Assembly: GCA_002953655.1 (NCBI GenBank)
Contig: CP025839.1
Span: 682,001-746,000, forward strand
Length of the DNA stretch: 64,000 bases
Source: Latilactobacillus sakei
GTDB lineage: Bacteria; Bacillota; Bacilli; Lactobacillales; Lactobacillaceae
Direction of reading: 5' to 3'
Shown piece after piece: positions 1 to 64,000 of the stretch (the stretch's first letter is position 1; every line of letters starts with the position of its first letter). Below the pieces are notes generated by a model. The model saw only the letters and a program-made list of their open reading frames with translations. It did no database searches and was not told where the DNA came from. The position numbers and the translations under genes are program-made.

Positions 1-342
1 ATTCTTGAAGGTTTGCTTAATGCTGTTGCAACTGGCGGACGTTTTACAGGAAAGTCGGAAGACGGAATTCCTAGCGAGTTACAAGCGATTGTGGCTGCTG
101 ACTTTACAACGCAAGGCCCACGCAAGGTAGCAGGATTATGGGCTGGTCATGTTCATGCTGAGAAAATAACTAAACGAGATAACTTCACGCAATGCTTGTT
201 TATCAACGACTGTAATACTAATCCAGATAATATCGGAACGATTCAAGCTTTAGGAATAACGATTGCGACAGTTGATCCAGCGGCTTCAAAGGTAACCTTA
301 TCTGGAATTGGCCGAGCAACAAACCGGCAATATAACTATTAG
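1..342 (+). CDS. Phage tail-associated metallophosphoesterase, 3' part only
   Basis: The frame is open from the first base, so the 5' part lies outside the window; the visible part is about 113 residues. It carries a GHVH motif, the last metal-binding motif of calcineurin-like phosphoesterases, followed by a short beta-rich C-terminus. Phage tail operons of Gram-positive phages often carry such an enzyme fused to or near the tail fibre, perhaps acting on wall polymers or glycerophosphodiesters. The next gene follows after 10 bases with a good ribosome site, so it belongs to the tail operon. Family assignment rests on one motif plus context. Confidence 0.6.
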   Translation: MLEGLLNAVATGGRFTGKSEDGIPSELQAIVAADFTTQGPRKVAGLWAGHVHAEKITKRDNFTQCLFINDCNTNPDNIGTIQALGITIATVDPAASKVTLSGIGRATNRQYNY

Positions 343-352
343 GAGGGAAAAC

Positions 353-1132
353 ATGAAATTAAAACAGACGATTAATTTACTTACGCGGTCAGTTGCGGCG
401 TTGAACGCTAAGTCCGGCTTATTGGTTAGCCGACAAAATCCGGGTCTTGCAAGCCCTGAAATGAAGCGCCAGTTAGAATCACTTTTCGACCATAGAATTG
501 AGCTTAATGATAAAAACACCGATGTTAATACATTACCGCCTGGTCAATACGTCGGAGGGAGTAATTTAGTTAATGCCCCAATTACTCAAATGGGGAATGA
601 ATTTTTTATTGATGTATCTGTGGCTAAGAATGGCGATAAGGTTCTATACGCAACTAATATCCCCACCGGGTCAACTTGGAAGAAGGTCATCGCTCATGGT
701 GACACTAGTGGGCTTTATTATCCTAGAAACTGGACTAAAATCACCACTGAAACGGTACTTTGGAGCGGTATGGGTGACGTCGCTGTTGGACAAGTCCTTA
801 AACTAATTGATAAATGGAGCTTCTACGACGGCTTAATTATCACTTACAACTTGAACGGAGCAATTGGTAGTGTCCGAATGCAAGTGCCGCGTTCGGATTT
901 CCCGACTGGAGTTCCGTCACAAATGTATTTTGTCGGGTTCAATGTTTCAAATACACTATCTGAAAATGCCATTAATGTCGATATTGCGGAAGGTTATCTT
1001 GAAAAAGTGAATGAGTCAAACCTTAAACTAGGCAGCTTTAACCACATTATTGCGAACTTGGCGAAAGGAACGGCTCAATATAACGTGGGACAAGGCTCAT
1101 TTCAAATTAACAATATTTTGGGGGTGAGATAA
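353..1132 (+). CDS. Phage tail/baseplate protein, probably involved in host recognition
   Basis: 259 residues. The ATG at 353 is chosen over an upstream start at 308 because AGGAGG lies at 341-346. The N-terminus is a short helical stretch and the rest is Gly/Asn/Thr-rich and beta-like, with no signal peptide or membrane segment. Its position between a tail phosphoesterase and an XkdX-like gene, just before the holin, is where receptor-binding or accessory tail proteins sit in Siphoviridae-type prophages. No domain is recognised with certainty, so the function is inferred from position. Confidence 0.55.
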   Translation: MKLKQTINLLTRSVAALNAKSGLLVSRQNPGLASPEMKRQLESLFDHRIELNDKNTDVNTLPPGQYVGGSNLVNAPITQMGNEFFIDVSVAKNGDKVLYATNIPTGSTWKKVIAHGDTSGLYYPRNWTKITTETVLWSGMGDVAVGQVLKLIDKWSFYDGLIITYNLNGAIGSVRMQVPRSDFPTGVPSQMYFVGFNVSNTLSENAINVDIAEGYLEKVNESNLKLGSFNHIIANLAKGTAQYNVGQGSFQINNILGVR

Positions 1133-1422
1133 TGATTTTAAGTATTAATAAAAAAAGTGAGATTTTATCTTACGTTGAAATCGGTGGTATCGAGGGCGGA
1201 TTAGAGTACATTGGAGAATTACCTGACGGATTTAGGGATAATTTTAAACCGAGATATTATCTATTATCTAATGGACTAATTGAAGTTAATCCTGATTATT
1301 CTGAGCCAACTACCGAAGAACCAAAACCAGTGTTAACCCAGCAAGACGAAATCAACGCTCATCTATTTAAAATGAATCTAGATTTGCAACTTAAACTGAA
1401 GGAGTTGGAATCCAATGGATAA
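1132..1422 (+). CDS. Small phage tail-region protein of unknown function
   Basis: 96 residues. Its ATG overlaps the previous stop codon by one base, so it is translationally coupled. The N-terminal half is a compact mixed segment; the C-terminal third is Pro/Glu-rich and then helical and charged. This architecture resembles the small proteins found just before XkdX-like genes in lactobacillus prophages. The next gene overlaps its end by 8 bases. Confidence 0.55.
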   Translation: MILSINKKSEILSYVEIGGIEGGLEYIGELPDGFRDNFKPRYYLLSNGLIEVNPDYSEPTTEEPKPVLTQQDEINAHLFKMNLDLQLKLKELESNG

Positions 1423-1549
1423 AGAGTATATTGCGTTTTTATTTCATCACGGAGAGCTAGACCGTGATTATTTAAAGCTAGCCGTTGAGTTTGGTCAACT
1501 AACGCAAGCTGATTTTGATGACATTACTAAACCAAACGGGGCAGAATAA
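1415..1549 (+). CDS. XkdX-like phage protein
   Basis: 44 residues starting MDKEYIAFLFHHGELDRDY. The pattern, a short aromatic helix, then a turn, then FGQLTQADFDDIT, matches the small XkdX family encoded between tail fibre and holin genes in PBSX-like and lactobacillus phages. Its start overlaps the end of the previous gene and its stop (TAATG) overlaps the start of the next, so the three are coupled. Its molecular role is unknown even in the family. Confidence 0.7.
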   Translation: MDKEYIAFLFHHGELDRDYLKLAVEFGQLTQADFDDITKPNGAE

Positions 1550-1671
1550 TGGGGCTATTTAGAGGTTTAAAATACGCGTTACCAATAGCAATCCTCCTCT
1601 GGATTGCTATTTTTTATATCATCATTAAAGGAGGCACCAGAATTATTGATTGTTTTACAAACCTTATATGA
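1549..1671 (+). CDS. Tiny single-span membrane protein in the lysis cassette
   Basis: 40 residues. It starts with ATG sharing a base with the XkdX-like stop and ends inside the holin gene (26-base overlap in another frame). Residues about 10-27 form one hydrophobic helix (ALPIAILLWIAIFYIII) followed by a short polar tail. Size and place suggest an accessory holin or antiholin, but it resembles no family I recognise. Coding status is supported by the coupled start and the clean transmembrane pattern, not by homology. Confidence 0.5.
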   Translation: MGLFRGLKYALPIAILLWIAIFYIIIKGGTRIIDCFTNLI

Positions 1672-2167
1672 CATGCTAGCAGTGCAGTTCCACAAAATGA
1701 GCCAACCAAAAATGCTCCTGCAGACTGCAGCTGTCGCCATCGCTTTTAAAATCCCTGGATGGGTGTTTCATCAAGGCCCCACGATTAATCATGCGGTGAT
1801 GATCGTCGTGCTGGTCGTGGTGATGTGTTGCGATTGGCTGTCGGGGTCGGTCCTCGCGCATCGGTCGCCGGTTATGCTCCACAACAGTCACTACGGCAAC
1901 GAGGCGATGATCCGCGACGCCATCATCGTTTTTATCTGCTTCGGCTTCATGGGGATGGACTTTGTACTCAAAAGTAAATCATTTCTATTCGCGGTCTTCA
2001 CCGCAGCGTTTATCGCGCAAAACATGAACTCAGTGCTAAGTAACGTCTATGTCCTTGGATGGAATAAATACTTCCCAATGTGGCTATTCAGCTTACTAAA
2101 AGACGAAATCATTTCAAAAGTTAAAAAATATTATCAAAAAGGGGAACCAGAAAATGAAAAAGAATAA
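1646..2167 (+). CDS. Phage holin (phage_holin_4/LydA-like family)
   Basis: 173 residues if it starts at the TTG at 1646, which lies 11 bases after AAAGGAGG; the open frame extends further upstream but without a ribosome site. Three or four hydrophobic segments are visible (about residues 25-40, 47-67, 96-115, 118-135) and the C-terminus is charged (KKYYQKGEPENEKE), typical of toxin-secretion/phage-lysis holins. It opens the membrane to end infection. The endolysin gene overlaps its last 14 bases. Confidence 0.75.
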   Translation: MIVLQTLYDMLAVQFHKMSQPKMLLQTAAVAIAFKIPGWVFHQGPTINHAVMIVVLVVVMCCDWLSGSVLAHRSPVMLHNSHYGNEAMIRDAIIVFICFGFMGMDFVLKSKSFLFAVFTAAFIAQNMNSVLSNVYVLGWNKYFPMWLFSLLKDEIISKVKKYYQKGEPENEKE

Positions 2168-3080
2168 ATTAATGAAACTAGTAGTCGCCGGAATGGCGGC
2201 TTTTTTAATGGCCGTAGGAACAACAACCGGTGCACAGGCTGTGTATTCGATTGACTACACGTATGCATTTAATGCCAACCAAGGTAGTTCGCAACGCGCT
2301 TTAAATATGTATTTAATCTTGCATGAAGTCGGTGGCGAGGCGCCTGGCGTGAATGTCGCCATGAATATGAAAAATAACTATACGCCTTATTCTGCTTACT
2401 CAACATTTATCGTTGGCGATGGTGGACACGTCTACCAAATTGGCGAACCCGGTTATGTTGCATACGCTGCAGGTGATGCTAACGGCTACAGCCCAGTTCA
2501 AATCGAGCTACAACACACATACGACAAGGCCACGTTCGCTAAAAACTACGCAACCTACATCGAACTTGCCCGTGACTATGCCAAAAAATATGGTATTCCA
2601 TTGACCTTAGACGCAGGTGGTGCTGGAACACCAGGGATTAAATCGCACCTTTGGATTACCCAAAACATCTGGGGTGATCACGTCGACCCTTACGGTTATC
2701 TAGCATCAATGGGCATTTCTAAAGCTAAGTTGGCGAATGATTTGGCAAAAGGGACAACTAATGTCGGTGGAGGTAATACTACGCCAACCAATCCCACAAA
2801 GCCAACTACGCCAAGTAATTCAAGTGTACCAGCAGGCTTCACAGCTGAACGCGGTACATTCGTAAATGGTGATACGCCAATCATGGACCGTGTCGGTGGT
2901 GCATCTGTCTACAATACACGCGGCGAATACTTGCAACCATACGCAAGTTGGTCATATGACAGTTACAAGCGCATCGGAAACTTAGTTTGGATTCACCAAG
3001 TATTCTTTAACGGCACGCGTAACATTGATGTGTTTATCCCAGTCCGTGAGGGATCATGTCCATGGGGGACATTCAAGTAG
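2154..3080 (+). CDS. Secreted phage endolysin, N-acetylmuramoyl-L-alanine amidase (Amidase_2) with SH3-like C-terminus
   Basis: 308 residues. A Sec-type signal peptide is visible at residues 1-30 (MKKNK, hydrophobic core, cleavage after AQA). Residues about 31-200 form an Amidase_2/PGRP-like domain with candidate zinc ligands in LILHE and in WGDHVDP. A Thr/Pro-rich linker at about 205-220 leads to a C-terminal wall-binding module of the SH3 type found in lactobacillus lysins. A signal peptide makes it a secreted endolysin, so the holin may activate it rather than export it. It is the last gene of the late operon. Confidence 0.85.
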   Translation: MKKNKLMKLVVAGMAAFLMAVGTTTGAQAVYSIDYTYAFNANQGSSQRALNMYLILHEVGGEAPGVNVAMNMKNNYTPYSAYSTFIVGDGGHVYQIGEPGYVAYAAGDANGYSPVQIELQHTYDKATFAKNYATYIELARDYAKKYGIPLTLDAGGAGTPGIKSHLWITQNIWGDHVDPYGYLASMGISKAKLANDLAKGTTNVGGGNTTPTNPTKPTTPSNSSVPAGFTAERGTFVNGDTPIMDRVGGASVYNTRGEYLQPYASWSYDSYKRIGNLVWIHQVFFNGTRNIDVFIPVREGSCPWGTFK

Positions 3081-3085
3081 GCATT

Positions 3086-3109
3086 AAAAAAGCCCTCGAA
3101 TGAGGGCTT
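3086..3109 (-). terminator. Terminator between endolysin and AbiC-like gene
   Basis: Inverted repeat AAGCCCTC/GAGGGCTT with a 4-base loop. The run of T on the minus strand (A-run at 3085-3090 on the plus strand) makes it a good terminator for the abortive-infection gene; it may also slow transcription from the late operon. Confidence 0.7.
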
Positions 3110-4250
3110 ATACATAGGAGCTATTTCGAACATATTCATCTTTTAGAATGTTTAAATCCGTATCCTTCCAAATTAAATTACTGGTTGCAAAATGGATAGT
3201 ATCTGAATTAATGCTGGTATCTAATTCCTCTTTGTCACCCCATAGATTCATCTTTTTAACGAGACTTTTAAATTTTTTCCCTCTATCAGTATATTGAGCG
3301 TTATAGAAAAGTATCATTAAGTGATTTTCACTTAGTTGAGTTCGTAAAATGCCGCAGTATTTATTAATTACCTTGTCTGAGTTAGAGAAATCAAGAATAA
3401 TCTTTAAAATTCGATGAACGGTTCTAAAATAGATACCATGCTTGTTATCTAAGAGTATCTTTTCAATAATTTCTTTTTTTTCGGTTTCTGAAATTTCAGA
3501 AGACATTTCCATAGTTTCATGATGAAACATTTCAAATAACTCCTCTTTCCAGCACCCAATATCAGAAGCTTTATCAGGAAATTTTTTTTGAATGTCTGAT
3601 ATAAGGCTATTGAAAAGGGTGTTGTTGCCTTCACTATTAAATATTAAATCTATTGCGTTTACTGGATTATTATTAAAATTTGTTATTATTAGAAGACTCT
3701 CCAGCTGATTATCTAATACATCATCTGGGTAATTTGAATCCGTATTTTCAGTATCTCCTTTATAATAAGAATAGTATATGGAAGAACGCTCAGATAAGTT
3801 TATATCACTCAAGTTAGTAATATGATCCAGAAATTCGGGTTTCCGGATAGGAATCCGTTTGGAATCTAATGTAGATGGATTGTTTTTAATTTTTTGTAGT
3901 TTTGTTTGCTCCCAATCTAAATATAAATTATCGAGTTTAGTAAAAACATCATTTAAGAATGGTTCATTTCGTTTGTAATTGCTTTTAATCTCATCAGTAC
4001 GTAATTTATTAAGTTTCAATTGTGATTTGGTTTTTATTTTATCTAATGTTGTTTTGATCTCATCAGAACTATTTTCATTTGAAGAAATAACCTTATTAAG
4101 TAAAGAAATCAAATGAAAAAATAAATTATCAAAGTTGTTATTTTTGTTATTTTTGGCAGTGACGATTGAAGTATATACTGTGGCAATTAGTGCAAGTGTT
4201 GCAATGATGGTACTGATGTTAGAAATTAACCACTTTAGAGCACTGTTCAT
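3108..4250 (-). CDS. AbiC-like abortive infection protein (putAbiC family), prophage-borne
   Basis: 380 residues from the ATG at 4250, which is better spaced from AAGGAG than the ATG at 4262; a TTG at 4256 is also possible. A membrane helix spans about residues 5-25 (ISTIIATLALIATVYTSI), followed by a long polar, helical, Lys/Asn-rich region. The C-terminal part has the hallmark of the putative AbiC family: YFRTVHRILK, then ILRTQLSENHLMILFYNA, then GKKFKSLVKK. Such proteins abort phage infection in lactococci by unknown means. It runs against the late operon and near the attachment site, as lysogenic-conversion genes do. Base composition is clearly more AT-rich than its neighbours. Confidence 0.75.
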   Translation of the reverse strand: MNSALKWLISNISTIIATLALIATVYTSIVTAKNNKNNNFDNLFFHLISLLNKVISSNENSSDEIKTTLDKIKTKSQLKLNKLRTDEIKSNYKRNEPFLNDVFTKLDNLYLDWEQTKLQKIKNNPSTLDSKRIPIRKPEFLDHITNLSDINLSERSSIYYSYYKGDTENTDSNYPDDVLDNQLESLLIITNFNNNPVNAIDLIFNSEGNNTLFNSLISDIQKKFPDKASDIGCWKEELFEMFHHETMEMSSEISETEKKEIIEKILLDNKHGIYFRTVHRILKIILDFSNSDKVINKYCGILRTQLSENHLMILFYNAQYTDRGKKFKSLVKKMNLWGDKEELDTSINSDTIHFATSNLIWKDTDLNILKDEYVRNSSYV

Positions 4251-4288
4251 AATCAAATACATCTCCTTGTATGATAGTTAACTCCATT

Positions 4289-4297
4289 AGTATACCA
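4289..4297 (-). promoter_or_regulatory. Extended -10 promoter for the AbiC-like gene
   Basis: On the minus strand TGG-TATACT (TATACT at 4294-4289) lies about 40 bases before the start codon. No good -35 is visible, fitting an extended -10 promoter independent of the late-gene promoter. Confidence 0.4.
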
Positions 4298-4317
4298 AAT
4301 CACAAAAGAATTACCAC

Positions 4318-4347
4318 TTGACTTATACGAACGTACATTCGTATAAT
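4318..4347 (+). promoter_or_regulatory. Promoter with LexA (SOS)-box-like palindrome in the spacer
   Basis: TTGACT (4318-4323) and TATAAT (4342-4347) are separated by 18 bases. The spacer and -10 contain ATACGAACGT/ACATTCGTAT (4325-4344), a 20-base dyad with one mismatched pair. Its core CGAAC-N4-ATTCG differs by one base from the Gram-positive LexA/DinR box CGAAC-N4-GTTCG. Placement between -35 and -10 fits repression by LexA. Confidence 0.6.
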
Positions 4348-4369
4348 ATAACTCGAAGGAGTGGTCGAG

Positions 4370-4630
4370 ATGGAATATGTCAGCTTAAAAGGGACTATCA
4401 ATAGCGCCGTTAAAGTCATCAGCTTCAGCCCGTACCTTGTTCGGTTCAAACTTAAAACAGCGGAACAGAATTATAATTGCCTGGTCGCAAAAGATGCGTT
4501 GAATTTTATGTATGTTGCCGAAGAAGCTGCAGGTATTTCAATTTTCGGCCACTTGAATAAGAGGAAACAACTAATCGTAGACAAGTACCATGTCAAGAAT
4601 GTTATTCCAAATTTATCTGTTGTAAGATAA
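4370..4630 (+). CDS. Small protein of unknown function, candidate SOS-induced prophage gene
   Basis: 86 residues from the ATG at 4370, 8 bases after AAGGAG; a GTG at 4361 overlaps the ribosome site and is unlikely. It is beta-rich with no membrane segment; the alternating pattern (SLKGTINSAVKVISF, YLVRFKLKTAEQNYNCLVA) could be an OB-like barrel. It is the first gene after the LexA-box-like promoter and is followed 29 bases later by a second small gene. I do not recognise the family. Confidence 0.55.
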   Translation: MEYVSLKGTINSAVKVISFSPYLVRFKLKTAEQNYNCLVAKDALNFMYVAEEAAGISIFGHLNKRKQLIVDKYHVKNVIPNLSVVR

Positions 4631-4659
4631 TACGAGAACAAAAGTCGGGAGCGAATTGA

Positions 4660-4938
4660 ATGAAGCAATTTGAACCAGCACGGATTAACGATCAGTATTC
4701 TTTAGTTTTGAACCCAACCGGAAATGTCGACCTATATAGGGAAGGAATCGGCGAGGTGGGTAGTATGAGTTACTATTACACGCGAAACGATTTACCACTG
4801 TTCATCTGTCGCCACGATCCAACAGCAGATTTGAGAACTATTCATGACGTGATGGTGCAACTGGATAACCAGATGGATGAAATGGTCGAATGTGGTTGCT
4901 TAATGGTAGGTGGCCGGAATGTTGCAATTCAGAGATAA
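4660..4938 (+). CDS. Small protein of unknown function, second gene of the SOS-like pair
   Basis: 92 residues; ATG preceded by GGGAG at a suitable distance. It is acidic and soluble with no signal peptide. The middle contains SYYYTRNDLPLFICRHDP and the end is helical with a CGC motif. It shares the upstream promoter and is closed by a terminator just after its stop codon, so the two genes form a short operon between AbiC and the attachment site. Family not recognised. Confidence 0.5.
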   Translation: MKQFEPARINDQYSLVLNPTGNVDLYREGIGEVGSMSYYYTRNDLPLFICRHDPTADLRTIHDVMVQLDNQMDEMVECGCLMVGGRNVAIQR

Positions 4939-4940
4939 AT

Positions 4941-4973
4941 AAAAATGCCATCCTAAATTAGGGTGGCATTTTT
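4941..4973 (+). terminator. Terminator of the small two-gene operon
   Basis: AAAAATGCCA-(T)CCT / AGGG-TGGCATTTTT forms a stem of about 14 pairs with a short loop and ends in a T-run. It starts two bases after the stop of the 92-residue gene. Confidence 0.8.
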
Positions 4974-5136
4974 GATTTCTTCTATAATATAAATTGATTT
5001 ATAGTTGGGTGCAGAATGAATCGGATAGCTACTTAAAGGCAAAATAAAAACCCGTCAACTTAATGACGAGTTTTATACTTTTTCTGCACCAATCTGCACG
5101 GAAGACTTACAAAGCCTAGTACAAAAGGTATATATA
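4974..5136. other. Prophage end (presumed attR flank) with repeated TCTGCAC motifs
   Basis: No gene. GGTGCAGAA (5008-5016) is the exact reverse complement of TTCTGCACC (5082-5090), and TCTGCACGG follows at 5093-5101. Between them lies a hairpin, AAAACCCGTCA/TGACGAGTTTT (5047-5074), with one mismatch. Short repeats 40-130 bases from the core are typical of integrase arm-type sites, so this may be the phage arm of attR. The left attachment site is outside the window. Confidence 0.4.
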
Positions 5137-5208
5137 TGCGCCACCCGGGAGTCGAACCCGGATCTCAAGAACCGGAATCTTGGGTGCTATCCATTACACT
5201 AGCGGCGC
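5137..5208 (-). tRNA. tRNA-Arg (anticodon CCG)
   Basis: 72 bases on the minus strand. Acceptor GCGCCGC pairs with GTGGCGC (one G-U). The anticodon stem is CAAGA/TCTTG with loop TTCCGGT, and the T-loop is GGTTCGACTCC. CCA is not encoded. The 3' end faces the prophage, so the last bases of the tRNA are the probable integration core, left intact by the insertion. Confidence 0.95.
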
Positions 5209-5242
5209 AACCTAATATGTGTACTCAACAGTACAATATATT

Positions 5243-5271
5243 ATTTTAGCGGATTTCTAGAAAAATTTCAA
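5243..5271 (-). promoter_or_regulatory. Promoter of tRNA-Arg(CCG)
   Basis: On the minus strand TTGAAA (5271-5266) and TAAAAT (5248-5243) are separated by 17 bases, about 35 bases before the tRNA. A short GTACT/AGTAC repeat (5221-5234) lies in the leader. Confidence 0.6.
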
Positions 5272-5322
5272 GCCCAAATTTTAATAAATCGCGATAAATC
5301 AACGTTTTAAAATTATTCGGAA

Positions 5323-5336
5323 AGAAAACGTATTCA
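5323..5336. promoter_or_regulatory. cre-like site upstream of the glycolytic operon promoter
   Basis: AGAAAACGTATTCA matches the cre consensus TGNAANCGNWNNCA at all fixed positions but the first. It ends 14 bases before the -35 of cggR. This upstream position fits CcpA activation, as known for the Lactococcus las operon, rather than roadblock repression. Confidence 0.5.
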
Positions 5337-5350
5337 TTAAGCGCAAAGCA

Positions 5351-5379
5351 TTGCATGTATTTTACTCACTTGATATAAT
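5351..5379 (+). promoter_or_regulatory. Promoter of the cggR-gap-pgk-tpi operon
   Basis: TTGCAT (5351-5356) and a perfect TATAAT (5374-5379) are 17 bases apart, giving a leader of about 110 bases before cggR. Confidence 0.75.
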
Positions 5380-5462
5380 GGTCTTGTTCAAAGGATAAGT
5401 TACTAGTTTTAGTAAGTTGCCTTTTATTTTTTGCCAGACATGGGTCGATTGATGACACAGAT

Positions 5463-5480
5463 GGACATTTAATGTCCCAC
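5463..5480 (+). promoter_or_regulatory. Candidate CggR operator half-site
   Basis: GACA-N6-GTCCCA is the reverse complement of the B. subtilis CggR operator half-site pattern CGGGAC-N6-TGTC, with one difference at its outer end, and lies inside the dyad GGACATT-T-AATGTCC. As in Bacillus it is between the promoter and cggR, here just before the start codon. A second clear half-site at the expected spacing is not visible. Confidence 0.45.
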
Positions 5481-5499
5481 CGGAAAGTAGGCGAGAGCA

Positions 5500-6537
5500 A
5501 TGCGCGATGAGTTATCTGCAATAGAAGCGGTTGCGCCTGATTTTGTCGGTGTCGTTAAGAAACGTTACCAAGTCCTACAGCATATTGATTGGCTTGCACC
5601 AGTTGGGCGACGCACACTTGCTGAGCAGCTCAAATTGAGTGAAAGAGTCATTCGGACGGAGACGGATTTTTTAAAGGCACAAGGTTTGCTTAATTCGTCA
5701 AAATCAGGTATGGTTTTAACTGTCAAAGGACAAGAAGTTCTTGATCAGTTGAAACAAGTAATGGACCAATTCTTAGGATTACGGCAGACCGAACGAGAGT
5801 TGAGTCGCTACCTTGGAATTGAGCATTGCTTAATTGTATCTGGCAATAGTGATGAACAACCAAAAGTCCTCACCGAAATGGGCAAATTAGTCAATAGTAC
5901 GTTACAGTTATTATTACCACAAGGCCAAAGCGTTGTGGCGGTAATGGGTGGTACGACGATGGCTAAGGCAGCTCATGAACTGTCAACCGATCTTTCTAAA
6001 AAGCGCAATTTAATCTTTGTGCCGGCTAGAGGTGGGATTGGTGAGAGTGTTGATATTCAGGCGAATGCGGTTTGTGCCGAGATGGCCAGCCAAACTGGTG
6101 GTAAACATCGGGCATTATACGTTCCTGAACAGGTGAGTGAGAAGACTTATGCCCCACTATTAGAAGAACCAAGTGTTCAAGAAGTGTTGAAGCTGATTGA
6201 ACGCAGTCGCGGCGTGTTGCATAGTATTGGCGAAGCCATTACGATGGCAGAACGGCGGGATATGCCGATTGAAACCATCAAGATGCTGAAAGAAAAGCAT
6301 GCGGTGGGTGAGGCCTTCGGTTACTTCTTTAACGCACAAGGCGAAGTGGTGTACAAGATTCCGCGAATTGGATTACAGATTCGTGACTTATTAAATATTC
6401 CGTGTGTACTCGCGGTTGCAGGTGGGACTTCTAAGGCCCAAGCAATTGAAGCGTACATGCACCTCGCACCTCAACAGACGTGGTTAATCACGGATGAGGG
6501 TGCCGCAAACTCGATTTTACAAGGGGCAACCCTTTAA
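5500..6537 (+). CDS. cggR: Central glycolytic genes regulator CggR (SorC/DeoR-type)
   Basis: 345 residues, the usual length for CggR. The N-terminus holds a winged helix-turn-helix (about residues 30-75: RRTLAEQLKLSERVIRTE). The rest is the SorC-type sugar-binding domain, which binds fructose-1,6-bisphosphate in Bacillus. It represses its own operon when glycolytic flux is low. It heads cggR-gap-pgk-tpi, the usual Firmicute order. A small AAGGG/CCCTT hairpin spans its stop codon, where Bacillus mRNA is processed to release the gap transcript. Confidence 0.93.
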   Translation: MRDELSAIEAVAPDFVGVVKKRYQVLQHIDWLAPVGRRTLAEQLKLSERVIRTETDFLKAQGLLNSSKSGMVLTVKGQEVLDQLKQVMDQFLGLRQTERELSRYLGIEHCLIVSGNSDEQPKVLTEMGKLVNSTLQLLLPQGQSVVAVMGGTTMAKAAHELSTDLSKKRNLIFVPARGGIGESVDIQANAVCAEMASQTGGKHRALYVPEQVSEKTYAPLLEEPSVQEVLKLIERSRGVLHSIGEAITMAERRDMPIETIKMLKEKHAVGEAFGYFFNAQGEVVYKIPRIGLQIRDLLNIPCVLAVAGGTSKAQAIEAYMHLAPQQTWLITDEGAANSILQGATL

Positions 6538-6575
6538 AATAAAAATTTTCATTTCCTAAAGGAGGAAATTCTATT

Positions 6576-7592
6576 ATGACTACAAAAGTAGGGATTAATG
6601 GTTTCGGACGTATTGGTCGTTTAGCTTTACGTCGTATTTACGCAACAAGCAGTGACGTTTTGGAAGTTGTTGCTATCAATGATTTAACATCACCAGACAT
6701 GTTAGCACACTTATTAAAGTATGATACAGCTCATGGTCAATTCGATCACGAAGTATCAGCTACAGAAAACAGCATCGTTATCGATGGCAAGAACATTCCA
6801 GTTTATGCTGAATCAGATGCACGTAATATTCCTTGGGTTAAGAATGATGGCGTTGACTTAGTACTTGAAAGTACTGGTTTCTACACATCAGAAGAAAAAG
6901 CACAAGCTCATCTTGATGCCGGTGCTAAAAAAGTTCTTATCTCAGCTCCTGCTGGTGCTGTTAAGACAGTTGTTTACGGTGTTAATGATGACACTATCAC
7001 AGCTGATGACAACATCATCTCAGCTGCTTCATGTACTACAAACTGTTTAGCACCTTTAGCTAAAGCAGTTAACGATGCTTTCGGTATCAAAGCTGGTACA
7101 ATGACAACAATCCATGCTTACACAGCTACACAAAAATTACAAGATGGTCCTGATCGTGGTGGAAACGTACGTGCTGCACGTGCTGCTGCTGCTAACATCA
7201 TCCCTCATTCAACTGGTGCTGCTAAAGCTCTTGGCTTAGTTGTTCCTGCATTGAAGGGTAAACTTGACGGCCACGCACAACGTGTCCCAGTTATCACTGG
7301 TTCATTGACAGAATTAGTTGCAACTCTTGACAAAGAAGTTACAGCTGACGAAATCAACGCTGCTGTTAAGAAAGTTACTGAAGGTAACGAATCATTTGGT
7401 TACAATGCTGACCAAATCGTTTCATCAGATATCATCGGTACAGAATTCGGTTCAGTATTCGATCCTACTCAAACACAAATCGTTGGCGGTGGCGCAGGCC
7501 AAGTTGTCAAAGTTGTTGCTTGGTATGACAACGAATCAGGCTTTACAGCTCAAATGATCCGTACATTAGAAAAATTTGCTAGCTTAATCTAA
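6576..7592 (+). CDS. gap: Glyceraldehyde-3-phosphate dehydrogenase (NAD-dependent)
   Basis: 338 residues. It oxidises glyceraldehyde-3-phosphate to 1,3-bisphosphoglycerate in the cytosol. The N-terminal NAD motif [10 protein letters not shown] and the catalytic SCTTNC (Cys at about 153) are intact. It is preceded by a strong AAAGGAGG and uses the narrow codon set of highly expressed genes (TTA, ACA, GCT), unlike cggR. A hairpin after the gene may lower read-through into pgk. Confidence 0.98.
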
Positions 7593-7632
7593 TTTCACTT
7601 TTGTGAACTTAGAAATGCGATAGCATTTTATA

Positions 7633-7667
7633 AGGCGGGAGGAGGTAAACTCCTTCCGTCTTTTTTT
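7633..7667 (+). terminator. Hairpin with T-run between gap and pgk (partial terminator)
   Basis: An 11-pair stem (GGCGGGAGGAG with CTCCTTCCGTC, two G-U pairs) with loop GTAAA is followed by seven T. It lies 26 bases before pgk, which has no visible promoter of its own, so it probably attenuates rather than ends the transcript, raising gap over pgk. Confidence 0.6.
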
Positions 7668-7692
7668 ATGAAAATCTAGGAGGTTTGTCCAC

Positions 7693-8907
7693 ATGGCAAA
7701 ACAAACAGTTGCAGATTTAAAAGATATTAAAGGCAAAAAAGTCTTAGTACGTGTTGACTTTAATGTACCAATCAAAGGCGGCGTTATCGGTGACGATAAC
7801 CGTATCGTAGCTGCTTTACCAACAATCCAATACATCATCGACAATGGTGGCAAGGCTATCTTACTTTCTCACTTGGGCCGTATCAAGAGTGACGAAGACA
7901 AGAAAGAATTGACATTGAAACCAGTTGCTGCACGTCTTGGCGAATTATTAAACAAAGACGTTGCTTTCGTTGCTTCAAACGAAGGTCAAGAATTAGAAGA
8001 TGCAATCAATGCAATGACTGATGGTCAAGTATTGGTTATGGAAAACACTCGTTTCCAAGATATCGACAACGACTTTGGCAAACGCGAAAGTAAAAACGAT
8101 CCTAAGTTGGGCGAATACTGGGCATCATTAGGCGACATGTTCGTCAACGACGCTTTTGGTACAGCTCACCGTGCTCACGCATCAAACGTTGGGATTGCAA
8201 CCGCTATGAAAGCTAATAACAAACCTGCAGTTGCTGGTTACTTATTAGAAAAAGAAATCAAATTCTTGGGCGAAGCAGTTGACGCACCAGAACGTCCATT
8301 TGTTGCTATCTTAGGTGGCGCAAAGGTTTCTGACAAGATCGGTGTTATCGAACATTTATTAGCTAAAGCTGACAAAGTGATTGTTGGTGGTGGTATGACT
8401 TATACTTTCTACGCTGCTAAAGGTTTATCAATTGGTAACTCATTAGTTGAAGAAGATAAGATCGAATTAGCTAAAGAATTAATCGAAAAAGCTGGCGACA
8501 AATTAGTATTGCCTGTTGATAACGTTGTTGCAGACGCATTCTCAAACGATGCTAAGACAGAAACTGTTGAAGGTAACATTCCTGATGGCTACATGGCATT
8601 AGATATCGGACCTAAAGCAATTGCTGACTTCGAAAACGTGCTTAAAGATGCTAAGACTGTTGTTTGGAACGGCCCTATGGGTGTGTTCGAAATGGACAAC
8701 TTTGCTAAGGGTACATTGGCAATTGGCGAATTCTTAGGTAACTTATCAGGCGCTACAACAATCGTCGGTGGTGGCGATTCAACAGCCGCAGTTAAGAAAT
8801 TAGGCGTTGGCGACAAGTTAACACATATTTCTACTGGTGGTGGCGCATCACTTGAATACCTAGAAGGTAAGACATTACCTGGTATCGCTGCTATTTCAGA
8901 CAAATAA
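7693..8907 (+). CDS. pgk: Phosphoglycerate kinase
   Basis: 404 residues, close to the bacterial norm of 394-400. It makes ATP from 1,3-bisphosphoglycerate. Visible motifs are [10 protein letters not shown] near the N-terminus, SHLGR, and the C-terminal [11 protein letters not shown] nucleotide loop. Start set by AGGAGG at 7679-7684. Codon bias is that of a very highly expressed gene. Lies 25 bases before tpi. Confidence 0.98.
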
Positions 8908-8932
8908 TTTAAAATTAAGAGGAGATTTTCTC

Positions 8933-9688
8933 ATGCGTAAACCAATCATTGCTGGTAACTGGAAAATGAACATGAACCCAACTCAAACAACTGAGTTCGT
9001 TAATGCTATCAAAGCCAACTTACCTAAGTTTGATCAAACAGAATCAGTTATCGGGGCACCTGCTGTTGACTTACCTGCTTTATTAGAAGCAGCTAAAGGC
9101 ACAGACTTAAAAGTTGCTGCTGAAAACTGTTACTTCGAAGATGCTGGTGCATTTACTGGCGAAACTTCACCAAAAACTTTGAATGAAATGGGTGTTGATT
9201 ACGTCATCATCGGTCATTCAGAACGTCGTGATTATTTCCACGAAACTGATGAAGATATCAACAAAAAAGCACACGCAATCTTCAAAAACAACATGACACC
9301 TATCTTCTGTTGTGGTGAATCATTAGAAACTCGTGAAGCTGGCAAAGCTGAAGAATGGGTTTCAAACCAAGTCACAGAAGGTCTTAAAGGCCTTTCAGCT
9401 GACCAAGTTAGCTCAATGGTAATTGCTTACGAACCAATCTGGGCAATCGGTACTGGTAAAACTGCTTCTGCTGATCAAGCACAAGAAATCTGTGCTGTTG
9501 TTCGTCAAACAGTTGCTAAGTTATACGACCAAACAGTTGCTGACAAAGTTCGTATCCAATACGGTGGTTCAGTTAAACCTGCAAACGTTAAAGAAATCAT
9601 GGGCAAAGAAGACATCGATGGTGGTTTAGTTGGTGGCGCAAGCATGGAACCTGCTTCATTCTTAGATCTTGTTCACTTTAACGACTAA
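8933..9688 (+). CDS. tpiA: Triosephosphate isomerase
   Basis: 251 residues. It interconverts dihydroxyacetone phosphate and glyceraldehyde-3-phosphate. Motifs: GNWKMN (Lys), IGHSERR (His), [11 protein letters not shown] (catalytic Glu) and YGGSVKP. Preceded by AAGAGGAG. Co-transcribed with pgk. Confidence 0.98.
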
Positions 9689-9704
9689 TTTTTCGCCGTA
9701 TGTA

Positions 9705-9733
9705 TTTACGAATCGCTAAAAATTAGCTAAAAT
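9705..9733 (+). promoter_or_regulatory. Separate promoter for eno
   Basis: TTTACG (9705-9710) and TAAAAT (9728-9733) are 17 bases apart; the spacer contains GCTAA-AAA-TTAGC. The leader contains GATGT/ACATC and GCTGGTG/CATCAGC hairpins, the latter just before the ribosome site. No terminator separates tpi from eno, so eno may have both transcripts. Confidence 0.55.
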
Positions 9734-9774
9734 AAGATGTGGGCTTTGCCTGACATCCAAAAAAGTGCTGGTGA

Positions 9775-11100
<1,326 letters not shown>

Positions 11101-11103
11101 TAG

Positions 11104-11218
11104 GTGCGTTCGGAGCCGTTTAGGCTTTGAGGATTAACCTAAAAACAGGCGTTACGGTGGTTTTCACTGTGACGCCTGTTTTGTAGTTAACCGGAAAAGG
11201 CTGGTTCGAAAAGCCCGA
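11104..11218 (+). ncRNA. Structured element copy A (candidate RNA), with terminator-like hairpin inside
   Basis: Begins TGCGTTCGGAGCC, then TTTAGGCTTTGAGGATTAA. After an inserted hairpin it continues TAGTTAACCGGAAAA and closes with GGCTGGTTCGAAAAGC. The order of conserved blocks matches copies B (11222-11332) and C (41263-41374). AGCC/GGCT would form the closing stem. Function unknown; it lies at the 3' end of the eno transcript. Confidence 0.4.
11142..11182 (+). terminator. Terminator after eno (inside copy A)
   Basis: AAAACAGGCGT-TAC...GTG-ACGCCTGTTTT forms a stem of more than 14 pairs, ending in T4. It begins about 40 bases after the eno stop. Confidence 0.75.
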
Positions 11219-11221
11219 TGA

Positions 11222-11332
11222 ATGCGTTCGAGCTTGATTAGGTTTTGAGCATTAGCCTAGGGTTGTGAACAATTGGTGTAACCGATTGTTTGCAATGCAT
11301 AGCTAAGCGCAGAAATTTAGCTTGAAAAGCAT
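11222..11332 (+). ncRNA. Structured element copy B (candidate RNA)
   Basis: Outer arms ATGC (11222-11225)/GCAT (11329-11332) and CGAGCT (11229-11234)/AGCTTG (11319-11324). Inside are the conserved block TTTTGAGCATTAGCC, a hairpin built on AATTGGT/ACCGATT, and TAGCTAAGCGCAGAAA. Copy C replaces the second stem by GTCAGT/ACTGAC, which keeps pairing with changed bases. A terminator follows 3 bases later. Confidence 0.45.
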
Positions 11333-11335
11333 ATT

Positions 11336-11371
11336 AAAAAAGGGCATCTCATTACTGAGATGCCCTTTTTT
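11336..11371 (+). terminator. Strong terminator after element B
   Basis: AAAAAAGGGCATCTCA-TTAC-TGAGATGCCCTTTTTT: perfect stem of about 16 pairs with T-run; ends the glycolytic transcript. Confidence 0.9.
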
Positions 11372-11380
11372 ATGCTATCG

Positions 11381-11409
11381 TTGTAACCGTTTTAAATCAA
11401 TGTCATAAT
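11381..11409 (+). promoter_or_regulatory. Promoter of the VOC-family gene
   Basis: TTGTAA (11381-11386) and CATAAT (11404-11409), 17-base spacer, just after the terminator. Confidence 0.5.
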
Positions 11410-11441
11410 AGAATTATCAAACATAAGTGAGGGATAATTTA

Positions 11442-11819
11442 ATGCATATTGAACATGTCGGTTTATGGGTTCATGATTTAGAAACAATGATGACCTTTTA
11501 TCAAACGATGTTTCAAGCGACTGCGGGTGAGTTGTATGAGAATCACAAAAAAGGATTCCAATCATACTTTTTAACTTTCACAGATGGTGCACGGTTAGAG
11601 CTTATGCATCAAGATAGTGAGTTGGCTGGCTTAGCCACCAAGGGCCAAATTGCGCACTTAGCACTGGCTGTTGGTAGTGAAACTGCGGTTGATCAATTAG
11701 TCGCCAAGTTGCAAGCACAAGGCTTACCATTGCTAAATGGCCCACGAGTAACGGGCGATGGTTATTACGAGGCAGTCGTTCAAGATCCTGAACAAAATCT
11801 AATTGAATTGACGGTTTAA
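11442..11819 (+). CDS. VOC-superfamily (glyoxalase/bleomycin-resistance-like) protein
   Basis: 125 residues from the ATG at 11442, 8 bases after GAGGGA; an in-frame GTG at 11427 lies before that site. The pattern is a single glyoxalase fold of two beta-alpha-beta-beta-beta units: HIEHVGLWVHDLE, FTDGARLELM, IAHLALAVGS and VVQDPEQNLIELTV. His 5, a middle Glu and the last Glu are in the metal-ligand positions. Possible roles are methylglyoxal detoxification, suggested by the glycolytic neighbour, or another metal-dependent reaction; the substrate cannot be told. Confidence 0.8.
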   Translation: MHIEHVGLWVHDLETMMTFYQTMFQATAGELYENHKKGFQSYFLTFTDGARLELMHQDSELAGLATKGQIAHLALAVGSETAVDQLVAKLQAQGLPLLNGPRVTGDGYYEAVVQDPEQNLIELTV

Positions 11820-11825
11820 GCCGAC

Positions 11826-11859
11826 AAAAAAGAGTTACTGCTAGGAGTAACTCTTTTTT
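11826..11859. terminator. Bidirectional terminator
   Basis: AAAAAAGAGTTACT/AGTAACTCTTTTTT, with A- and T-runs on both sides. Serves the VOC gene (+) and the csc operon (-), whose last stop is at 11865. Confidence 0.9.
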
Positions 11860-11864
11860 GTTGG

Positions 11865-12920
11865 TCAAGATTTTAGTCGATCAATTTCGGCTTTGAGGGC
11901 CTGATTTTCTTTTTGTTTCTTTCGGTAACGCCAATAGACGTAGGCCAAAATCAACAGAATAAGCGTTAATCCAGCTAGGATATAAGGCCAGTAGTCGGTT
12001 TCAGGCGTCAAGCTGACGTCTTTTTGGTTCCACTTAGCAGCAGTTTGACGATTGATTGTAAAGTGCCGGGTGAAATGCCAAGTGCGACCTTCTGAACGGA
12101 CTGTTAAATCAAGCGTGTAACGGCCGGGTTTAAACCGATCATTAAGCGGTAGATAAAACTGCATAACCGAATTGGGTGCAAATTGGACTTGCTTTTTCTC
12201 GGTTTGATAAAGTTTTTTCTTCTGGTTATGCTTGGTGACAAAAGCGTTTAATGACGTTTGGTTTTGGAACTTAGGCTGGACATTACGAATATTAGCAATA
12301 ATTTGGTTGGTCCCCATATGTTGGCCAGTTTTGACAGCCCCCAGTTTGAATTCTGGTGTGACGCTTTGATCATTACTACGGGCAACCACCGCCACTGCGT
12401 ATGCAAATTTGTTCCGCACGCTAATTTGTTGTGTTACTTTTGAGGCTGTAGGGACTTCAGTTGCGCTAATCCCGCCCACTAATTGGCCGTTAAAAGTTTT
12501 ATCAGGTGCTTTCAGGCGAATATTGACGACTTTTTGTTCATGAGCGGTTAACGTAATATTCTTTTTGGCTGGTTTCAGATGTTTGCCCAGGGGATATTTG
12601 AGCGTTTTATCTGATTGATTCACATTATCGCTATAGTTGACGACGCCGTTAATATTGGTGGTCGCTGTGTTGGTTTGCACGCGAACTTTAATTGGTTGGT
12701 CCTTATGATTGACTAATTTAATCTGGAGGTCTTGTTGTTGCTTGGGTTGGACAACTAAATCAAAATAACTTAATTGTTTGTCGGCCTGGTTATCAGGCGG
12801 AATAATGGTCATCGCAAAATCCGCTACGGGTTGCGCGGCTTGTATGGATTGTGCCTGGGCGAAGAGGGCAATTAGGCCAAATAACAGGCCGATAACTAGT
12901 CTTTTAATTGTTGTCCGCAT
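11865..12920 (-). CDS. WxL-system protein with DUF916 and DUF3324 domains (CscA-like)
   Basis: 351 residues from the ATG at 12920, 9 bases after AAAGGAG (a TTG at 12926 is too close). Signal peptide at 1-30 (ends QSIQAA). Residues about 35-155 are the DUF916 peptidoglycan-binding domain (YFDLVVQPKQQQDLQIKL), 165-300 the DUF3324 host-binding domain (FAPNSVMQFYLPLNDRFKPGRYTL). A C-terminal membrane helix (YWPYILAGLTLILLILAYVYW) has a Lys-rich cytoplasmic tail. In studied WxL loci this protein links the surface complex to wall and membrane. Last gene of the csc operon. Confidence 0.88.
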   Translation of the reverse strand: MRTTIKRLVIGLLFGLIALFAQAQSIQAAQPVADFAMTIIPPDNQADKQLSYFDLVVQPKQQQDLQIKLVNHKDQPIKVRVQTNTATTNINGVVNYSDNVNQSDKTLKYPLGKHLKPAKKNITLTAHEQKVVNIRLKAPDKTFNGQLVGGISATEVPTASKVTQQISVRNKFAYAVAVVARSNDQSVTPEFKLGAVKTGQHMGTNQIIANIRNVQPKFQNQTSLNAFVTKHNQKKKLYQTEKKQVQFAPNSVMQFYLPLNDRFKPGRYTLDLTVRSEGRTWHFTRHFTINRQTAAKWNQKDVSLTPETDYWPYILAGLTLILLILAYVYWRYRKKQKENQALKAEIDRLKS

Positions 12921-12937
12921 ATTCAAAAACTCCTTTG

Positions 12938-13639
12938 TTAGCTATTTGGGCTAGCGATTAAAGTCCATGTGATATCTGATTGATAGTGTGCTTTGTCTGT
13001 GGGATTAATGGTCTTGGGTACATGGAGGAAGATAGCGTCACTAGCTGTTCCTGAAGTTGGTGCAGTCCCTAATGTTGCGACAACGTTCCCGAAGGATGTC
13101 GCGCCACCTTTCATAAAGGTACTTGCTTGATCGTTAATTTGAACGGTTTGATTGCTAGTTGTTGGTAAGGCAGCATCGCCCTTATTAGCACCATCAATGG
13201 TCACGTTTGGTGTTTTAAAGAAAATGTTAACGCCGGTTAAGACGTCGGAAGGATTGGCGTCACTTGCGTCGGTAGTGCCAGCGTTAGCGAAATCCGTTTG
13301 GGCTACTTGTAGGTCCCAACCATCTAATTTAGCTTGGCTACGATCATCTTGAATTGAAACGACATTACTAGTGGTAAGCGTGTTTGCTGTGCCAATGTGA
13401 GAGCCACTTGCTACCGCTGCTAAATCTTGATCCGCTGAACGATCAATTTCATGAGAGCCAAAGTGGAAGTCAGGAACAGCAGTAATCACTAATGGATTAC
13501 TTTTTTCAGTAAAGACAACCGCGGCATCGGTCGTTTTTCCATCAACATCTGTCGGAGCGGCTTGAATTTGGCCTGCTGAGAGAAGAGTTGTTGTTGCAAG
13601 TAGTGAGAATAAAGTTGTGCTAATCATTGTTTTTTTCAT
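12938..13639 (-). CDS. WxL-domain surface protein (CscB-like)
   Basis: 233 residues with a signal peptide (cleavage near IQAA, residue 28). The C-terminal WxL domain has both tryptophan motifs: GWDLQV in the middle and ITWTLIA at the end; WxL domains bind peptidoglycan non-covalently. There is little besides the WxL domain, so it is a small structural partner of the large protein of the operon. Its start overlaps the end of the LPXTG gene by 20 bases. Confidence 0.9.
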   Translation of the reverse strand: MKKTMISTTLFSLLATTTLLSAGQIQAAPTDVDGKTTDAAVVFTEKSNPLVITAVPDFHFGSHEIDRSADQDLAAVASGSHIGTANTLTTSNVVSIQDDRSQAKLDGWDLQVAQTDFANAGTTDASDANPSDVLTGVNIFFKTPNVTIDGANKGDAALPTTSNQTVQINDQASTFMKGGATSFGNVVATLGTAPTSGTASDAIFLHVPKTINPTDKAHYQSDITWTLIASPNS

Positions 13640-13976
13640 AGTAGGTCGCCTCTTTCTTAATGAGTAGAATAGTAGTTAATAATAGGAGCAATCCGCTAAG
13701 TTGATAATAGCGTATATCGGTAATGCTGGTTTGTGGTAAGCGTTGTGTTAACGGTGGTACATATTCGAGCGGGGTCATGTGCCATTCATTGTGAATGGGG
13801 CCCGCGTTGTCCGGTGCGGCAATCAAAGGCGGCCGTGGTAGGGGGACGACCGGTAGTGTTTGCTGATTGCTAAATTGAATTGTCGCACTCGAAGTGGCGG
13901 GTACGGCCTCTGCACGAATCGGGGTGAATAATAGACTACCACCTAGCAGAAAAGTGAAGAAATAGCGTTTATACAT
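13620..13976 (-). CDS. Small LPXTG-type wall-anchored protein (CscD-like)
   Basis: 118 residues: signal peptide (1-24), a Pro-rich middle, then a sortase signal LPQTS, a hydrophobic helix (YQLSGLLLLLTTILLI) and a positively charged tail (KK...). LPQTS varies from LPXTG at the last position, common in lactobacilli. Each csc cluster normally carries one such small protein, thought to be the covalent anchor of the complex. Confidence 0.88.
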   Translation of the reverse strand: MYKRYFFTFLLGGSLLFTPIRAEAVPATSSATIQFSNQQTLPVVPLPRPPLIAAPDNAGPIHNEWHMTPLEYVPPLTQRLPQTSITDIRYYQLSGLLLLLTTILLIKKEATYYEKNND

Positions 13977-13997
13977 CGCATCTAACCTCCTAACGAT

Positions 13998-16727
13998 TTA
14001 ATTGGGGGCAGTGATGAGCATTAATTCTAATTCAGCCGTATACGGGGTTGCGGCTTGTTTAGGACCAGCCGGAAATTGGGCTTGAACCGTTTCTTGCAGC
14101 AGATCCGTTAAATCCGTTTCATCAGCACCTGGTTGAATCGGTGCGTGGGCGGCTTTTAAATAAAGTTGTTGCGGTTGTCCGGCAACCAATGGCTTAGTGG
14201 TCTGATCTTTACGCCAAATCAGCGCATTATCGAGAGTGGCTTGACCAGCGGTAAAAGGTTGCTTGAGGTTGACCTGAACGGCCCAGTCCCCCCGGTTAGT
14301 GGCTCGTGGATCAGAGACAATCAGGCTGGTATCTGCTGTCTTAGTATAGGGGTAGAGAGGACTTTGACTATTGGTAAGCGGCAGACTACCAAAATCGAGA
14401 TGAGTCGGTGCTGCTAGAAAGCCTAGCTTGCCAGCTGGAATATCCTTTAGCACCTTCCGGACAGGCGTTGTGAGCGTGTATGGCGCTGGATAGTTAGCTT
14501 CGACAACAATCTGATTGGGTTGCGTTGGTAAATCAGATTCAAATTGATAGTCGAAAGTTTGGTTGGCAGCCGCCGTTTTAGCAGGGCCTTTTAATAATGA
14601 TTGCCCCGCGGCACTGAGAAAGTTCAGTGTGAGTTCACTGCTAGGTGTCGCTTGTCCGGCAAACTTGAAATTAAAGTGGGGGTCATCGTCATTTGGTAAC
14701 CCGGTGTCATTTGTTAAATTAATGATTTCTGGTGGAAGTGGCGCTTGGAGTAGTAGTGTTTTCACTGCCGTTGAGTCACCAAGGGCCTTGAGCTTAGTTT
14801 CTAGTGCTAGATCTGTACTCGTAGCAGTTGGCGTTGCTCCAGCACGCCATTCAAAGTGTGCAAATGGGTAAACCGTCTTCGTTTGATCTTTTTCCGTCAG
14901 CTGGATACCACGATAGATGGTGTGTGGGCTTGTACTTTTAAGATTCACTTGCATGTTTAGAAAAATTTTACCAGTGTCGTTATTATTAAAAGTGACGTTA
15001 GCATCACCAATTGAAAGTGGTGCGGTCACCGTGTTACTAACACCTTGTATCATAGGAATCGCTGTGGTAGTTTGATTGTTGAAGACAACGGTACTCCTGT
15101 CGGCAATTAGCATTTCCGAACCAGCTTTAGAAAGTGGTAGGAGGCCTTTACTTCCAGTTTGAGCACCGTTAATGGTGTAAGTAACCTGACTACCCTCTAA
15201 AAAATGATATTGGAGTACACGTGCAATTGTTGAAGCATAAAATTGACCAAAAGTGGCGTCCAATTTACCAGCAATTCTAGTAATAATGGGTGAATCTTGG
15301 GCTGTTGAGATGAAATTATTGGTAATATTAAACTTTGCTTGAGAGGTACTATCGACATTAATGATAGGGATTGTTGTATCCGTTGGACTATAAAGTGAGC
15401 TGTAAAAATCTTTATCTGATTGTAAATCAAGCGTACTATTTTGAGTGGCGCTCAACTGACTATCCTTGGTATTACCGACAAATGTATCATTGGCAGTATG
15501 GATTTTGATGGTACTGTTTTGATCGGCTTTAATGGGTGAATTGGTTTGAGAAGCACTGTAAAGACTTCCTGATAATGCCATATTAACCGTGCTACCGTTA
15601 GTAGCCGTAATGCCTTGGTTTTTAGAACCACTAGTTGTATAGTTAGTGGCTTGCGGGACAATTAAACTCGCACCATTGGTGACGGTTGTTGGCGAACTGT
15701 TATTGCCAGAATAGCGGAAGATTGGCCCGGTTGAATTCAGAGTCAGACTCGCGCCTGTGCCGGCTACATCAATAGCCACATCTTGGGAACTAAGACTGGT
15801 TGCGCCGATAATGGATTGATTTGTTGAGAGTATCACTTTGGCACCATTACTGACAAAAATACCACTCCGACCATCACTATTACTATTAGCATAGTTGGCA
15901 GATAAAAATCCGGCTGAACCGTTATGACTGATGGTCGTTTGCCCACCGTTAAATTCGAGACGAGCAGCTTCAGCAAACTCTTGGGAGTAAAGTCCGGTTG
16001 ATTGGACAAATTGATTGGTACCGCTAAAGGCGATTGTACCACGCATAAGGTGAAGGGCCTGTGCGCTACCAGCGTATGTGACATTATGAAAGGCCAAGGT
16101 TGTTGTATCACTGTTAGTATCCCCATAGTAATGGCAGATACCGTAATAATTATTGTTAGTCAATTGGAGATTAGTGAACGTAATTGTTTTTCCTTTCATG
16201 CCTGTTCCCTCTAAATAGAGGGCCGTTGCTGCATTAATGGACGAAGGATCTTCAATCTTTAAGAAATGGGGTTGGCCGGTTAATGGATCAGCACCATCGA
16301 TTGTGACATTTTGTGGATTAGCTTTGCCGATTTGAATTCGTTGAATCGTATTTAAAGTAATATCAGCGGTTAGTTGAACACTTTCACCGTCTTCCAAAGC
16401 CGTTTTCAATTCGGCTGCATTCGCAACTGGTGTGAGACCGGCTTTGACGCCGGGAGTTTGTTTGATAAGTGGCTTGAGCGGTTCAACTGGCTCTTGCGTT
16501 GGTGTTTTGACCGATTCAGATTCGGATTTTTTTGATGCTGCAGTTGTTGAGCCTGATGACGATTCAGTGGCTGGTGAATCGCTTGAATGGTCTTGTTCGA
16601 CGAGGACTGAAGCTTGCGATTCACTTGGTGGTGCTGATGCTGATTCCTCAGCACGACTAACTTGGATGGGGGATAGAAGTGCAATGGATAGACTTAGTAA
16701 TAAGAGATATGAAACGGGGGTCTTCAT
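13998..16727 (-). CDS. Large WxL-locus surface protein with beta-helix region (CscC-like)
   Basis: 909 residues from the ATG at 16727 (8 bases after AAGGAGG). Signal peptide 1-28 (ends SRAEE), then a Ser/Pro/Glu-rich stalk (30-95). Residues about 105-560 are Asn/Thr/Ser-rich short repeats typical of a right-handed beta-helix (pectate-lyase-like), suggesting glycan or mucin/plant polymer binding. A C-terminal WxL-like domain follows from about 770. Its motifs are unusual: DWAVQV replaces the first WxL and LELMLI stands where WTL is expected. First gene of the csc operon. Confidence 0.82.
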   Translation of the reverse strand: MKTPVSYLLLLSLSIALLSPIQVSRAEESASAPPSESQASVLVEQDHSSDSPATESSSGSTTAASKKSESESVKTPTQEPVEPLKPLIKQTPGVKAGLTPVANAAELKTALEDGESVQLTADITLNTIQRIQIGKANPQNVTIDGADPLTGQPHFLKIEDPSSINAATALYLEGTGMKGKTITFTNLQLTNNNYYGICHYYGDTNSDTTTLAFHNVTYAGSAQALHLMRGTIAFSGTNQFVQSTGLYSQEFAEAARLEFNGGQTTISHNGSAGFLSANYANSNSDGRSGIFVSNGAKVILSTNQSIIGATSLSSQDVAIDVAGTGASLTLNSTGPIFRYSGNNSSPTTVTNGASLIVPQATNYTTSGSKNQGITATNGSTVNMALSGSLYSASQTNSPIKADQNSTIKIHTANDTFVGNTKDSQLSATQNSTLDLQSDKDFYSSLYSPTDTTIPIINVDSTSQAKFNITNNFISTAQDSPIITRIAGKLDATFGQFYASTIARVLQYHFLEGSQVTYTINGAQTGSKGLLPLSKAGSEMLIADRSTVVFNNQTTTAIPMIQGVSNTVTAPLSIGDANVTFNNNDTGKIFLNMQVNLKSTSPHTIYRGIQLTEKDQTKTVYPFAHFEWRAGATPTATSTDLALETKLKALGDSTAVKTLLLQAPLPPEIINLTNDTGLPNDDDPHFNFKFAGQATPSSELTLNFLSAAGQSLLKGPAKTAAANQTFDYQFESDLPTQPNQIVVEANYPAPYTLTTPVRKVLKDIPAGKLGFLAAPTHLDFGSLPLTNSQSPLYPYTKTADTSLIVSDPRATNRGDWAVQVNLKQPFTAGQATLDNALIWRKDQTTKPLVAGQPQQLYLKAAHAPIQPGADETDLTDLLQETVQAQFPAGPKQAATPYTAELELMLITAPN

Positions 16728-16772
16728 CAGCATAGCCTCCTTGATTCCTTGTATATTTTATATCTTATAATA

Positions 16773-16801
16773 ATCATAAATAATAAAAAATAATAAGTCA
16801 A
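16773..16801 (-). promoter_or_regulatory. Promoter of the csc operon
   Basis: Minus strand TTGACT (16801-16796) and TATGAT (16778-16773) with 17-base spacing, in a very AT-rich leader. No terminator is seen until 11826, so all four csc genes are probably one transcript. Confidence 0.65.
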
Positions 16802-16886
16802 TTAATGTGATTGTATGAGCAATTTTATCATTTAGGGGTACGCCTAAGATTAAAAAATGATAGCGCTGTTTGTTAGCCACCAAAAC

Positions 16887-16895
16887 TGGTATAAT
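16887..16895 (+). promoter_or_regulatory. Extended -10 promoter of argR-like gene
   Basis: TGG-TATAAT at 16887-16895, 34 bases before the start codon; the -35 is weak. Confidence 0.5.
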
Positions 16896-16929
16896 AAGGT
16901 TAATTAGATTCGTCGGAGGAGTGATCGTG

Positions 16930-17397
16930 ATGAAAAAAGTAGACCGACAGACACGGATTGAACAGATTATTAATCAGCAAGTGATAACCACTCAAGAAGA
17001 ATTACTAGCAACACTAAGAGATGATGGCATTGATGCCACCCAGGCGACAATCTCGCGCGATATTCGCGAGATGCAGATTGTTAAAGCGCGCGATGTGAAC
17101 GGTGAGTTACGCTATACCGTTTTTCATGATGATGAGCGGACGCAAGAACAACGGTTGAACGATAAGTTGCGTGAAGTTGCCTTGACGATTACCCAGGTTC
17201 AGGTGATGAACGTGATTAAAACTGTTCCTAGTAATGGTAATTTATTAGCAGCGTTGATTGATGATCTGGGATATGAAGATGTCGTCGGGACGCTTGCTGG
17301 GCATGATACAATTGTGGTTATCAGCCCGGATGAAGCACATGCGGCCGATTTAAATCAACGGTTTTCGGCACATTTAGCACGCCGTAAAAGGGACTAA
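16930..17397 (+). CDS. argR: ArgR/AhrC-family transcriptional regulator
   Basis: 155 residues, start at the ATG after GGAGGA. The N-terminal winged helix (SRDIREMQIVKAR) and the C-terminal hexamerisation and effector domain are both present. In E. coli ArgR the effector motif is GTIAGDDT, whose two Asp bind arginine; here it reads GTLAGHDT, so the first Asp is His. Lactobacilli usually have two ArgR paralogues that act together. No arginine gene is next to it; neighbours are the csc cluster and opuC. Family is certain, effector is not. Confidence 0.88.
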   Translation: MKKVDRQTRIEQIINQQVITTQEELLATLRDDGIDATQATISRDIREMQIVKARDVNGELRYTVFHDDERTQEQRLNDKLREVALTITQVQVMNVIKTVPSNGNLLAALIDDLGYEDVVGTLAGHDTIVVISPDEAHAADLNQRFSAHLARRKRD

Positions 17398-17414
17398 ATT
17401 TTAAAATTAATTAT

Positions 17415-17466
17415 AAAGGGCAACAATAAGTGAGACATTCATAGCTGACTTATTGTTGCCCTTTTT
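17415..17466 (+). terminator. Terminator after argR-like gene
   Basis: AAAGGGCAACAATAAGT pairs with ACTTATTGTTGCCCTTT (17 pairs), followed by T5. Confidence 0.9.
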
Positions 17467-17589
17467 CTGAAGGTATTAATGATGAGTAAGTATTCGTAAT
17501 GACTTATTTAAGTAAGTGTATGACTGCAAGAAATTATCGGAAAAAAGTTGATATTCAGCAATTTAAGGCTGAAGTGTAAGCCTTATCAA

Positions 17590-17618
17590 TTGACACTCAC
17601 TCGTTATCTTCTTAACAT
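17590..17618 (+). promoter_or_regulatory. Promoter of opuCABCD
   Basis: TTGACA (17590-17595) and TAACAT (17613-17618), 17-base spacer, about 50 bases before opuCA. Confidence 0.6.
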
Positions 17619-17666
17619 GAACTATATAAATAAATTTATGCTAATGCATTTATTAGGAGGTTAATG

Positions 17667-18818
17667 ATGGCACATTATCTAGAATTTGACCATGTTTCAA
17701 AGATTTATCGCGGTGGTAATAAGGCCGTTGATGACATTAGCTTCACAGTTGATCAAGGGGAATTCATTTGCCTAATTGGGACATCTGGTTCCGGCAAAAC
17801 AACGACAATGCGCATGATTAACCGGATGATTAATCCCACTCACGGCACAATTACGTTAGATGGGCAACCACTAGCGGATACGGACCCTGTTAAATTACGA
17901 CGAAAAATTGGGTACGTCATTCAAAATATCGGATTAATGCCCCATATGACGATTCGCGATAATATTACGATTGTGCCTAAATTATTAAAATGGTCTGATG
18001 AAGATCGCGAAAAAAAAGCACGAGAATTATTAAAATTGGTGGAACTACCTGCTGACTTTTTAGATCGTTATCCCAATCAATTATCGGGTGGCCAACAACA
18101 ACGAATCGGTGTGATTCGCGCATTGGCTGCGGGGCAAGATATTATTTTAATGGACGAACCCTTTGGGGCACTTGACCCGATTACGCGTGAAGCACTCCAA
18201 GATTTGGTTAAGCAATTGCAAGTTGAGATGGGCAAAACGGTGATTTTTGTGACCCATGATATGGACGAAGCGCTCAAGTTGTCGTCGCGAATTGTGATTA
18301 TGGACGGTGGCAAAATTATCCAATATGGCACGCCCAATGAGATTTTAAGACAGCCCGCTAACGATTTTGTTAAAGACTTAATTGGTCATGATCGTTTATT
18401 AGAGGCTAAACCGAATGTTGAAACCGTGGGGCAAATTATGCTGAAGACGCCGGTTGCCATTACGCCGGATAAATCATTAAGTTTTGCCATTAAATTAATG
18501 CGGCAACGGCGGGTTGATACGCTGTTAGTCGTTGACGAGCAACAGCAACTCCAAGGGTTAGTAGATCTGGAAAATATTGATCATCATTACAAAGATGCAG
18601 GGACCGTGCAAGATATCATGTCGACAAAGGTCAACTTTGTCAATCAAACCGATCTAGTCCGCGATACAATTGAACGGATATTAAAGCGTGGTTGGAAATA
18701 TGTACCGGTTGTCGATGATGACCATCACTTAGTGGGCATTGTGACGCGAACAGCGCTTGTCGACGTCGTTTATGACGCTGTTTGGGGCGATGACGAGCCA
18801 GATAATGTAACAGACTAA
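17667..18818 (+). CDS. opuCA: Glycine betaine/carnitine/choline ABC transporter, ATP-binding subunit with CBS domains
   Basis: 383 residues from the second ATG (6 bases after AGGAGG). Walker [10 protein letters not shown], signature LSGGQQQR, Walker B IILMDEP and the switch His (VTHD) are intact. The C-terminus (about 250-375) is a pair of CBS domains, which sense ionic strength or cyclic di-AMP in OpuC/OpuA systems. Drives uptake of compatible solutes under osmotic or cold stress. First gene of opuCABCD. Confidence 0.93.
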
Positions 18819-18832
18819 AGGAGGCTAGCGTA

Positions 18833-19459
18833 ATGCTTAATTTTTTAAACCAAAATGGGGCCGACCTCTTGATTAAAACCTGGGAGCAACTTTATATCTC
18901 GGCCATTGCGTTACTATTAGGGGCATTAGTTGCAGTACCGCTCGGGATTGCCTTGACGCGCGTGCCCAAGACCGCGAAAGTCGTGATTGCAATTGCCAGT
19001 ATGTTACAGACGGTTCCCTCACTGGCATTACTAGCGTTAATGATTCCGTTACTCGGGATTGGGAAGGTGCCCGCCATTGTGGCCTTGTTTATCTATTCGT
19101 TATTACCGATTTTACGCAATACCTATATTGGGATGAACGATGTTGACCCAGTGTTAAAAGATAGCGCCAAAGGCATGGGGATGACGCCGCTCCAGTCAAT
19201 CATGCAAGTGGAAGTTCCGATGGCGATGCCAGTCATTATGTCCGGCATTCGCTTATCGGCGGTCTACGTCATCGCTTGGGCGACACTCGCGTCATATATT
19301 GGTGCCGGTGGTCTTGGGGATTTCATCTTCAACGGGTTAAACCTATTTAAACCGGATTTAATTATCGGCGGGACAATCCCGGTCACAATTTTAGCCTTGT
19401 TGGTTGATTTCTTGCTTGGTCGTCTCGAAAAAAGAATGACACCCGTTGCCATTCGCTAA
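18833..19459 (+). CDS. opuCB: OpuC permease subunit
   Basis: 208 residues, about six membrane segments, with the binding-protein-dependent permease loop ([29 protein letters not shown]) that contacts the ATPase. Preceded by AAAGGAGG. Pairs with the second permease at 20403. Confidence 0.92.
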
Positions 19460-19470
19460 AGGAGGTCGCT

Positions 19471-20406
19471 ATGTTAAAAAGATTAAAAAAAATCACAGCC
19501 GTCACGCTGCTTAGTGGCTGCCTTTTGCTATTAGGCAGTTGTGGTTTGCCCGGTCTTGGTGGCTCGACAAAGGATACCATTCGGATTAGTTCTCAAAGTA
19601 CGACGGAATCTCAAATTTTAGCCAATATCGTCAGTCAATTGATTGCGCATGAAACGGATAACAAGGTCGAATTGGTCAATAATCTGGGGTCTTCAACCGT
19701 CACGCATGAATCATTAATCCGCGGTGATGCGGATATTTCAACGAGTCGGTATGCCGGAACCGAGATTACCGGCACGTTAAAAATGAAGCCCACGAAGGAC
19801 CCCCAAAAGGCCCAAACAATCGTAAAGCGCGAATTCAAAGACCGTTACCAACAAACGTGGTTTCCAACCTATGGCTTTGCCGATACCTACGCCTTCATGG
19901 TGACGCAGCAAATGGCTAAAAAGTACCATCTGGAAACGGTCAGCGATTTAGGCCGGGTGGCGAAGCAATTAACCGCCGGTGTTGACTCGGTGTGGGTCAA
20001 CCATGAAGGGGATGGCTATCAAGAATTCAAGCAAACTTACGGCTACGATTTTAAGAAAGTTGCACCAATGCAAATCGGTTTAGTCTATAGCGCACTGGCG
20101 GCCGGTAAAATGGACGTCGTCTTAGGGTATTCGACTGATGGGCGGATTAAGAGTTACAACTTGAAGGTCTTAAAGGATGACCGCCACTTTTTCCCACCAT
20201 ATGATGCTAGTCTAGTTGCTACTGATCAGATTTTAAAACAACATCCAGAACTGAAACCACTTTTAAAGCGGTTATCCGGGCAAATCAATCTTGATACGAT
20301 GCAGACGCTCAATTACCAAGTGGATAACGACTTGCTAGAACCCGCTGTGGTGGCTAAGCAATTCTTGACGCAACATGATTACTTTAAGAAAGGAGCCAAC
20401 AAATGA
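19471..20406 (+). CDS. opuCC: OpuC substrate-binding lipoprotein
   Basis: 311 residues. Lipoprotein signal with lipobox LLGSC (Cys about 24). OpuAC-type binding domain follows (SSQSTTESQILANIVSQLI). Trp residues such as WFPTYGF and VDSVWVNHEG could form the aromatic cage for quaternary amines. It captures betaine, carnitine or choline outside the membrane; the sequence alone does not settle which. Confidence 0.92.
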   Translation: MLKRLKKITAVTLLSGCLLLLGSCGLPGLGGSTKDTIRISSQSTTESQILANIVSQLIAHETDNKVELVNNLGSSTVTHESLIRGDADISTSRYAGTEITGTLKMKPTKDPQKAQTIVKREFKDRYQQTWFPTYGFADTYAFMVTQQMAKKYHLETVSDLGRVAKQLTAGVDSVWVNHEGDGYQEFKQTYGYDFKKVAPMQIGLVYSALAAGKMDVVLGYSTDGRIKSYNLKVLKDDRHFFPPYDASLVATDQILKQHPELKPLLKRLSGQINLDTMQTLNYQVDNDLLEPAVVAKQFLTQHDYFKKGANK

Positions 20407-21062
20407 CGCATTTAAACACGTGGCAACAGCTACTTTATTATTTCCAACATAATGGTGGTTACGTTTTAAGCCAATTTAATCGGCACTTCTTAATTTCAAT
20501 CTATGGGGTGTTATTAGCGGCCATCATTGGGATTCCGATTGGGATTTTGATTGCGCATCGTAAAAAAATGAGCGATGTGGTAATCGGCATTGCCAACGTT
20601 ATCCAAACGGTACCGTCCTTAGCGATGCTATCAATCATTATGTTGGGCTTAGGCTTAGGCACTAATACGGTGATTATGACGGTCTTTTTATATTCGTTAT
20701 TACCAATCATCAAAAATACGTATACTGGGATGATTAATGTCTCACCAAATATTCTGGATTCCGGTCTGGGTATGGGGATGACCAAGTGGCAATTATTGAC
20801 GATGGTTGAATTACCCTTGTCCTTAGCCGTGATTATGGCGGGGATTCGCAATGCGCTCGTAGTGGCAATCGGAATCACCGCGATTGGTTCATTTGTCGGG
20901 GCCGGTGGTTTGGGTGATATTATCATTCGGGGGACGAATGCGACCGACGGCGGTGCGCTAATTTTAGCTGGGGCGTTACCAACGGCTTTGATGGCAATTA
21001 TTGCCGATCTCGTTTTAGGGTTCATCCAACGCCGGTTAGAAGCGCCACAAGCCCATCATTGA
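20403..21062 (+). CDS. opuCD: OpuC permease subunit
   Basis: 219 residues, six or so membrane helices, permease loop at DSGLGMGMTKWQLLTMVELP. Its ATG overlaps the opuCC stop by four bases (ATGA), so the two are coupled. Last gene of the operon. Confidence 0.92.
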   Translation: MTHLNTWQQLLYYFQHNGGYVLSQFNRHFLISIYGVLLAAIIGIPIGILIAHRKKMSDVVIGIANVIQTVPSLAMLSIIMLGLGLGTNTVIMTVFLYSLLPIIKNTYTGMINVSPNILDSGLGMGMTKWQLLTMVELPLSLAVIMAGIRNALVVAIGITAIGSFVGAGGLGDIIIRGTNATDGGALILAGALPTALMAIIADLVLGFIQRRLEAPQAHH

Positions 21063-21069
21063 AAACGCT

Positions 21070-21115
21070 AAAAAAGGAGCCCAGACAAAATTTACTTTTG
21101 TCTGGGCTCCTTTTT
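21070..21115. terminator. Terminator after opuCD
   Basis: AAAAAGGAGCCCAGACAAAA/TTTTGTCTGGGCTCCTTTTT, about 20 pairs, with runs on both sides, so it may also serve the pseudouridine synthase gene. Its core GACAAAATTTACTTTTGTC recurs exactly in the terminator at 41404. Confidence 0.92.
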
Positions 21116-21207
21116 GGGATAGCCGAATCCTCGAAACGTGTTCTATCAGTTATCTCCTGGAGGATTAATAAAGATCCCCGGCTGATAGCCCACTTTCTTT
21201 TATTTGG

Positions 21208-22098
21208 TTATGAAAGATAGGGTTCAAACGCATCAGGAACTGGTGCCGTGACGGTTTGCGGGTGATCCGTATAAGGTTCTGTATACCGCAACGTCTGACC
21301 GTGGAGTAAGAGTCGTGGGGTTGTGTCGGTCGGGTTATAGAGGGGATCGCCTAGGATTGGATGACCAATACTGGCTAGATGGACGCGAATTTGATGGGTC
21401 CGGCCAGTTTCAAGATCGACCGCTAACACCGCCGTCGCGCCTTTCCGACTTAAAACGCGGTAGTGGGTAATCGCCGATAAACCGTTGATGTAATCGACAC
21501 AACGTTGACGATCATTTTCTGGGTCGACACCGATGGGCGAATTAATGGTCGCATGCTCTGCCAGTTCGTGTTTGGAATCATTGACGATGGCAATGTACTG
21601 GCGGGCCATCTTTTTTTGACTGAGTTGGCGATTTAAAATTCCGATCACAATCGGGGTTTTGCCAATCAATAAAACGCCACTGGTAGCTTCGTCAATGCGG
21701 TGGACCATGTAGGCCTTTTTCCCTTGTTGGGCGAGGTAAAAGGCGACTTGATTCATTAATGTGCCGTTTTCACCGGGGCGGTTGGGATGGGTTTTAATGC
21801 CGGCAGGCTTATTGACGATTAATAAATCGTCACTTTCAAATAAGACACTGAATGATTGCGTCGCATCTAGTTCGTAGTTTTGAACTTTGACGGACACCTC
21901 TGAAAAATTCAGCGTGATTTCATCGCCAGGTTCTACGTTGCGGTTAAACGCGCGGTATTGACCGTTGACGAGTATTTCACGATTAATCCGCAAGAAATGT
22001 TGCATTTTTTGCGGTACTAACCAGTGATTGAGCAGTCCACGGACTGACATCGGACTAAAGTCTGTTTCTAAAGTTACTTTTTTTTGGTAAATTATCAT
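21208..22098 (-). CDS. RluA/RluD-family pseudouridine synthase
   Basis: 296 residues. An S4-like N-terminal part (about 15-75, FLRINREILVNGQYRA) is followed by the catalytic domain with MVHRIDEATSGVLLIGKT, where the Asp of HRID is the nucleophile, and ETGRTHQIRVHLA. It isomerises uridines in 23S rRNA or tRNA; the exact target of this paralogue is not evident. Single gene read against opuC. Confidence 0.88.
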   Translation of the reverse strand: MIIYQKKVTLETDFSPMSVRGLLNHWLVPQKMQHFLRINREILVNGQYRAFNRNVEPGDEITLNFSEVSVKVQNYELDATQSFSVLFESDDLLIVNKPAGIKTHPNRPGENGTLMNQVAFYLAQQGKKAYMVHRIDEATSGVLLIGKTPIVIGILNRQLSQKKMARQYIAIVNDSKHELAEHATINSPIGVDPENDRQRCVDYINGLSAITHYRVLSRKGATAVLAVDLETGRTHQIRVHLASIGHPILGDPLYNPTDTTPRLLLHGQTLRYTEPYTDHPQTVTAPVPDAFEPYLS

Positions 22099-22204
22099 CA
22101 GCGTAAACCACCTTCAAGCTACCAGTTTAGCGAATTTGGCACTAAAAGTAAATTTTAAAAGATTATTAATGTCAACGCACTGGCATAAGGGGCATCCTGG
22201 AATA

Positions 22205-22213
22205 TGCTACAAT
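22205..22213 (+). promoter_or_regulatory. Extended -10 promoter of the PBP gene
   Basis: TGC-TACAAT at 22205-22213, 40 bases before the ATG; no clear -35. Confidence 0.45.
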
Positions 22214-22253
22214 ATAACAAAGTACGATGTAAATTGATTAAAAGAGGGATTGT

Positions 22254-24335
22254 ATGAATAAGCAGGATTCGCCGATTTGGTTGGCGATTAAACGTTTTTT
22301 TAAACGGGCGTGGCGAGTCGTGAAGTATGTTTGGTATCGACTACAATTAACCCGCTGGTTGATTTTGGGGATATTACTTTTAATATTTTTCATGAGTAGC
22401 TACTTAACCTTTAAAGCAAAAACGGCTAACGTTGGGGAAATTAAGGCCAACTTACAAACATCAACAACACTTTATGATGATAAAGATGCACGAGCGGGGA
22501 CCTTATACACTCAAAAAGGCACGTACGTCGAATTAGATAAGATTTCGCCCGAGATTCAAAATGCCGTGATTTCGACGGAAGATCGCTCCTTTTATACGAA
22601 TCCGGGCTTTAGCGTCAAGGGCTTGGCCCGCGCCGCTGTCAACTTAGTCATTCACCACGGACAAATTACCGGTGGGGGGAGTACGTTGACCCAGCAGCTC
22701 GCCAAAAATGCGAAGTTGAGTCAGAAGCAGACTTTCTCCCGGAAGTTTGAAGAACTCTTCCTAGCGGTTCAAATTACGAAGACTTACTCTAAAAAAGATA
22801 TCTTAGCGATGTATTTAAATAACGCCTACTTCGGTAATGGGGTGTGGGGCGTACAAGATGCCTCTAGACGGTACTTCGGTAAAAATGCCAGCGAATTAGA
22901 TGCTAGTGAAGCGGCCGTGATTGCCGCCATGCTCCGTAGTCCAAGTTACTATAATCCGGCTGATCATTTAGATAACGCTACATCACGGCGAAATTTAATT
23001 CTCGGCTTAATGGTGGATAACGGGAAATTGACGGAGAGCCAGGCAAAAGCGGCGAAGAGTGAACCATTAGTCGTTAAAAATACCTTGGAACAAAACGATA
23101 GTTACAAATATCCTTACTACTTTGATGAAGTTGTAAATGAAGCGGTTAAACGGTTCGGGCTTAAAGAAGAAGATCTCGTTAAAAACGGCTATAAGATTTA
23201 CACCGCACTTGATCAATCACAACAAAGTAAGATGGAAAATACCTTCGAGCAAAATTGGTTATTCCCAGACAATGCGGCTGATGGCACCTTAGTGCAAGGC
23301 AGCTCCATTGCTATCGATCCGAAAACAGGTGGTGTATCGGCCGTGGTTGGTGGGCGTGGCGATTACACGATTCGTGGGTATAGTCGAATTACCCAAATGA
23401 AACGGCAGCCGGGTTCGACAATTAAACCGTTGGCCGTTTATACACCAGCTCTAGAAGATGGCTATCACTATGATTCTTCTCTTCAAGATAAGAAGAAGAG
23501 TTACGGAACCAATAAATATACACCAACTAATCCAGATAATGTTTATACCGGTTCAATGCCGATGTATCAAGCAGTGGCCAATAGTACGAATGCGCCTGCT
23601 GTTTGGTTGTTAAATCAAATTGGGCTTAAACGCGGCATCAAGTCAGTTGAAGATTTCGGGATCTCAGTCCCTAAGAGTGACCAAAACTTAGCGATGGCCC
23701 TTGGTGGTTGGCAAGGAGGGGTTTCACCTTATCAAATGGCGAGTGCTTATACGGCTTTTGCCAATAACGGGGAACTTTCTGAGACCCACTTTATTCGAAA
23801 GATTGTGGATGCCAGTGGCGCCGTTATTGTTGATAACACGACACCATCGAAATCCCGGATTATGAGTCAGAAAACCGCTAAGGAAATGACCAGCATGATG
23901 TTGGGCGTTTATAACAGTGGGACTGGGCGTTACGCTAAACCAGATGGCTATCAAGTCGCTGGTAAATCCGGTAGTACCGAAGTCCCCGACAGTTACGGTT
24001 ACGGCACGAAGGATCAATGGTTAATCGGGTATACCCCGGATATTGTGGTCGCGACTTGGATGGGCTACGATAAGACGGATCAAGAACACTTTATGAAAAA
24101 TACCAGTATCGATGGCCTAGCGCCAATCTTTAAATACGAAATGCAACAGTTGTTACCAACGACGGCCCAAACTAGCTTTGATACGGAAGACGCGCAATCA
24201 ATGGCTAAAAAAGAAGACAATCAGGATTCTGACAAAGTCGTCAATTCGCTGCAATCGGGAATTAAAGATGGTGTAAATAAAGCGAAAGAAACGGTCAATC
24301 AATGGTATAATAACTTGAAAGGTTTTTTTAACTAA
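22254..24335 (+). CDS. Class A penicillin-binding protein (transglycosylase/transpeptidase)
   Basis: 693 residues. One membrane helix (about 33-52), then the glycosyltransferase domain (EDRSFY with catalytic Glu; TGGGSTLTQQLAKN) and the transpeptidase domain with SxxK as STIK, SxN as STN and KSGST in place of KTG. It polymerises and crosslinks peptidoglycan. The C-terminus is a low-complexity Gln/Asn/Lys helix without an extra domain. PBP1a/PBP2a-type. The UPF0342 gene follows 23 bases later. Confidence 0.93.
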   Translation: MNKQDSPIWLAIKRFFKRAWRVVKYVWYRLQLTRWLILGILLLIFFMSSYLTFKAKTANVGEIKANLQTSTTLYDDKDARAGTLYTQKGTYVELDKISPEIQNAVISTEDRSFYTNPGFSVKGLARAAVNLVIHHGQITGGGSTLTQQLAKNAKLSQKQTFSRKFEELFLAVQITKTYSKKDILAMYLNNAYFGNGVWGVQDASRRYFGKNASELDASEAAVIAAMLRSPSYYNPADHLDNATSRRNLILGLMVDNGKLTESQAKAAKSEPLVVKNTLEQNDSYKYPYYFDEVVNEAVKRFGLKEEDLVKNGYKIYTALDQSQQSKMENTFEQNWLFPDNAADGTLVQGSSIAIDPKTGGVSAVVGGRGDYTIRGYSRITQMKRQPGSTIKPLAVYTPALEDGYHYDSSLQDKKKSYGTNKYTPTNPDNVYTGSMPMYQAVANSTNAPAVWLLNQIGLKRGIKSVEDFGISVPKSDQNLAMALGGWQGGVSPYQMASAYTAFANNGELSETHFIRKIVDASGAVIVDNTTPSKSRIMSQKTAKEMTSMMLGVYNSGTGRYAKPDGYQVAGKSGSTEVPDSYGYGTKDQWLIGYTPDIVVATWMGYDKTDQEHFMKNTSIDGLAPIFKYEMQQLLPTTAQTSFDTEDAQSMAKKEDNQDSDKVVNSLQSGIKDGVNKAKETVNQWYNNLKGFFN

Positions 24336-24358
24336 ATTCATGTAAGGGAGTCACTACT

Positions 24359-24703
24359 ATGACAGTCAACATTTATGATGATGCGAACCAAATGGCAACT
24401 AATTTACAAACATTACCACAATTTTTAGGCTTGCAAAATGCTTTTGCAGCACTTAAGAAGGATGATATTGCCTTCACAATGTTCAAGAAATTTCAAACAC
24501 AACAAATGACTTTACAACAAAAACAAATGCAAGGCGAAGAATTAACGGATGACGAAATCAAAGAAATCCAAGAACTTGCTCAAAAAATCGGTGATATCGA
24601 TGCTATCAAGAACTTGATGGAACAAGAACGCCAATTAAGCCAATTAATGGATGAATTAAACCAAATCATCTCAAAACCAATTGCTGATATCTACCAAGCC
24701 TAG
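24359..24703 (+). CDS. YlbF/YheA family protein (UPF0342)
   Basis: 114 residues, almost wholly helical and coiled-coil-like, Gln-rich, with the family pattern from residue 5 (YDDANQMATNLQ) to the final SKPIADIY. YlbF/YmcA relatives in Bacillus modulate RNase Y; this branch (YheA type) has no assigned function. Ribosome site GGGAG; probably co-transcribed with the PBP gene. Confidence 0.85.
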   Translation: MTVNIYDDANQMATNLQTLPQFLGLQNAFAALKKDDIAFTMFKKFQTQQMTLQQKQMQGEELTDDEIKEIQELAQKIGDIDAIKNLMEQERQLSQLMDELNQIISKPIADIYQA

Positions 24704-24715
24704 AACGTATTTTTT

Positions 24716-24762
24716 AAGAGGAGTATCGAGTCGCAAAACGCGCACTTGATGCTTCTTTTTTT
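24716..24762 (+). terminator. Terminator after UPF0342 gene
   Basis: AAGAGGAGTATCGAGT/ACTTGATGCTTCTTTTTTT, long stem with a few mismatches and G-U pairs, loop around CGCAAAACG, then T7. Confidence 0.8.
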
Positions 24763-24796
24763 AGTGGTAAGGCGCCTTTCTAAGCCTTAGTTGCAA

Positions 24797-24805
24797 TGCT
24801 ATAAT
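24797..24805 (+). promoter_or_regulatory. Extended -10 promoter of yhaONM
   Basis: TGC-TATAAT, 32 bases before yhaO. Confidence 0.5.
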
Positions 24806-24837
24806 AAGACATATTACCAAAATGGGGGATAGCGATC

Positions 24838-26031
24838 ATGAAATTTATTCACGCGGCTGATGCGCATATTGATAGTCCGTTTGTCGGATTAAAAAAAGCG
24901 TCAACCAATTTATGGACGACGATTCACGAATCAACTTTTACCGCCTTTGAAAAATTAGTGCAAACGGCCATTGATGAAGCTGTTGATTTTGTTTTATTAG
25001 TGGGTGATTCATTTGATCAAGAGGCCCAGAGTTTACAAGTCCAAAACTTTTTGAAACAACAATTTGAACGCTTAAACGCTGTTGAAATCCCAGTTTATCT
25101 TAGTTATGGGAATCATGATTACTGGGATCCCAACCAAATTCATTTCGATTTTCCAAAAAATGTCCATGTTTTTACAACTGATGTTGAAGCCAAAACACTA
25201 ACGACTAAAGCCCAAGAAACGGTCACGATTGTTGGTTTTAGTTACGGGCAACGGTGGTTAGCAGCGGATCAAACCGCCCAATTTCCGCCACGAGCGGCTA
25301 CGACTTATACAATTGGGACGTTGCATGGTAGCCAGAGTACGGCATCTGATGCGGATCATTACGCACCGTTTACGTTAAGCGGGCTCAACCAACTACAATA
25401 TGATTATTGGGCACTAGGACATATTCATAAACGCCAAATTTTACAAGCACGGCCGTATGTCGTTTATCCGGGTAACTTGCAAGGCCGGCATAAGAATGAA
25501 CCCGGTGAAAAAGGTTTTTATTTAGTGACCGCGCAAGCGGGGCAATTCGAGCTTGAATTCAAACCGACGACGGTGATTGAATGGCAACGGCAACGGTTTG
25601 AGATTCCTGAAAATCCAAGTTTGAATCAATTGCAAGAAGGTTTGAGGACACAATTATTGCAAAGTGAAACAGCAAGCTTAGTGGCTTTGGAATTGACGCA
25701 CGCTGAACGGTTATCAAGTGATCTGATTCAACGCGTTAATAATGGTGAGTTACTCGCCTATTTACAAACAGACCTTGAGGCTAGCGCTATCATGCATTGG
25801 CCGTACGCGCTTAAACTACAGTTTGCTTCCCAACAACAATTTAGCCAGATTGATCAAGCCTATTGGCAAGCGGCGGCTGATAAGATTTTTACGCCAGATT
25901 ACATCTTGGAAAAGGCGCAACCGCTCTTGAAAGAAAAATTCATCCGAGAAGCCCTTGTAGATCCCGATTTTCAAGCGGACTTGCAGGCAATGGCTGAAAC
26001 GATTTTACAAGAAAAGAAGCTGGAGGACTAA
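24838..26031 (+). CDS. yhaO: SbcD/Mre11-like nuclease YhaO
   Basis: 397 residues. Metallophosphoesterase motifs: HAADAHIDSP, LVGDSFD, YGNHDYW, TLHGS and GHIHKRQ. These are the metal ligands of SbcD-type DNA nucleases. The C-terminal third is helical and probably contacts its partner YhaN. The next gene starts two bases after the stop. Likely acts in DNA repair together with YhaN; the substrate is not established. Confidence 0.88.
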   Translation: MKFIHAADAHIDSPFVGLKKASTNLWTTIHESTFTAFEKLVQTAIDEAVDFVLLVGDSFDQEAQSLQVQNFLKQQFERLNAVEIPVYLSYGNHDYWDPNQIHFDFPKNVHVFTTDVEAKTLTTKAQETVTIVGFSYGQRWLAADQTAQFPPRAATTYTIGTLHGSQSTASDADHYAPFTLSGLNQLQYDYWALGHIHKRQILQARPYVVYPGNLQGRHKNEPGEKGFYLVTAQAGQFELEFKPTTVIEWQRQRFEIPENPSLNQLQEGLRTQLLQSETASLVALELTHAERLSSDLIQRVNNGELLAYLQTDLEASAIMHWPYALKLQFASQQQFSQIDQAYWQAAADKIFTPDYILEKAQPLLKEKFIREALVDPDFQADLQAMAETILQEKKLED

Positions 26032-26033
26032 GC

Positions 26034-28745
26034 ATGCGGATTAAAACAATTAACATCTTTGGCTTTGGTAAGTGGCACGATCAAATAATTGATTTACAAA
26101 CTGATTACCAGGTGTTATATGGCCAAAATGAAGCTGGTAAATCAACCATCACGGCGTTTATTAAAGGTGTCTTGTTTGGGTTTGCGACTGGCAAGCAAAA
26201 GTATGAACAATATTTACCTAAAAGCGGGGCACAGTATGGTGGCGAGTTAATTGTCGACTATCATGATCGTGAGATTACGATTCGGCGAGTTGCCGGCAAA
26301 GCGGGCGGCGAGGTAACGGTTATTGACCAGGGTAAGGAGTTTGGTGCGGATTATTTGAACCAACTGATTGCGCCCGCCGACAAAGCGCTTTTTACACAGA
26401 TTTTTGAAACTAATCAACAGGATTTAAATCAGATTTTTGGTCTAACTGCCGATGATTTTATGCAACATCTCTTAACGATTGGCGCGGTTGGTAGCCATGA
26501 ATGGCTTGCTTTTGAGACTAGTTTGGATAAAGCTAGTCAGCAAATCTATAAACCATCGGGTCGCAAGTGGCCATTGAATAAAGCCTTAAAACAATATCCG
26601 GAAATTCAACAAGCTGTTAGCCAGGCTAAAGCGGCTAATCAGCAATACGAAAGTAACGATCAACAACTACAACAAGCACTGCAGACGCTGAAGCAAGATC
26701 AGACAACATTAGCTAAAGTGCAAACCCAAAAAAATCAGCAGCAACAATTACTAGAACGTTGGCCGAAGTACATGGAGTGGCAGGCCTTACAAGAAGCTTT
26801 AGCAACGACCAAGCCTTTTGACAGCACTTTGTATACGCAATATCAAAAGATCGAACAGCAACGTCAAGAATCACAAGCGGCATTAGCAGACGCTAAACAA
26901 GCGGTGGCCGCAATTCAAGAAACGCTCGATCAAACAGGAGAGTTTCGGTTTTATCAAACCCATCAAGCTGCAATTGATGGGTTATTAGAAGAATGGTCAA
27001 CACGGCAAAAGCAAGCCCAACAATTAGCACTACAACAAACGCAATTGACGCAGTTGACGAGCGAACAAGCAGCATTAGCTACCAAATACCAATGGGCGAC
27101 GACGGCCACGTTACCAACGGTCTTAAGCACCGACCAGCTAGAGCAGTTACAAGTGGCCAATACCACCTACGAACAAACGCAAACCACTAATCGGGTTTTA
27201 ACAGAGCAATTAACAGCCTTGATCGAACAGGTGGCCGAACAAGAACAATTAGTGACCACTTTGGAAACCCCAGTGGCCGTTGCTAGTTCAACACCAATCA
27301 GCAATATTTATTTCGGCTTAGGGATTGTTGGTTTATTAGGCGTCTTTTTACCCGGCGGCTTAAAAGCAGTTGCTTTGTTAGGGTTAGGATTACTTGGTTA
27401 TGGGTTATACACCAAGTATCAAAAACAACAAAAACAAACGGCCGATACAACGCAAAAGGCACAGTGGCAACAAGCGCTCGCTAAGCTCGACCAGTTACAA
27501 GCGGATCTTCAGGAAAAACAAACAGCTCTTGCAGATGGACAACAAGCTTTAAACACCAGTCAGCAACAAGTCGCTGCGCTTTTAAGTGCGAACGGATATC
27601 CGAACGAAGCAACGGTGACACAAGTTATGAACCAACAAGATGCCTTAGCGCGGATGCAACACTTGCAAGCATTAATGGCCCAACAAAGTGCTGAGATTAA
27701 CACGCTTCAAGTGGCCTTAACCGATTATTTTGACCAGTTTGCATTTGCTCATGATTGGTTAGGGGCGCTGCAAGGCGAACCACTGCATAACCTAGCGCAA
27801 ATTGAACAATTTAAGAGTCGACTTGACCAATTGAAACAAGCCCTCGCACAGGATAATGAACGCTATGAGTATCAACAACAACAAGTAGCGCGTTTACAAA
27901 GACAAGATCAAGAACGTCAAATTCAACAAGCTGACTTGCTTGAAAAAGCTCATCTCAAAACGGTCGCTGAACTAGAACAATGTGCAGCCGTTGAACAGCA
28001 ACGTCAAGTCCAACAACAACGCCAAACAGATCTTGAACATGAATTAGCAAGCTATTTGCCCCAATTACAAGACTTTGAAGACCAAGCAGCCCTTGAAACA
28101 GCAATCGATCAATTGACGCAACAAACAGCAACGTTAACGGCGGCAATTCACACCCAACAACAGACGGTGGCCGAGTTACAAGTGATTCAACAAAAGTTAG
28201 TGGATAGCGATGCTTATCAACGGCAACGACAAGCACAGTTAAATGCCGAAGCTGATATGCTTGGCTTAGCACAAGATTGGTTGGCCAAACAACTGGCAAT
28301 CGATTGGATTCAAGCAACCCTAACGGCAGCTTCCCAAGAACGCTTCCCCCGTTTATTGGCAAAAGCTACGCAATACTTTGCAATTTTAACGCAGAATCGG
28401 TATATTGAAATTACTTTCGAAGCGGCAACCTTAACTGTCCTTCGACAAGACCAGGTTTTATTTGAGGTTGGCGAACTTTCGCAAGGAACGGCAGAGCAAT
28501 TATATATTGCATTGCGCTTTGCGTTTGCAGAAGAAATCGCCGATGTTGTTTCACTACCACTATTGGTAGACGATGGTTTCGTCAATTTCGATGATCAACG
28601 GCAAGCAGCGGTTTGGCAGTTATTGCAAAACCTCAGCGGGGCACATCAAGTGATTTACTTGACAGCTAATCCGCGAACTGAAGCCGCTTTTGGCACAGAA
28701 CACTGGTTAAACTTAGAGAAGGTAGGGGTAGCAAATGACGACTAA
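26034..28745 (+). CDS. yhaN: SbcC/Rad50-like ATPase YhaN with central membrane hairpin
   Basis: 903 residues. An N-terminal Walker A (YGQNEAGKSTI) and a C-terminal signature (LSQGTAEQLYIALR) with Walker B (LLVDDGFVNFD) form the ATPase head. They are joined by long Gln-rich coiled coils (about 170-410 and 450-780). At about 425-465, where Rad50 has its zinc hook, there is instead a pair of hydrophobic segments (IYFGLGIVGLLGVFLPGG, VALLGLGLLGYGLY). This would tie the coil tips to the membrane. No CxxC hook is seen. Confidence 0.87.
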   Translation: MRIKTINIFGFGKWHDQIIDLQTDYQVLYGQNEAGKSTITAFIKGVLFGFATGKQKYEQYLPKSGAQYGGELIVDYHDREITIRRVAGKAGGEVTVIDQGKEFGADYLNQLIAPADKALFTQIFETNQQDLNQIFGLTADDFMQHLLTIGAVGSHEWLAFETSLDKASQQIYKPSGRKWPLNKALKQYPEIQQAVSQAKAANQQYESNDQQLQQALQTLKQDQTTLAKVQTQKNQQQQLLERWPKYMEWQALQEALATTKPFDSTLYTQYQKIEQQRQESQAALADAKQAVAAIQETLDQTGEFRFYQTHQAAIDGLLEEWSTRQKQAQQLALQQTQLTQLTSEQAALATKYQWATTATLPTVLSTDQLEQLQVANTTYEQTQTTNRVLTEQLTALIEQVAEQEQLVTTLETPVAVASSTPISNIYFGLGIVGLLGVFLPGGLKAVALLGLGLLGYGLYTKYQKQQKQTADTTQKAQWQQALAKLDQLQADLQEKQTALADGQQALNTSQQQVAALLSANGYPNEATVTQVMNQQDALARMQHLQALMAQQSAEINTLQVALTDYFDQFAFAHDWLGALQGEPLHNLAQIEQFKSRLDQLKQALAQDNERYEYQQQQVARLQRQDQERQIQQADLLEKAHLKTVAELEQCAAVEQQRQVQQQRQTDLEHELASYLPQLQDFEDQAALETAIDQLTQQTATLTAAIHTQQQTVAELQVIQQKLVDSDAYQRQRQAQLNAEADMLGLAQDWLAKQLAIDWIQATLTAASQERFPRLLAKATQYFAILTQNRYIEITFEAATLTVLRQDQVLFEVGELSQGTAEQLYIALRFAFAEEIADVVSLPLLVDDGFVNFDDQRQAAVWQLLQNLSGAHQVIYLTANPRTEAAFGTEHWLNLEKVGVANDD

Positions 28746-29703
28746 AAAGTTATATGATTACCAAAACGATGAAAACTTAGCGCTATTTGTTTTAATTAAA
28801 GCAGCGGATGTCAGAGTTGCTAAAAATGGCAAGCAATTTATTGCCTTTACATTTCAAGATCAATCTGGACAAATTAGTGGTAAGTATTGGGATGCCTCTG
28901 ATGAAGATGTGGCTTTATTTACAGCTGGTAAGATTGTCCATCTTCAAGGTAAACGGGAACTTTATCAAAGTAACCCACAAATTAAAATTTATAAAATCCG
29001 CTTAGCGACTGAAGACGAACCACAAGTTATTGAACAATTTATCCAAAAGGCACCGGTACAAACGGCTGATATGGAAGAAGAAATTAGCCAAGTGCTTTTT
29101 GAAATTACCAATCCTAATTGGCAACGGTTGGTGCGCCACTTGATTCAAAAGCACCAGGTGGACTTCTTTAGTTTCCCAGCCGCCAAGACGAATCACCATG
29201 CTTTTGCTGGTGGCTTAGCCTACCATACGTTATCGATGTTACGGCTAGCTAAAACAATTGCCGCCCAATATCCACAAATTGATGCGGCTTTATTGTATTC
29301 AGGTGTTTTATTGCATGATTTAGGCAAGACCCTGGAATTATCGGGGCCGGTTTCAACGGAATACACCGTACGTGGGAATTTAATCGGGCATATTGTACTA
29401 GTTGATGAAGAGATTGTTAAGGCCTGTGAAACGTTAAAAATCGATATTAATAGTGAAGATATGTTGGTACTCAGACATGTTGTCTTAGCCCATCACGGTT
29501 TAATGGAATATGGGTCACCAGTGCGACCACAAATCTTAGAAGCAGAAGTGCTTCATCAAATCGATGAAATGGACGCCAGCATTACGATGATGACGCAATC
29601 TTTACAACATGCAGAAGCAGGGCAGTATACTGAACGGCTTTTTGCAATGGATGGTCGGCATTTCTACCGGCCAGTTAATGATCAACAATTGTCGCAAGAC
29701 TAA
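28735..29703 (+). CDS. yhaM: 3'-5' exoribonuclease YhaM
   Basis: 322 residues. An OB-type nucleic-acid-binding domain (about 10-100, FIAFTFQDQSGQISGKYWD) is followed by an HD hydrolase domain (HHAFAGGLAYHTLSMLRLA, LLHDLGK). Degrades RNA, and DNA in vitro, from the 3' end with metal. Its start overlaps the yhaN stop by 11 bases. Same gene trio as in Bacillus subtilis. Confidence 0.93.
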   Translation: MTTKKLYDYQNDENLALFVLIKAADVRVAKNGKQFIAFTFQDQSGQISGKYWDASDEDVALFTAGKIVHLQGKRELYQSNPQIKIYKIRLATEDEPQVIEQFIQKAPVQTADMEEEISQVLFEITNPNWQRLVRHLIQKHQVDFFSFPAAKTNHHAFAGGLAYHTLSMLRLAKTIAAQYPQIDAALLYSGVLLHDLGKTLELSGPVSTEYTVRGNLIGHIVLVDEEIVKACETLKIDINSEDMLVLRHVVLAHHGLMEYGSPVRPQILEAEVLHQIDEMDASITMMTQSLQHAEAGQYTERLFAMDGRHFYRPVNDQQLSQD

Positions 29704-29705
29704 CT

Positions 29706-29756
29706 AAAAAAAGAGCTTCAACCAAACAGTTATCTGTTTGGTTGAAGCTCTTTTTT
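29706..29756. terminator. Bidirectional terminator between yhaM and prsA
   Basis: AAAAAAAGAGCTTCAACC... pairs with GGTTGAAGCTCTTTTTT; with the inner AAACAG/CTGTTT the stem exceeds 20 perfect pairs with a TTAT loop. Confidence 0.95.
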
Positions 29757-29764
29757 AAAACTGA

Positions 29765-30670
29765 TTATTTTGATGATTTAGCTGATGATTTCTTAGCGTT
29801 AACGCCGTAGCTTGAAAGGATATCTGATAAATCTTTATCCTTGATTGTTACGTCGGCTTTCTTAAGTACCTTCGTGTAAACCTTAGCCATCACAGTTTGA
29901 TCACTAGACCACTTAGCGTAAACTTGGTCAGTTAATGTCTTCTTGTGATCTGCCATCTTACCTTTACCAGGGTTCTTGATCATCCGGATAACGTGGTAGC
30001 CATATGATGTCTTAACCGGTGTGGTTGTGTATTCGTTTGTCTTCAACTTGAAGGCAGCTGTTTTGAAGGTTGCATCTAATGATGTATCTGTGCTATCAAA
30101 GACAGGTAATTTACCGCCATCTTTTTTAGTACCAGTATCTGTTGAGTACTTCTTAGCTAAAGCGTTGAAGTTCTTAGTTGAGTTGTCTTTCTTAAGTTCA
30201 GAAATAACTGTTTCAGCAGTGTCTTTCTTTTCAACTAAGATATGTTGAACTTCAACTTTTGGTTCGTATGATTTCCATTGTTTCTTCAAATCAGCATTGG
30301 TTACTTTTTTGTTAGCCTTTAAAGCAGCGTTAGCTAACATTTGCGTTGTGATTTGGTTTTTGAATGAAGTTGTTGTTAAACCACTTTGTGCAAGTACTGA
30401 GTTGAAAGATGAACCGTATTGTTTTTTATAAGTGTTGTAAGTTTTGTCGATTTTTTTGTCGAGGCTCTTGCTACCGTATTGTTCTTGAAGCGCTTTTTGC
30501 AAGATCATTTGTTGTACTTGTTGCTTGCCGGCAGAAGTTTCCTTAATTTCTTTGTAGAATTCGTCTTGAGTGATTTTACCACCCTTAAGAGTTGCGATTG
30601 TGTTGCTACCACAACCTGCTAGTGTAACTACCATTAATAGACTGGCAGCGGCTAATAGCCATTTTTTCAT
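29765..30670 (-). CDS. prsA: Foldase lipoprotein PrsA (parvulin-type PPIase)
   Basis: 301 residues from the ATG at 30670 ([12 protein letters not shown]). Lipobox LAGC at about residue 20. The parvulin domain occupies about 135-235 ([41 protein letters not shown]), flanked by helical chaperone lobes. It folds secreted proteins at the outer face of the membrane. Single gene, next to hit/yhaH and close to ecsAB, as in Bacillus. Most lactobacilli need it for exported wall enzymes. Confidence 0.95.
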
Positions 30671-30835
30671 TATATGACACATCCTTATCAATTATTGTAA
30701 ATACGATTAATACCGTGAATTCATCAATTAATATAACACATAAACGGGCTGAATTAAATCAGTGAGCGAAAATTTCACAGAACCTTCAAATTTAGCTTTT
30801 TTATGAAGAGACTTAAAAAAGACAGATAAATGCTG

Positions 30836-31162
30836 TTATAGCGCCTTTAAATCGTTTGTAAGGCGGTTAATTGATTCTGAAATTTGGGCAACACGCGGTT
30901 GCGCTTCAAATGAAAAAGTTTGAACAGCATCGCTAATATCCGCAAGTGAATCAACAGCGGTGGTCTTAATTTCATCTGAAAGCTGACTGGCAGTGTTTTG
31001 TAAATTAATTGCACTAATTTGAACATCTTGTGCTTGGTTGGTGACGTCCGTTAAATAATGGCTGATTGCTTGTTGCCGTTCTAGCCCCGTTTTTTTAGCG
31101 GTTAATAGTGCATAAGTTGTGCCCAGGAGGCTACCAACCAGTAATCCTTTTGAAAATGACAT
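30836..31162 (-). CDS. YtxH-like/YhaH small membrane-associated protein
   Basis: 108 residues. The N-terminus has a Gly-rich hydrophobic segment (GLLVGSLLGTTYALLTAKKTG) as in YtxH-type proteins; the rest is one long amphipathic helix that could form a coiled coil. It starts two bases after the hit stop. Equivalent to yhaH in Bacillus by position; role unknown. Confidence 0.75.
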   Translation of the reverse strand: MSFSKGLLVGSLLGTTYALLTAKKTGLERQQAISHYLTDVTNQAQDVQISAINLQNTASQLSDEIKTTAVDSLADISDAVQTFSFEAQPRVAQISESINRLTNDLKAL

Positions 31163-31164
31163 CG

Positions 31165-31593
31165 CTAAGCCTCCAATTGTTTTTTAATCGAATCAGCAAT
31201 CGTTTGCAACTTTTCTGGTGTATAATCCGCTGAGTTATCAGCAAATTGTATAGAGAAGCCATCTGCTGTCGTGTAGCGAGGGAGTAGGTGGATATGAGAA
31301 TGAAAAACAGATTGGTAAGCAACCTCACCGTTATTATTACAAATATTCATCCCTTTGATGGCAGGATTACTTGCTTTAATCGCATTAGCAATCTTGGGCA
31401 CCCGGCTGAAAACCGCTGCAGCTAAGTCGGCGTCATATTCGAAAATATTGGCAACATGTTGCTTGGGAATGATTAGGGTATGGCCAGGGGTGGTCTGGGT
31501 AATATCGAGAAATGCTTTGACAACGTCATCTTCATAGACAACGGTGCTCGGAATTTCCTGACGAACAATTTTACAAAAAATACAATCATCCAT
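31165..31593 (-). CDS. hit: HIT-family nucleotide hydrolase
   Basis: 142 residues. Zinc-like CIFC near the N-terminus and the HIT motif HSHIHLLPRY. Hydrolyses purine nucleoside phosphoramidates or dinucleotides in the family. Divergent from ecsA, as in Bacillus. Confidence 0.93.
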   Translation of the reverse strand: MDDCIFCKIVRQEIPSTVVYEDDVVKAFLDITQTTPGHTLIIPKQHVANIFEYDADLAAAVFSRVPKIANAIKASNPAIKGMNICNNNGEVAYQSVFHSHIHLLPRYTTADGFSIQFADNSADYTPEKLQTIADSIKKQLEA

Positions 31594-31715
31594 TAATTAA
31601 ATACCTACTTTCTATAGATTGGAGTGCTGTATACCGTTAATGCTATCATAATAACGCGCTTTCTGCTACTAAATCACGGCCAATTGAGTTAATCGTTCGT
31701 TATCAATGAAAGGGT

Positions 31716-31744
31716 TTGTTAAAATTAATCATTGATGATAAAAT
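31716..31744 (+). promoter_or_regulatory. Promoter of ecsAB
   Basis: TTGTTA (31716-31721) and TAAAAT (31739-31744), 17-base spacer. The hit/ecsA intergenic region (31594-31811) holds nothing else clear. Confidence 0.55.
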
Positions 31745-31811
31745 TCGTGTTAAGTGTTTGTCAGAAAAGGGTATCAACTAATTTTAATTTAAGTAAAATG
31801 AGGCAAGTTAA

Positions 31812-32540
31812 ATGAGTCTAGAAATTAAGCAATTAACGGGTGGTTACGCCCACGTACCAGTACTCCAAACGGTGAGCTTTACAGTTCCCAATCAACAGGT
31901 TGTCGGCTTGATCGGTTTAAACGGAGCCGGTAAATCAACAACCATTAAACATATTATTGGGTTATTGACACCGCAAAAAGGGACGATTACGCTCAATGGT
32001 GTCACGTTGCAATCCAATCCAGATCAATATCGGCAAAGTATGGCCTATGTGCCTGAAACACCAGTCCTTTACCCAGAATTGACGTTGCGGGAACATTTAG
32101 AATTAACAATGATGGCCTACGATTTGGATTTCGAAAAAACATGGAATAAAGCGATGGTGCTGTTGAAAAAGTTCCGACTCGACAATAAGTTGGATTGGTT
32201 CCCAGTTCATTTTTCAAAAGGGATGCGCCAAAAAGTGATGATCGTCAACGCTTTTATGACTGATGCTGACTTATTCATCATAGATGAGCCTTTCACGGGA
32301 CTTGATCCGCTCGCTATTCATGATTTATTAGATATTATTGCTGAGAAAAAAGCAGCCGGGGCGGCGATTTTGATGTCGACCCATATTTTAGCCACGGCAC
32401 AACAATACGCCGATTCGTTTGTCCTATTGAATCAAGGTAAGGTCCGGACAACCGGGACGCTTGAAGAACTGAAGGCAGAATTTAACATGGCAGATGCAAA
32501 CTTAGATGATATCTATTTGCAAATGACGAAAGAAGGTTAA
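31812..32540 (+). CDS. ecsA: ABC transporter ATPase EcsA
   Basis: 242 residues. Walker A GLNGAGKST, signature-like FSKGMRQK in place of LSGGQ (as in EcsA), Walker B LFIIDEP, switch His in STH. With EcsB it affects secretion, regulated proteolysis and competence in Bacillus; it is next to prsA and hit here too. The transported substrate is unknown (peptides have been proposed). Confidence 0.92.
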   Translation: MSLEIKQLTGGYAHVPVLQTVSFTVPNQQVVGLIGLNGAGKSTTIKHIIGLLTPQKGTITLNGVTLQSNPDQYRQSMAYVPETPVLYPELTLREHLELTMMAYDLDFEKTWNKAMVLLKKFRLDNKLDWFPVHFSKGMRQKVMIVNAFMTDADLFIIDEPFTGLDPLAIHDLLDIIAEKKAAGAAILMSTHILATAQQYADSFVLLNQGKVRTTGTLEELKAEFNMADANLDDIYLQMTKEG

Positions 32541-33742
32541 TGATGCGACAGTTATGGCAAAAACGTGTTCGACAACATATTCAAGAACAAGTTAAATATC
32601 TCAAACTAGTTTTTAATGACCATTTCGTCTTAGCTTTAATTTTTCTACTGGGCGCATTAGGTTATACGTATGCTAATGCCGTCAAAACCTTGGATCCCAA
32701 AGCATGGTGGCTTAAATTACTATTAAGTCTCGTCTTATTAGCGGCAGTTAGCTTTGGTCGCTTTGCAACCTTGCTTAAAGAGGCGGACAGTGTCTTTTTG
32801 TTACCGAAGGAAAGTGATTTGCCGGTTTATTTAAAAGCGGCGCGGGGGTATAGCACCTGGTTACCGGTCGTTTTTACCGGGCTGGTAACGGGATTAATTG
32901 CACCAACCCTGCTGATTACAAAAACTGTGCCGAGCTGGCAATTGCTGCTTGTTTGGGCTACATTAATTGCAATCAAAGATCGCCGCTTTTCAAATCAATT
33001 ATTGAATTGGTACCAAATAGATGCCAAGCTACCCAAGGTTGTTTGGTTATTAATTGACTGGCTGTTAATCGGTAGCCAACTTTTTAGCGGCTGGGCGCTT
33101 GCGGGAGTCTTAATCGCAAGCGGGTTGGCTTACTATCAACGGCGTCAGTTGGCAACTATTCAACAAGCAACATTGTTTGATTGGTTAGCAGCGGTCAGCG
33201 CTGAGGATTCAAGAATGGGGCGGATTTATCGCCTATACAATCTCTTTACAGATGTACCGGGGTTAAATAGTCAGGTTAAACGGCGCCGTTACTTGGATTG
33301 GTTATTGCCAGTTGCTAAGCGAGTTGGCAATCCATATTTGTATCTATACACACGTGGTTTTGTTCGCGGGACAGAGTTTAGCGGGTTATACGTTCGCCTA
33401 GTGGTTTTAGGAGGCATCATTCTATGTTTCAGCCATCTCTGGTGGTTGAGCTTAGCGCTAGGGTTGTTATTAATCTACTTAGTCGGCTTTCAATTATTAC
33501 CGTTTTATACCCAATACGAACAAATTATTTTTACCCATCTGTATCCGGTTGCTAAACAAGCTCGCGTGAAAGCTTTTCAACAACTTTTACTGGGTTTATT
33601 ATTGTGCCAAGCAATCTTGTTTAGCGTGATACTCCTATTAACGATGGGCTTCAGCGGATATGTCGGCTTAAGTATCGTTGCGCTATTTAGCTTAGTGGGT
33701 GTTTTTGTTCAGTTCTATTTACCAAAACGATTGGTTAAATAA
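32540..33742 (+). CDS. ecsB: EcsB membrane subunit
   Basis: 400 residues with about eight hydrophobic segments in two blocks; the first base overlaps the ecsA stop. The N-terminus is basic (KKRVRQHIQEQ). The HPr-like EcsC is not present next to it. Confidence 0.9.
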   Translation: MMRQLWQKRVRQHIQEQVKYLKLVFNDHFVLALIFLLGALGYTYANAVKTLDPKAWWLKLLLSLVLLAAVSFGRFATLLKEADSVFLLPKESDLPVYLKAARGYSTWLPVVFTGLVTGLIAPTLLITKTVPSWQLLLVWATLIAIKDRRFSNQLLNWYQIDAKLPKVVWLLIDWLLIGSQLFSGWALAGVLIASGLAYYQRRQLATIQQATLFDWLAAVSAEDSRMGRIYRLYNLFTDVPGLNSQVKRRRYLDWLLPVAKRVGNPYLYLYTRGFVRGTEFSGLYVRLVVLGGIILCFSHLWWLSLALGLLLIYLVGFQLLPFYTQYEQIIFTHLYPVAKQARVKAFQQLLLGLLLCQAILFSVILLLTMGFSGYVGLSIVALFSLVGVFVQFYLPKRLVK

Positions 33743-33766
33743 TCCCGAATTCGAAGGGGTGTCTAC

Positions 33767-33857
33767 TTGACGTAGCACGTGTGCGTATTATATGATACTG
33801 GTAGTTAAAAATCAGTTGAAGTAACGCGGTGCCACGGGGTAGGCACCTTATTTTATT
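33767..33857 (+). promoter_or_regulatory. Promoter and leader hairpin before ytmP-like gene
   Basis: TTGACG (33767-33772) and TATGAT (33791-33796), 18-base spacer with GCAC-GT-GTGC inside. The leader then forms GGTGCC/GGCACC (33828-33847) followed by TTATTTTATT, a terminator-like structure before the ribosome site AAAGGAG. It may attenuate the gene or simply end ecsB transcripts. Confidence 0.45.
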
Positions 33858-33874
33858 GTAAAGGAGTCGGGTGG

Positions 33875-34669
33875 ATGAATTTCGACTTAGATACCGGTTG
33901 GCAAGTACGTTCAGCTGGTGGTGATACGGGTGCCGCTTATTTAGGCGTCCGGGCATCAGAGAAGATATTTTTAAAACGAAATACGTCGCCATTTTTAGCG
34001 GCTCTTTCTGCAGAAGGCATTACACCACGTTTAATCTGGACCAAACGGATCTCAAGTGGGGATGTGTTAACCGCACAAGAATGGCTAAATGGTCGGACGC
34101 TCAAGCGTGACGAGATGAATAGCCCGCAAGTTGCCAAATTATTGGCGCGGGTGCATCAATCGCATCTACTAAAACGCATGTTACAAAAGGTTGGTGGTCA
34201 GGTCTGGCAAGCACCAGAGATGTTGCAGACTTACTTCTATGATTTACCGCAAGATTTACGGCAACATCCTTTTTTAGCACAAACGAGTCAGTATTTAAAA
34301 GACACGATGTCAGCATTACAAACACCTTCTCTAGAGGTGTGTCATGGCGATTTAAGTCATAAGAATTGGTTGTTGTCTGATATCAATCGTTTGTACCTAG
34401 TCGATTGGGATTCAGCAATGTTAGCTGATCCAGCTGTCGATTTCGGAATGATTTTATTTCAATATGTTCCACGTCAAGAATGGCAAGAGTGGCTTGAAAA
34501 CTACGGTTTAGAGGTAACGCCTGAATTATTGATGCGCGTTAACTGGTACGGTAGTTTGAACTTACTCCAAAGCATTAAGCACCATTATCAGCGTGGTCGT
34601 TTTACTGAAATGAACCATGACATATTGCGTTTAGAAGAAGTTCTTTCTGAAATAATTAAAAAAAATTAA
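33875..34669 (+). CDS. ytmP: YtmP-like phosphotransferase (choline/aminoglycoside kinase fold)
   Basis: 264 residues. Catalytic loop VCHGDLSHKNWL (HGDxxxxN) and metal motif LVDWDSAMLADPAVDFG are those of the APH/choline-kinase family. It lies just before trmB, as ytmP does in Bacillus. The substrate is unknown; sugar, choline or thiamine are possible from family membership. Confidence 0.85.
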   Translation: MNFDLDTGWQVRSAGGDTGAAYLGVRASEKIFLKRNTSPFLAALSAEGITPRLIWTKRISSGDVLTAQEWLNGRTLKRDEMNSPQVAKLLARVHQSHLLKRMLQKVGGQVWQAPEMLQTYFYDLPQDLRQHPFLAQTSQYLKDTMSALQTPSLEVCHGDLSHKNWLLSDINRLYLVDWDSAMLADPAVDFGMILFQYVPRQEWQEWLENYGLEVTPELLMRVNWYGSLNLLQSIKHHYQRGRFTEMNHDILRLEEVLSEIIKKN

Positions 34670-34674
34670 ATGCC

Positions 34675-34703
34675 AAAAGGTTGGGCAATTGTCCAACCTT
34701 TTT
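34675..34703 (+). terminator. Weak terminator between ytmP and trmB
   Basis: AAAAGGTTGGGCAATTGTCCAACCTTTTT; stem of about 10 pairs with a single internal mismatch and T5. The trmB ribosome site follows, so read-through or a promoter within is needed. Confidence 0.65.
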
Positions 34704-34729
34704 AATTGGCAGCAAATGAGGAGTTTATT

Positions 34730-35371
34730 ATGCGTTTAAGAAACAAACCTTGGGCAGCGGATTTAATCGCTGAAAATCCAGACATGATCTTGGTGAGCCC
34801 AGAAAAGATTGCCGGTAACTGGCAAAGCCGTTTTGCCAAGGCACAACCAATTTATATCGAAGTCGGTTCAGGTAAGGGGCAATTCATTACTCAAATGGCT
34901 CAAAAATACCCAGACCGCAACTTTATCGCGGTTGAAATTCAAGAATCAGCGATTGCCGTTATCTTGCAAAAACAAGTTGAGTTGAAACTCCCTAATCTTC
35001 AATTATTGTTAGGGAATGGGGCCGCATTGACGACTTTTTTTGCCGAAAACGAAGTCGCAGGGGTTTACTTAAACTTCTCTGATCCTTGGCCTAAAACGCG
35101 CCATGAAAAACGGCGCTTAACCTATAAATCATTCTTGGCTGAATACCAACAAATTATGCAACCAACGGGTTATTTACGTTTTAAGACCGATAACCAAGGC
35201 TTGTTTGAATACTCATTAGTGAGTTTAAATGCGTACGGGATGGTTTTTGATGATATTTCACTTGATTTACACAATAGTGATTTAGCAGAAGACAATATCC
35301 AAACAGAATATGAAGAAAAATTCAGTAAGCGCGGCCAAGTTATTTATCGTTTAGAAGCACATTACAAATAG
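34730..35371 (+). CDS. trmB: tRNA (guanine-N7)-methyltransferase TrmB
   Basis: 213 residues from the ATG after GAGGAG (an upstream start at 34706 lies before that site). SAM motif [18 protein letters not shown], and the family signature [17 protein letters not shown]. Methylates G46 of the tRNA variable loop. Confidence 0.96.
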
Positions 35372-35415
35372 TCTGCTTTAAAAAACACGTTTCAAAATAG
35401 CATCTCAAGCCAAAC

Positions 35416-35447
35416 AAAAAACACTTACCAATCCGGTAAGTGTTTTT
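35416..35447. terminator. Bidirectional terminator
   Basis: AAAAACACTTACC-AATCC-GGTAAGTGTTTTT, 13 perfect pairs, shared by trmB (+) and the PepSY gene (-). Confidence 0.92.
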
Positions 35448-35453
35448 ATTTGT

Positions 35454-35780
35454 TTAAAGTTGTGAAAATTCAATGACAACACCCGTTTTAGCATCAACTT
35501 TGAAGTGGAATTGGTTCGTGCCTTCTTCACGTTCGCAGATAACACCGCCTTGATAAACTGGGAAAGTCCGCTTGTTTTGTGAAAATAGATGAGGACTTTC
35601 CTCAATCCAAGAGCCGACGATTTGCCCTTCATGGCGAAGGCTTGCTTTAACATCTTCTAAAATCTTGTCGAGCTTAACCATCTTCTGTTGGGTTTTATAT
35701 TGTCTGGTACCGGCTGCTGCCGCAACGGCTAGTCCGAAACCAGTTAAGAGATATTTTAACGTTTGACTATTTTTTTTCAA
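35454..35780 (-). CDS. Membrane-anchored PepSY-like protein
   Basis: 108 residues starting at TTG 35780, 7 bases after GAGGAG; the open frame further upstream lacks a ribosome site. Membrane helix at about residues 8-25 ([15 protein letters not shown]), then a Lys-rich linker and a C-terminal PepSY-type repeat ([13 protein letters not shown]...[15 protein letters not shown]). PepSY domains are thought to bind or inhibit extracytoplasmic peptidases. Single gene. Confidence 0.7.
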
Positions 35781-35902
35781 AAAAAAACTCCTCAGTAAAT
35801 TTATCTTTAAATAGTATAGCACACTTTTTTGAGGAACAAGAGTGGACATTTGACCACAAACCGCTTATATTAAAACGAGTAGTTAAATTGAAGGGGTGCA
35901 TA

Positions 35903-36223
35903 ATGAAAGAATTCGCAAAGATGGCAGAAACAAATCTAACCCATCTCATTACCAAAGGAAAACATGTCTTATTTTTTACAGCAACGTGGTGTAGCGATTG
36001 CCGGTTTATTAAACCCGCAATGCCTGAAATCGAAGCTGAATTCCCAGAATATGAATTTATCGAAATTGATCGTGATCAATACATCGATATTTGTGAAGAA
36101 TGGGAAATCTTCGGTATTCCAAGCTTTGTTGTGATTGATAATGGCCGTGAAGTTGGTCGTTTTGTGAATAAGGACCGGAAGACAAAACGTGAAATTTCAG
36201 AATTTATTCACTCATTAAGTTAA
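35903..36223 (+). CDS. ytpP: Thioredoxin-like protein YtpP
   Basis: 106 residues from the ATG at 35903. The active site is CSDC in [14 protein letters not shown], and the cis-Pro is in GIPSFVV. Role in thiol redox exchange; partner unknown. Followed 18 bases later by ytpR, the Bacillus order. Confidence 0.9.
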
Positions 36224-36241
36224 TTTTAAAGGAGTCATAAA

Positions 36242-36871
36242 ATGCTAATTGCAAGTATGAACCAAAAATCTTTTCCAAATATTCTCGTTGTGATGACCCA
36301 ACCAGATGTGGCTAATCAGGTAACGACTGAGAAACAATCAATTGTCAGAATTAGCGATCAAGCAGATCAGACAATTGGTTATAACTTTTTAGCAATCGAT
36401 CAATTATTACCTGAATTACAATTTAACGGGGTCCAAGCGCTCAGTGCTGCGGATGTCGCAACTTTAAATCAAGCTCTTGAAGCTGCTGATTTCACACCTG
36501 ATTTAGTTGCTGACGAGACTCCACACATTGTGGTTGGTTATGTGCAGGAATGCGATGTGCATCCAGATTCCGATCATATGCACGTGACACAAACCCAAAT
36601 TGCACCTGATCAAACGGTTCAAATCGTTTGTGGGGCTGCAAACATTGCGCAAGGCCAAAAAGTAATTGTCGCAACAGTTGGCGCAGTGATGCCAGAAGGT
36701 AAAATCATCTGGCCTGGTCAATTACGTGGTGTTCAAAGTGATGGTATGATTTGTGCTGCCCGTGAAATTGGTGTCGAAGGTGCACCGGCCAAAGGCATTA
36801 TGGTCTTACCAGATGATTGGGAAGTTGGCCAAGCAGTGACGGCTGATGCAGTTGCCGCGCTATTAAAATAA
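36242..36871 (+). CDS. ytpR: YtpR, tRNA-binding (EMAP/OB) domain protein
   Basis: 209 residues. The C-terminal half is the tRNA-binding OB domain related to the N-terminus of phenylalanyl-tRNA synthetase beta (VQECDVHPDSDHMHVTQ, CGAANIAQGQKV, GVQSDGMICAARE). The N-terminal half is family-specific. Exact role unknown. Probably co-transcribed with ytpP. Confidence 0.9.
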   Translation: MLIASMNQKSFPNILVVMTQPDVANQVTTEKQSIVRISDQADQTIGYNFLAIDQLLPELQFNGVQALSAADVATLNQALEAADFTPDLVADETPHIVVGYVQECDVHPDSDHMHVTQTQIAPDQTVQIVCGAANIAQGQKVIVATVGAVMPEGKIIWPGQLRGVQSDGMICAAREIGVEGAPAKGIMVLPDDWEVGQAVTADAVAALLK

Positions 36872-36927
36872 TTAAGCAACTTACGAATTTGTTATGGGCT
36901 TATTAAAAATAAAATAGTATGATAGTA

Positions 36928-37031
36928 AATAGCAATTAATTAGTTAATGAAGCCTAATTAATTGTTATTTAGTTTTTAAATTTTTTGATAATAAATGATT
37001 AAAAGTCTAATGAAGAGATTAATATCAGACT
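36928..37031 (+). promoter_or_regulatory. asnB leader with large AT-rich dyad
   Basis: AATAGCAATTAATTAG (36928-36943) and CTAATTAATTGTTATT (36954-36969) are inverted repeats matching at 15 of 16 positions. Further on, AGTCT (37004) and AGACT (37027) flank a second small loop before the ribosome site. Neither has a T-run, so an operator or leader structure is more likely than a terminator. Confidence 0.35.
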
Positions 37032-37051
37032 ATTAAAGAGGAGTTAACCGT

Positions 37052-38956
37052 ATGTGTGGGATTGTCGGATTTGCTGGTGGATTGTTTGATTTACCAAAGA
37101 AAAAAGAAGTATTGAACCAACAAATGGATGTCATTAAACATCGTGGCCCAAGTGGTGCGGGGGATTTCATCGATGATAAAGTGGCACTTGGTTTCCGACG
37201 GTTATCAATTATTGATTTAACCAAAGGTGATCAACCCATTTATAATGAAGATCATACTAAATTGATTTTCTTTAATGGTGAAGTGTACAACTACCGTGAA
37301 ATTCGTAAGGAATTGGAACCATTAGGTCACGAATTTAAGACGGATTCAGATACTGAAACAATTTTGCATGCCTATGAACAATGGGGCAAAGATGTTTTGA
37401 AGAAGATTCGTGGGATGTTTGTGTTCGTGATTTACGATTTACAAACGAAGACCTTATTTGGCGCCCGTGATTTCTTCGGGATCAAGCCCCTTTATTACAC
37501 AACGCTTGATGATGGCACCTTTATGTTTAGTAGTGAAATTAAAACATTCATGCGGCATCCAGAATTTAAGCGGACATTAAACAAGCAGGCACTTAAATCA
37601 TTCATGATGAACCAATACAATGATTTACAAGAGACTTTCTTTGAAGGGGTCTTCAGATTCCCGGCCGGTCATTACTTCACTTACCAGGATGGCCAATTAG
37701 ATATTGAGAAGTACTGGGATATGCAATTTGATCCTTCTAACTTATCTTTTGAAGAAGAAGTTAAGAAAATTGATGCTTCTGTCGAAGAATCAATCAAGAT
37801 GCATAACGTTGCTGACGTACCAGTGGGTGCCTTTCTTTCAGAAGGGGTCGACAGTAGTTACGTGACAAGTATCTTGCAACCACAAGAAGTCTTCAGTGTT
37901 GGTTTTGACGACCAAACTTATAATGAAGTAACAGCTGCTCGTGCTTTGGCAGACGAACTGGGCTTTAACTTCAATGAAACTAAAGTTAAAGCGGACGATG
38001 CGTTTGCTGAATTTGATAAAATCCAATATTACTTGGACGAACCAGACGGGAACCCATCATGTGTGCCATTATGGTTCTTATCACGTTTTGCCCGTGAAAA
38101 AGTGACCGTTGCGCTTTCAGGTGAAGGTGCTGATGAATTGTTTGCCGGCTACGTTAACTACGGAATGCATTCACACAACACAACAATCAAGGCTTTCACA
38201 TCTAGTTTGAAGAAATTACCAAAGGGTGCTCGTGCTAAATTGGCGAAGACAGTCAAAAAGATGCCAGCCTTCCCTGGTCGGGTTCATTTATATACGAACT
38301 TGGCTAACCCTAAGGAATTTTATGCCGGTCAATCAGTAATTTATGATATCGAAAATCCAAGTATTTTTGGTTCCGATGAAGCCAATCAATACTTGAAACC
38401 TGCTTATCAAAATGACGCAACGATTCAAGAAAATTATCAAGCGGACTTTGATCGGGTTAAAGATGCTGATCCCGTTTCACAAATGCAATACATTGATATG
38501 CATCACTTTATGTTAAATGATATTTTGCAAAAAGCTGATAAATTATCAATGGCGCACAGCTTGGAACTTCGGGTACCATTTTTAGATCCGAAAGTTGCTA
38601 AAACTGCTGGGCAAGTGCCAACTGAATACTTGATTAACAGTAAGGATACTAAGTATGCTTACCGTCAAGCTTCTGCTAAGCATTTACCAGCTGCTTGGGC
38701 CAACAGACCTAAGTTAGGTTTCCCAGTACCCATCAAGCAATGGTTAGAAACTGATAAGTATTATGAACAAGTCAAAGCGCTCTTTAGCGAAGATTTCGTC
38801 AGTGAATTCTTTGATCAAGGTCAATTACTAGCTTTACTTGACGCTAATAAGGAACAGCGGATTAATGGCCGTCGTAAGATTTGGACAATTTTCACGTTCC
38901 TAACGTGGTATAAAGTTTATTTCATGAATATTGAAGATTATTTAGTATTAGGTTAA
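37052..38956 (+). CDS. asnB: Asparagine synthase (glutamine-hydrolysing)
   Basis: 634 residues. Cys2 of MCGIVGFAGG is the amidotransferase nucleophile. The glutaminase domain runs to about 210 (RGPSGAGD, FNGEVYNYRE), followed by the synthetase domain with the PP-loop reading LSEGVDSSY where SGG(L/V)DSS is usual, and ALSGEGADELFAGY. It amidates aspartate, or a related wall-peptide substrate as in some AsnB paralogues. Single gene between a long AT-rich leader and a very strong terminator. Confidence 0.92.
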   Translation: MCGIVGFAGGLFDLPKKKEVLNQQMDVIKHRGPSGAGDFIDDKVALGFRRLSIIDLTKGDQPIYNEDHTKLIFFNGEVYNYREIRKELEPLGHEFKTDSDTETILHAYEQWGKDVLKKIRGMFVFVIYDLQTKTLFGARDFFGIKPLYYTTLDDGTFMFSSEIKTFMRHPEFKRTLNKQALKSFMMNQYNDLQETFFEGVFRFPAGHYFTYQDGQLDIEKYWDMQFDPSNLSFEEEVKKIDASVEESIKMHNVADVPVGAFLSEGVDSSYVTSILQPQEVFSVGFDDQTYNEVTAARALADELGFNFNETKVKADDAFAEFDKIQYYLDEPDGNPSCVPLWFLSRFAREKVTVALSGEGADELFAGYVNYGMHSHNTTIKAFTSSLKKLPKGARAKLAKTVKKMPAFPGRVHLYTNLANPKEFYAGQSVIYDIENPSIFGSDEANQYLKPAYQNDATIQENYQADFDRVKDADPVSQMQYIDMHHFMLNDILQKADKLSMAHSLELRVPFLDPKVAKTAGQVPTEYLINSKDTKYAYRQASAKHLPAAWANRPKLGFPVPIKQWLETDKYYEQVKALFSEDFVSEFFDQGQLLALLDANKEQRINGRRKIWTIFTFLTWYKVYFMNIEDYLVLG

Positions 38957-38962
38957 ATACAG

Positions 38963-39005
38963 AGCGGCCCGGGCAAAAGTTATTTTTGCCCGGGCCGCTT
39001 TTTTT
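38963..39005 (+). terminator. Very strong terminator after asnB
   Basis: AGCGGCCCGGGCAAAA-GTTA-TTTTTGCCCGGGCCGCT, 16 pairs, GC-rich, followed by a long T-run. Confidence 0.96.
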
Positions 39006-39119
39006 GAGGAAATGTTGATTTTTAAGGATTCATTATTTAGCTCAAACGCCCGATATGGTAAACTTAAAGAGATTTGATTTAAATATACTTAGTGACTTTC
39101 TGAAAAGAGGACATTTAAA

Positions 39120-40454
39120 ATGATAACAAGTGAAACGGTTTACCACTTTGTGGGTATTAAAGGATCAGGCATGAGTGCTTTAGCGCTCGTATTAAACGAT
39201 TTAGGTTATCAAGTACAAGGGTCAGATATCGACCAATATACCTTTACACAACGGGATTTGGAGAAGGCAGGTATTAAAATTTTACCTTTCTCAGCCGATA
39301 ATCTTCACGAAGGCTTGACGGTAATTGCTGGTAATGCTTTCCAAGATGATCAAATTGAAATTAAGACCGCGCTGGAAATGGGCTTGCCAGTTGTGCGTTA
39401 TCACCAATTCTTGGGTGAACTCTTGAAAAATTATACCAGTATCGGTGTTGCTGGTGCGCATGGTAAAACAAGTACCAGTGGTTTATTAGCACACGTTTTA
39501 AGTGGCGTTGCTAAAACAAGTTTCTTAGTGGGGGATGGAACCGGTAAGGGCATCAAAGATGCACAATTCTTCGCTTTTGAAGCGGATGAATATCGCCGTC
39601 ATTTCTTAGCTTACTCACCAGATTACTTAATCATGACCAACATCGACTTTGATCATCCCGATTATTATACGGGCATTGAAGATGTTTTCGATGCTTTCCA
39701 ATCAGAAGCCTATAAGGTGCAAAAAGGGATTTTTGCCTGGGGTGATGATCCAGAATTAAGAAAACTAAAAGCAAATGCCCCAATTTATTACTACGGTACT
39801 AAGTCAGACGATGATTTCCAAGCACGCAATATTCAACGGACCGTTGAAGGGTCAGAATTTGATGCTTATTATCACGATGAAAATATCGGGCATTACCACG
39901 TGCCATTATACGGCGAACACAACGTACTTAATAGTTTAGCTGTGATTGCCGTTAGTTACCTCGAAAAAATTGATGGCCGTGAAGTTGCACGTGAATTGGC
40001 TGACTTCAAGGGGGTTAAACGCCGCTTTACTGAAAAGAAAGTTGCAGACGTTACGATTATTGATGACTATGCGCATCATCCATCAGAAATTAAAGCGACT
40101 TTAGATGCAGCCCGTCAAAAATATCCAGATCGCCAAATCGTAGCAGTTTTCCAACCGCATACATTTACCCGGACAATTGCGTTAATGGACGACTTTGCCG
40201 CTAGTTTAAACCTTGCGGATGAAGTTTTCTTAACAGATATCTTCAGTTCTGTTCGTGAAAAATCAGGTAAGGTTTCAAGCGCTGATTTAGGTGCTAAAAT
40301 CACTAAGGGTGGCCGGGTCCTTACATTGGATAACATGTCACCATTATTAGACTTTGAACAACCAGTAGTCGTCTTCATGGGGGCCGGCGATGTTCAAAAA
40401 TACGAATATGCTTACGAAGAATTATTAAGTAACTTAAGTCCTAAGGATAACTAA
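39120..40454 (+). CDS. murC: UDP-N-acetylmuramate--L-alanine ligase
   Basis: 444 residues. N-terminal [18 protein letters not shown] loop [14 protein letters not shown], central ligase motif and C-terminal VFQPHTFTR. Adds the first amino acid of the peptidoglycan stem. Single gene. Confidence 0.96.
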
Positions 40455-40471
40455 AGATTCAGGCAAGATGA

Positions 40472-40499
40472 TTGTGTTTTAGTCATTTTTTGTTACAAT
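40472..40499 (+). promoter_or_regulatory. Promoter of the Bax-inhibitor-like gene
   Basis: TTGTGT (40472-40477) and TACAAT (40494-40499) with a TGT extension, 16-base spacer. Confidence 0.5.
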
Positions 40500-40550
40500 A
40501 TTGCTAACCGAGGATTATACCTCGTTAGAAATATTAAGAGGTGATTATTC

Positions 40551-41252
40551 ATGGATGGAAGACGCGTGGTCAATGTCGATAGCGAATCACGATTTTTTAG
40601 TAAAGTATACGGATTAATGGCTTTAGGGGTTGGTATATCAGCACTCGTTGCTGTTTTACTAGTCACAGTTTTTGCAAGTCAAACCGTAGCCATTTTAAGC
40701 AGTAGCAGTACTTGGATGGTCTGGGGATTAATGATTGTCGAAATGATTTTGGTCGTTCAGATCAGTCGCAAGGCAACCAAGAATCCGTCAGCTTCAATGA
40801 TGATGTTTATTGCTTACGCGCTGTTAAACGGCTTAACGTTTACGGTCATCTTATTAGCGTATAACATCGGTCAGATTGGTGCCGCATTTATTTCCAGTGC
40901 ATTAGTCTTTGTTGCGATGTCGGCTTACGGCCGGATGACGAAGAACAACTTAAGTGGTTTTGGGAAGTTTGCCATGATGGGCTTAATTGGGATTATTATT
41001 GTATCCCTCGTTAATGCTTTCATGGGCTCAGCTGCTATCGAGTACTTCTTATCTTATGCAATGTTAATTGTTTTCATCATTTTAACAGCCTGGGATAACC
41101 AAAAACTAAGCTTGTTATATCGTCAATACGGTTCAACTGGGGAAGTTTCAATCTCAGGATTAGCCGTGATGGGTGCTTTAACACTTTATCTAGATTTCGT
41201 TAACTTATTTATTACTATGATCCAAATCTTTGGTTTCGGTAATCGAGACTAA
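40551..41252 (+). CDS. Bax inhibitor-1/YetJ-family membrane protein
   Basis: 233 residues with seven hydrophobic helices and the family C-terminus (ALTLYLDFVNLFITMIQIFGFGNRD). YetJ of Bacillus is a pH-dependent calcium leak channel; role in lactobacilli not shown. Ribosome site AAGAGGTGA. Confidence 0.88.
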   Translation: MDGRRVVNVDSESRFFSKVYGLMALGVGISALVAVLLVTVFASQTVAILSSSSTWMVWGLMIVEMILVVQISRKATKNPSASMMMFIAYALLNGLTFTVILLAYNIGQIGAAFISSALVFVAMSAYGRMTKNNLSGFGKFAMMGLIGIIIVSLVNAFMGSAAIEYFLSYAMLIVFIILTAWDNQKLSLLYRQYGSTGEVSISGLAVMGALTLYLDFVNLFITMIQIFGFGNRD

Positions 41253-41262
41253 TTTAAAAAGA

Positions 41263-41374
41263 ATGTGTTGTCAGTGGTTAGCTTTTGAGTATTTGCAGAA
41301 CTGGGCGAATCGGTGATGAAATCACCAATTTGACAAGTTTAGCAAAACGCAGAAAGTTACTGACAAAAGCACGT
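41263..41374 (+). ncRNA. Structured element copy C (candidate RNA)
   Basis: Outer arms ATGTG (41263-41267)/CACGT (41370-41374) and GTCAGT (41270-41275)/ACTGAC (41359-41364). Inside: TTAGCTTTTGAGTATTTGC, hairpin CGGTGAT-GAA-ATCACC, then TTTAGCAAAACGCAGAAAG. Same block order as 11222-11332, with compensatory changes in both outer stems. A terminator follows 30 bases later. Lies in a 259-base gap that otherwise holds only that terminator and the padR promoter. Confidence 0.45.
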
Positions 41375-41403
41375 TTATACTAGCAACATTCGGTTATCAA
41401 GAA

Positions 41404-41447
41404 GGGGTCTGAGACAAAATTTACTTTTGTCCCAGATCCTTTTTTTA
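41404..41447 (+). terminator. Terminator before padR
   Basis: GGGTCTGAGACAAAA/TTTTGTCCCAGATCC followed by T8; shares the core GACAAAATTTACTTTTGTC with the opuC terminator. Confidence 0.92.
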
Positions 41448-41460
41448 TGGCTAATTATGT

Positions 41461-41491
41461 TTGACATAATACTATGCAAAGTATAGTATTA
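41461..41491 (+). promoter_or_regulatory. padR promoter with operator dyad
   Basis: TTGACA (41461-41466), 17 bases, TAGTAT (41484-41489). The perfect dyad TAATACTAT/ATAGTATTA (41467-41475 and 41483-41491, 7 bases apart) covers the spacer and -10, ideal for autorepression by the PadR-type product. Confidence 0.65.
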
Positions 41492-41511
41492 TATTTTGAA
41501 AGGATGATGAC

Positions 41512-41823
41512 ATGAACGCGCAATTAAAGAAGGGGTTGTTAGAATTTTGTGTTTTAGCAACGCTTAAAAAAGCCGATTCCTATGGCTATCAGATTATTAA
41601 AGATACTTCAAGCGTCATTGAAATCTCTGATTCAACTTTGTATCCCATCTTAAAACGGCTCGAAAAACAAGCACAGATTGAAAGTTACCAAGTGGCGCAT
41701 AATGGACGGTTACGGAAATATTTCCACCTAACACCTATTGGCACAGCTGCGATTGACCAGTTTTTAAAGGAATGGACACAAGTAACGACAATCTATGAGT
41801 ATATTAAAGGAGAAGCATCATGA
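41512..41823 (+). CDS. PadR-family transcriptional regulator
   Basis: 103 residues: winged helix (SYGYQIIKDTSSVIEISDSTLYPILKRLEKQ) with a short C-terminal helix, the subfamily-2 size. Usually senses envelope stress or small molecules and represses itself and the DUF1700 operon. ATG preceded by AAAGGATG. Overlaps the next gene by four bases. Confidence 0.92.
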   Translation: MNAQLKKGLLEFCVLATLKKADSYGYQIIKDTSSVIEISDSTLYPILKRLEKQAQIESYQVAHNGRLRKYFHLTPIGTAAIDQFLKEWTQVTTIYEYIKGEAS

Positions 41824-42419
41824 CTAAAAATGAGTTTATCAAAGATTTAGCGGCCGCTTTAACGCGCTATGGCGTGAGCGATGCTGCCAACACGATTGAT
41901 TATTACGATGAATTGATTGATGACCACATTGAAGGCGGGGAAACTGAAGGCGCCGTGATAGCTAGTTTAGAGACCCCCAATCAAATCGCCGCTCAATTGG
42001 CGGATCAGTTTCAACCAACACAGGTTCAACGGCAAAAAATGTCACCGTTAGTATTAATAATGTTAGTCGTATTGTTGGTGTTGGGCTCGCCACTTTGGGG
42101 TAGTTTGTTATTAACCGCAATTGTTTTACTCGCGGTGGGTTATTTATTGCTATGGATTGGGCCTTTGATCGGTGGGACACTAGCAATCGCTGGCATTGTG
42201 GGCGGTGGCGTTAGTTTAATCTTCTCCTGCTTTGTCGCTTTAAGCGAGGGCGCCGTAGTTGGCTTGATGCAACTGGGCATAAGTTTTGTGATGGTGGGTG
42301 TTGGCATCCTAATCGGTGGGATAACCTGGTATTTTTCAAAATATATTGTGCAGTTTTCAATCGGCTTAACACGGTGGTTGATTCGAAAAAGTCAAAGACA
42401 ATCAAAGGTGGTGGCTTAA
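41820..42419 (+). CDS. DUF1700 (HAAS) membrane protein
   Basis: 199 residues. The N-terminal helical HAAS signalling domain (about 1-60, KDLAAALTRYGVSDAANTIDYYDELIDDHIEGG) is followed by four or so membrane segments (75-185). PadR-DUF1700-DUF4097 is a recurrent stress cassette in Firmicutes; here the third gene is tiny. Overlaps padR (ATGA) and touches the next start. Confidence 0.88.
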   Translation: MTKNEFIKDLAAALTRYGVSDAANTIDYYDELIDDHIEGGETEGAVIASLETPNQIAAQLADQFQPTQVQRQKMSPLVLIMLVVLLVLGSPLWGSLLLTAIVLLAVGYLLLWIGPLIGGTLAIAGIVGGGVSLIFSCFVALSEGAVVGLMQLGISFVMVGVGILIGGITWYFSKYIVQFSIGLTRWLIRKSQRQSKVVA

Positions 42420-42578
42420 ATGCTCACAAAAATTAGAATGAATTGGTTTAAGATTAGTTTAGTGATGATCGTCATCGGCCTTTTAATCATGGGTGTGAGC
42501 TATACGCTAAGTGGCTTTGATGGTGGTCTTTTTCAAGAACAAGGCAGTCATGATTGGTTTAGAACGTTTAATTTTTAA
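42420..42578 (+). CDS. 52-residue membrane protein, possibly a shortened DUF4097 gene
   Basis: MLTKIRMNWFKISL followed by one helix (VMIVIGLLIMGVSYTL) and a short polar tail. Its ATG follows the DUF1700 stop directly. DUF4097 proteins, the usual third member, begin with just such a helix, but the beta-helical domain is missing: the gene ends after 52 codons and a terminator follows. It may be a remnant or a genuine small membrane protein. Confidence 0.55.
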   Translation: MLTKIRMNWFKISLVMIVIGLLIMGVSYTLSGFDGGLFQEQGSHDWFRTFNF

Positions 42579-42584
42579 GATTGC

Positions 42585-42627
42585 AAAAAAGGCACGCCCT
42601 ACAAAATTTTGTAGGACGTGCCTTTTT
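42585..42627. terminator. Bidirectional terminator
   Basis: AAAAAAGGCACGCCCTACAAAA/TTTTGTAGGACGTGCCTTTTT, about 20 pairs with one mismatch; ends both the PadR operon and the usp gene. Confidence 0.93.
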
Positions 42628-42633
42628 AAATCC

Positions 42634-43071
42634 TTATTTGACCAGCAAAACGTTAGCCTTAGCGTGGCTGCTGACATATTGGGCGACAGAACCAACCATC
42701 ATTCGTTCGATAGCCCCTTTACCGGTAATACCTAAGACGATCAGGTCAATTCCAAATTCTTCGGGGATGCGAATCGCAATTTCTTTTTTAGGAGAAGCGA
42801 CTTCTAAAATGGGGGTTACCTTTTCAAGGCCATGGTTGTGCGCGTAACGCACGTTAGCAGCTAGTTGGGATTTTACCCGATCTTTCTCTAAAGCGGTCAC
42901 CTTGGCGTACATACTTGCATCTGGTGAAACGAAAATATCATTCGGGACAATTCGCGCGACAAATAGTTCAGCGTCGTTGCGCTTGGCAATTTCAACAGCT
43001 TCCATAAAAGCTTTATTGGCAAGCTCGGAACCATCGACACCGACTAGGATTTTTTGATAAGTCGTTAACAT
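42634..43071 (-). CDS. Universal stress protein UspA family
   Basis: 145 residues. Typical start ILVGVDGSELANKAF and C-terminal ATP-binding GITGKGAIERMMVGSVAQYVSSHAKANVLLV (G-2x-G-9x-GS). Cytosolic stress or adaptation role. Ribosome site AAAGGATG. Confidence 0.92.
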   Translation of the reverse strand: MLTTYQKILVGVDGSELANKAFMEAVEIAKRNDAELFVARIVPNDIFVSPDASMYAKVTALEKDRVKSQLAANVRYAHNHGLEKVTPILEVASPKKEIAIRIPEEFGIDLIVLGITGKGAIERMMVGSVAQYVSSHAKANVLLVK

Positions 43072-43195
43072 AAGACAACATCCTTTCTAGGTAACTTATT
43101 GTTAAGATAAGTATATTAGGCCGGCGCGCTTTAAACAATTTAAACGCTTACAGAAATATGTGTGGTTCTTGGGTGGCAAGAATATTTTAACGCAC

Positions 43196-43239
43196 AAAAA
43201 AATAGATGAGAACGTTGATTTAACAACGTTCTCATCTAT
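43196..43239 (-). terminator. Terminator of tRNA-Arg(TCT)
   Basis: ATAGATGAGAACGTTG-ATTTAA-CAACGTTCTCATCTAT, 16 perfect pairs; the T-run is on the minus strand, 27 bases after the tRNA end. Confidence 0.85.
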
Positions 43240-43265
43240 CAAGATTGTCTCGGATGACGCCAAAA

Positions 43266-43339
43266 TGTCACAGGCGAGATTCGAACTCGCGACCTACGGT
43301 TTAGAAGACCGTTGCTCTATCCAGCTGAGCTACTATGAC
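43266..43339 (-). tRNA. tRNA-Arg (anticodon TCT)
   Basis: 74 bases, acceptor GTCATAG/CTGTGAC with one wobble pair, D-loop AGCTCAGCTGGATAGAGC, anticodon loop CTTCTAA, T-loop GTTCGAATC. CCA not encoded. Reads AGA codons. Confidence 0.96.
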
Positions 43340-43383
43340 AAAAAGATTGGTTATTGCTTTTAGATTATCAAGCAACATGCTAT

Positions 43384-43413
43384 ATTATAAGCAATTGAAG
43401 TATCTGATGTCAA
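43384..43413 (-). promoter_or_regulatory. Promoter of tRNA-Arg(TCT)
   Basis: Minus strand TTGACA (43413-43408) and TATAAT (43389-43384), both perfect, 18-base spacer. Confidence 0.75.
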
Positions 43414-43441
43414 TTGAAATTCGTAGAAATGGGGTAAAAAA

Positions 43442-45853
43442 ATGAAATTAAATCAGTTTGCACGGTTAACCACCACTTATTCGGAACAAATAAAGGCCTT
43501 ACAACGGATTAAGCTCCTTGATGAAGGCTATGAAGCACTATCAGTTCAAACTTTAGCACAACAAATATTCGCACGGTTCTTCCCAGAGGCCCATTCAAAA
43601 ACGGCTCAACATGAACAGATGCAAAAAATTCAAGCGACGGCTAGTTTAAATTTAGCGGATTATTTGGCAAGCATCTCAACTTCATTTGATCAACGAACAT
43701 TTTATAATATTGCATTGCAATTGCTAGGGTTTAAGGTGGCCACTGATTTTCAATTTAATCATCCCCGGCGATTCATGGCAAAAGTTGGCATACCATATGT
43801 TGATCAACCAGTCTTAACCCAACAACTCTTTTTAGAAGCTGTTTACCTCTTATTAACAACCCGTAGTCAAAACGGCATGCTTTATTTAGATTGCTTGGCT
43901 AATCGCGGCTTCTTTGCGCACTGGCAAAAAGCAGCTGCACCGGCGTTCTTAATTTTTAATGGTAAAACCCAACCCGTGTTTGATACACAACACTTTATTC
44001 GTGAAGTGGTTTATGTTGAATCCAGTTTGGATACCGATTTGGACGGGCACCTTGACTTGCTTGAAACGACAATCTTTAGACCTAAAGAAACGGAACAAGG
44101 CTTACGTGTCCCTGTTTTATACACGGCTAGTCCTTATTATAAGGGGACTAACGATGTTGATGCTGATTTGCATAACGTCGATGTGCCAATTGAACCTAAA
44201 GCGGCTATCCAACCCCACTTGACGGATTTGAAGACCGAGGGCCAACAAGCTATACCGGCCGCTAGAGAACCACTTGGAGAAACAACTGAAACGGAATTAG
44301 AAGCCGCTGATGATAGTAACTACCTGTTAAATGATTATTTCTTAGCACGGGGGTTTGCAACGGTTTATGCCGGTGGTATCGGGACCCGGGGTTCAGATGG
44401 CATGCGGACGTGTGGTTCACCAGAAGAAACAGCCTCTACCACTGCGATTATTGAATGGTTAGCGGGTAATCGGCGGGCTTATACTAACAAAACAGATCGG
44501 ATTGAAATTAAGGCTTGGTGGTGCAATCAAAAAGTCGCCATGACTGGGAAGTCTTATCTAGGCACTTTGGCGACTGCCGCTGCGACAACTGGTGTCGAGG
44601 GGTTGAAGACGGTTATCGCCGAAGCCGCCATCTCCAGTTGGTATGATTACTACCGTGAAAACGGCTTGGTAGTGGCCCCGGTTGATTGCCAAGGTGAAGA
44701 TGCAGATGTTTTAGCAAAACTCTGTCAAACTAGACAGATGGATGCGGCAGATCACGCTAAATCCGGCGCACTTTTTGAAGAGCAGTTAGCAGCTTTACGA
44801 GAAGGCCAAGATCGGATCACAGGGAATTACAACGCCTTTTGGGCGGCACGTAATTACCGGGACAATGTTCAAAAAATCAATTGTGATGTCGTTTTAGTCC
44901 ATGGTTTAAATGATTGGAACGTTAAATTGCAAAATGCCGGGGCACTATGGGATGATTTACGGCAATTGCCAATCGAAAAGAAAATTTTCTTGCATCAAGG
45001 GCAACATATTTATATGAATAATATCCAATCAATCGACTTTACCGATATGATGAACTTATGGTTGAGTTATCAATTGTTAGACATTGACAACCATGCGCCA
45101 GAGGTTTTACCAACCGTGACAATTCAAGATAATACGCAAGAAGCAACTTGGCATACCCAAGATGATTGGTTAAACCCTAAAAATCCACGGCAAACGTATT
45201 TCTTAAACGATCAAGAACATCTGGATTTGGATCAGAAATCGACAACGGCCGTGGCTAATTTTGTTGATGATGGTGTAGCTTTGTTTAAAAAACAGCATCT
45301 CAGTGAGGCTATTTGGCAGGATCAATTACTAGCACCACAATCTGACTTTGCGCAAAACCGCTTATTAATGTTATCACCAGCCCAATCGAAACAATTAGTG
45401 ATTGATGGGCGGGTACAGTTGAAAACGAAAGTCGCAGTTAATGCCAATCGTGGTTTGTTGAGCGTGATGTTGGTCGATTACGGCTTATTCAGTCGTTTAG
45501 GCACAGCACCAGCGGTTTTAGCCGCTAAAGGGCAACAATTAGGCTATCACTGGCGTTATGATGATTTGAAAGAATTTAAATTAGGGCCCCTTAGTCCTTA
45601 TCAATTGATTACTAAGGGCCATCTCAATTTACAAAATCGCCACAATAGCTATCAAACTGAGACAGTAAACGCAGATACTTTTTATGAGGTTCAACTAGAT
45701 TTACAACCTACGCATTACCATCTAGCAGCGGGCCATCAGCTAGGTTTGGTAATCTATGCAACGGATATGGGCATGACATTGCGTGAAGAACAACAAAACC
45801 AATACCAAGTGGATCTAAGTGCAAGTCGCTTAGTAATCCCTACTTTGGATTAA
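43442..45853 (+). CDS. pepX: Xaa-Pro dipeptidyl-peptidase PepX
   Basis: 803 residues, the LAB PepX length. Nucleophile in MTGKSYLGT (Ser about 371), Asp in VHGLNDWN, His in HQGQH, with the family's N-terminal helical domain and C-terminal jelly-roll. Removes X-Pro dipeptides from peptides in the cytosol, notably from casein or meat protein. Ribosome site weak (GGGG). Confidence 0.96.
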   Translation: MKLNQFARLTTTYSEQIKALQRIKLLDEGYEALSVQTLAQQIFARFFPEAHSKTAQHEQMQKIQATASLNLADYLASISTSFDQRTFYNIALQLLGFKVATDFQFNHPRRFMAKVGIPYVDQPVLTQQLFLEAVYLLLTTRSQNGMLYLDCLANRGFFAHWQKAAAPAFLIFNGKTQPVFDTQHFIREVVYVESSLDTDLDGHLDLLETTIFRPKETEQGLRVPVLYTASPYYKGTNDVDADLHNVDVPIEPKAAIQPHLTDLKTEGQQAIPAAREPLGETTETELEAADDSNYLLNDYFLARGFATVYAGGIGTRGSDGMRTCGSPEETASTTAIIEWLAGNRRAYTNKTDRIEIKAWWCNQKVAMTGKSYLGTLATAAATTGVEGLKTVIAEAAISSWYDYYRENGLVVAPVDCQGEDADVLAKLCQTRQMDAADHAKSGALFEEQLAALREGQDRITGNYNAFWAARNYRDNVQKINCDVVLVHGLNDWNVKLQNAGALWDDLRQLPIEKKIFLHQGQHIYMNNIQSIDFTDMMNLWLSYQLLDIDNHAPEVLPTVTIQDNTQEATWHTQDDWLNPKNPRQTYFLNDQEHLDLDQKSTTAVANFVDDGVALFKKQHLSEAIWQDQLLAPQSDFAQNRLLMLSPAQSKQLVIDGRVQLKTKVAVNANRGLLSVMLVDYGLFSRLGTAPAVLAAKGQQLGYHWRYDDLKEFKLGPLSPYQLITKGHLNLQNRHNSYQTETVNADTFYEVQLDLQPTHYHLAAGHQLGLVIYATDMGMTLREEQQNQYQVDLSASRLVIPTLD

Positions 45854-45873
45854 TTGTGAATGGAGCGTTTTGA

Positions 45874-46383
45874 ATGACAGAATCAGTAACTTGTCGCCAA
45901 ACTTTATCAATTAGTAATCATCGGGTCTTTGCGAGTGATTTGAATGAGCATGAAACAGTTTATGGTGGCCGATTATTAGAACTATTGGATGGGGCAGCTT
46001 CGATTGCAGCTAGTCGGCTAGCGCGCGTTGAAACCGTGACGGCCAGTATTGATCAATTAAATTTTATTGCGCCATTTAAATTACAGGATTCCTTATGTAT
46101 TGAAAGCTACGTGGTCGGTGTTGGCCACCGTTCAATTGAAGTTTTTACAAAAATTATTGGCGAACATTTACAAACCGGGGAGCGTTTCTTGGGTTTGACC
46201 GCCTTTTTAACCTTTGTTACGACTGAAAAGACGCCCGATTTACCTGCGATTACACCAGTAACGGCCGAGGAACAATTCATCTGTGCAGGTTATAGTCAAA
46301 GAAAAGCACAACGTTTGGCTAATTTTAAAAATCAACAAGCGTTTAATCAACAAATCAATCTTGATTATCCATGGGATTACTAA
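45874..46383 (+). CDS. Acyl-CoA thioesterase, hotdog fold
   Basis: 169 residues. The pattern FASDLNEHETVYGGRLLELLDGAASIAASRLA is that of the YciA/BFIT-type thioesterases, with the catalytic Asp in LLD. Cleaves acyl-CoA, substrate unknown. Probably co-transcribed with pepX (20-base gap). Confidence 0.88.
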   Translation: MTESVTCRQTLSISNHRVFASDLNEHETVYGGRLLELLDGAASIAASRLARVETVTASIDQLNFIAPFKLQDSLCIESYVVGVGHRSIEVFTKIIGEHLQTGERFLGLTAFLTFVTTEKTPDLPAITPVTAEEQFICAGYSQRKAQRLANFKNQQAFNQQINLDYPWDY

Positions 46384-46388
46384 CCGAG

Positions 46389-46419
46389 AAAGCTAGCCAC
46401 TTTAGTGGTTAGCTTTTTT
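46389..46419 (+). terminator. Terminator after thioesterase gene
   Basis: AAAGCTAGCCACT/AGTGGTTAGCTTTTTT. The following 222 bases up to the MORN gene hold no gene; TAACAT/ATGTTA (46579-46595) and a further TAACAT at 46611 may be control sites. Confidence 0.88.
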
Positions 46420-46641
46420 AATGTCTTCATCAAAAATAATGAATGGTTAATGATAGATGAATTTTCAAAATACTGGATTGGCAGCTCATCTAAATTATGA
46501 TAAAGTTGGTATGCTTATGGTGCTAACAATTTTAAGGGCTTAATTTAGTTGGCACATTAGTAGTAATGGAGATTTGGATAACATCATTAATGTTATTCAT
46601 TACTATTGAGTAACATTATTTTGGGGGAGGATTATGACGGA

Positions 46642-47040
46642 ATGCAACAGGTGAAAAGTTTCTTTTCAAAGGGTGCCAACATTATGTTAAGTATTCTTTT
46701 GTTGATTGTTTTTGTGTGTTTGGTGATTACGTTGGAACCACGCGATAGCGGGGTGCAATCAATCAGTTTAGATCGTGATCGATTACAGTATCAGGGGGCT
46801 GTTGAGAAGGGCCGCTTCAGTGGTGATGGTAAGCTCATGTTAAAAAATGGTGACTATTATAGTGGCCAATTTAAAAATGGTCGTTTTGACGGCACGGGGC
46901 AATTTATTTCTCATGAAGGTTGGCAGTACAAGGGCCAATTTAAAGCGGGCGCACCTTATGGTAAAGGTGAACTGAAGAAAAACCATGTGACTTATAAGGG
47001 GGATCTCGTTAATGGGAAGTATCAAGAAAGCAAGAATTAG
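46642..47040 (+). CDS. MORN-repeat membrane protein
   Basis: 132 residues from the ATG at 46642, 11 bases after GGGGGAGG; an ATG at 46634 is out of frame and stops at once. One membrane helix (about 16-36, IMLSILLLIVFVCLVITL). Then three MORN repeats: YQGAVEKGRFSGDGKLMLKNG, YYSGQFKNGRFDGTGQF, YKGQFKAGAPYGKGEL. MORN repeats make open beta hairpins that bind lipids or proteins. The next gene overlaps by 29 bases, so the two products probably act together. Confidence 0.8.
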   Translation: MQQVKSFFSKGANIMLSILLLIVFVCLVITLEPRDSGVQSISLDRDRLQYQGAVEKGRFSGDGKLMLKNGDYYSGQFKNGRFDGTGQFISHEGWQYKGQFKAGAPYGKGELKKNHVTYKGDLVNGKYQESKN

Positions 47041-48829
47041 ATGGTTTAGTTTAATTCGCATTTTTGGCCTTGGGATGGTTTTATACTATCACTACTTTAA
47101 AACAAGATATGCCGGTGGCTTTGTCGGGGTCGATGTCTTTTTCACCTTTTCAGGTTACCTCATTACAGCGCTGTTTATTGATGAATTTATCCGGCGTGAT
47201 CAAGTGAAGTTATGGGCGTTTTATCGCCGCCGGTTTAACCGGATTTTTCCACCATTATTATTAATGGTTTTAATCGCAGTGCCGCTATCTTTAATTGCGA
47301 ATCCGGATTTAAGAACGAATTTAACGAAACAAATTACAGCTACTTTGAGTTTTACAACTAATTTTTATGAAATTAGTACGGGTGGCAGTTATGAAACTAA
47401 TTTTATTCCGCACTTATTTGTGCATACATGGTCATTAGCAGTTGAAATGCACTTTTATTTAATTTGGGGCTTAATGGTCTATCTTGTTTCAAGGACTGTC
47501 AAAAGTGCGAAGCATTTTAGAACGGCAATTTTCAGCGTTTCCTTTATTCTATTTGCCGTTAGTTTTCTATCAATGTTTACGCAAATTAAAGGGTTATCTG
47601 AATATTCACCGATTTATTTCTCAAGTTTAACGCATGGCTATCCATTCTTTGTCGGTGCAATGATTGGGAGCTTTTGTGGCGTTGGTCAATCAGCAAAGGG
47701 CTTTAATCAATTAACGAGTCGCTTGACCTGGCGGACCCCGTTAATGGGATTTGTAGTCAGTGCATTGTTATTATTTGGTTTAGGCACGCGTCTCAAGTTT
47801 GATCAAGCCAGTACGTATGCTTATGGGATCTTGCTAGGGAGCTTAATCACAGGGGGGCTCATTATCTTTGCGCGTTTATTACATGATAAGGCGCCCAATG
47901 TGGCTGAACCACGCTTCATTACCTACCTAGCAGATATTAGTTATGCGATGTATCTTTTCCACTGGCCATTGTACATTATCTTTTTAAGTTACTTTAACAA
48001 CAATACCAAGGCAGTAGTGGCCGCTCTAATTGGTTCGGTTATTTTCTCAACACTGTCTTATTATTACATCGAACCACTTTTGATGGGCAAACCAGTTGCT
48101 TACCAAAAGGCGATCGGTGGCCCGTTGTTGTTTGTCATGGTGATTTTAGGCGTAGTGACAGCTAACCATGCAATTGATGCACCACATATGTCTTCTTTAG
48201 AACAACACCTGTGGGTCGGCAATCTTTATCAAGATACTGATCAAATTCAAGCGGTTCACGCTAAGGTTAGCCAACCTAAACAAACGGCACCAGTTAGCCA
48301 AGCTAACTACAATGTGCCTCAAGGGATTAGCATTATCGGCGATAGTGTCACGTTAGGTGCTCGGAGTTATTTATTAGAACATGTTAAAAATAGTGACATT
48401 AACGCTGAAGGTAATCGTCGAATGGATCAGGCGTATGACGTATTGATGGAGCAACAAAATAATAATCAGTTGCGGGAATACGTTGTAATCTGTATCGGCA
48501 CAAATGCTTTTCCTGATTTTAAAGAACAAATTGACAAGATTGTCCATGATTTGAAAAAAGGACATCGTCTGATTTTTATGACCCCGTATGACGGTCATGC
48601 AGACGCGACTTATGATAGTACCAAAATTGCGGTTTATGAACGGACACTACCGGCTAAATATCCATTTATCACGGTTACGGACTGGAATAAAATCGCTGCT
48701 AGCCATCCAGAAGTCTTTGTAGGCACTGATGGCACCCATTTTGGTGGTATTGAAAAAGGTAACATTTTATATACGAAGGGTATTAACGATGCCATTAAAA
48801 CGGCCGGTAAAAAGAGTGTAAAAGCATAA
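47012..48829 (+). CDS. OatA-type acyltransferase with SGNH domain
   Basis: 605 residues. The N-terminal acyltransferase_3 domain has ten or so helices (about 10-380) with the YYHYF histidine and GGFVGVDVFFTFSGYLIT. A periplasm-side SGNH esterase-like domain (430-600) has Ser in IIGDSVTLG, Asn in GTNAF and Asp/His in DGTHF. Family members O-acetylate MurNAc or GlcNAc of peptidoglycan, giving lysozyme resistance, or modify teichoic acids. Start overlaps the MORN gene; ribosome site GGGGGA. Confidence 0.88.
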   Translation: MGSIKKARIRWFSLIRIFGLGMVLYYHYFKTRYAGGFVGVDVFFTFSGYLITALFIDEFIRRDQVKLWAFYRRRFNRIFPPLLLMVLIAVPLSLIANPDLRTNLTKQITATLSFTTNFYEISTGGSYETNFIPHLFVHTWSLAVEMHFYLIWGLMVYLVSRTVKSAKHFRTAIFSVSFILFAVSFLSMFTQIKGLSEYSPIYFSSLTHGYPFFVGAMIGSFCGVGQSAKGFNQLTSRLTWRTPLMGFVVSALLLFGLGTRLKFDQASTYAYGILLGSLITGGLIIFARLLHDKAPNVAEPRFITYLADISYAMYLFHWPLYIIFLSYFNNNTKAVVAALIGSVIFSTLSYYYIEPLLMGKPVAYQKAIGGPLLFVMVILGVVTANHAIDAPHMSSLEQHLWVGNLYQDTDQIQAVHAKVSQPKQTAPVSQANYNVPQGISIIGDSVTLGARSYLLEHVKNSDINAEGNRRMDQAYDVLMEQQNNNQLREYVVICIGTNAFPDFKEQIDKIVHDLKKGHRLIFMTPYDGHADATYDSTKIAVYERTLPAKYPFITVTDWNKIAASHPEVFVGTDGTHFGGIEKGNILYTKGINDAIKTAGKKSVKA

Positions 48830-48837
48830 TTTAAAAT

Positions 48838-48888
48838 AGAGCGCTAATCAGCTAGCCTTTAGGGGCTAATTGATTGGGGCTCTTTTTA
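48838..48888 (+). terminator. Terminator after the OatA-type gene
   Basis: AGAGC...ATCAGCTAGCC/GGGGCTAATTGAT...GGCTCTTTTT, long stem with an internal loop. Confidence 0.85.
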
Positions 48889-48964
48889 TAATTGACACAC
48901 GAGGCGACTGTTACGTCCCTTAACAGTTGGTGTGACTAGATTTTTTATAACGGAGACTTATGGT

Positions 48965-49008
48965 TGTAACTTGATTGTAATATGAATGTAACATTATTGG
49001 TCTATACT
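48965..49008 (+). promoter_or_regulatory. Three in-phase WalR-like hexamers and -10 of the CHAP gene
   Basis: TGTAAC (48965), TGTAAT (48976) and TGTAAC (48987) are spaced exactly 11 bases apart (N5 between). Two such hexamers make a WalR (YycF) box, TGTWAH-N5-TGTWAH. TATACT (49003-49008) is a plausible -10 downstream, so binding would activate. Confidence 0.7.
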
Positions 49009-49044
49009 ATAACCTATCAATAAAACACGGGGTAATTATAAAAA

Positions 49045-50319
49045 ATGTCTTTCAAAAAAGTAATCACAAGCGCAATTGTAATGAGTATGGTGGCCGTTTC
49101 AGCACTAAATACAGTCGCAGTTAAAGCAGCCACAGTTGATGAAACGCAAGAAGCCATTACAAATAATAAAAGCGAAACTGCCAAATTATTAAAGGATATT
49201 GCTGCAGCTAATGCTGACAATATCAAATTACAACAACAAATTACTGATAATACGACGAAAATTGAAACGACTAAAACAAATATTGATCAAGCGACTCAAA
49301 AAATCGCAACCTTAAAAACACAAATCACAAGCGCAAAAGCTGAAGTTCAAAAAAGAACAACGGTTCTTAAGGCACAACTTGTTGCTCTACAAAAACAAAC
49401 AGGCGACACGGTTAGTGGGAATGTTTACTTTGATTTCGTCTTGAACTCAAAAGACTTTTCTGATCTTGTTGCAAGATCATTCACAGTCAACAAGTTAAAT
49501 CAAGCAAGCAAATCAGCGCTAGAAGATGTCAAAGCAGCTAAAGCAGAATATTCAAATTTAATGACAGAACAAGAAACAACTAAAGCTAATTTACAAGCTG
49601 AAAAGACAAGTCTTGAAACACAACAAACTGATTTGAAGGCCATGAAAGCTAAATCAGATCAACAACAAGACGCATTAAACCAAAAGATTAATGATAACAA
49701 AGCAACATTAGAAGCACTACAAACACAATATGATGAAGCTGCGGCTGCTTTAAAGGTTGCTAACGATCAGGCTAAAGCAACAAAAGCAACAAAAGCTGAC
49801 CAAGCCGCTAAGGACACTTCAGATAAATCAGAAGCAACAAGTACTTCAAGCGACAGTAAAGCAAGTACTTCAAGTAAAGTAGAAAACAAAGCAAGTGATA
49901 ACAGTGAATCAAAGAAATCTAACGATGACAGTAATGTGAGCGAAGGTGACGGTAGTTCACATGGTAACGTTGCTGGCAACTCATATGCATGGGGTCAATG
50001 TACTTGGTATGTTAAACAAGTTGCACCTTGGGCTGGTAACAACTGGGGTAACGGCGGTCAATGGGGTGCTTCTGCATCAGCAGCTGGTTTCCGTGTCGAT
50101 CACACACCTTCAGCCGGCGCAATCATTGTCTTTGTACCTGGTCAATCAGTAGGTGGTCAATGGACTGCTGATCCGACTTACGGTCACGTTGGGTACGTCC
50201 AATCAGTTAGTGGCAACAGTGTCACAATTACGCAAGGCGGCATGGGTTTTGCTAACGCAGCTGGCCCAAATACTGCAACCCTTTCAGATGGTGGCAGTTA
50301 CATGTATATTCACCGTTAA
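49045..50319 (+). CDS. Secreted CHAP-domain peptidoglycan hydrolase with coiled-coil N-terminus
   Basis: 424 residues. Signal peptide 1-28 (ends VKAA). Residues 30-235 form an Ala/Lys/Gln-rich coiled coil as in PcsB/CwlO-type proteins, 240-305 a Ser/Asp/Lys-rich linker, and 310-424 a CHAP domain with catalytic Cys in GQCTWYVK and His in YGHVGYV. PcsB-like enzymes cut wall peptides during division and are activated through FtsEX. WalR control, indicated upstream, is typical. Confidence 0.92.
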
Positions 50320-50370
50320 TTATGATTGTGACTGAAAGCGACAAATTAAAATGATTAGAAGAATAGATAG

Positions 50371-50400
50371 AAAGAGTAACCTAGTGGTTACTCTTTTTTT
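50371..50400 (+). terminator. First terminator after the CHAP gene
   Basis: AAAGAGTAACC-TAGT-GGTTACTCTTTTTTT, perfect stem of 11 pairs. Confidence 0.92.
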
Positions 50401-50452
50401 ATCTAACACTAATAATCGTATTTTTCTACAAAACAACGTATTAGCGTAATCC

Positions 50453-50488
50453 AAAAAAGAGTAGCCATTAGGCTACTCTTTTTTTTAT
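50453..50488. terminator. Second terminator
   Basis: AAAAAAGAGTAGCC-ATTA-GGCTACTCTTTTTTTT, perfect 14-pair stem with runs on both strands; similar to the first. The 52 bases between the two hold no gene. Confidence 0.9.
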
Positions 50489-50572
50489 TATTAATAGTTC
50501 TGTTTTTAACATTTAAATATTCCTTATGTATAAAGTTAGTTGTCTTTATAGCATTTGGAGTGTCATTGTGAG

Positions 50573-50602
50573 TTGAATCATAACTCAGGAGTTATGATTC
50601 AA
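50573..50602. promoter_or_regulatory. Perfect 14-bp palindrome upstream of the WxL island
   Basis: TTGAATCATAACTC-AG-GAGTTATGATTCAA: 14 perfect pairs around a 2-base centre, no T-run. AACTCCTGAG at 50709-50718, in the leader of the next gene, is the reverse complement of its centre and right arm (CTCAGGAGTT). The surrounding 50489-50742 region holds no gene. An operator for an unknown regulator is the simplest view. Confidence 0.45.
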
Positions 50603-50742
50603 TTAGCTTCCTTACAGTCAATAACATTAACAAATTTTGGGAATGTTGTCAATAAGGGATTTGTAAATAACTGATATATGCAAGCCAACATATTTTGGAA
50701 AAGTTCACAACTCCTGAGATACGACACGAAAGAGGCTTAATA

Positions 50743-53700
50743 ATGAAAAGATTAGGATACTTTTTTTGGATAATAATGAGTTTAATTTTGTTTTTACAAA
50801 TTAGTAACAAAATAGTTTTAGGACAAACTAATAATGCTACATCACAAGAAAGAGTTACTATCAAAAATACCAAAAGCAAACTCACAGATGTCAAAAGTAC
50901 GGATATCGATGATGGTATCACTAATTGGAAAGAATCGGGGAAAACAACTGCTAGTTCAATTATGGAACCATCTTACCCAAATAAAGGGTTAATATATTCG
51001 TTTGGGACCCTGGTGGGTGGAGAAGATAGTAGTCAGGATAGTAAAATTGATAGTTCTACAGGTTTGATAATTAATGGACAACCTAATGTTGGTATTTTGG
51101 ACAATAATAAAATTGAATCAATTTATTATAATGGTGCCAGCAAAATTAATGCTAACGGTAATTCAATGGCCTTTGGGTTAGTCTTTGATCCGAACGCCCC
51201 TGCTGGAAGAATTTCGAAGTATTCTGTATTGATCAATAAGTTACAAAATAAAAAATATTATCTTGGTCAAGACGGTAACAATACGGTTATGAAAATTATG
51301 GGAGATTTTAATCGTGACGGGCATCAATTTATTATAGAAATCTTATTGAGACCTGAAAAAACGACTGATAAAGTAGTTGTCAATCAAGAAATGTTTATTA
51401 AAAATATTGGGACTACGGATGAATCTTTTGGGGTGTTTTATGGTGGAGATGTTGCGGTAGCTGAAGATGATCGAGTAGCAATGCAATCATTAGGCAATAA
51501 TGAAGGTTTGTATCTGGAAGGTGCTGCTGGAAAGTATAAATTATTGTTGGAAATGGATCAGCAATACGGGCCTAGTGATTTTGTAGGCAGTCCTTTAAAC
51601 CAAAAATGGTTATCGGGATTTTCAGGCGCTACTTTTAATGGTCAAGGGATTGTTAATACACCAATTGGGTTAACCCCTGGTGCAACCGTCATTCCGGCGG
51701 GCAATGATACAACTTATACTTTGAAATGGCCTTATCAAACGCTAGCACCAGGTGGTGTTTATCACGTTGTGCACGGGATACAGGGTTTAATTGGTGAAAT
51801 AGTGCGCCCCGTATTTTCCAAAACGTATCAGAATTTAACTTCTAAAGATGGTAAAAATCGCATTAATGACACTGTAAAGTTTGATGTATCGTTAAAAAAC
51901 CTTGGGTTTCAAGATAGAATTTCAGGCATTAAGATACAGGATCAAATAACTGATGATTTTAAACTTGATCCAAGCAGTATTGTATTAGTAAAAGCTGATG
52001 GTTCTAAAGAGAAGGTGCCAGAATCAGCTTATAATACGACTACAAAAGAGCTACTAATTAATGTGAAGGACAAAGTCGCAGATAACAAAATAGTTTCAAT
52101 TGAATATGATGCTTCAATAGCCCCGCAAGCAGCTGGTAAAGAAGTAACTAATACAGCCAATTTAGACTGCATAGATGATATTGGTGGGCAAGCATTTAAG
52201 CGCCAAGCTACTGTGAAATTTTATGTTGAAAAAGCTAACTATTTAGATCAAGTCACCAAATTAGTCCGTAATGATTCCCAAAAAGAACAGAATTATCAAT
52301 CAACTACGCAAGCAGCTAATGGTGATAAAGTATCATATCAAATTAATTATCATGTAGATGCCAACTCACCTAGTGGCTTTGCATCAGGCACGTTGGTTGA
52401 TAATTTGCCAGCCGAGTTAAATTTGAATGGCCCAATCACAGTGAGCTATAGCGATGGCACAACACAGACAGTGACTGATTTGAAAAATTTAAAACTAAAT
52501 CCGATGAAAAAAGGTGAGTCAGTTAAGGTAGCATTCAGCGCAATTGTTAACGCTTCTAAAAGTAAGGTCATCAGAAATACGGTTAGTGTTATTGGACAAT
52601 CCAATGCGGGTGATTCAATTAAGGGGACAGATTATGCAGACCTCAATCTAGTCGTACCAGCGGCTAAAATTAAACATGAACTAAAGAATGAAACGACACC
52701 CGATAAAGATTTCGGTGAGGTGACAGAGGGTAATAAAGGTGATGTCATCTCGTATCGGTTTACGATTAACGATTTTTCTAGCACACAAAAACAAGCTTAC
52801 CTTGAGAAAATTACGGACCAAACTAATGATTTGGAACTCGTCAAGGATTCGATTCAGATTAAATATACACCTAAACAAGGCAGTGCTATTAGTTGGAATG
52901 TCAATCAAGCAGGTCAGGATGAATTCAAAAATAATCACCGGCTTCAATTAACTAATGGTAACGTAATAGATTTTGAAAAAGGCGATAAGGTTATCGTCAC
53001 TTATAAAATGAAGATTACGACACCAGATTTAAAAAAAGTCATCATTAATAACGGCACATATAATGCTAAAGCTGGTGTGACAGCACCAATCAAATCAAAT
53101 GATACTAAAATTACTACTAAATCCGGAATGGGACAAGTTACATTTCGCTACATTGATCGTAAAACAGGTCAATCAATTGGAGATAAAGAGGTAATTGTGA
53201 CTGGACCGTTTGGAAAAAAAGTTTCGGAGTTAACTTCTAATGAAACGAGTGGTCATCAGGATCCTAATAAAATTAGACCAGCATACATTCAAGATTATGT
53301 CGCAGTAGATTACACGGATGAACTGGATTTGAGTCATGCGACTTACTATCGGCCACAAGATATTGACCCCGTTATTGATCAGAAACCGCAAGTCTATACT
53401 ATCCGTTATGAACGTTCAGGATTAAACTTCTCAGCGCCTAAAAAGTTTGAATTCGGGGAATACTTAGCTAATCCGAGTGATGCAACATACTACCTTAAAG
53501 CATTAAAAGATAATCAAGGTCAAAAAGTACCATATAATATAACGATTTCAGATTATTACGGGGTTAAAGATTGGTCATTAGGAGTTAAACAAAATAAGCA
53601 ATTTGAAGCTAGTATCGCTAATAATCAAGGCAACCAGCAGACAGTACAATTGGATCGAGCAAAATTACGATTTAAAAATGCTAGTTTTAGTCAGTTGGTG

Positions 53701-54000
53701 ACTGACAGTCAAAATACAGCGACTGACCAAAGTAATGTCATCAATCAGTTTCAATTGACGCCAGGAGAGCCCTTAAAAACACTCGTTAATTATCATAAGA
53801 ACGGGAAATATGTAGCTGGAAATGGTGATAATAATAAAAATCAACAGTATGATAACCCAGGATTTTCAACCTATAGTTATCAATTTGGTGATCAAAAAGA
53901 TGCCGATAATAGTATTAGTTTACATGTCCCAGCAACGACTAAACGCTATAAAACCCGTTATACGTCACAGTTAACTTGGACATTAACTGTTGCACCATGA
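50743..54000 (+). CDS. Large WxL surface protein with DUF11/isopeptide-type repeats and MucBP-like domain
   Basis: 1085 residues from the ATG at 50743 (AAAGAGG upstream). Signal peptide 1-27. Residues about 60-350 are a large N-terminal adhesive-like domain. Then come about three beta-sandwich repeats (360-490, 500-630, 640-790; for example LKNLGFQDRISGIKIQDQI and VSYRFTINDF). A MucBP-type module (about 800-895, VTFRYIDRKTGQSIGDKEV) follows. The C-terminal WxL domain has DWSLGV and LTWTLTVAP. Probably a mucin or host-polymer adhesin on the wall. Base composition is AT-rich relative to its flanks. Confidence 0.85.
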   Translation: MKRLGYFFWIIMSLILFLQISNKIVLGQTNNATSQERVTIKNTKSKLTDVKSTDIDDGITNWKESGKTTASSIMEPSYPNKGLIYSFGTLVGGEDSSQDSKIDSSTGLIINGQPNVGILDNNKIESIYYNGASKINANGNSMAFGLVFDPNAPAGRISKYSVLINKLQNKKYYLGQDGNNTVMKIMGDFNRDGHQFIIEILLRPEKTTDKVVVNQEMFIKNIGTTDESFGVFYGGDVAVAEDDRVAMQSLGNNEGLYLEGAAGKYKLLLEMDQQYGPSDFVGSPLNQKWLSGFSGATFNGQGIVNTPIGLTPGATVIPAGNDTTYTLKWPYQTLAPGGVYHVVHGIQGLIGEIVRPVFSKTYQNLTSKDGKNRINDTVKFDVSLKNLGFQDRISGIKIQDQITDDFKLDPSSIVLVKADGSKEKVPESAYNTTTKELLINVKDKVADNKIVSIEYDASIAPQAAGKEVTNTANLDCIDDIGGQAFKRQATVKFYVEKANYLDQVTKLVRNDSQKEQNYQSTTQAANGDKVSYQINYHVDANSPSGFASGTLVDNLPAELNLNGPITVSYSDGTTQTVTDLKNLKLNPMKKGESVKVAFSAIVNASKSKVIRNTVSVIGQSNAGDSIKGTDYADLNLVVPAAKIKHELKNETTPDKDFGEVTEGNKGDVISYRFTINDFSSTQKQAYLEKITDQTNDLELVKDSIQIKYTPKQGSAISWNVNQAGQDEFKNNHRLQLTNGNVIDFEKGDKVIVTYKMKITTPDLKKVIINNGTYNAKAGVTAPIKSNDTKITTKSGMGQVTFRYIDRKTGQSIGDKEVIVTGPFGKKVSELTSNETSGHQDPNKIRPAYIQDYVAVDYTDELDLSHATYYRPQDIDPVIDQKPQVYTIRYERSGLNFSAPKKFEFGEYLANPSDATYYLKALKDNQGQKVPYNITISDYYGVKDWSLGVKQNKQFEASIANNQGNQQTVQLDRAKLRFKNASFSQLVTDSQNTATDQSNVINQFQLTPGEPLKTLVNYHKNGKYVAGNGDNNKNQQYDNPGFSTYSYQFGDQKDADNSISLHVPATTKRYKTRYTSQLTWTLTVAP

Positions 54001-54032
54001 TCAAGTTTATAAATTATAAAGAGGTAAGCACT

Positions 54033-55076
54033 TTGAAAAATTGGATAAAAATTATTGGCCTAAGCACTACGATAGCAATGGCTTGTTTTTCTGCGGCTAA
54101 AATTGATACGGAAGCAACGACTCAAACGCAAAATAGTGATTTTGAAATTCAACGTTTAGAAACTAAGTCGCAAGTTAATAATGATTTGAAGTATTTTGAC
54201 TTAAAAATTAAGCCAGGGACTACTGAAACGCTTAAAATGCGAATCCAAAATTTTACAAATCATAAAATTACGGTCAAAACAGCTATTCGTAATAGTTATA
54301 CCCAAATTGGTGGAGGGCTTAATTTTACGACACAAACAAGAAACTTAGATTCTAGTTTGAAAATACCATTAACCAAAATTGCTAAGGTTCGTAAAGAGGA
54401 CCGGATCGTTAACTTAGGACCGCAAGAAGTACGAGATGTTTCGGCTACTGTTAAGATGCCCGTTGATCAAACTAGAGGAATGATTTATGGTGATTGGCAG
54501 TTTATTGAGTACATGAAAGATAAGGGGGCCGGTTCTGCAGTCTCAAGTAATTATGCGTACTCTGTTGGCATTGCACTTCGGGGCAATCATTATCGAATTT
54601 ACCCAGAACTGAAATTTGATAAAGCAAAAGAGTTACTATACGAAAAACATGCAGCGATGGGAATTGATTTACGCAATACGCAACCCATGTTACTGCAAAA
54701 TGTCATCATGCAAGCTGTTGTTTCAAAAGAAGGATTGTATTCTTCAAAACATGTTTTTAATGTAACCAAGAGTAAAATAGCGCCAAATTCTAAAATAACA
54801 TTACCTATTACTTGGGCTTACGATCAATTAAAACCTGGTAAATATAATATCAATGTTAAAGTCAAAGGCGAAAATGATTGGAATCACCTACCAATGATTT
54901 GGACTTTCAAAAAAACATTTGTTGTTAACAAGAAAGATGCGCAACGAATTAATCAATTAGCGATTAAGCAACCTAAGAATAAATGGTTGTACGTAAGTGT
55001 TGCTAGCGGTGCGCTACTATTAGTGGCGTTAACTGAATTACTAAAGCTCTTATTGACTAGTGGTGTTACAAAGTGA
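54033..55076 (+). CDS. DUF916/DUF3324 WxL-system protein, first copy
   Basis: 347 residues from the TTG at 54033, 8 bases after AAAGAGG; the frame is open further upstream but overlaps the previous gene. Signal peptide at about 1-27, DUF916 (YFDLKIKPGTTETLKMRI) to about 150, DUF3324 (IAPNSKITLPITWAYDQLKPGKYNINV) to about 300, then a membrane helix (WLYVSVASGALLLVALTELL). Likely membrane-linked partner of the preceding WxL protein. Overlaps the next gene by 4 bases (GTGA). Confidence 0.85.
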   Translation: MKNWIKIIGLSTTIAMACFSAAKIDTEATTQTQNSDFEIQRLETKSQVNNDLKYFDLKIKPGTTETLKMRIQNFTNHKITVKTAIRNSYTQIGGGLNFTTQTRNLDSSLKIPLTKIAKVRKEDRIVNLGPQEVRDVSATVKMPVDQTRGMIYGDWQFIEYMKDKGAGSAVSSNYAYSVGIALRGNHYRIYPELKFDKAKELLYEKHAAMGIDLRNTQPMLLQNVIMQAVVSKEGLYSSKHVFNVTKSKIAPNSKITLPITWAYDQLKPGKYNINVKVKGENDWNHLPMIWTFKKTFVVNKKDAQRINQLAIKQPKNKWLYVSVASGALLLVALTELLKLLLTSGVTK

Positions 55077-56128
55077 AAAAAGGCATTAAATTTATAGTTT
55101 TTATTTTAGTGATTACGGTTATTTTTATAGTAGATAGTGCCGAAGTTAGTGCTAAATCTAATCGTATTAGAGCGCCTAAAAGTCAGGTAGAACCAATAAC
55201 GGTTCAAGTTTTACCGGTGTTACCAAGTGATAATATCGGGGGATCACACCTTGGCTACTACGTGTTGCCCGCAAATAAACGGAAAAAGCGATATGAGAAG
55301 CTTAAATTATTTAATCCAACTAATCAGGCACTAAAAGTTAGATTTAGAGTTGTTGATGCGACGACTAATGATAATGGCTCAGTTGATTATACTGGCCAAA
55401 ATAAAGTTGATCCAACACTACTAAAAGAACCTGGTTCAGAGTTAATTAAAACGCCAGTAGCAATAACATTAAAACCAAAGCAGTTGAAGGAAGTAGCTCT
55501 AGAAATTAATCAGCTAGCCTCGACCTTTAGGGGGCAAAAGGCAACGGCAGTTAATGTATTAGCTAGTGGCATCAATAACCAACAAAGTAGCATTCAAAAC
55601 CAATATAACTATGCAATTGGGGTTATCCTGCAAGGAAAATCGTTATCGAAAAAAGCATTAAAGAAATTAAATCTTAGCGGAATTAAAGTCCGATTAATTG
55701 GGAATAAAAAACCAGCAATTAGTATTCGACTAACTAATCCAGACGCAACTTACTTAAAAGAAACAAAAATCACGCTAAGGCTTGTTAATCAAAGATATAG
55801 TTTTTTTAACTATCAGATGACGCAAAAAGACCTTAAGATTGCGCCTAATTCTAAATTCTATGAAGATGTTTTGTTAGGGGGCAAACGGCTAGTGCCGGGT
55901 GTATATAAGTTAACAATGACGACTAATAACGAGCGTTACCACTGGACGACTAGTCAATATGTCAAAATTACTAAAAATCAAGCACGGTTTATCAACATGA
56001 ATAACGATCAGTACCTAAAAAAGAAGAAGCAATTAATTGAAATCACAATTTCCGTACTAATGTTATCAATTTTAATGGCATTATTTTATCGGTTTAGGGA
56101 AAGAAAGAAGGATTATTTACGTGAATAA
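55073..56128 (+). CDS. DUF916/DUF3324 WxL-system protein, second copy
   Basis: 351 residues from a GTG overlapping the previous stop. Signal peptide 1-27 (ends VSAKS), DUF916-like part with YYVLPANKRKKRYEKLKLFN, DUF3324-like part with IAPNSKFYEDVLLGGKRLVPGVYKL, and a C-terminal membrane helix (LIEITISVLMLSILMALFY) with a basic tail. It differs strongly from the first copy, so the two may be non-interchangeable subunits. Ends 8 bases inside a small membrane gene. Confidence 0.82.
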   Translation: MKKGIKFIVFILVITVIFIVDSAEVSAKSNRIRAPKSQVEPITVQVLPVLPSDNIGGSHLGYYVLPANKRKKRYEKLKLFNPTNQALKVRFRVVDATTNDNGSVDYTGQNKVDPTLLKEPGSELIKTPVAITLKPKQLKEVALEINQLASTFRGQKATAVNVLASGINNQQSSIQNQYNYAIGVILQGKSLSKKALKKLNLSGIKVRLIGNKKPAISIRLTNPDATYLKETKITLRLVNQRYSFFNYQMTQKDLKIAPNSKFYEDVLLGGKRLVPGVYKLTMTTNNERYHWTTSQYVKITKNQARFINMNNDQYLKKKKQLIEITISVLMLSILMALFYRFRERKKDYLRE

Positions 56129-56294
56129 GTTATCGATTATCCATTATGTTAACCAAAATAATTATCAAAAAGTTAAGTGGGGACTGATTGCGCTGACGAT
56201 AGTGTTATCAATCATTTTCTGCAGTAGCCTATATGCTGCAATTAAGTTTCAGCAAGAATTAAATTCATTTACAACGATCACATTAGGCAACTAG
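56121..56294 (+). CDS. 57-residue membrane protein at the end of the WxL operon
   Basis: Begins GTG at 56121, overlapping the previous stop by 8 bases, with AAGGA upstream. MNKLSIIHYVNQNNYQKVKW precedes one helix (GLIALTIVLSIIFCSSLYAA) and a short tail. No known family. The overlap and clean membrane pattern suggest a real gene, perhaps a small subunit in place of the LPXTG anchor that this locus lacks. Confidence 0.5.
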   Translation: MNKLSIIHYVNQNNYQKVKWGLIALTIVLSIIFCSSLYAAIKFQQELNSFTTITLGN

Positions 56295-56398
56295 ACAATA
56301 ATATTGTTGCTTTAACTACTGGACAGCTCAAGATATTTGAGCTAGAGACGCACCACCTAACGCACGTTTATAACCTCAGCGCCTGATAAGGTGTTTGA

Positions 56399-56414
56399 GT
56401 TATAAAAATATAAC
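56399..56414. promoter_or_regulatory. GTTATA-AAAA-TATAAC palindrome before the WxL gene
   Basis: Perfect 6-bp arms; a further TATAAC is at 56369. The same half-site recurs three times before the Ig-repeat gene (57795-57872). Candidate operator for the MarR protein encoded at 57380. The 56295-56454 gap also holds AGCTCAA/TTGAGCT (56325-56343) but no gene. Confidence 0.45.
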
Positions 56415-56454
56415 ACGACATTGTCGTAAAATTATTTAAAGGAGGAATTTCAAC

Positions 56455-57348
56455 ATGAAATTCAATAATTTAACAAGTGCTGTATTAATCAGTGCATCAG
56501 TTTTATCAATCTTTGCTGTACCAACTGCTACATTTGCTGCAACACATGAAGGGACACCAGTCGATAACGGCGGGGTACCATTGCCACAAAATGATACAAC
56601 AACAGCTGGGATTTCTTTTGGGGACAACAATCCTAACCCTAATACTGGTTTCTTACGCCTTCAGATGGTACCACACGTATTGGACTTTGGTAACCATGCT
56701 AAGTTTGATACTGCATACACAACTTTCACAGCTGATGGCCAAAACTATGCGAATAAAGGTAATAACCAACATGTATCATATGATAATACAGATGCAAATA
56801 AAACAAGTATTTTGAATACAAAAGATACGGCTTTAACTAAAGCTGGGCTTGCAGGCGATGCATGGGTAACGGTTGTTGATAAACAAGTGACACGTGATAA
56901 ATTACCAACCTTTGATCAAGCAACAACGCAAGAAGCTGGTGATTGGCAATTAAACGTTAAAGCAGATGATGCCTTGAAATCAGTGAGCGGACAAGAGTTA
57001 ACCGACGCACAATTATTGTTCAAAAATACAACTTATGGTCGGACAACAGATGTTTTTGGTTTAACAAATGAAGCGCAAGATTCAACATTTGCGACTGATT
57101 TTGGTGCAACCAATGCAGCTGATAAAGGTGATAAGGATATTAATGATATCACCAAGAGTTTTGCTTTGGACATGAGCTCAAAAGACGTGAACCATCAAGT
57201 AGCAACTGCCGCAAAAAATGAAGGTACTGGTGCTAATGTACTTGGCTGGAACCCTGCAGATATTCAGTTGATTTTACCAAGTGCTACAGCAGTTGGTAAT
57301 GCAATTTATACAGCTAATTTAACTTGGACATTATCTACTGGTAAATAA
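56455..57348 (+). CDS. WxL-domain surface protein
   Basis: 297 residues after a strong AAAGGAGG. Signal peptide 1-28 (ends TFAA). The WxL domain fills the rest, with GDWQLNV at the middle and LTWTLS at the end, plus VLDFG near the N-terminus as usual. Long Asn/Asp/Thr-rich loops. Probably the small partner of the 1085-residue protein. No terminator separates it from the MarR gene 31 bases on. Confidence 0.9.
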   Translation: MKFNNLTSAVLISASVLSIFAVPTATFAATHEGTPVDNGGVPLPQNDTTTAGISFGDNNPNPNTGFLRLQMVPHVLDFGNHAKFDTAYTTFTADGQNYANKGNNQHVSYDNTDANKTSILNTKDTALTKAGLAGDAWVTVVDKQVTRDKLPTFDQATTQEAGDWQLNVKADDALKSVSGQELTDAQLLFKNTTYGRTTDVFGLTNEAQDSTFATDFGATNAADKGDKDINDITKSFALDMSSKDVNHQVATAAKNEGTGANVLGWNPADIQLILPSATAVGNAIYTANLTWTLSTGK

Positions 57349-57379
57349 TTAGTAGTGAGTGTGTGGGGGTGCCGTTAAT

Positions 57380-57751
57380 ATGGACATTGAACAAACGGAT
57401 TACTGTAATTGGTATATAGAAGTACAAGGTCTAATAAGTGTTTTAAATAATATAACAAATCAATACAATATTAGTTTTGATCAATTTCTATTATTAGAAG
57501 AATTGATTGTAAATCCAGGTGCGTCACCGACAGATTTAGCAGATATCTTTAAGGTTTCAACTCCCGCTGTTTCTAGAAAATTGAAGGCTTTGCAATCCAA
57601 AAGTATGATTGTAAAATCCAGAAATGATTTGAAAGATCAACGACTTGTTCATATTAAAGTAACAAATCAGGGTAGGCAAATTTATAATGAATTGCGAAGA
57701 AAAGTTGATGATTTTCATGAACACTCGAGTAATAATATTTATTCTAGATAA
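57380..57751 (+). CDS. MarR-family regulator
   Basis: 123 residues from the ATG at 57380 (GGGGGTG upstream). Winged helix at about 40-100: ISFDQFLLLEELI, SPTDLADIFKVSTPAVSRKLKALQ, RLVHIKVTNQGR. The C-terminal helix is short. It is co-directional with the WxL gene and lies between two clusters of GTTATA/TATAAC sites, so it probably controls itself, the WxL gene and the Ig-repeat genes. Confidence 0.88.
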   Translation: MDIEQTDYCNWYIEVQGLISVLNNITNQYNISFDQFLLLEELIVNPGASPTDLADIFKVSTPAVSRKLKALQSKSMIVKSRNDLKDQRLVHIKVTNQGRQIYNELRRKVDDFHEHSSNNIYSR

Positions 57752-57794
57752 AGTTGCAAACAACTAAATTGTATTAGTTATTATTGATTGTTAG

Positions 57795-57872
57795 TATAAC
57801 AAAAAAGTGTTGAAAGCGAATTTCCAATGTGCTAAATTATATTTGTTATAACGAATAGATGATATAACAAAT
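57795..57872 (+). promoter_or_regulatory. Promoter and operator of the Ig-repeat gene
   Basis: TTGAAA (57810-57815) and TAAATT (57833-57838) with 17-base spacer. The inverted repeat ATTTGTTATA/TATAACAAAT (57841-57850 and 57863-57872) lies at the expected transcription start. Another half-site TATAACAAAA is at 57795. This layout suits a repressor such as the adjacent MarR protein. Confidence 0.6.
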
Positions 57873-57900
57873 AATTAATTAGACAAAGGAGTTAATCATT

Positions 57901-59547
57901 ATGAATAAATTTACGAGTAGTCTTCTAATAAGTGTTGCGAGCGCCTCTGTATTAGGATTAGCGACTGGAATACAACCAGTTGAAGCTTCATCTAAAATAC
58001 AAACAGTACAGTCAAAACTATTAAGTAATGAGTTACAAGATTTTAATTTTACTAAAGGGCCTGATTTCTATTCGGGAACTTTTAGGAGCTTACAAGCTAA
58101 TCACTTAGTTAATGGTAATATCACTAATAAAACGACGGAATTGAGCATTTATTACAATCTGACCTTCCCGGGACAAAATTTTGTTTTAAGAGATTCTTCG
58201 GGTCATCCCGTGTATACACTGCCACAAAGTCTACAGGGGACCATTAAGATTAATACACCTTTTAAAGTTGGTGAGACTTATAGTTTAGGAACAAGTATGT
58301 CGGCTTCTAACTTTTTAAGTTTTAAAGTTGTTTCAGGCGATACTATAGAAGCACCAACCATTAATAAAATTACGAGTCAGGATAGTTACGTTACTGGTAC
58401 TGGTGTTGCGGGCGCCACTATCCATCTAACAATTGGTGGTGACAACTACAATGGTGTCGTTGATAACCAAGGGAATTATAAAATTTCTTTAAATAAAAAT
58501 TACGCTGCCAATACCGCTATCACATTGTATCAAGAAAAAAATGGGGTTAAGAGCAATACTATAAATGCGATTGTCGTTGCACCCGATAAGTTAGCCAAGC
58601 CGGTATTAAATAGAGTAACTGTTAATGATCAAAAAGTGACAGGTTCAGGTGTTCCAGGTGCCACTGTGTATTTACTAATCGGCAATGATCACTACCAAGG
58701 GACTGTTGATAGTAATGGTCAATTCACAGTTTTAACGAACAAATATTATCCATTGGGAACATCGATCACGGTATACCAAGAAAAAGATGGGGTTAAAAGT
58801 GATGATGTAACCGGTTCAGTTGCTGCACCTGAATATTTGGAAATGCCGAAGTTAAATACAGTTTCTGATACAGATACTGTTGTAACTGGGACAGGTACCC
58901 CGGGCGCAACAATTTATCTCAATATTAATGGGGCACATTTCCATGCGAAGATTTCTGATAAGGGAGAATTTATTGTTAATATTGAAAAAAATTATCCCGT
59001 TAACACACCAATCGAAGCGTATCAGGAATATAATGGTGTTCAAAGCGATACCACAACAACTTATGTTCAGGCATCAACAAAATTAGTTGTTAAAGAGATT
59101 AAAACTAATTCTACTAGCATTACAGGAACAGCTGTTCCAAATGCAACGATTCATGTTGTAATTGGCGATCGAGACTTTGAAGGTAAAGCTGATAGTGATG
59201 GTAATTTTGTAGTAGATTTGCAAGGTGCAACTTATAAGGCTGGCACAGACGTTACAGTAACAGCTAAAAGCGCATCAGGTGTAGAAACTAAGCATGTTCA
59301 GATTTATCCTAAAGATCCTGTAATTAATACTGTATATGAAGGAGATAATTCCATTCGTGGCACTGCGGATGCAGGTGCTACAGTAGTGATTAAAGTTGGT
59401 GCTACTGAATATCGGACGATAGCAGATTCAGATGGCGATTTTCGACAATCAGTAGATCCTAATTTAGTTGTATCAGGTGCTAAAGTGACTGTTTATAGTA
59501 TTAGTGGTGGTTTAGATAGTGCTAAGTCAGAAGTTACAGTAAAATAA
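57901..59547 (+). CDS. Secreted protein with five bacterial Ig-like repeats
   Basis: 548 residues. Signal peptide 1-30 (ends VEAS). An N-terminal domain to about 150 is unfamiliar. Five repeats of about 75-85 residues follow from about 152, each around VTGTGVAGATIHLTIGG...VDNQGNYKISL...YQEKNGVKS, typical of BIg_6-type domains; the last two are more diverged. No LPXTG, WxL, LysM or membrane anchor is seen, so it is released or held by partners. Next gene carries one related repeat. Confidence 0.82.
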   Translation: MNKFTSSLLISVASASVLGLATGIQPVEASSKIQTVQSKLLSNELQDFNFTKGPDFYSGTFRSLQANHLVNGNITNKTTELSIYYNLTFPGQNFVLRDSSGHPVYTLPQSLQGTIKINTPFKVGETYSLGTSMSASNFLSFKVVSGDTIEAPTINKITSQDSYVTGTGVAGATIHLTIGGDNYNGVVDNQGNYKISLNKNYAANTAITLYQEKNGVKSNTINAIVVAPDKLAKPVLNRVTVNDQKVTGSGVPGATVYLLIGNDHYQGTVDSNGQFTVLTNKYYPLGTSITVYQEKDGVKSDDVTGSVAAPEYLEMPKLNTVSDTDTVVTGTGTPGATIYLNINGAHFHAKISDKGEFIVNIEKNYPVNTPIEAYQEYNGVQSDTTTTYVQASTKLVVKEIKTNSTSITGTAVPNATIHVVIGDRDFEGKADSDGNFVVDLQGATYKAGTDVTVTAKSASGVETKHVQIYPKDPVINTVYEGDNSIRGTADAGATVVIKVGATEYRTIADSDGDFRQSVDPNLVVSGAKVTVYSISGGLDSAKSEVTVK

Positions 59548-59569
59548 ATTGAAGATGGGGGAAGTACAA

Positions 59570-60361
59570 TTGCGAAAAATATTTTTTTGCTGTCTGTTAA
59601 TGCTTGCCTTTTCACATTTTATTGTGAATGCCACTGGTGCTAAAGCTAGTATAAATACATCAACTTGTAGTTCAGAAGCTGATAGTCTTAATGCGAATTG
59701 GAATATTTTGGAATATGAGACGCCTTCGGCAATACCGGTAGATGAGCTTTTTCGTCAAGGATTATATGATGCTAATAAGCAACAATACTCAGTTGGAATT
59801 AATGCTGGTAATTTAGACCAAACTAAATTGACCACGGTTAAAAGGTTTAAATTAGAAAAAGGGAAAACTTACAAATTAGATGTGAATTATTATATCTCTA
59901 TGAGTAACGTGAACCTAAAAAACACCTACATTGATTTTAATGGAGAAGAACGAATTAATACGCCTACTTCGGCTGGAGGTCAGAAGTATTCCAAAGTAAT
60001 TACGCCCGATAAAGATGAAACTTATAAAATCACCTTAAAATTAGAAACATTTCAAGGTGCCAATGTGACCATGATGCTGTCGTATGGAAAAGGAGAAGGC
60101 TTGGTTAAAATGCCGGATAAGCCGACTGTGGATCCAGTAAAAGCTAATCAAGATATTGTGACTGGTACAGGGACGCCTGGCAACACTATTTTGGTAAAAA
60201 ATATAAATGGTGTTGAGATTGGTAGAGCTATTGTCGCAAGTGATGGCGAATATTCTGTTAAAGTAAATGAGCCTTTAGTCGAAGGTGAGATATTAAGAGT
60301 TTATCAGATGAGTGATGACTTATTAAGTGAGGCAACGCCAATACTTGTCATTAAAGCGTAA
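59570..60361 (+). CDS. Secreted protein with one Ig-like repeat
   Basis: 263 residues from the TTG at 59570, after GGGGGAAG; the frame is open upstream from 59549. Signal peptide 1-27 (ends GAKAS). Residues 30-180 are a beta-rich domain of unknown type, and 185-263 one Ig-like repeat (IVTGTGTPGNTILVKNINGVE...DGEYSVKV) akin to those of the previous gene. No wall anchor visible. Probably co-transcribed with it. Confidence 0.75.
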   Translation: MRKIFFCCLLMLAFSHFIVNATGAKASINTSTCSSEADSLNANWNILEYETPSAIPVDELFRQGLYDANKQQYSVGINAGNLDQTKLTTVKRFKLEKGKTYKLDVNYYISMSNVNLKNTYIDFNGEERINTPTSAGGQKYSKVITPDKDETYKITLKLETFQGANVTMMLSYGKGEGLVKMPDKPTVDPVKANQDIVTGTGTPGNTILVKNINGVEIGRAIVASDGEYSVKVNEPLVEGEILRVYQMSDDLLSEATPILVIKA

Positions 60362-60450
60362 GTACTCACTGATGGCTTATGATTTCGAATTTGTCTATTT
60401 TGATTTGGTGAGAAGCAGCTCACAATTGATAATTTTTAGTATAAAAATTT

Positions 60451-60493
60451 AAAGCGCAGCTAATACCAATTTTTTGGTGTTGACTGCGCTTTT
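60451..60493 (+). terminator. Terminator closing the Ig-repeat operon
   Basis: AAAGCGCAG...ATACCAA/TTGGTGT...CTGCGCTTTT, about 16 pairs with small bulges. The rest of the 60362-60595 gap shows no gene. Confidence 0.85.
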
Positions 60494-60595
60494 GTAGCGC
60501 CTTTTTTAGATAACAATATTGTCACTTCTAATGCTAGCATAAGTATTGTACATTATTATTAATGAGTGAAACTTAGCAATTGGGAGGGCAATGAG

Positions 60596-61777
60596 ATGAC
60601 TAAGCGAAATTTAATGATTATCAGTAGTATCGTTATTGTATTGGGGGCGCTTGGTGCTGGTGGTTATGTTGTTAAAGATCAACTAAATCAAAAGGCAATT
60701 CAACAAGAAAAGGTTGAAAAACAGGTCCAACAACGAAAACGCCAAAGTGAACAGGTGGCAAAGGATAAATTAGAAAGTAGCGCCAAGCAAAAAATGCGTG
60801 TAAAAAATGCAACTAAGCCAATGCCTACAGTGGTTGCTGATAATGCGTTAGATCAATATTTTAAGCAAGTTAACTTCTCGGGCACGGCATTAATCGTTAA
60901 AGATAACAAAATTATGCTTAATAAAGGGTATGGTACTGCTAATGAAGCGGCCAAACGAGTGAATACCCCCGATACACTGTACCCCATTGCATCAACTGAA
61001 AAGGCACTGATTGCAACTGGTATTTTACAATTAAATCAGCAAGGTAAATTAAAGGTGACTGATCCAGTGGCGAAATATTTACCCCAATTTCCTAACGGTC
61101 AGCAGATCAAATTGACCGATTTATTGCACCATACTTCCGGTATTGTAGGGCGTGATCAGGATAACCAGGAAAAATCGAGTGATCAATTGTTAACTGAAAT
61201 TATTGAAAACGGGACTAAGGGGCAACCAGGCACTTGGCATTATTTAGATGCTAATTATATTGTGCTTGTTAAGATTTTAGAAAAAGTCAGTCATCAAAAC
61301 TACCAAGATTATTTACAAAATAAGATTATCAAACCAAGTAAGATGGTGCATACGGGCTTTATGTCCGCGCAATATCCGCAACTAGCCAATGCATCTGTGG
61401 GGTATCAAATCAAGGGCGGTGTGAAAAAAGCCGAGATGTTACCGAACTTTAGTCAACTTTATGGTGTCGGTGATATGTATATGACGGCCATGGATATGTA
61501 TCGTTTTGATAAGGCGCTCTGGACGCATAAGTTAATTAACCAGCAACAAACCGCTTTGATGTTTAAGCCAGGTAGTGATTCTCATTATGGGATGGGCATG
61601 TACAATGATCCAGCGTTGATTGTCAATCGTGGTTATCTCTCTGGTTGGAGTGTTTCAAACGGCTTCAGTCATGGTGGCCGAATTTATATCGTATTATTTT
61701 CAAATGTTAAGAACGATAAAACGTCATTAAGCAAGATGAATAGTGATTTATACAGTCGATTAGTGGCCAATATATAA
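60596..61777 (+). CDS. Membrane-anchored serine hydrolase of the beta-lactamase/AmpC-like family
   Basis: 393 residues from the ATG 7 bases after GGGAGGG. One helix at about 7-27, then a charged Gln/Lys coil (30-75). The enzymatic domain begins at about 85, with SxxK as STEK (YPIASTEKALIATG), a Tyr in WHYLDANY in the YxN place with Asp for Asn, and HGG (FSHGGRIYI). Such proteins act on D-Ala peptides, D-alanyl-teichoic acid or esters. Single gene with its own terminator. Confidence 0.83.
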   Translation: MTKRNLMIISSIVIVLGALGAGGYVVKDQLNQKAIQQEKVEKQVQQRKRQSEQVAKDKLESSAKQKMRVKNATKPMPTVVADNALDQYFKQVNFSGTALIVKDNKIMLNKGYGTANEAAKRVNTPDTLYPIASTEKALIATGILQLNQQGKLKVTDPVAKYLPQFPNGQQIKLTDLLHHTSGIVGRDQDNQEKSSDQLLTEIIENGTKGQPGTWHYLDANYIVLVKILEKVSHQNYQDYLQNKIIKPSKMVHTGFMSAQYPQLANASVGYQIKGGVKKAEMLPNFSQLYGVGDMYMTAMDMYRFDKALWTHKLINQQQTALMFKPGSDSHYGMGMYNDPALIVNRGYLSGWSVSNGFSHGGRIYIVLFSNVKNDKTSLSKMNSDLYSRLVANI

Positions 61778-61782
61778 CCTTA

Positions 61783-61819
61783 AAAAGACGGTGAGCGAAG
61801 GGCTCAACCGTCTTTTTTT
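61783..61819 (+). terminator. Terminator after serine hydrolase gene
   Basis: AAAGACGGT...GAGC-GAAG-GGCTC...ACCGTCTTTTTTT with one bulge. Confidence 0.88.
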
Positions 61820-61863
61820 GCAACTTTTAACCCCCTGGAAAGATTGTGCGAAATTTAATTTGG

Positions 61864-61923
61864 GCAAAACGCTTCCATTTTGGATACCGGTACTCTATAA
61901 TAAAAAACAAGGAAACGTTTTCC
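61864..61923 (+). promoter_or_regulatory. glpK promoter flanked by two cre-like sites
   Basis: TATAAT at 61896-61901 with TTCCAT (61873-61878) 17 bases before it. Two CG-centred sites, GCAAAACGCTTCCA (61864-61877, over the -35) and AGGAAACGTTTTCC (61910-61923, downstream of the start), each differ from the cre consensus at two outer positions. The pair fits strong CcpA repression of glycerol use. Confidence 0.6.
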
Positions 61924-61939
61924 AAAGAAATTTTGTTAA

Positions 61940-63469
<1,530 letters not shown>

Positions 63470-63480
63470 GGAGGATTATT

Positions 63481-64000
63481 ATGACATTTTCATTAGATAG
63501 CCGTCAACAAACCATTCAAAACTTAAAGAACGAACAACTTGATTTATTAATCATTGGTGGTGGGATCACTGGTGCAGGGGTCGCAATTCAATCCGCCGCA
63601 TCTGGTATTAAAACCGGTTTAATTGAAATGCAAGATTTTGCAGAAGGCACATCATCACGGTCAACGAAGTTAGTCCATGGTGGGATTCGCTACTTGAAGA
63701 CTTTCGATGTCGGGGTTGTTGCTGATACTGTTAGCGAACGGGCCGTTGTTCAAGGCATCGCACCTCACATTCCACGGCCTACGCCAATGCTTTTACCAAT
63801 CTATGATGAACCAGAAGCAACTTACGATATGTTCAGCGTTAAAATTGCGATGGATTTATATGATAAATTGGCTGGAGTGACTGGCACGCAATATGCTAAC
63901 TACACAATTGATCGTAAAGAAGTCCTCCAACGCGAACCTGGTTTGAAGTCCGAAAACTTAAAAGGGGCTGGTGTTTACTTAGACTTCGTTAATAACGATG
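63481..64000 (+). CDS. glpO: Glycerol-3-phosphate oxidase/dehydrogenase, 5' part
   Basis: 173 residues visible, cut by the window end. FAD-binding IIGGGITGAG near the N-terminus, then EGTSSRSTKLVHGGIRYLK, the FAD-dependent GlpO/GlpD signature. In LAB next to glpK it is usually the oxygen-dependent oxidase GlpO, giving dihydroxyacetone phosphate and H2O2. The part that would separate oxidase from dehydrogenase is outside the window. Confidence 0.92.
   Translation, partial: MTFSLDSRQQTIQNLKNEQLDLLIIGGGITGAGVAIQSAASGIKTGLIEMQDFAEGTSSRSTKLVHGGIRYLKTFDVGVVADTVSERAVVQGIAPHIPRPTPMLLPIYDEPEATYDMFSVKIAMDLYDKLAGVTGTQYANYTIDRKEVLQREPGLKSENLKGAGVYLDFVNND

Follow-up and report, generated by a model that had tools for sequence, protein, structure and literature searches.

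A large, apparently undescribed family of dispersed folded elements, mostly behind stop codons, in Latilactobacillus sakei

Elements in the window

The window (the whole 64,000-nt stretch of Latilactobacillus sakei DNA that was analysed) contains three copies of a structured element, A, B and C (Table 1). Copies A and B stand in tandem behind eno, the identity of which is given by NCBIfam TIGR01060 (703 bits, cut-off 300); the product is 96.8% identical to that of eno in one Latilactobacillus curvatus record. Copy A starts 0 nt past the eno stop codon. Copy C lies about 30 kb from A and B and starts 7 nt past the stop codon of a gene which matches no NCBIfam family at E 1e-10. All three are found where the preliminary description had placed them; the boundaries in Table 1 are those of a covariance model, R1.

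The copies differ in loop type. Copy A has GAGGATTAAC/GTTAACCGG, and its inner hairpin is long and perfect; copy B has TTGAGCATTAGC/GCTAAGCGCAGAA. When the sense strand is compared with 200 dinucleotide shuffles, using the coordinates of the preliminary description or nearly those, the folding energies have z-scores of -6.5 (A), -6.3 (B) and -5.2 (C). For copy A taken alone, the energy minimum swaps part of the consensus outer stem for a local hairpin.

Table 1. Elements and neighbouring features; positions are those of the window unless stated.
Feature	Position	Strand	Evidence and remarks
eno (phosphopyruvate hydratase)	9805..11100	+	Stop codon immediately 5' of copy A
Copy A	11101..11220	+	R1 match, 85.7 bits, E 2.2e-18
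Copy B	11219..11336	+	R1 match, 109.5 bits, E 1.2e-24
Intrinsic-terminator-like hairpin GGGCATCTC..GAGATGCCC with T run	11340..11372	+	Sequence reading; directly 3' of copy B
Gene 5' of copy C	40551..41252	+	Present in 6/6 genus genomes
Copy C	41260..41376	+	R1 match, 109.7 bits, E 1.1e-24
Linker from element to terminator (ATACTAGCAACATTCGGTTATCAAGAA, variant of ATTCGGATAT tail)	41377..41403	+	Recurrent type; example of linker ACCATCAATATTCGGATATCAAAAAGG
Terminator with recurrent core GACAAAA..TTTTGTC	41404..41446	+	3' of copy C linker
Further examples of linker ACCATCAATATTCGGATATCAAAAAGG	Genome G000: 1543427, 1558620, 1523491

Copy number, length and arrays

A, B and C are members of a large dispersed family of folded elements of about 118 nt, which is apparently undescribed. 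BLASTN of the A/B region against the genome that holds the window (G000, one contig, 2,103,571 bases) gives 26 matches, and copy B alone gives 34 at E <= 1. From these loci, 37 distinct copies were read; 28 of them measure exactly 118 nt from a common anchor despite widely differing letters. R1 was built from the 37 copies with MAFFT and RNAalifold and has 118 positions. It finds at least 143 matches in G000 at E <= 0.01 (the best 150 of 1,121 candidates were scored), and removal of 8 overlapping matches, which are antisense echoes, leaves at least 135 copies.

These 135 copies are found on both strands (68 on the plus strand), and 123 of them are 116-121 nt long. They fall into 84 clusters: 52 single copies, 17 of two, 11 of three and 4 of four. 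The arrays run head to tail; same-strand spacers are 5-8 nt in 43 of 47 cases, the others being -2, 0, 0 and 33. Four pairs of opposite-strand neighbours lie 64-87 nt apart and, in the listed cases, flank terminator-like hairpins. By eye, the letters at the two ends of the element look linked (AGAGTG..GTTT versus GAAGTG/TGAGTG..GTTA).

Consensus fold and covariation

The consensus fold (MAFFT and RNAalifold) is one long hairpin with 39 pairs in six helices. Among the 37 copies of G000, two-sided compensatory changes occur at 33 of the 39 pairs. With the structure fixed, 93.7% of 1,439 cells pair, compared with 72.8% after shuffling and 27-42% with slid partners; here and below, the structure was derived from the same alignment that was tested, and this gives it an advantage over slid partners. 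The stems of the three window copies had been said to change in step, and this is borne out as part of a general pattern. A cross-genus alignment of 46 sequences (one from G000, a few genomes contributing two), all of them found with R1, which favours intact folds, has two-sided changes at 36 of the 39 pairs. In it, 94.3% of cells pair, versus 67.9% shuffled and 30-46% slid, and the covariation score is 0.722 versus 0.217. In neither alignment do any of 500 shuffles reach any of five measures. The preliminary description had proposed a covariance model and a search for more copies; the copies exist, and the covariation persists with them. Gene conversion between copies could mimic both covariation and constraint.

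Conserved letters occur in several parts of the fold. CGGTTAG facing CTG makes up a bulge. In an internal loop, TGAGCATTA faces TAAGCGCAGA or TAAGCGGA; the loop is also given as TGAGCA opposite AAGCGCAGA or AAGCGGA, with a linked variant GAGGA / ACCGG. The two sides of the loop vary together: in the main, GCA goes with AGCG or AGCA, whereas GGA goes with ACCG or AACG. Letters of the internal loop are among the invariant columns (G29, A30, A33 and A93 in alignment A3, first-row numbering). The end letters AGAGTG..CACGTTT are conserved too. The sequence of the innermost helix is free, and its length varies slightly between genera.

Across 122 full-length copies (the 135 minus 13 with 20 or more gaps), the consensus pairs comprise 3,759 Watson-Crick, 500 G-U, 103 A-C and 334 other combinations. 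Because neutral decay should give equal numbers of G-U and A-C, the sense strand is the strand that is kept folded. G-T pairing is stable in single-stranded DNA too, so the strand asymmetry alone may also accommodate a role at that level.

Position relative to stop codons and terminators

For 88 same-strand arrays, position was measured from the closest stop codon at the end of an open frame of 60 codons or more. The element starts between -3 and +10 nt from a same-strand stop codon in 62 of the 88 arrays; the antisense control gives 2 of 88. In 25 of these 62 stop-adjacent arrays, one or two letters at the start of the element belong to the stop codon. The remaining 26 of the 88 arrays start outside this range of a sense stop codon, and 15 of the 88 have an opposite-strand gene as their closest upstream neighbour. 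The stop-codon rule also applies to 26 of 48 arrays from other genera and families, versus 2 of 48 antisense, a count which omits arrays less than 400 nt from the end of a locus. A REP-like enrichment directly 3' of stop codons is thus found both in the genome itself and in other genera. The upstream proteins viewed by eye (21 of the 62) look like the products of ordinary housekeeping genes; eno alone is confirmed by family search.

A terminator-like hairpin with a T run follows within 150 nt 3' of 59 of the 88 arrays, compared with 7 of 88 when each stretch is block-shuffled once. By the same simple test 29 arrays have no such hairpin, and some of these precede the apparent Shine-Dalgarno region of the next gene. 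The preliminary description had all copies at the 3' ends of genes just before terminators; this is true of the three window copies but, genome-wide, each of the two features is found in a majority of arrays (62 and 59 of 88) rather than in all.

One terminator core, GACAAAA..TTTTGTC, occurs at 28 sites of the genome, including window positions 21084-21102 and 41413-41431; the backwards control gives 0. This core often carries different outer stems. In relaxed form it lies within 110 nt 3' of 25 of the 88 arrays, and other core sites have no element found nearby. Linker type ACCATCAATATTCGGATATCAAAAAGG joins some elements to the recurrent terminator; by a simple pattern it is present in 10 of the 88 arrays, that of copy C included. 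Element, linker and terminator may form a longer composite module which moves as a unit.

Dispersal and turnover

Identity between dispersed copies reaches 97.4%, and it is at least 95% in 16 dispersed pairs. BLASTN pairs with a minimum of 100 nt and 90% identity comprise 39 dispersed pairs and 4 within one array. Tandem duplication as the sole origin of arrays is rejected on these counts and on the difference in loop type between neighbours such as A and B.

The eno locus varies within the genus. In the sister species (G005), copies A and B are both present, B with substitutions. In G003 and G004 only a terminator is seen behind eno, with no element. In G001 (L098) and G002 (L095), a hairpin lies directly 3' of eno, its ends being ATATGTT..AACATAT and its arms TTTTGAGGTTTAAC..GGTTACC; by eye, it looks like a degenerate or decayed element. 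G003 has 43 blastn matches to an eno-A-B query across many contigs, most of them to the copy-A part, and the copy-A subfamily, with its long perfect inner hairpin, may have expanded there.

Turnover was followed by comparing G000 with about 535 kb of G005. Array sizes differ in both directions, for example at 788508 (1 vs 3), 462184 (1 vs 4), 1854088 (1 vs 4) and 1591045 (3 vs 1). At site 813435, G000 has an element and G005 runs from GATAAAAAA into the terminator without an element or visible remnant; the same site in G002 is about 190 nt shorter by weak alignments and has no R1 match. By sequence reading, A-rich direct repeats, AAAAAAGGAG and CAAAAAGGAG, flank the filled site. As to the marks of a MITE of a DDE insertion sequence (terminal inverted repeats of an IS and a target-site duplication), there is this one filled/empty pair with a direct repeat, and the element ends share only GTGC/GCAC. 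Sites 509543 and 1593898 have apparent element remnants in G005 and are probably deletions in that genome, and at 1566975 the G005 copy is internally deleted. Different subfamilies are found behind the same gene at 1059013. At 1558290/1558620, G005 has a plain terminator where G000 has terminator, linker and reversed element joined in a composite. Individual copies are dispensable, as is seen from the deleted or decayed copies of G005 at three sites and from the element-free eno of G003 and G004. A short hairpin, GAGTGCGTCAAAAGTGTCTATACTTTTGAAAGTACGC, lies beside a full element in G000 (about 1593840-1593897, minus strand) and in G005 (about 1023235-1023290); by eye it looks like an internal-deletion derivative which keeps only the outer stem.

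Known engines of spread were looked for in the six genus genomes. The Y1 transposase family PF01797 (Y1_Tnp) has 0 matches in G000, G001, G002, G003 and G005, and one sub-cut-off match containing two stops in G004; REP/RAYT mobilisation is therefore disfavoured for the genus. Group II intron mobilisation is disfavoured likewise, as reverse transcriptase family PF00078 (RVT_1) has 0 matches in all six. With copy B as query, blastn finds no match among 50,697 phage records and, among plasmids, two large records, both from Latilactobacillus curvatus, at about 74% identity. Carriage as phage or plasmid cargo is rejected on these results, for which blastn is a weak test given such diverged elements.

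Constraint on orthologous copies

Forty-four orthologous pairs of copies from G000 and G005 were compared; they are model-found and at least 78% identical, which favours intact folds. The elements differ at 257 of 5,139 sites (5.0%). In the 300 nt upstream, which are mostly coding, 376 of 7,641 sites differ (4.9%; 28 places, after removal of those with a difference of 25% or above). The next 70 nt 3' of the element differ at 140 of 1,418 sites (9.9%; stretches differing by 30% or more omitted). Within the element, paired columns differ at 151 of 3413 sites (4.4%) and unpaired columns at 120 of 1725 (7.0%).

The changes tend to spare the pairing. There are 62 changes of pair status, compared with 85.1 (sd 8.9) expected (9 of 2000 simulations are as low), and 66 pair-keeping single changes, compared with 52.0 (sd 7.1) expected (60 of 2000 as high). 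Double compensatory changes number 4 versus 1.5 expected (126 of 2000 as high), which is weak by itself. These figures point to constraint on orthologous copies, to which gene conversion among copies could contribute.

Distribution and relation to described families

R1 matches are found in 14 of 41 genomes of relatives, the own genome included (E <= 0.01), and in 125 of 301 genomes and 18 of 40 genera of the family (E <= 1e-4). In the order, 33 of 395 genomes have matches at E <= 1e-3, seven of them outside the family (G034, G367, G370, G405, G410, G533 and G598); the weakest order-level match is 2.8e-4, so one of these could be chance. Six further genomes have from at least 66 to at least 89 R1 matches each, some of which are possibly antisense echoes. 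The matches listed from a pattern scan of named genomes, which are not model-checked, include Lapidilactobacillus, Paucilactobacillus, Levilactobacillus, Latilactobacillus, Lactiplantibacillus, Ligilactobacillus, Loigolactobacillus, Lacticaseibacillus, Companilactobacillus and Pediococcus. One SAR324 MAG contig is also among the matches listed and is taken for chance or contamination.

The Rfam search that the preliminary description had suggested finds no matching family at gathering scores: in the window, only two tRNAs reach them. At a relaxed threshold, the best match in 551 bases around A and B scores 23.9 bits against a gathering score of 48, and 20 loci of other genera give, at E <= 0.01, one tRNA and BTnc005 at 30.2 bits (gathering score 174.8). 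Membership of a known RNA family is rejected; the low-scoring Rfam hits around A and B are far under gathering, and many fall on the terminator. No description of the element family was found in the open-access literature, a scope which mostly leaves out subscription journals. PMC2267715, in the part that bears on this, surveys stem-loop families of 40 genomes and has clusters in Lactobacillus johnsonii and Enterococcus faecalis, which could include the family of A, B and C.

Comparison with known repeats

Dispersed folded intergenic repeats are a known kind of element. What is unusual here is RNA-class covariation across many genera, combined with near-fixed length and stop-codon placement. 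The E. coli REP/BIME repeats are alike in placement and copy number, being high-copy palindromes between genes. REPs at most 15 nt from stop codons reportedly stall ribosomes, a finding ascribed to Liang, Rudd and Deutscher in 2015. A passage of PMC3733652 has REP termini often providing the stop codon, and a passage of PMC1590033 has REP RNA as thought to stabilise the co-transcribed mRNA. REPs are 20-40 bp long with a GTAG or CGTC foot, as PMC3733652 describes them in the relevant part, whereas the present element is about 118 nt long and has no such foot. Unlike REPs, it also has conserved internal loops, occurs in at least 18 genera, and keeps only a skeleton of conserved letters. It differs from the REP/RAYT system in that Y1_Tnp is unmatched in five of the six Latilactobacillus genomes.

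The nearest kind are larger repeats of gene 3' ends such as Efa of Enterococcus faecalis; Efa was compared by description. According to a section of PMC1590033, Efa and similar repeats (Ype, ERIC, NEMIS) are larger than REPs, prefer gene 3' ends and are thought to be co-transcribed, and preliminary unpublished data on Efa suggest more stable mRNA. The present element differs in being defined by a covarying fold and in spanning much of a bacterial family. The weak R1 matches in families f3, f5 and f9 of the order leave room for a link to Efa.

BOX and RUP are dispersed structured repeats of Streptococcus pneumoniae, and BOX is modular (A, B, C). They are alike in being dispersed structured repeats in Lactobacillales; compared by description, the present element differs in its near-fixed length and single hairpin. 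Group IIC introns and integron attC sites depend on folding and are associated with terminators or tandem arrays. The same can be said of the element, but no reverse transcriptase match was found in the six genus genomes.

Interpretation

Two readings had been put forward in the preliminary description, namely a folded RNA and a palindromic element that is mobile. The fold itself is strongly supported, and the RNA part of the claim is partly so, by the excess of G-U over A-C, by the gene-oriented 3'-end arrays and by the tendency of orthologous pairs to persist. Mobility has partial support too, from near-identical dispersed copies and from the presence/absence and copy-number differences between sister species. 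The two are probably not alternatives. In falling order of probability, the explanations are an RNA element that also disperses, a purely selfish element, a terminator module and a mutational by-product.

With somewhat more confidence than doubt, we read the family as REP-like elements that act as RNA at the 3' ends of mRNAs and also disperse; both their function and how they spread are inferred. Transcription is deduced from position, and the elements would act in the 3' untranslated region of many unrelated mRNAs. The fold would form in the mRNA once the last ribosome leaves. Like E. coli REP RNA, it would act as a barrier that defines the 3' end of the mRNA or, within an operon, the limit of a segment; such a barrier would give protection from nucleases or a defined nuclease entry. 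The two conserved loops are possibly read by a protein and are a candidate binding site. As a mobile palindromic repeat, the element would spread by a mechanism independent of any resident Y1 (RAYT) transposase or reverse transcriptase. Insertion would be tolerated near stop codons or targeted there (A-rich tract 5' of a terminator or of a Shine-Dalgarno sequence), and those copies that are functional would then be retained.

With the first helix 0-10 nt past the stop codon, a terminating ribosome would, given its footprint, have to hold that helix open. A bolder claim, which we consider unlikely, is that the RNA element is read at translation termination. Its first helix would stand in the footprint of the stopped ribosome and close after the ribosome leaves, and its loops would be bound by a putative protein or nuclease. 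Termination would thereby be coupled to the fate of the mRNA 3' end in dozens of genes per genome, and the element would spread without the known transposase or reverse-transcriptase systems of palindromic repeats.

It is rather unlikely that the family is a purely selfish miniature mobile element. The hairpin would then be a single-stranded DNA or double-stranded-end substrate of a recombinase acting in trans, covariation would reflect the recombinase's need for a folded substrate, and insertions elsewhere would have been purged. Near-identical dispersed copies, presence/absence and array changes, the different subfamilies at 1059013 and the A-rich direct repeats around the filled site 813435 are all consistent with this. 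So is the placing of the first one or two bases within the stop codon in 25 of 62 arrays, as for GTAG REPs in the account that a passage of PMC3733652 gives of them. However, the substitution rate is close to that of the mostly coding DNA upstream and only half as high as in the 70 nt that follow, and pairs tend to stay, unlike in dead insertions. The near-fixed orientation (62 vs 2 of 88) is unexplained by purging alone. The six genus genomes have no intact Y1 transposase and no reverse transcriptase, and the blastn search with copy B, a weak test, gave no phage record and only the two L. curvatus plasmid records.

An accessory role in termination seems quite improbable. Element, linker and GACAAAA..TTTTGTC hairpin would together be a composite, perhaps bidirectional, terminator, in which the long hairpin blocks interfering structures or Rho entry. 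This would suit the terminator-like hairpins 3' of 59 of the 88 arrays (25 with the relaxed recurrent core), the composite at 1558290/1558620 in G000 where G005 has a plain terminator, and the four opposite-strand neighbours 64-87 nt apart, in the listed cases around such hairpins. Against it, 29 arrays have no terminator-like hairpin, some of them standing before an apparent Shine-Dalgarno region; the element itself has no T run, and the recurrent core occurs also where no element is found.

Palindromes are known to be corrected by template switching and gene conversion, and the outer arms of one copy (L025) resemble, by eye, two subfamilies joined, which suggests recombination between copies; a mutational by-product, in which such events at quasi-palindromes keep the arms complementary without selection, is nevertheless very improbable, because the mismatched internal loop should be repaired too, yet its letters are among the invariant columns, and because the asymmetry of G-U and A-C, the near-constant length and the stop-codon position would be left unexplained.

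Significance

If the favoured reading, an RNA element of mRNA 3' ends that also disperses, is true, an RNA fold with strong covariation, absent from Rfam and mostly located at a defined site of the mRNA, is present in much of a bacterial family of food and gut. R1 is a covariance model that can be used for annotating Lactobacillaceae genomes. The filled and empty sites between sister species are a natural experimental set in tractable bacteria. The role of folded repeats at mRNA 3' ends, and their spread in genomes without RAYT transposases, would thereby become testable.
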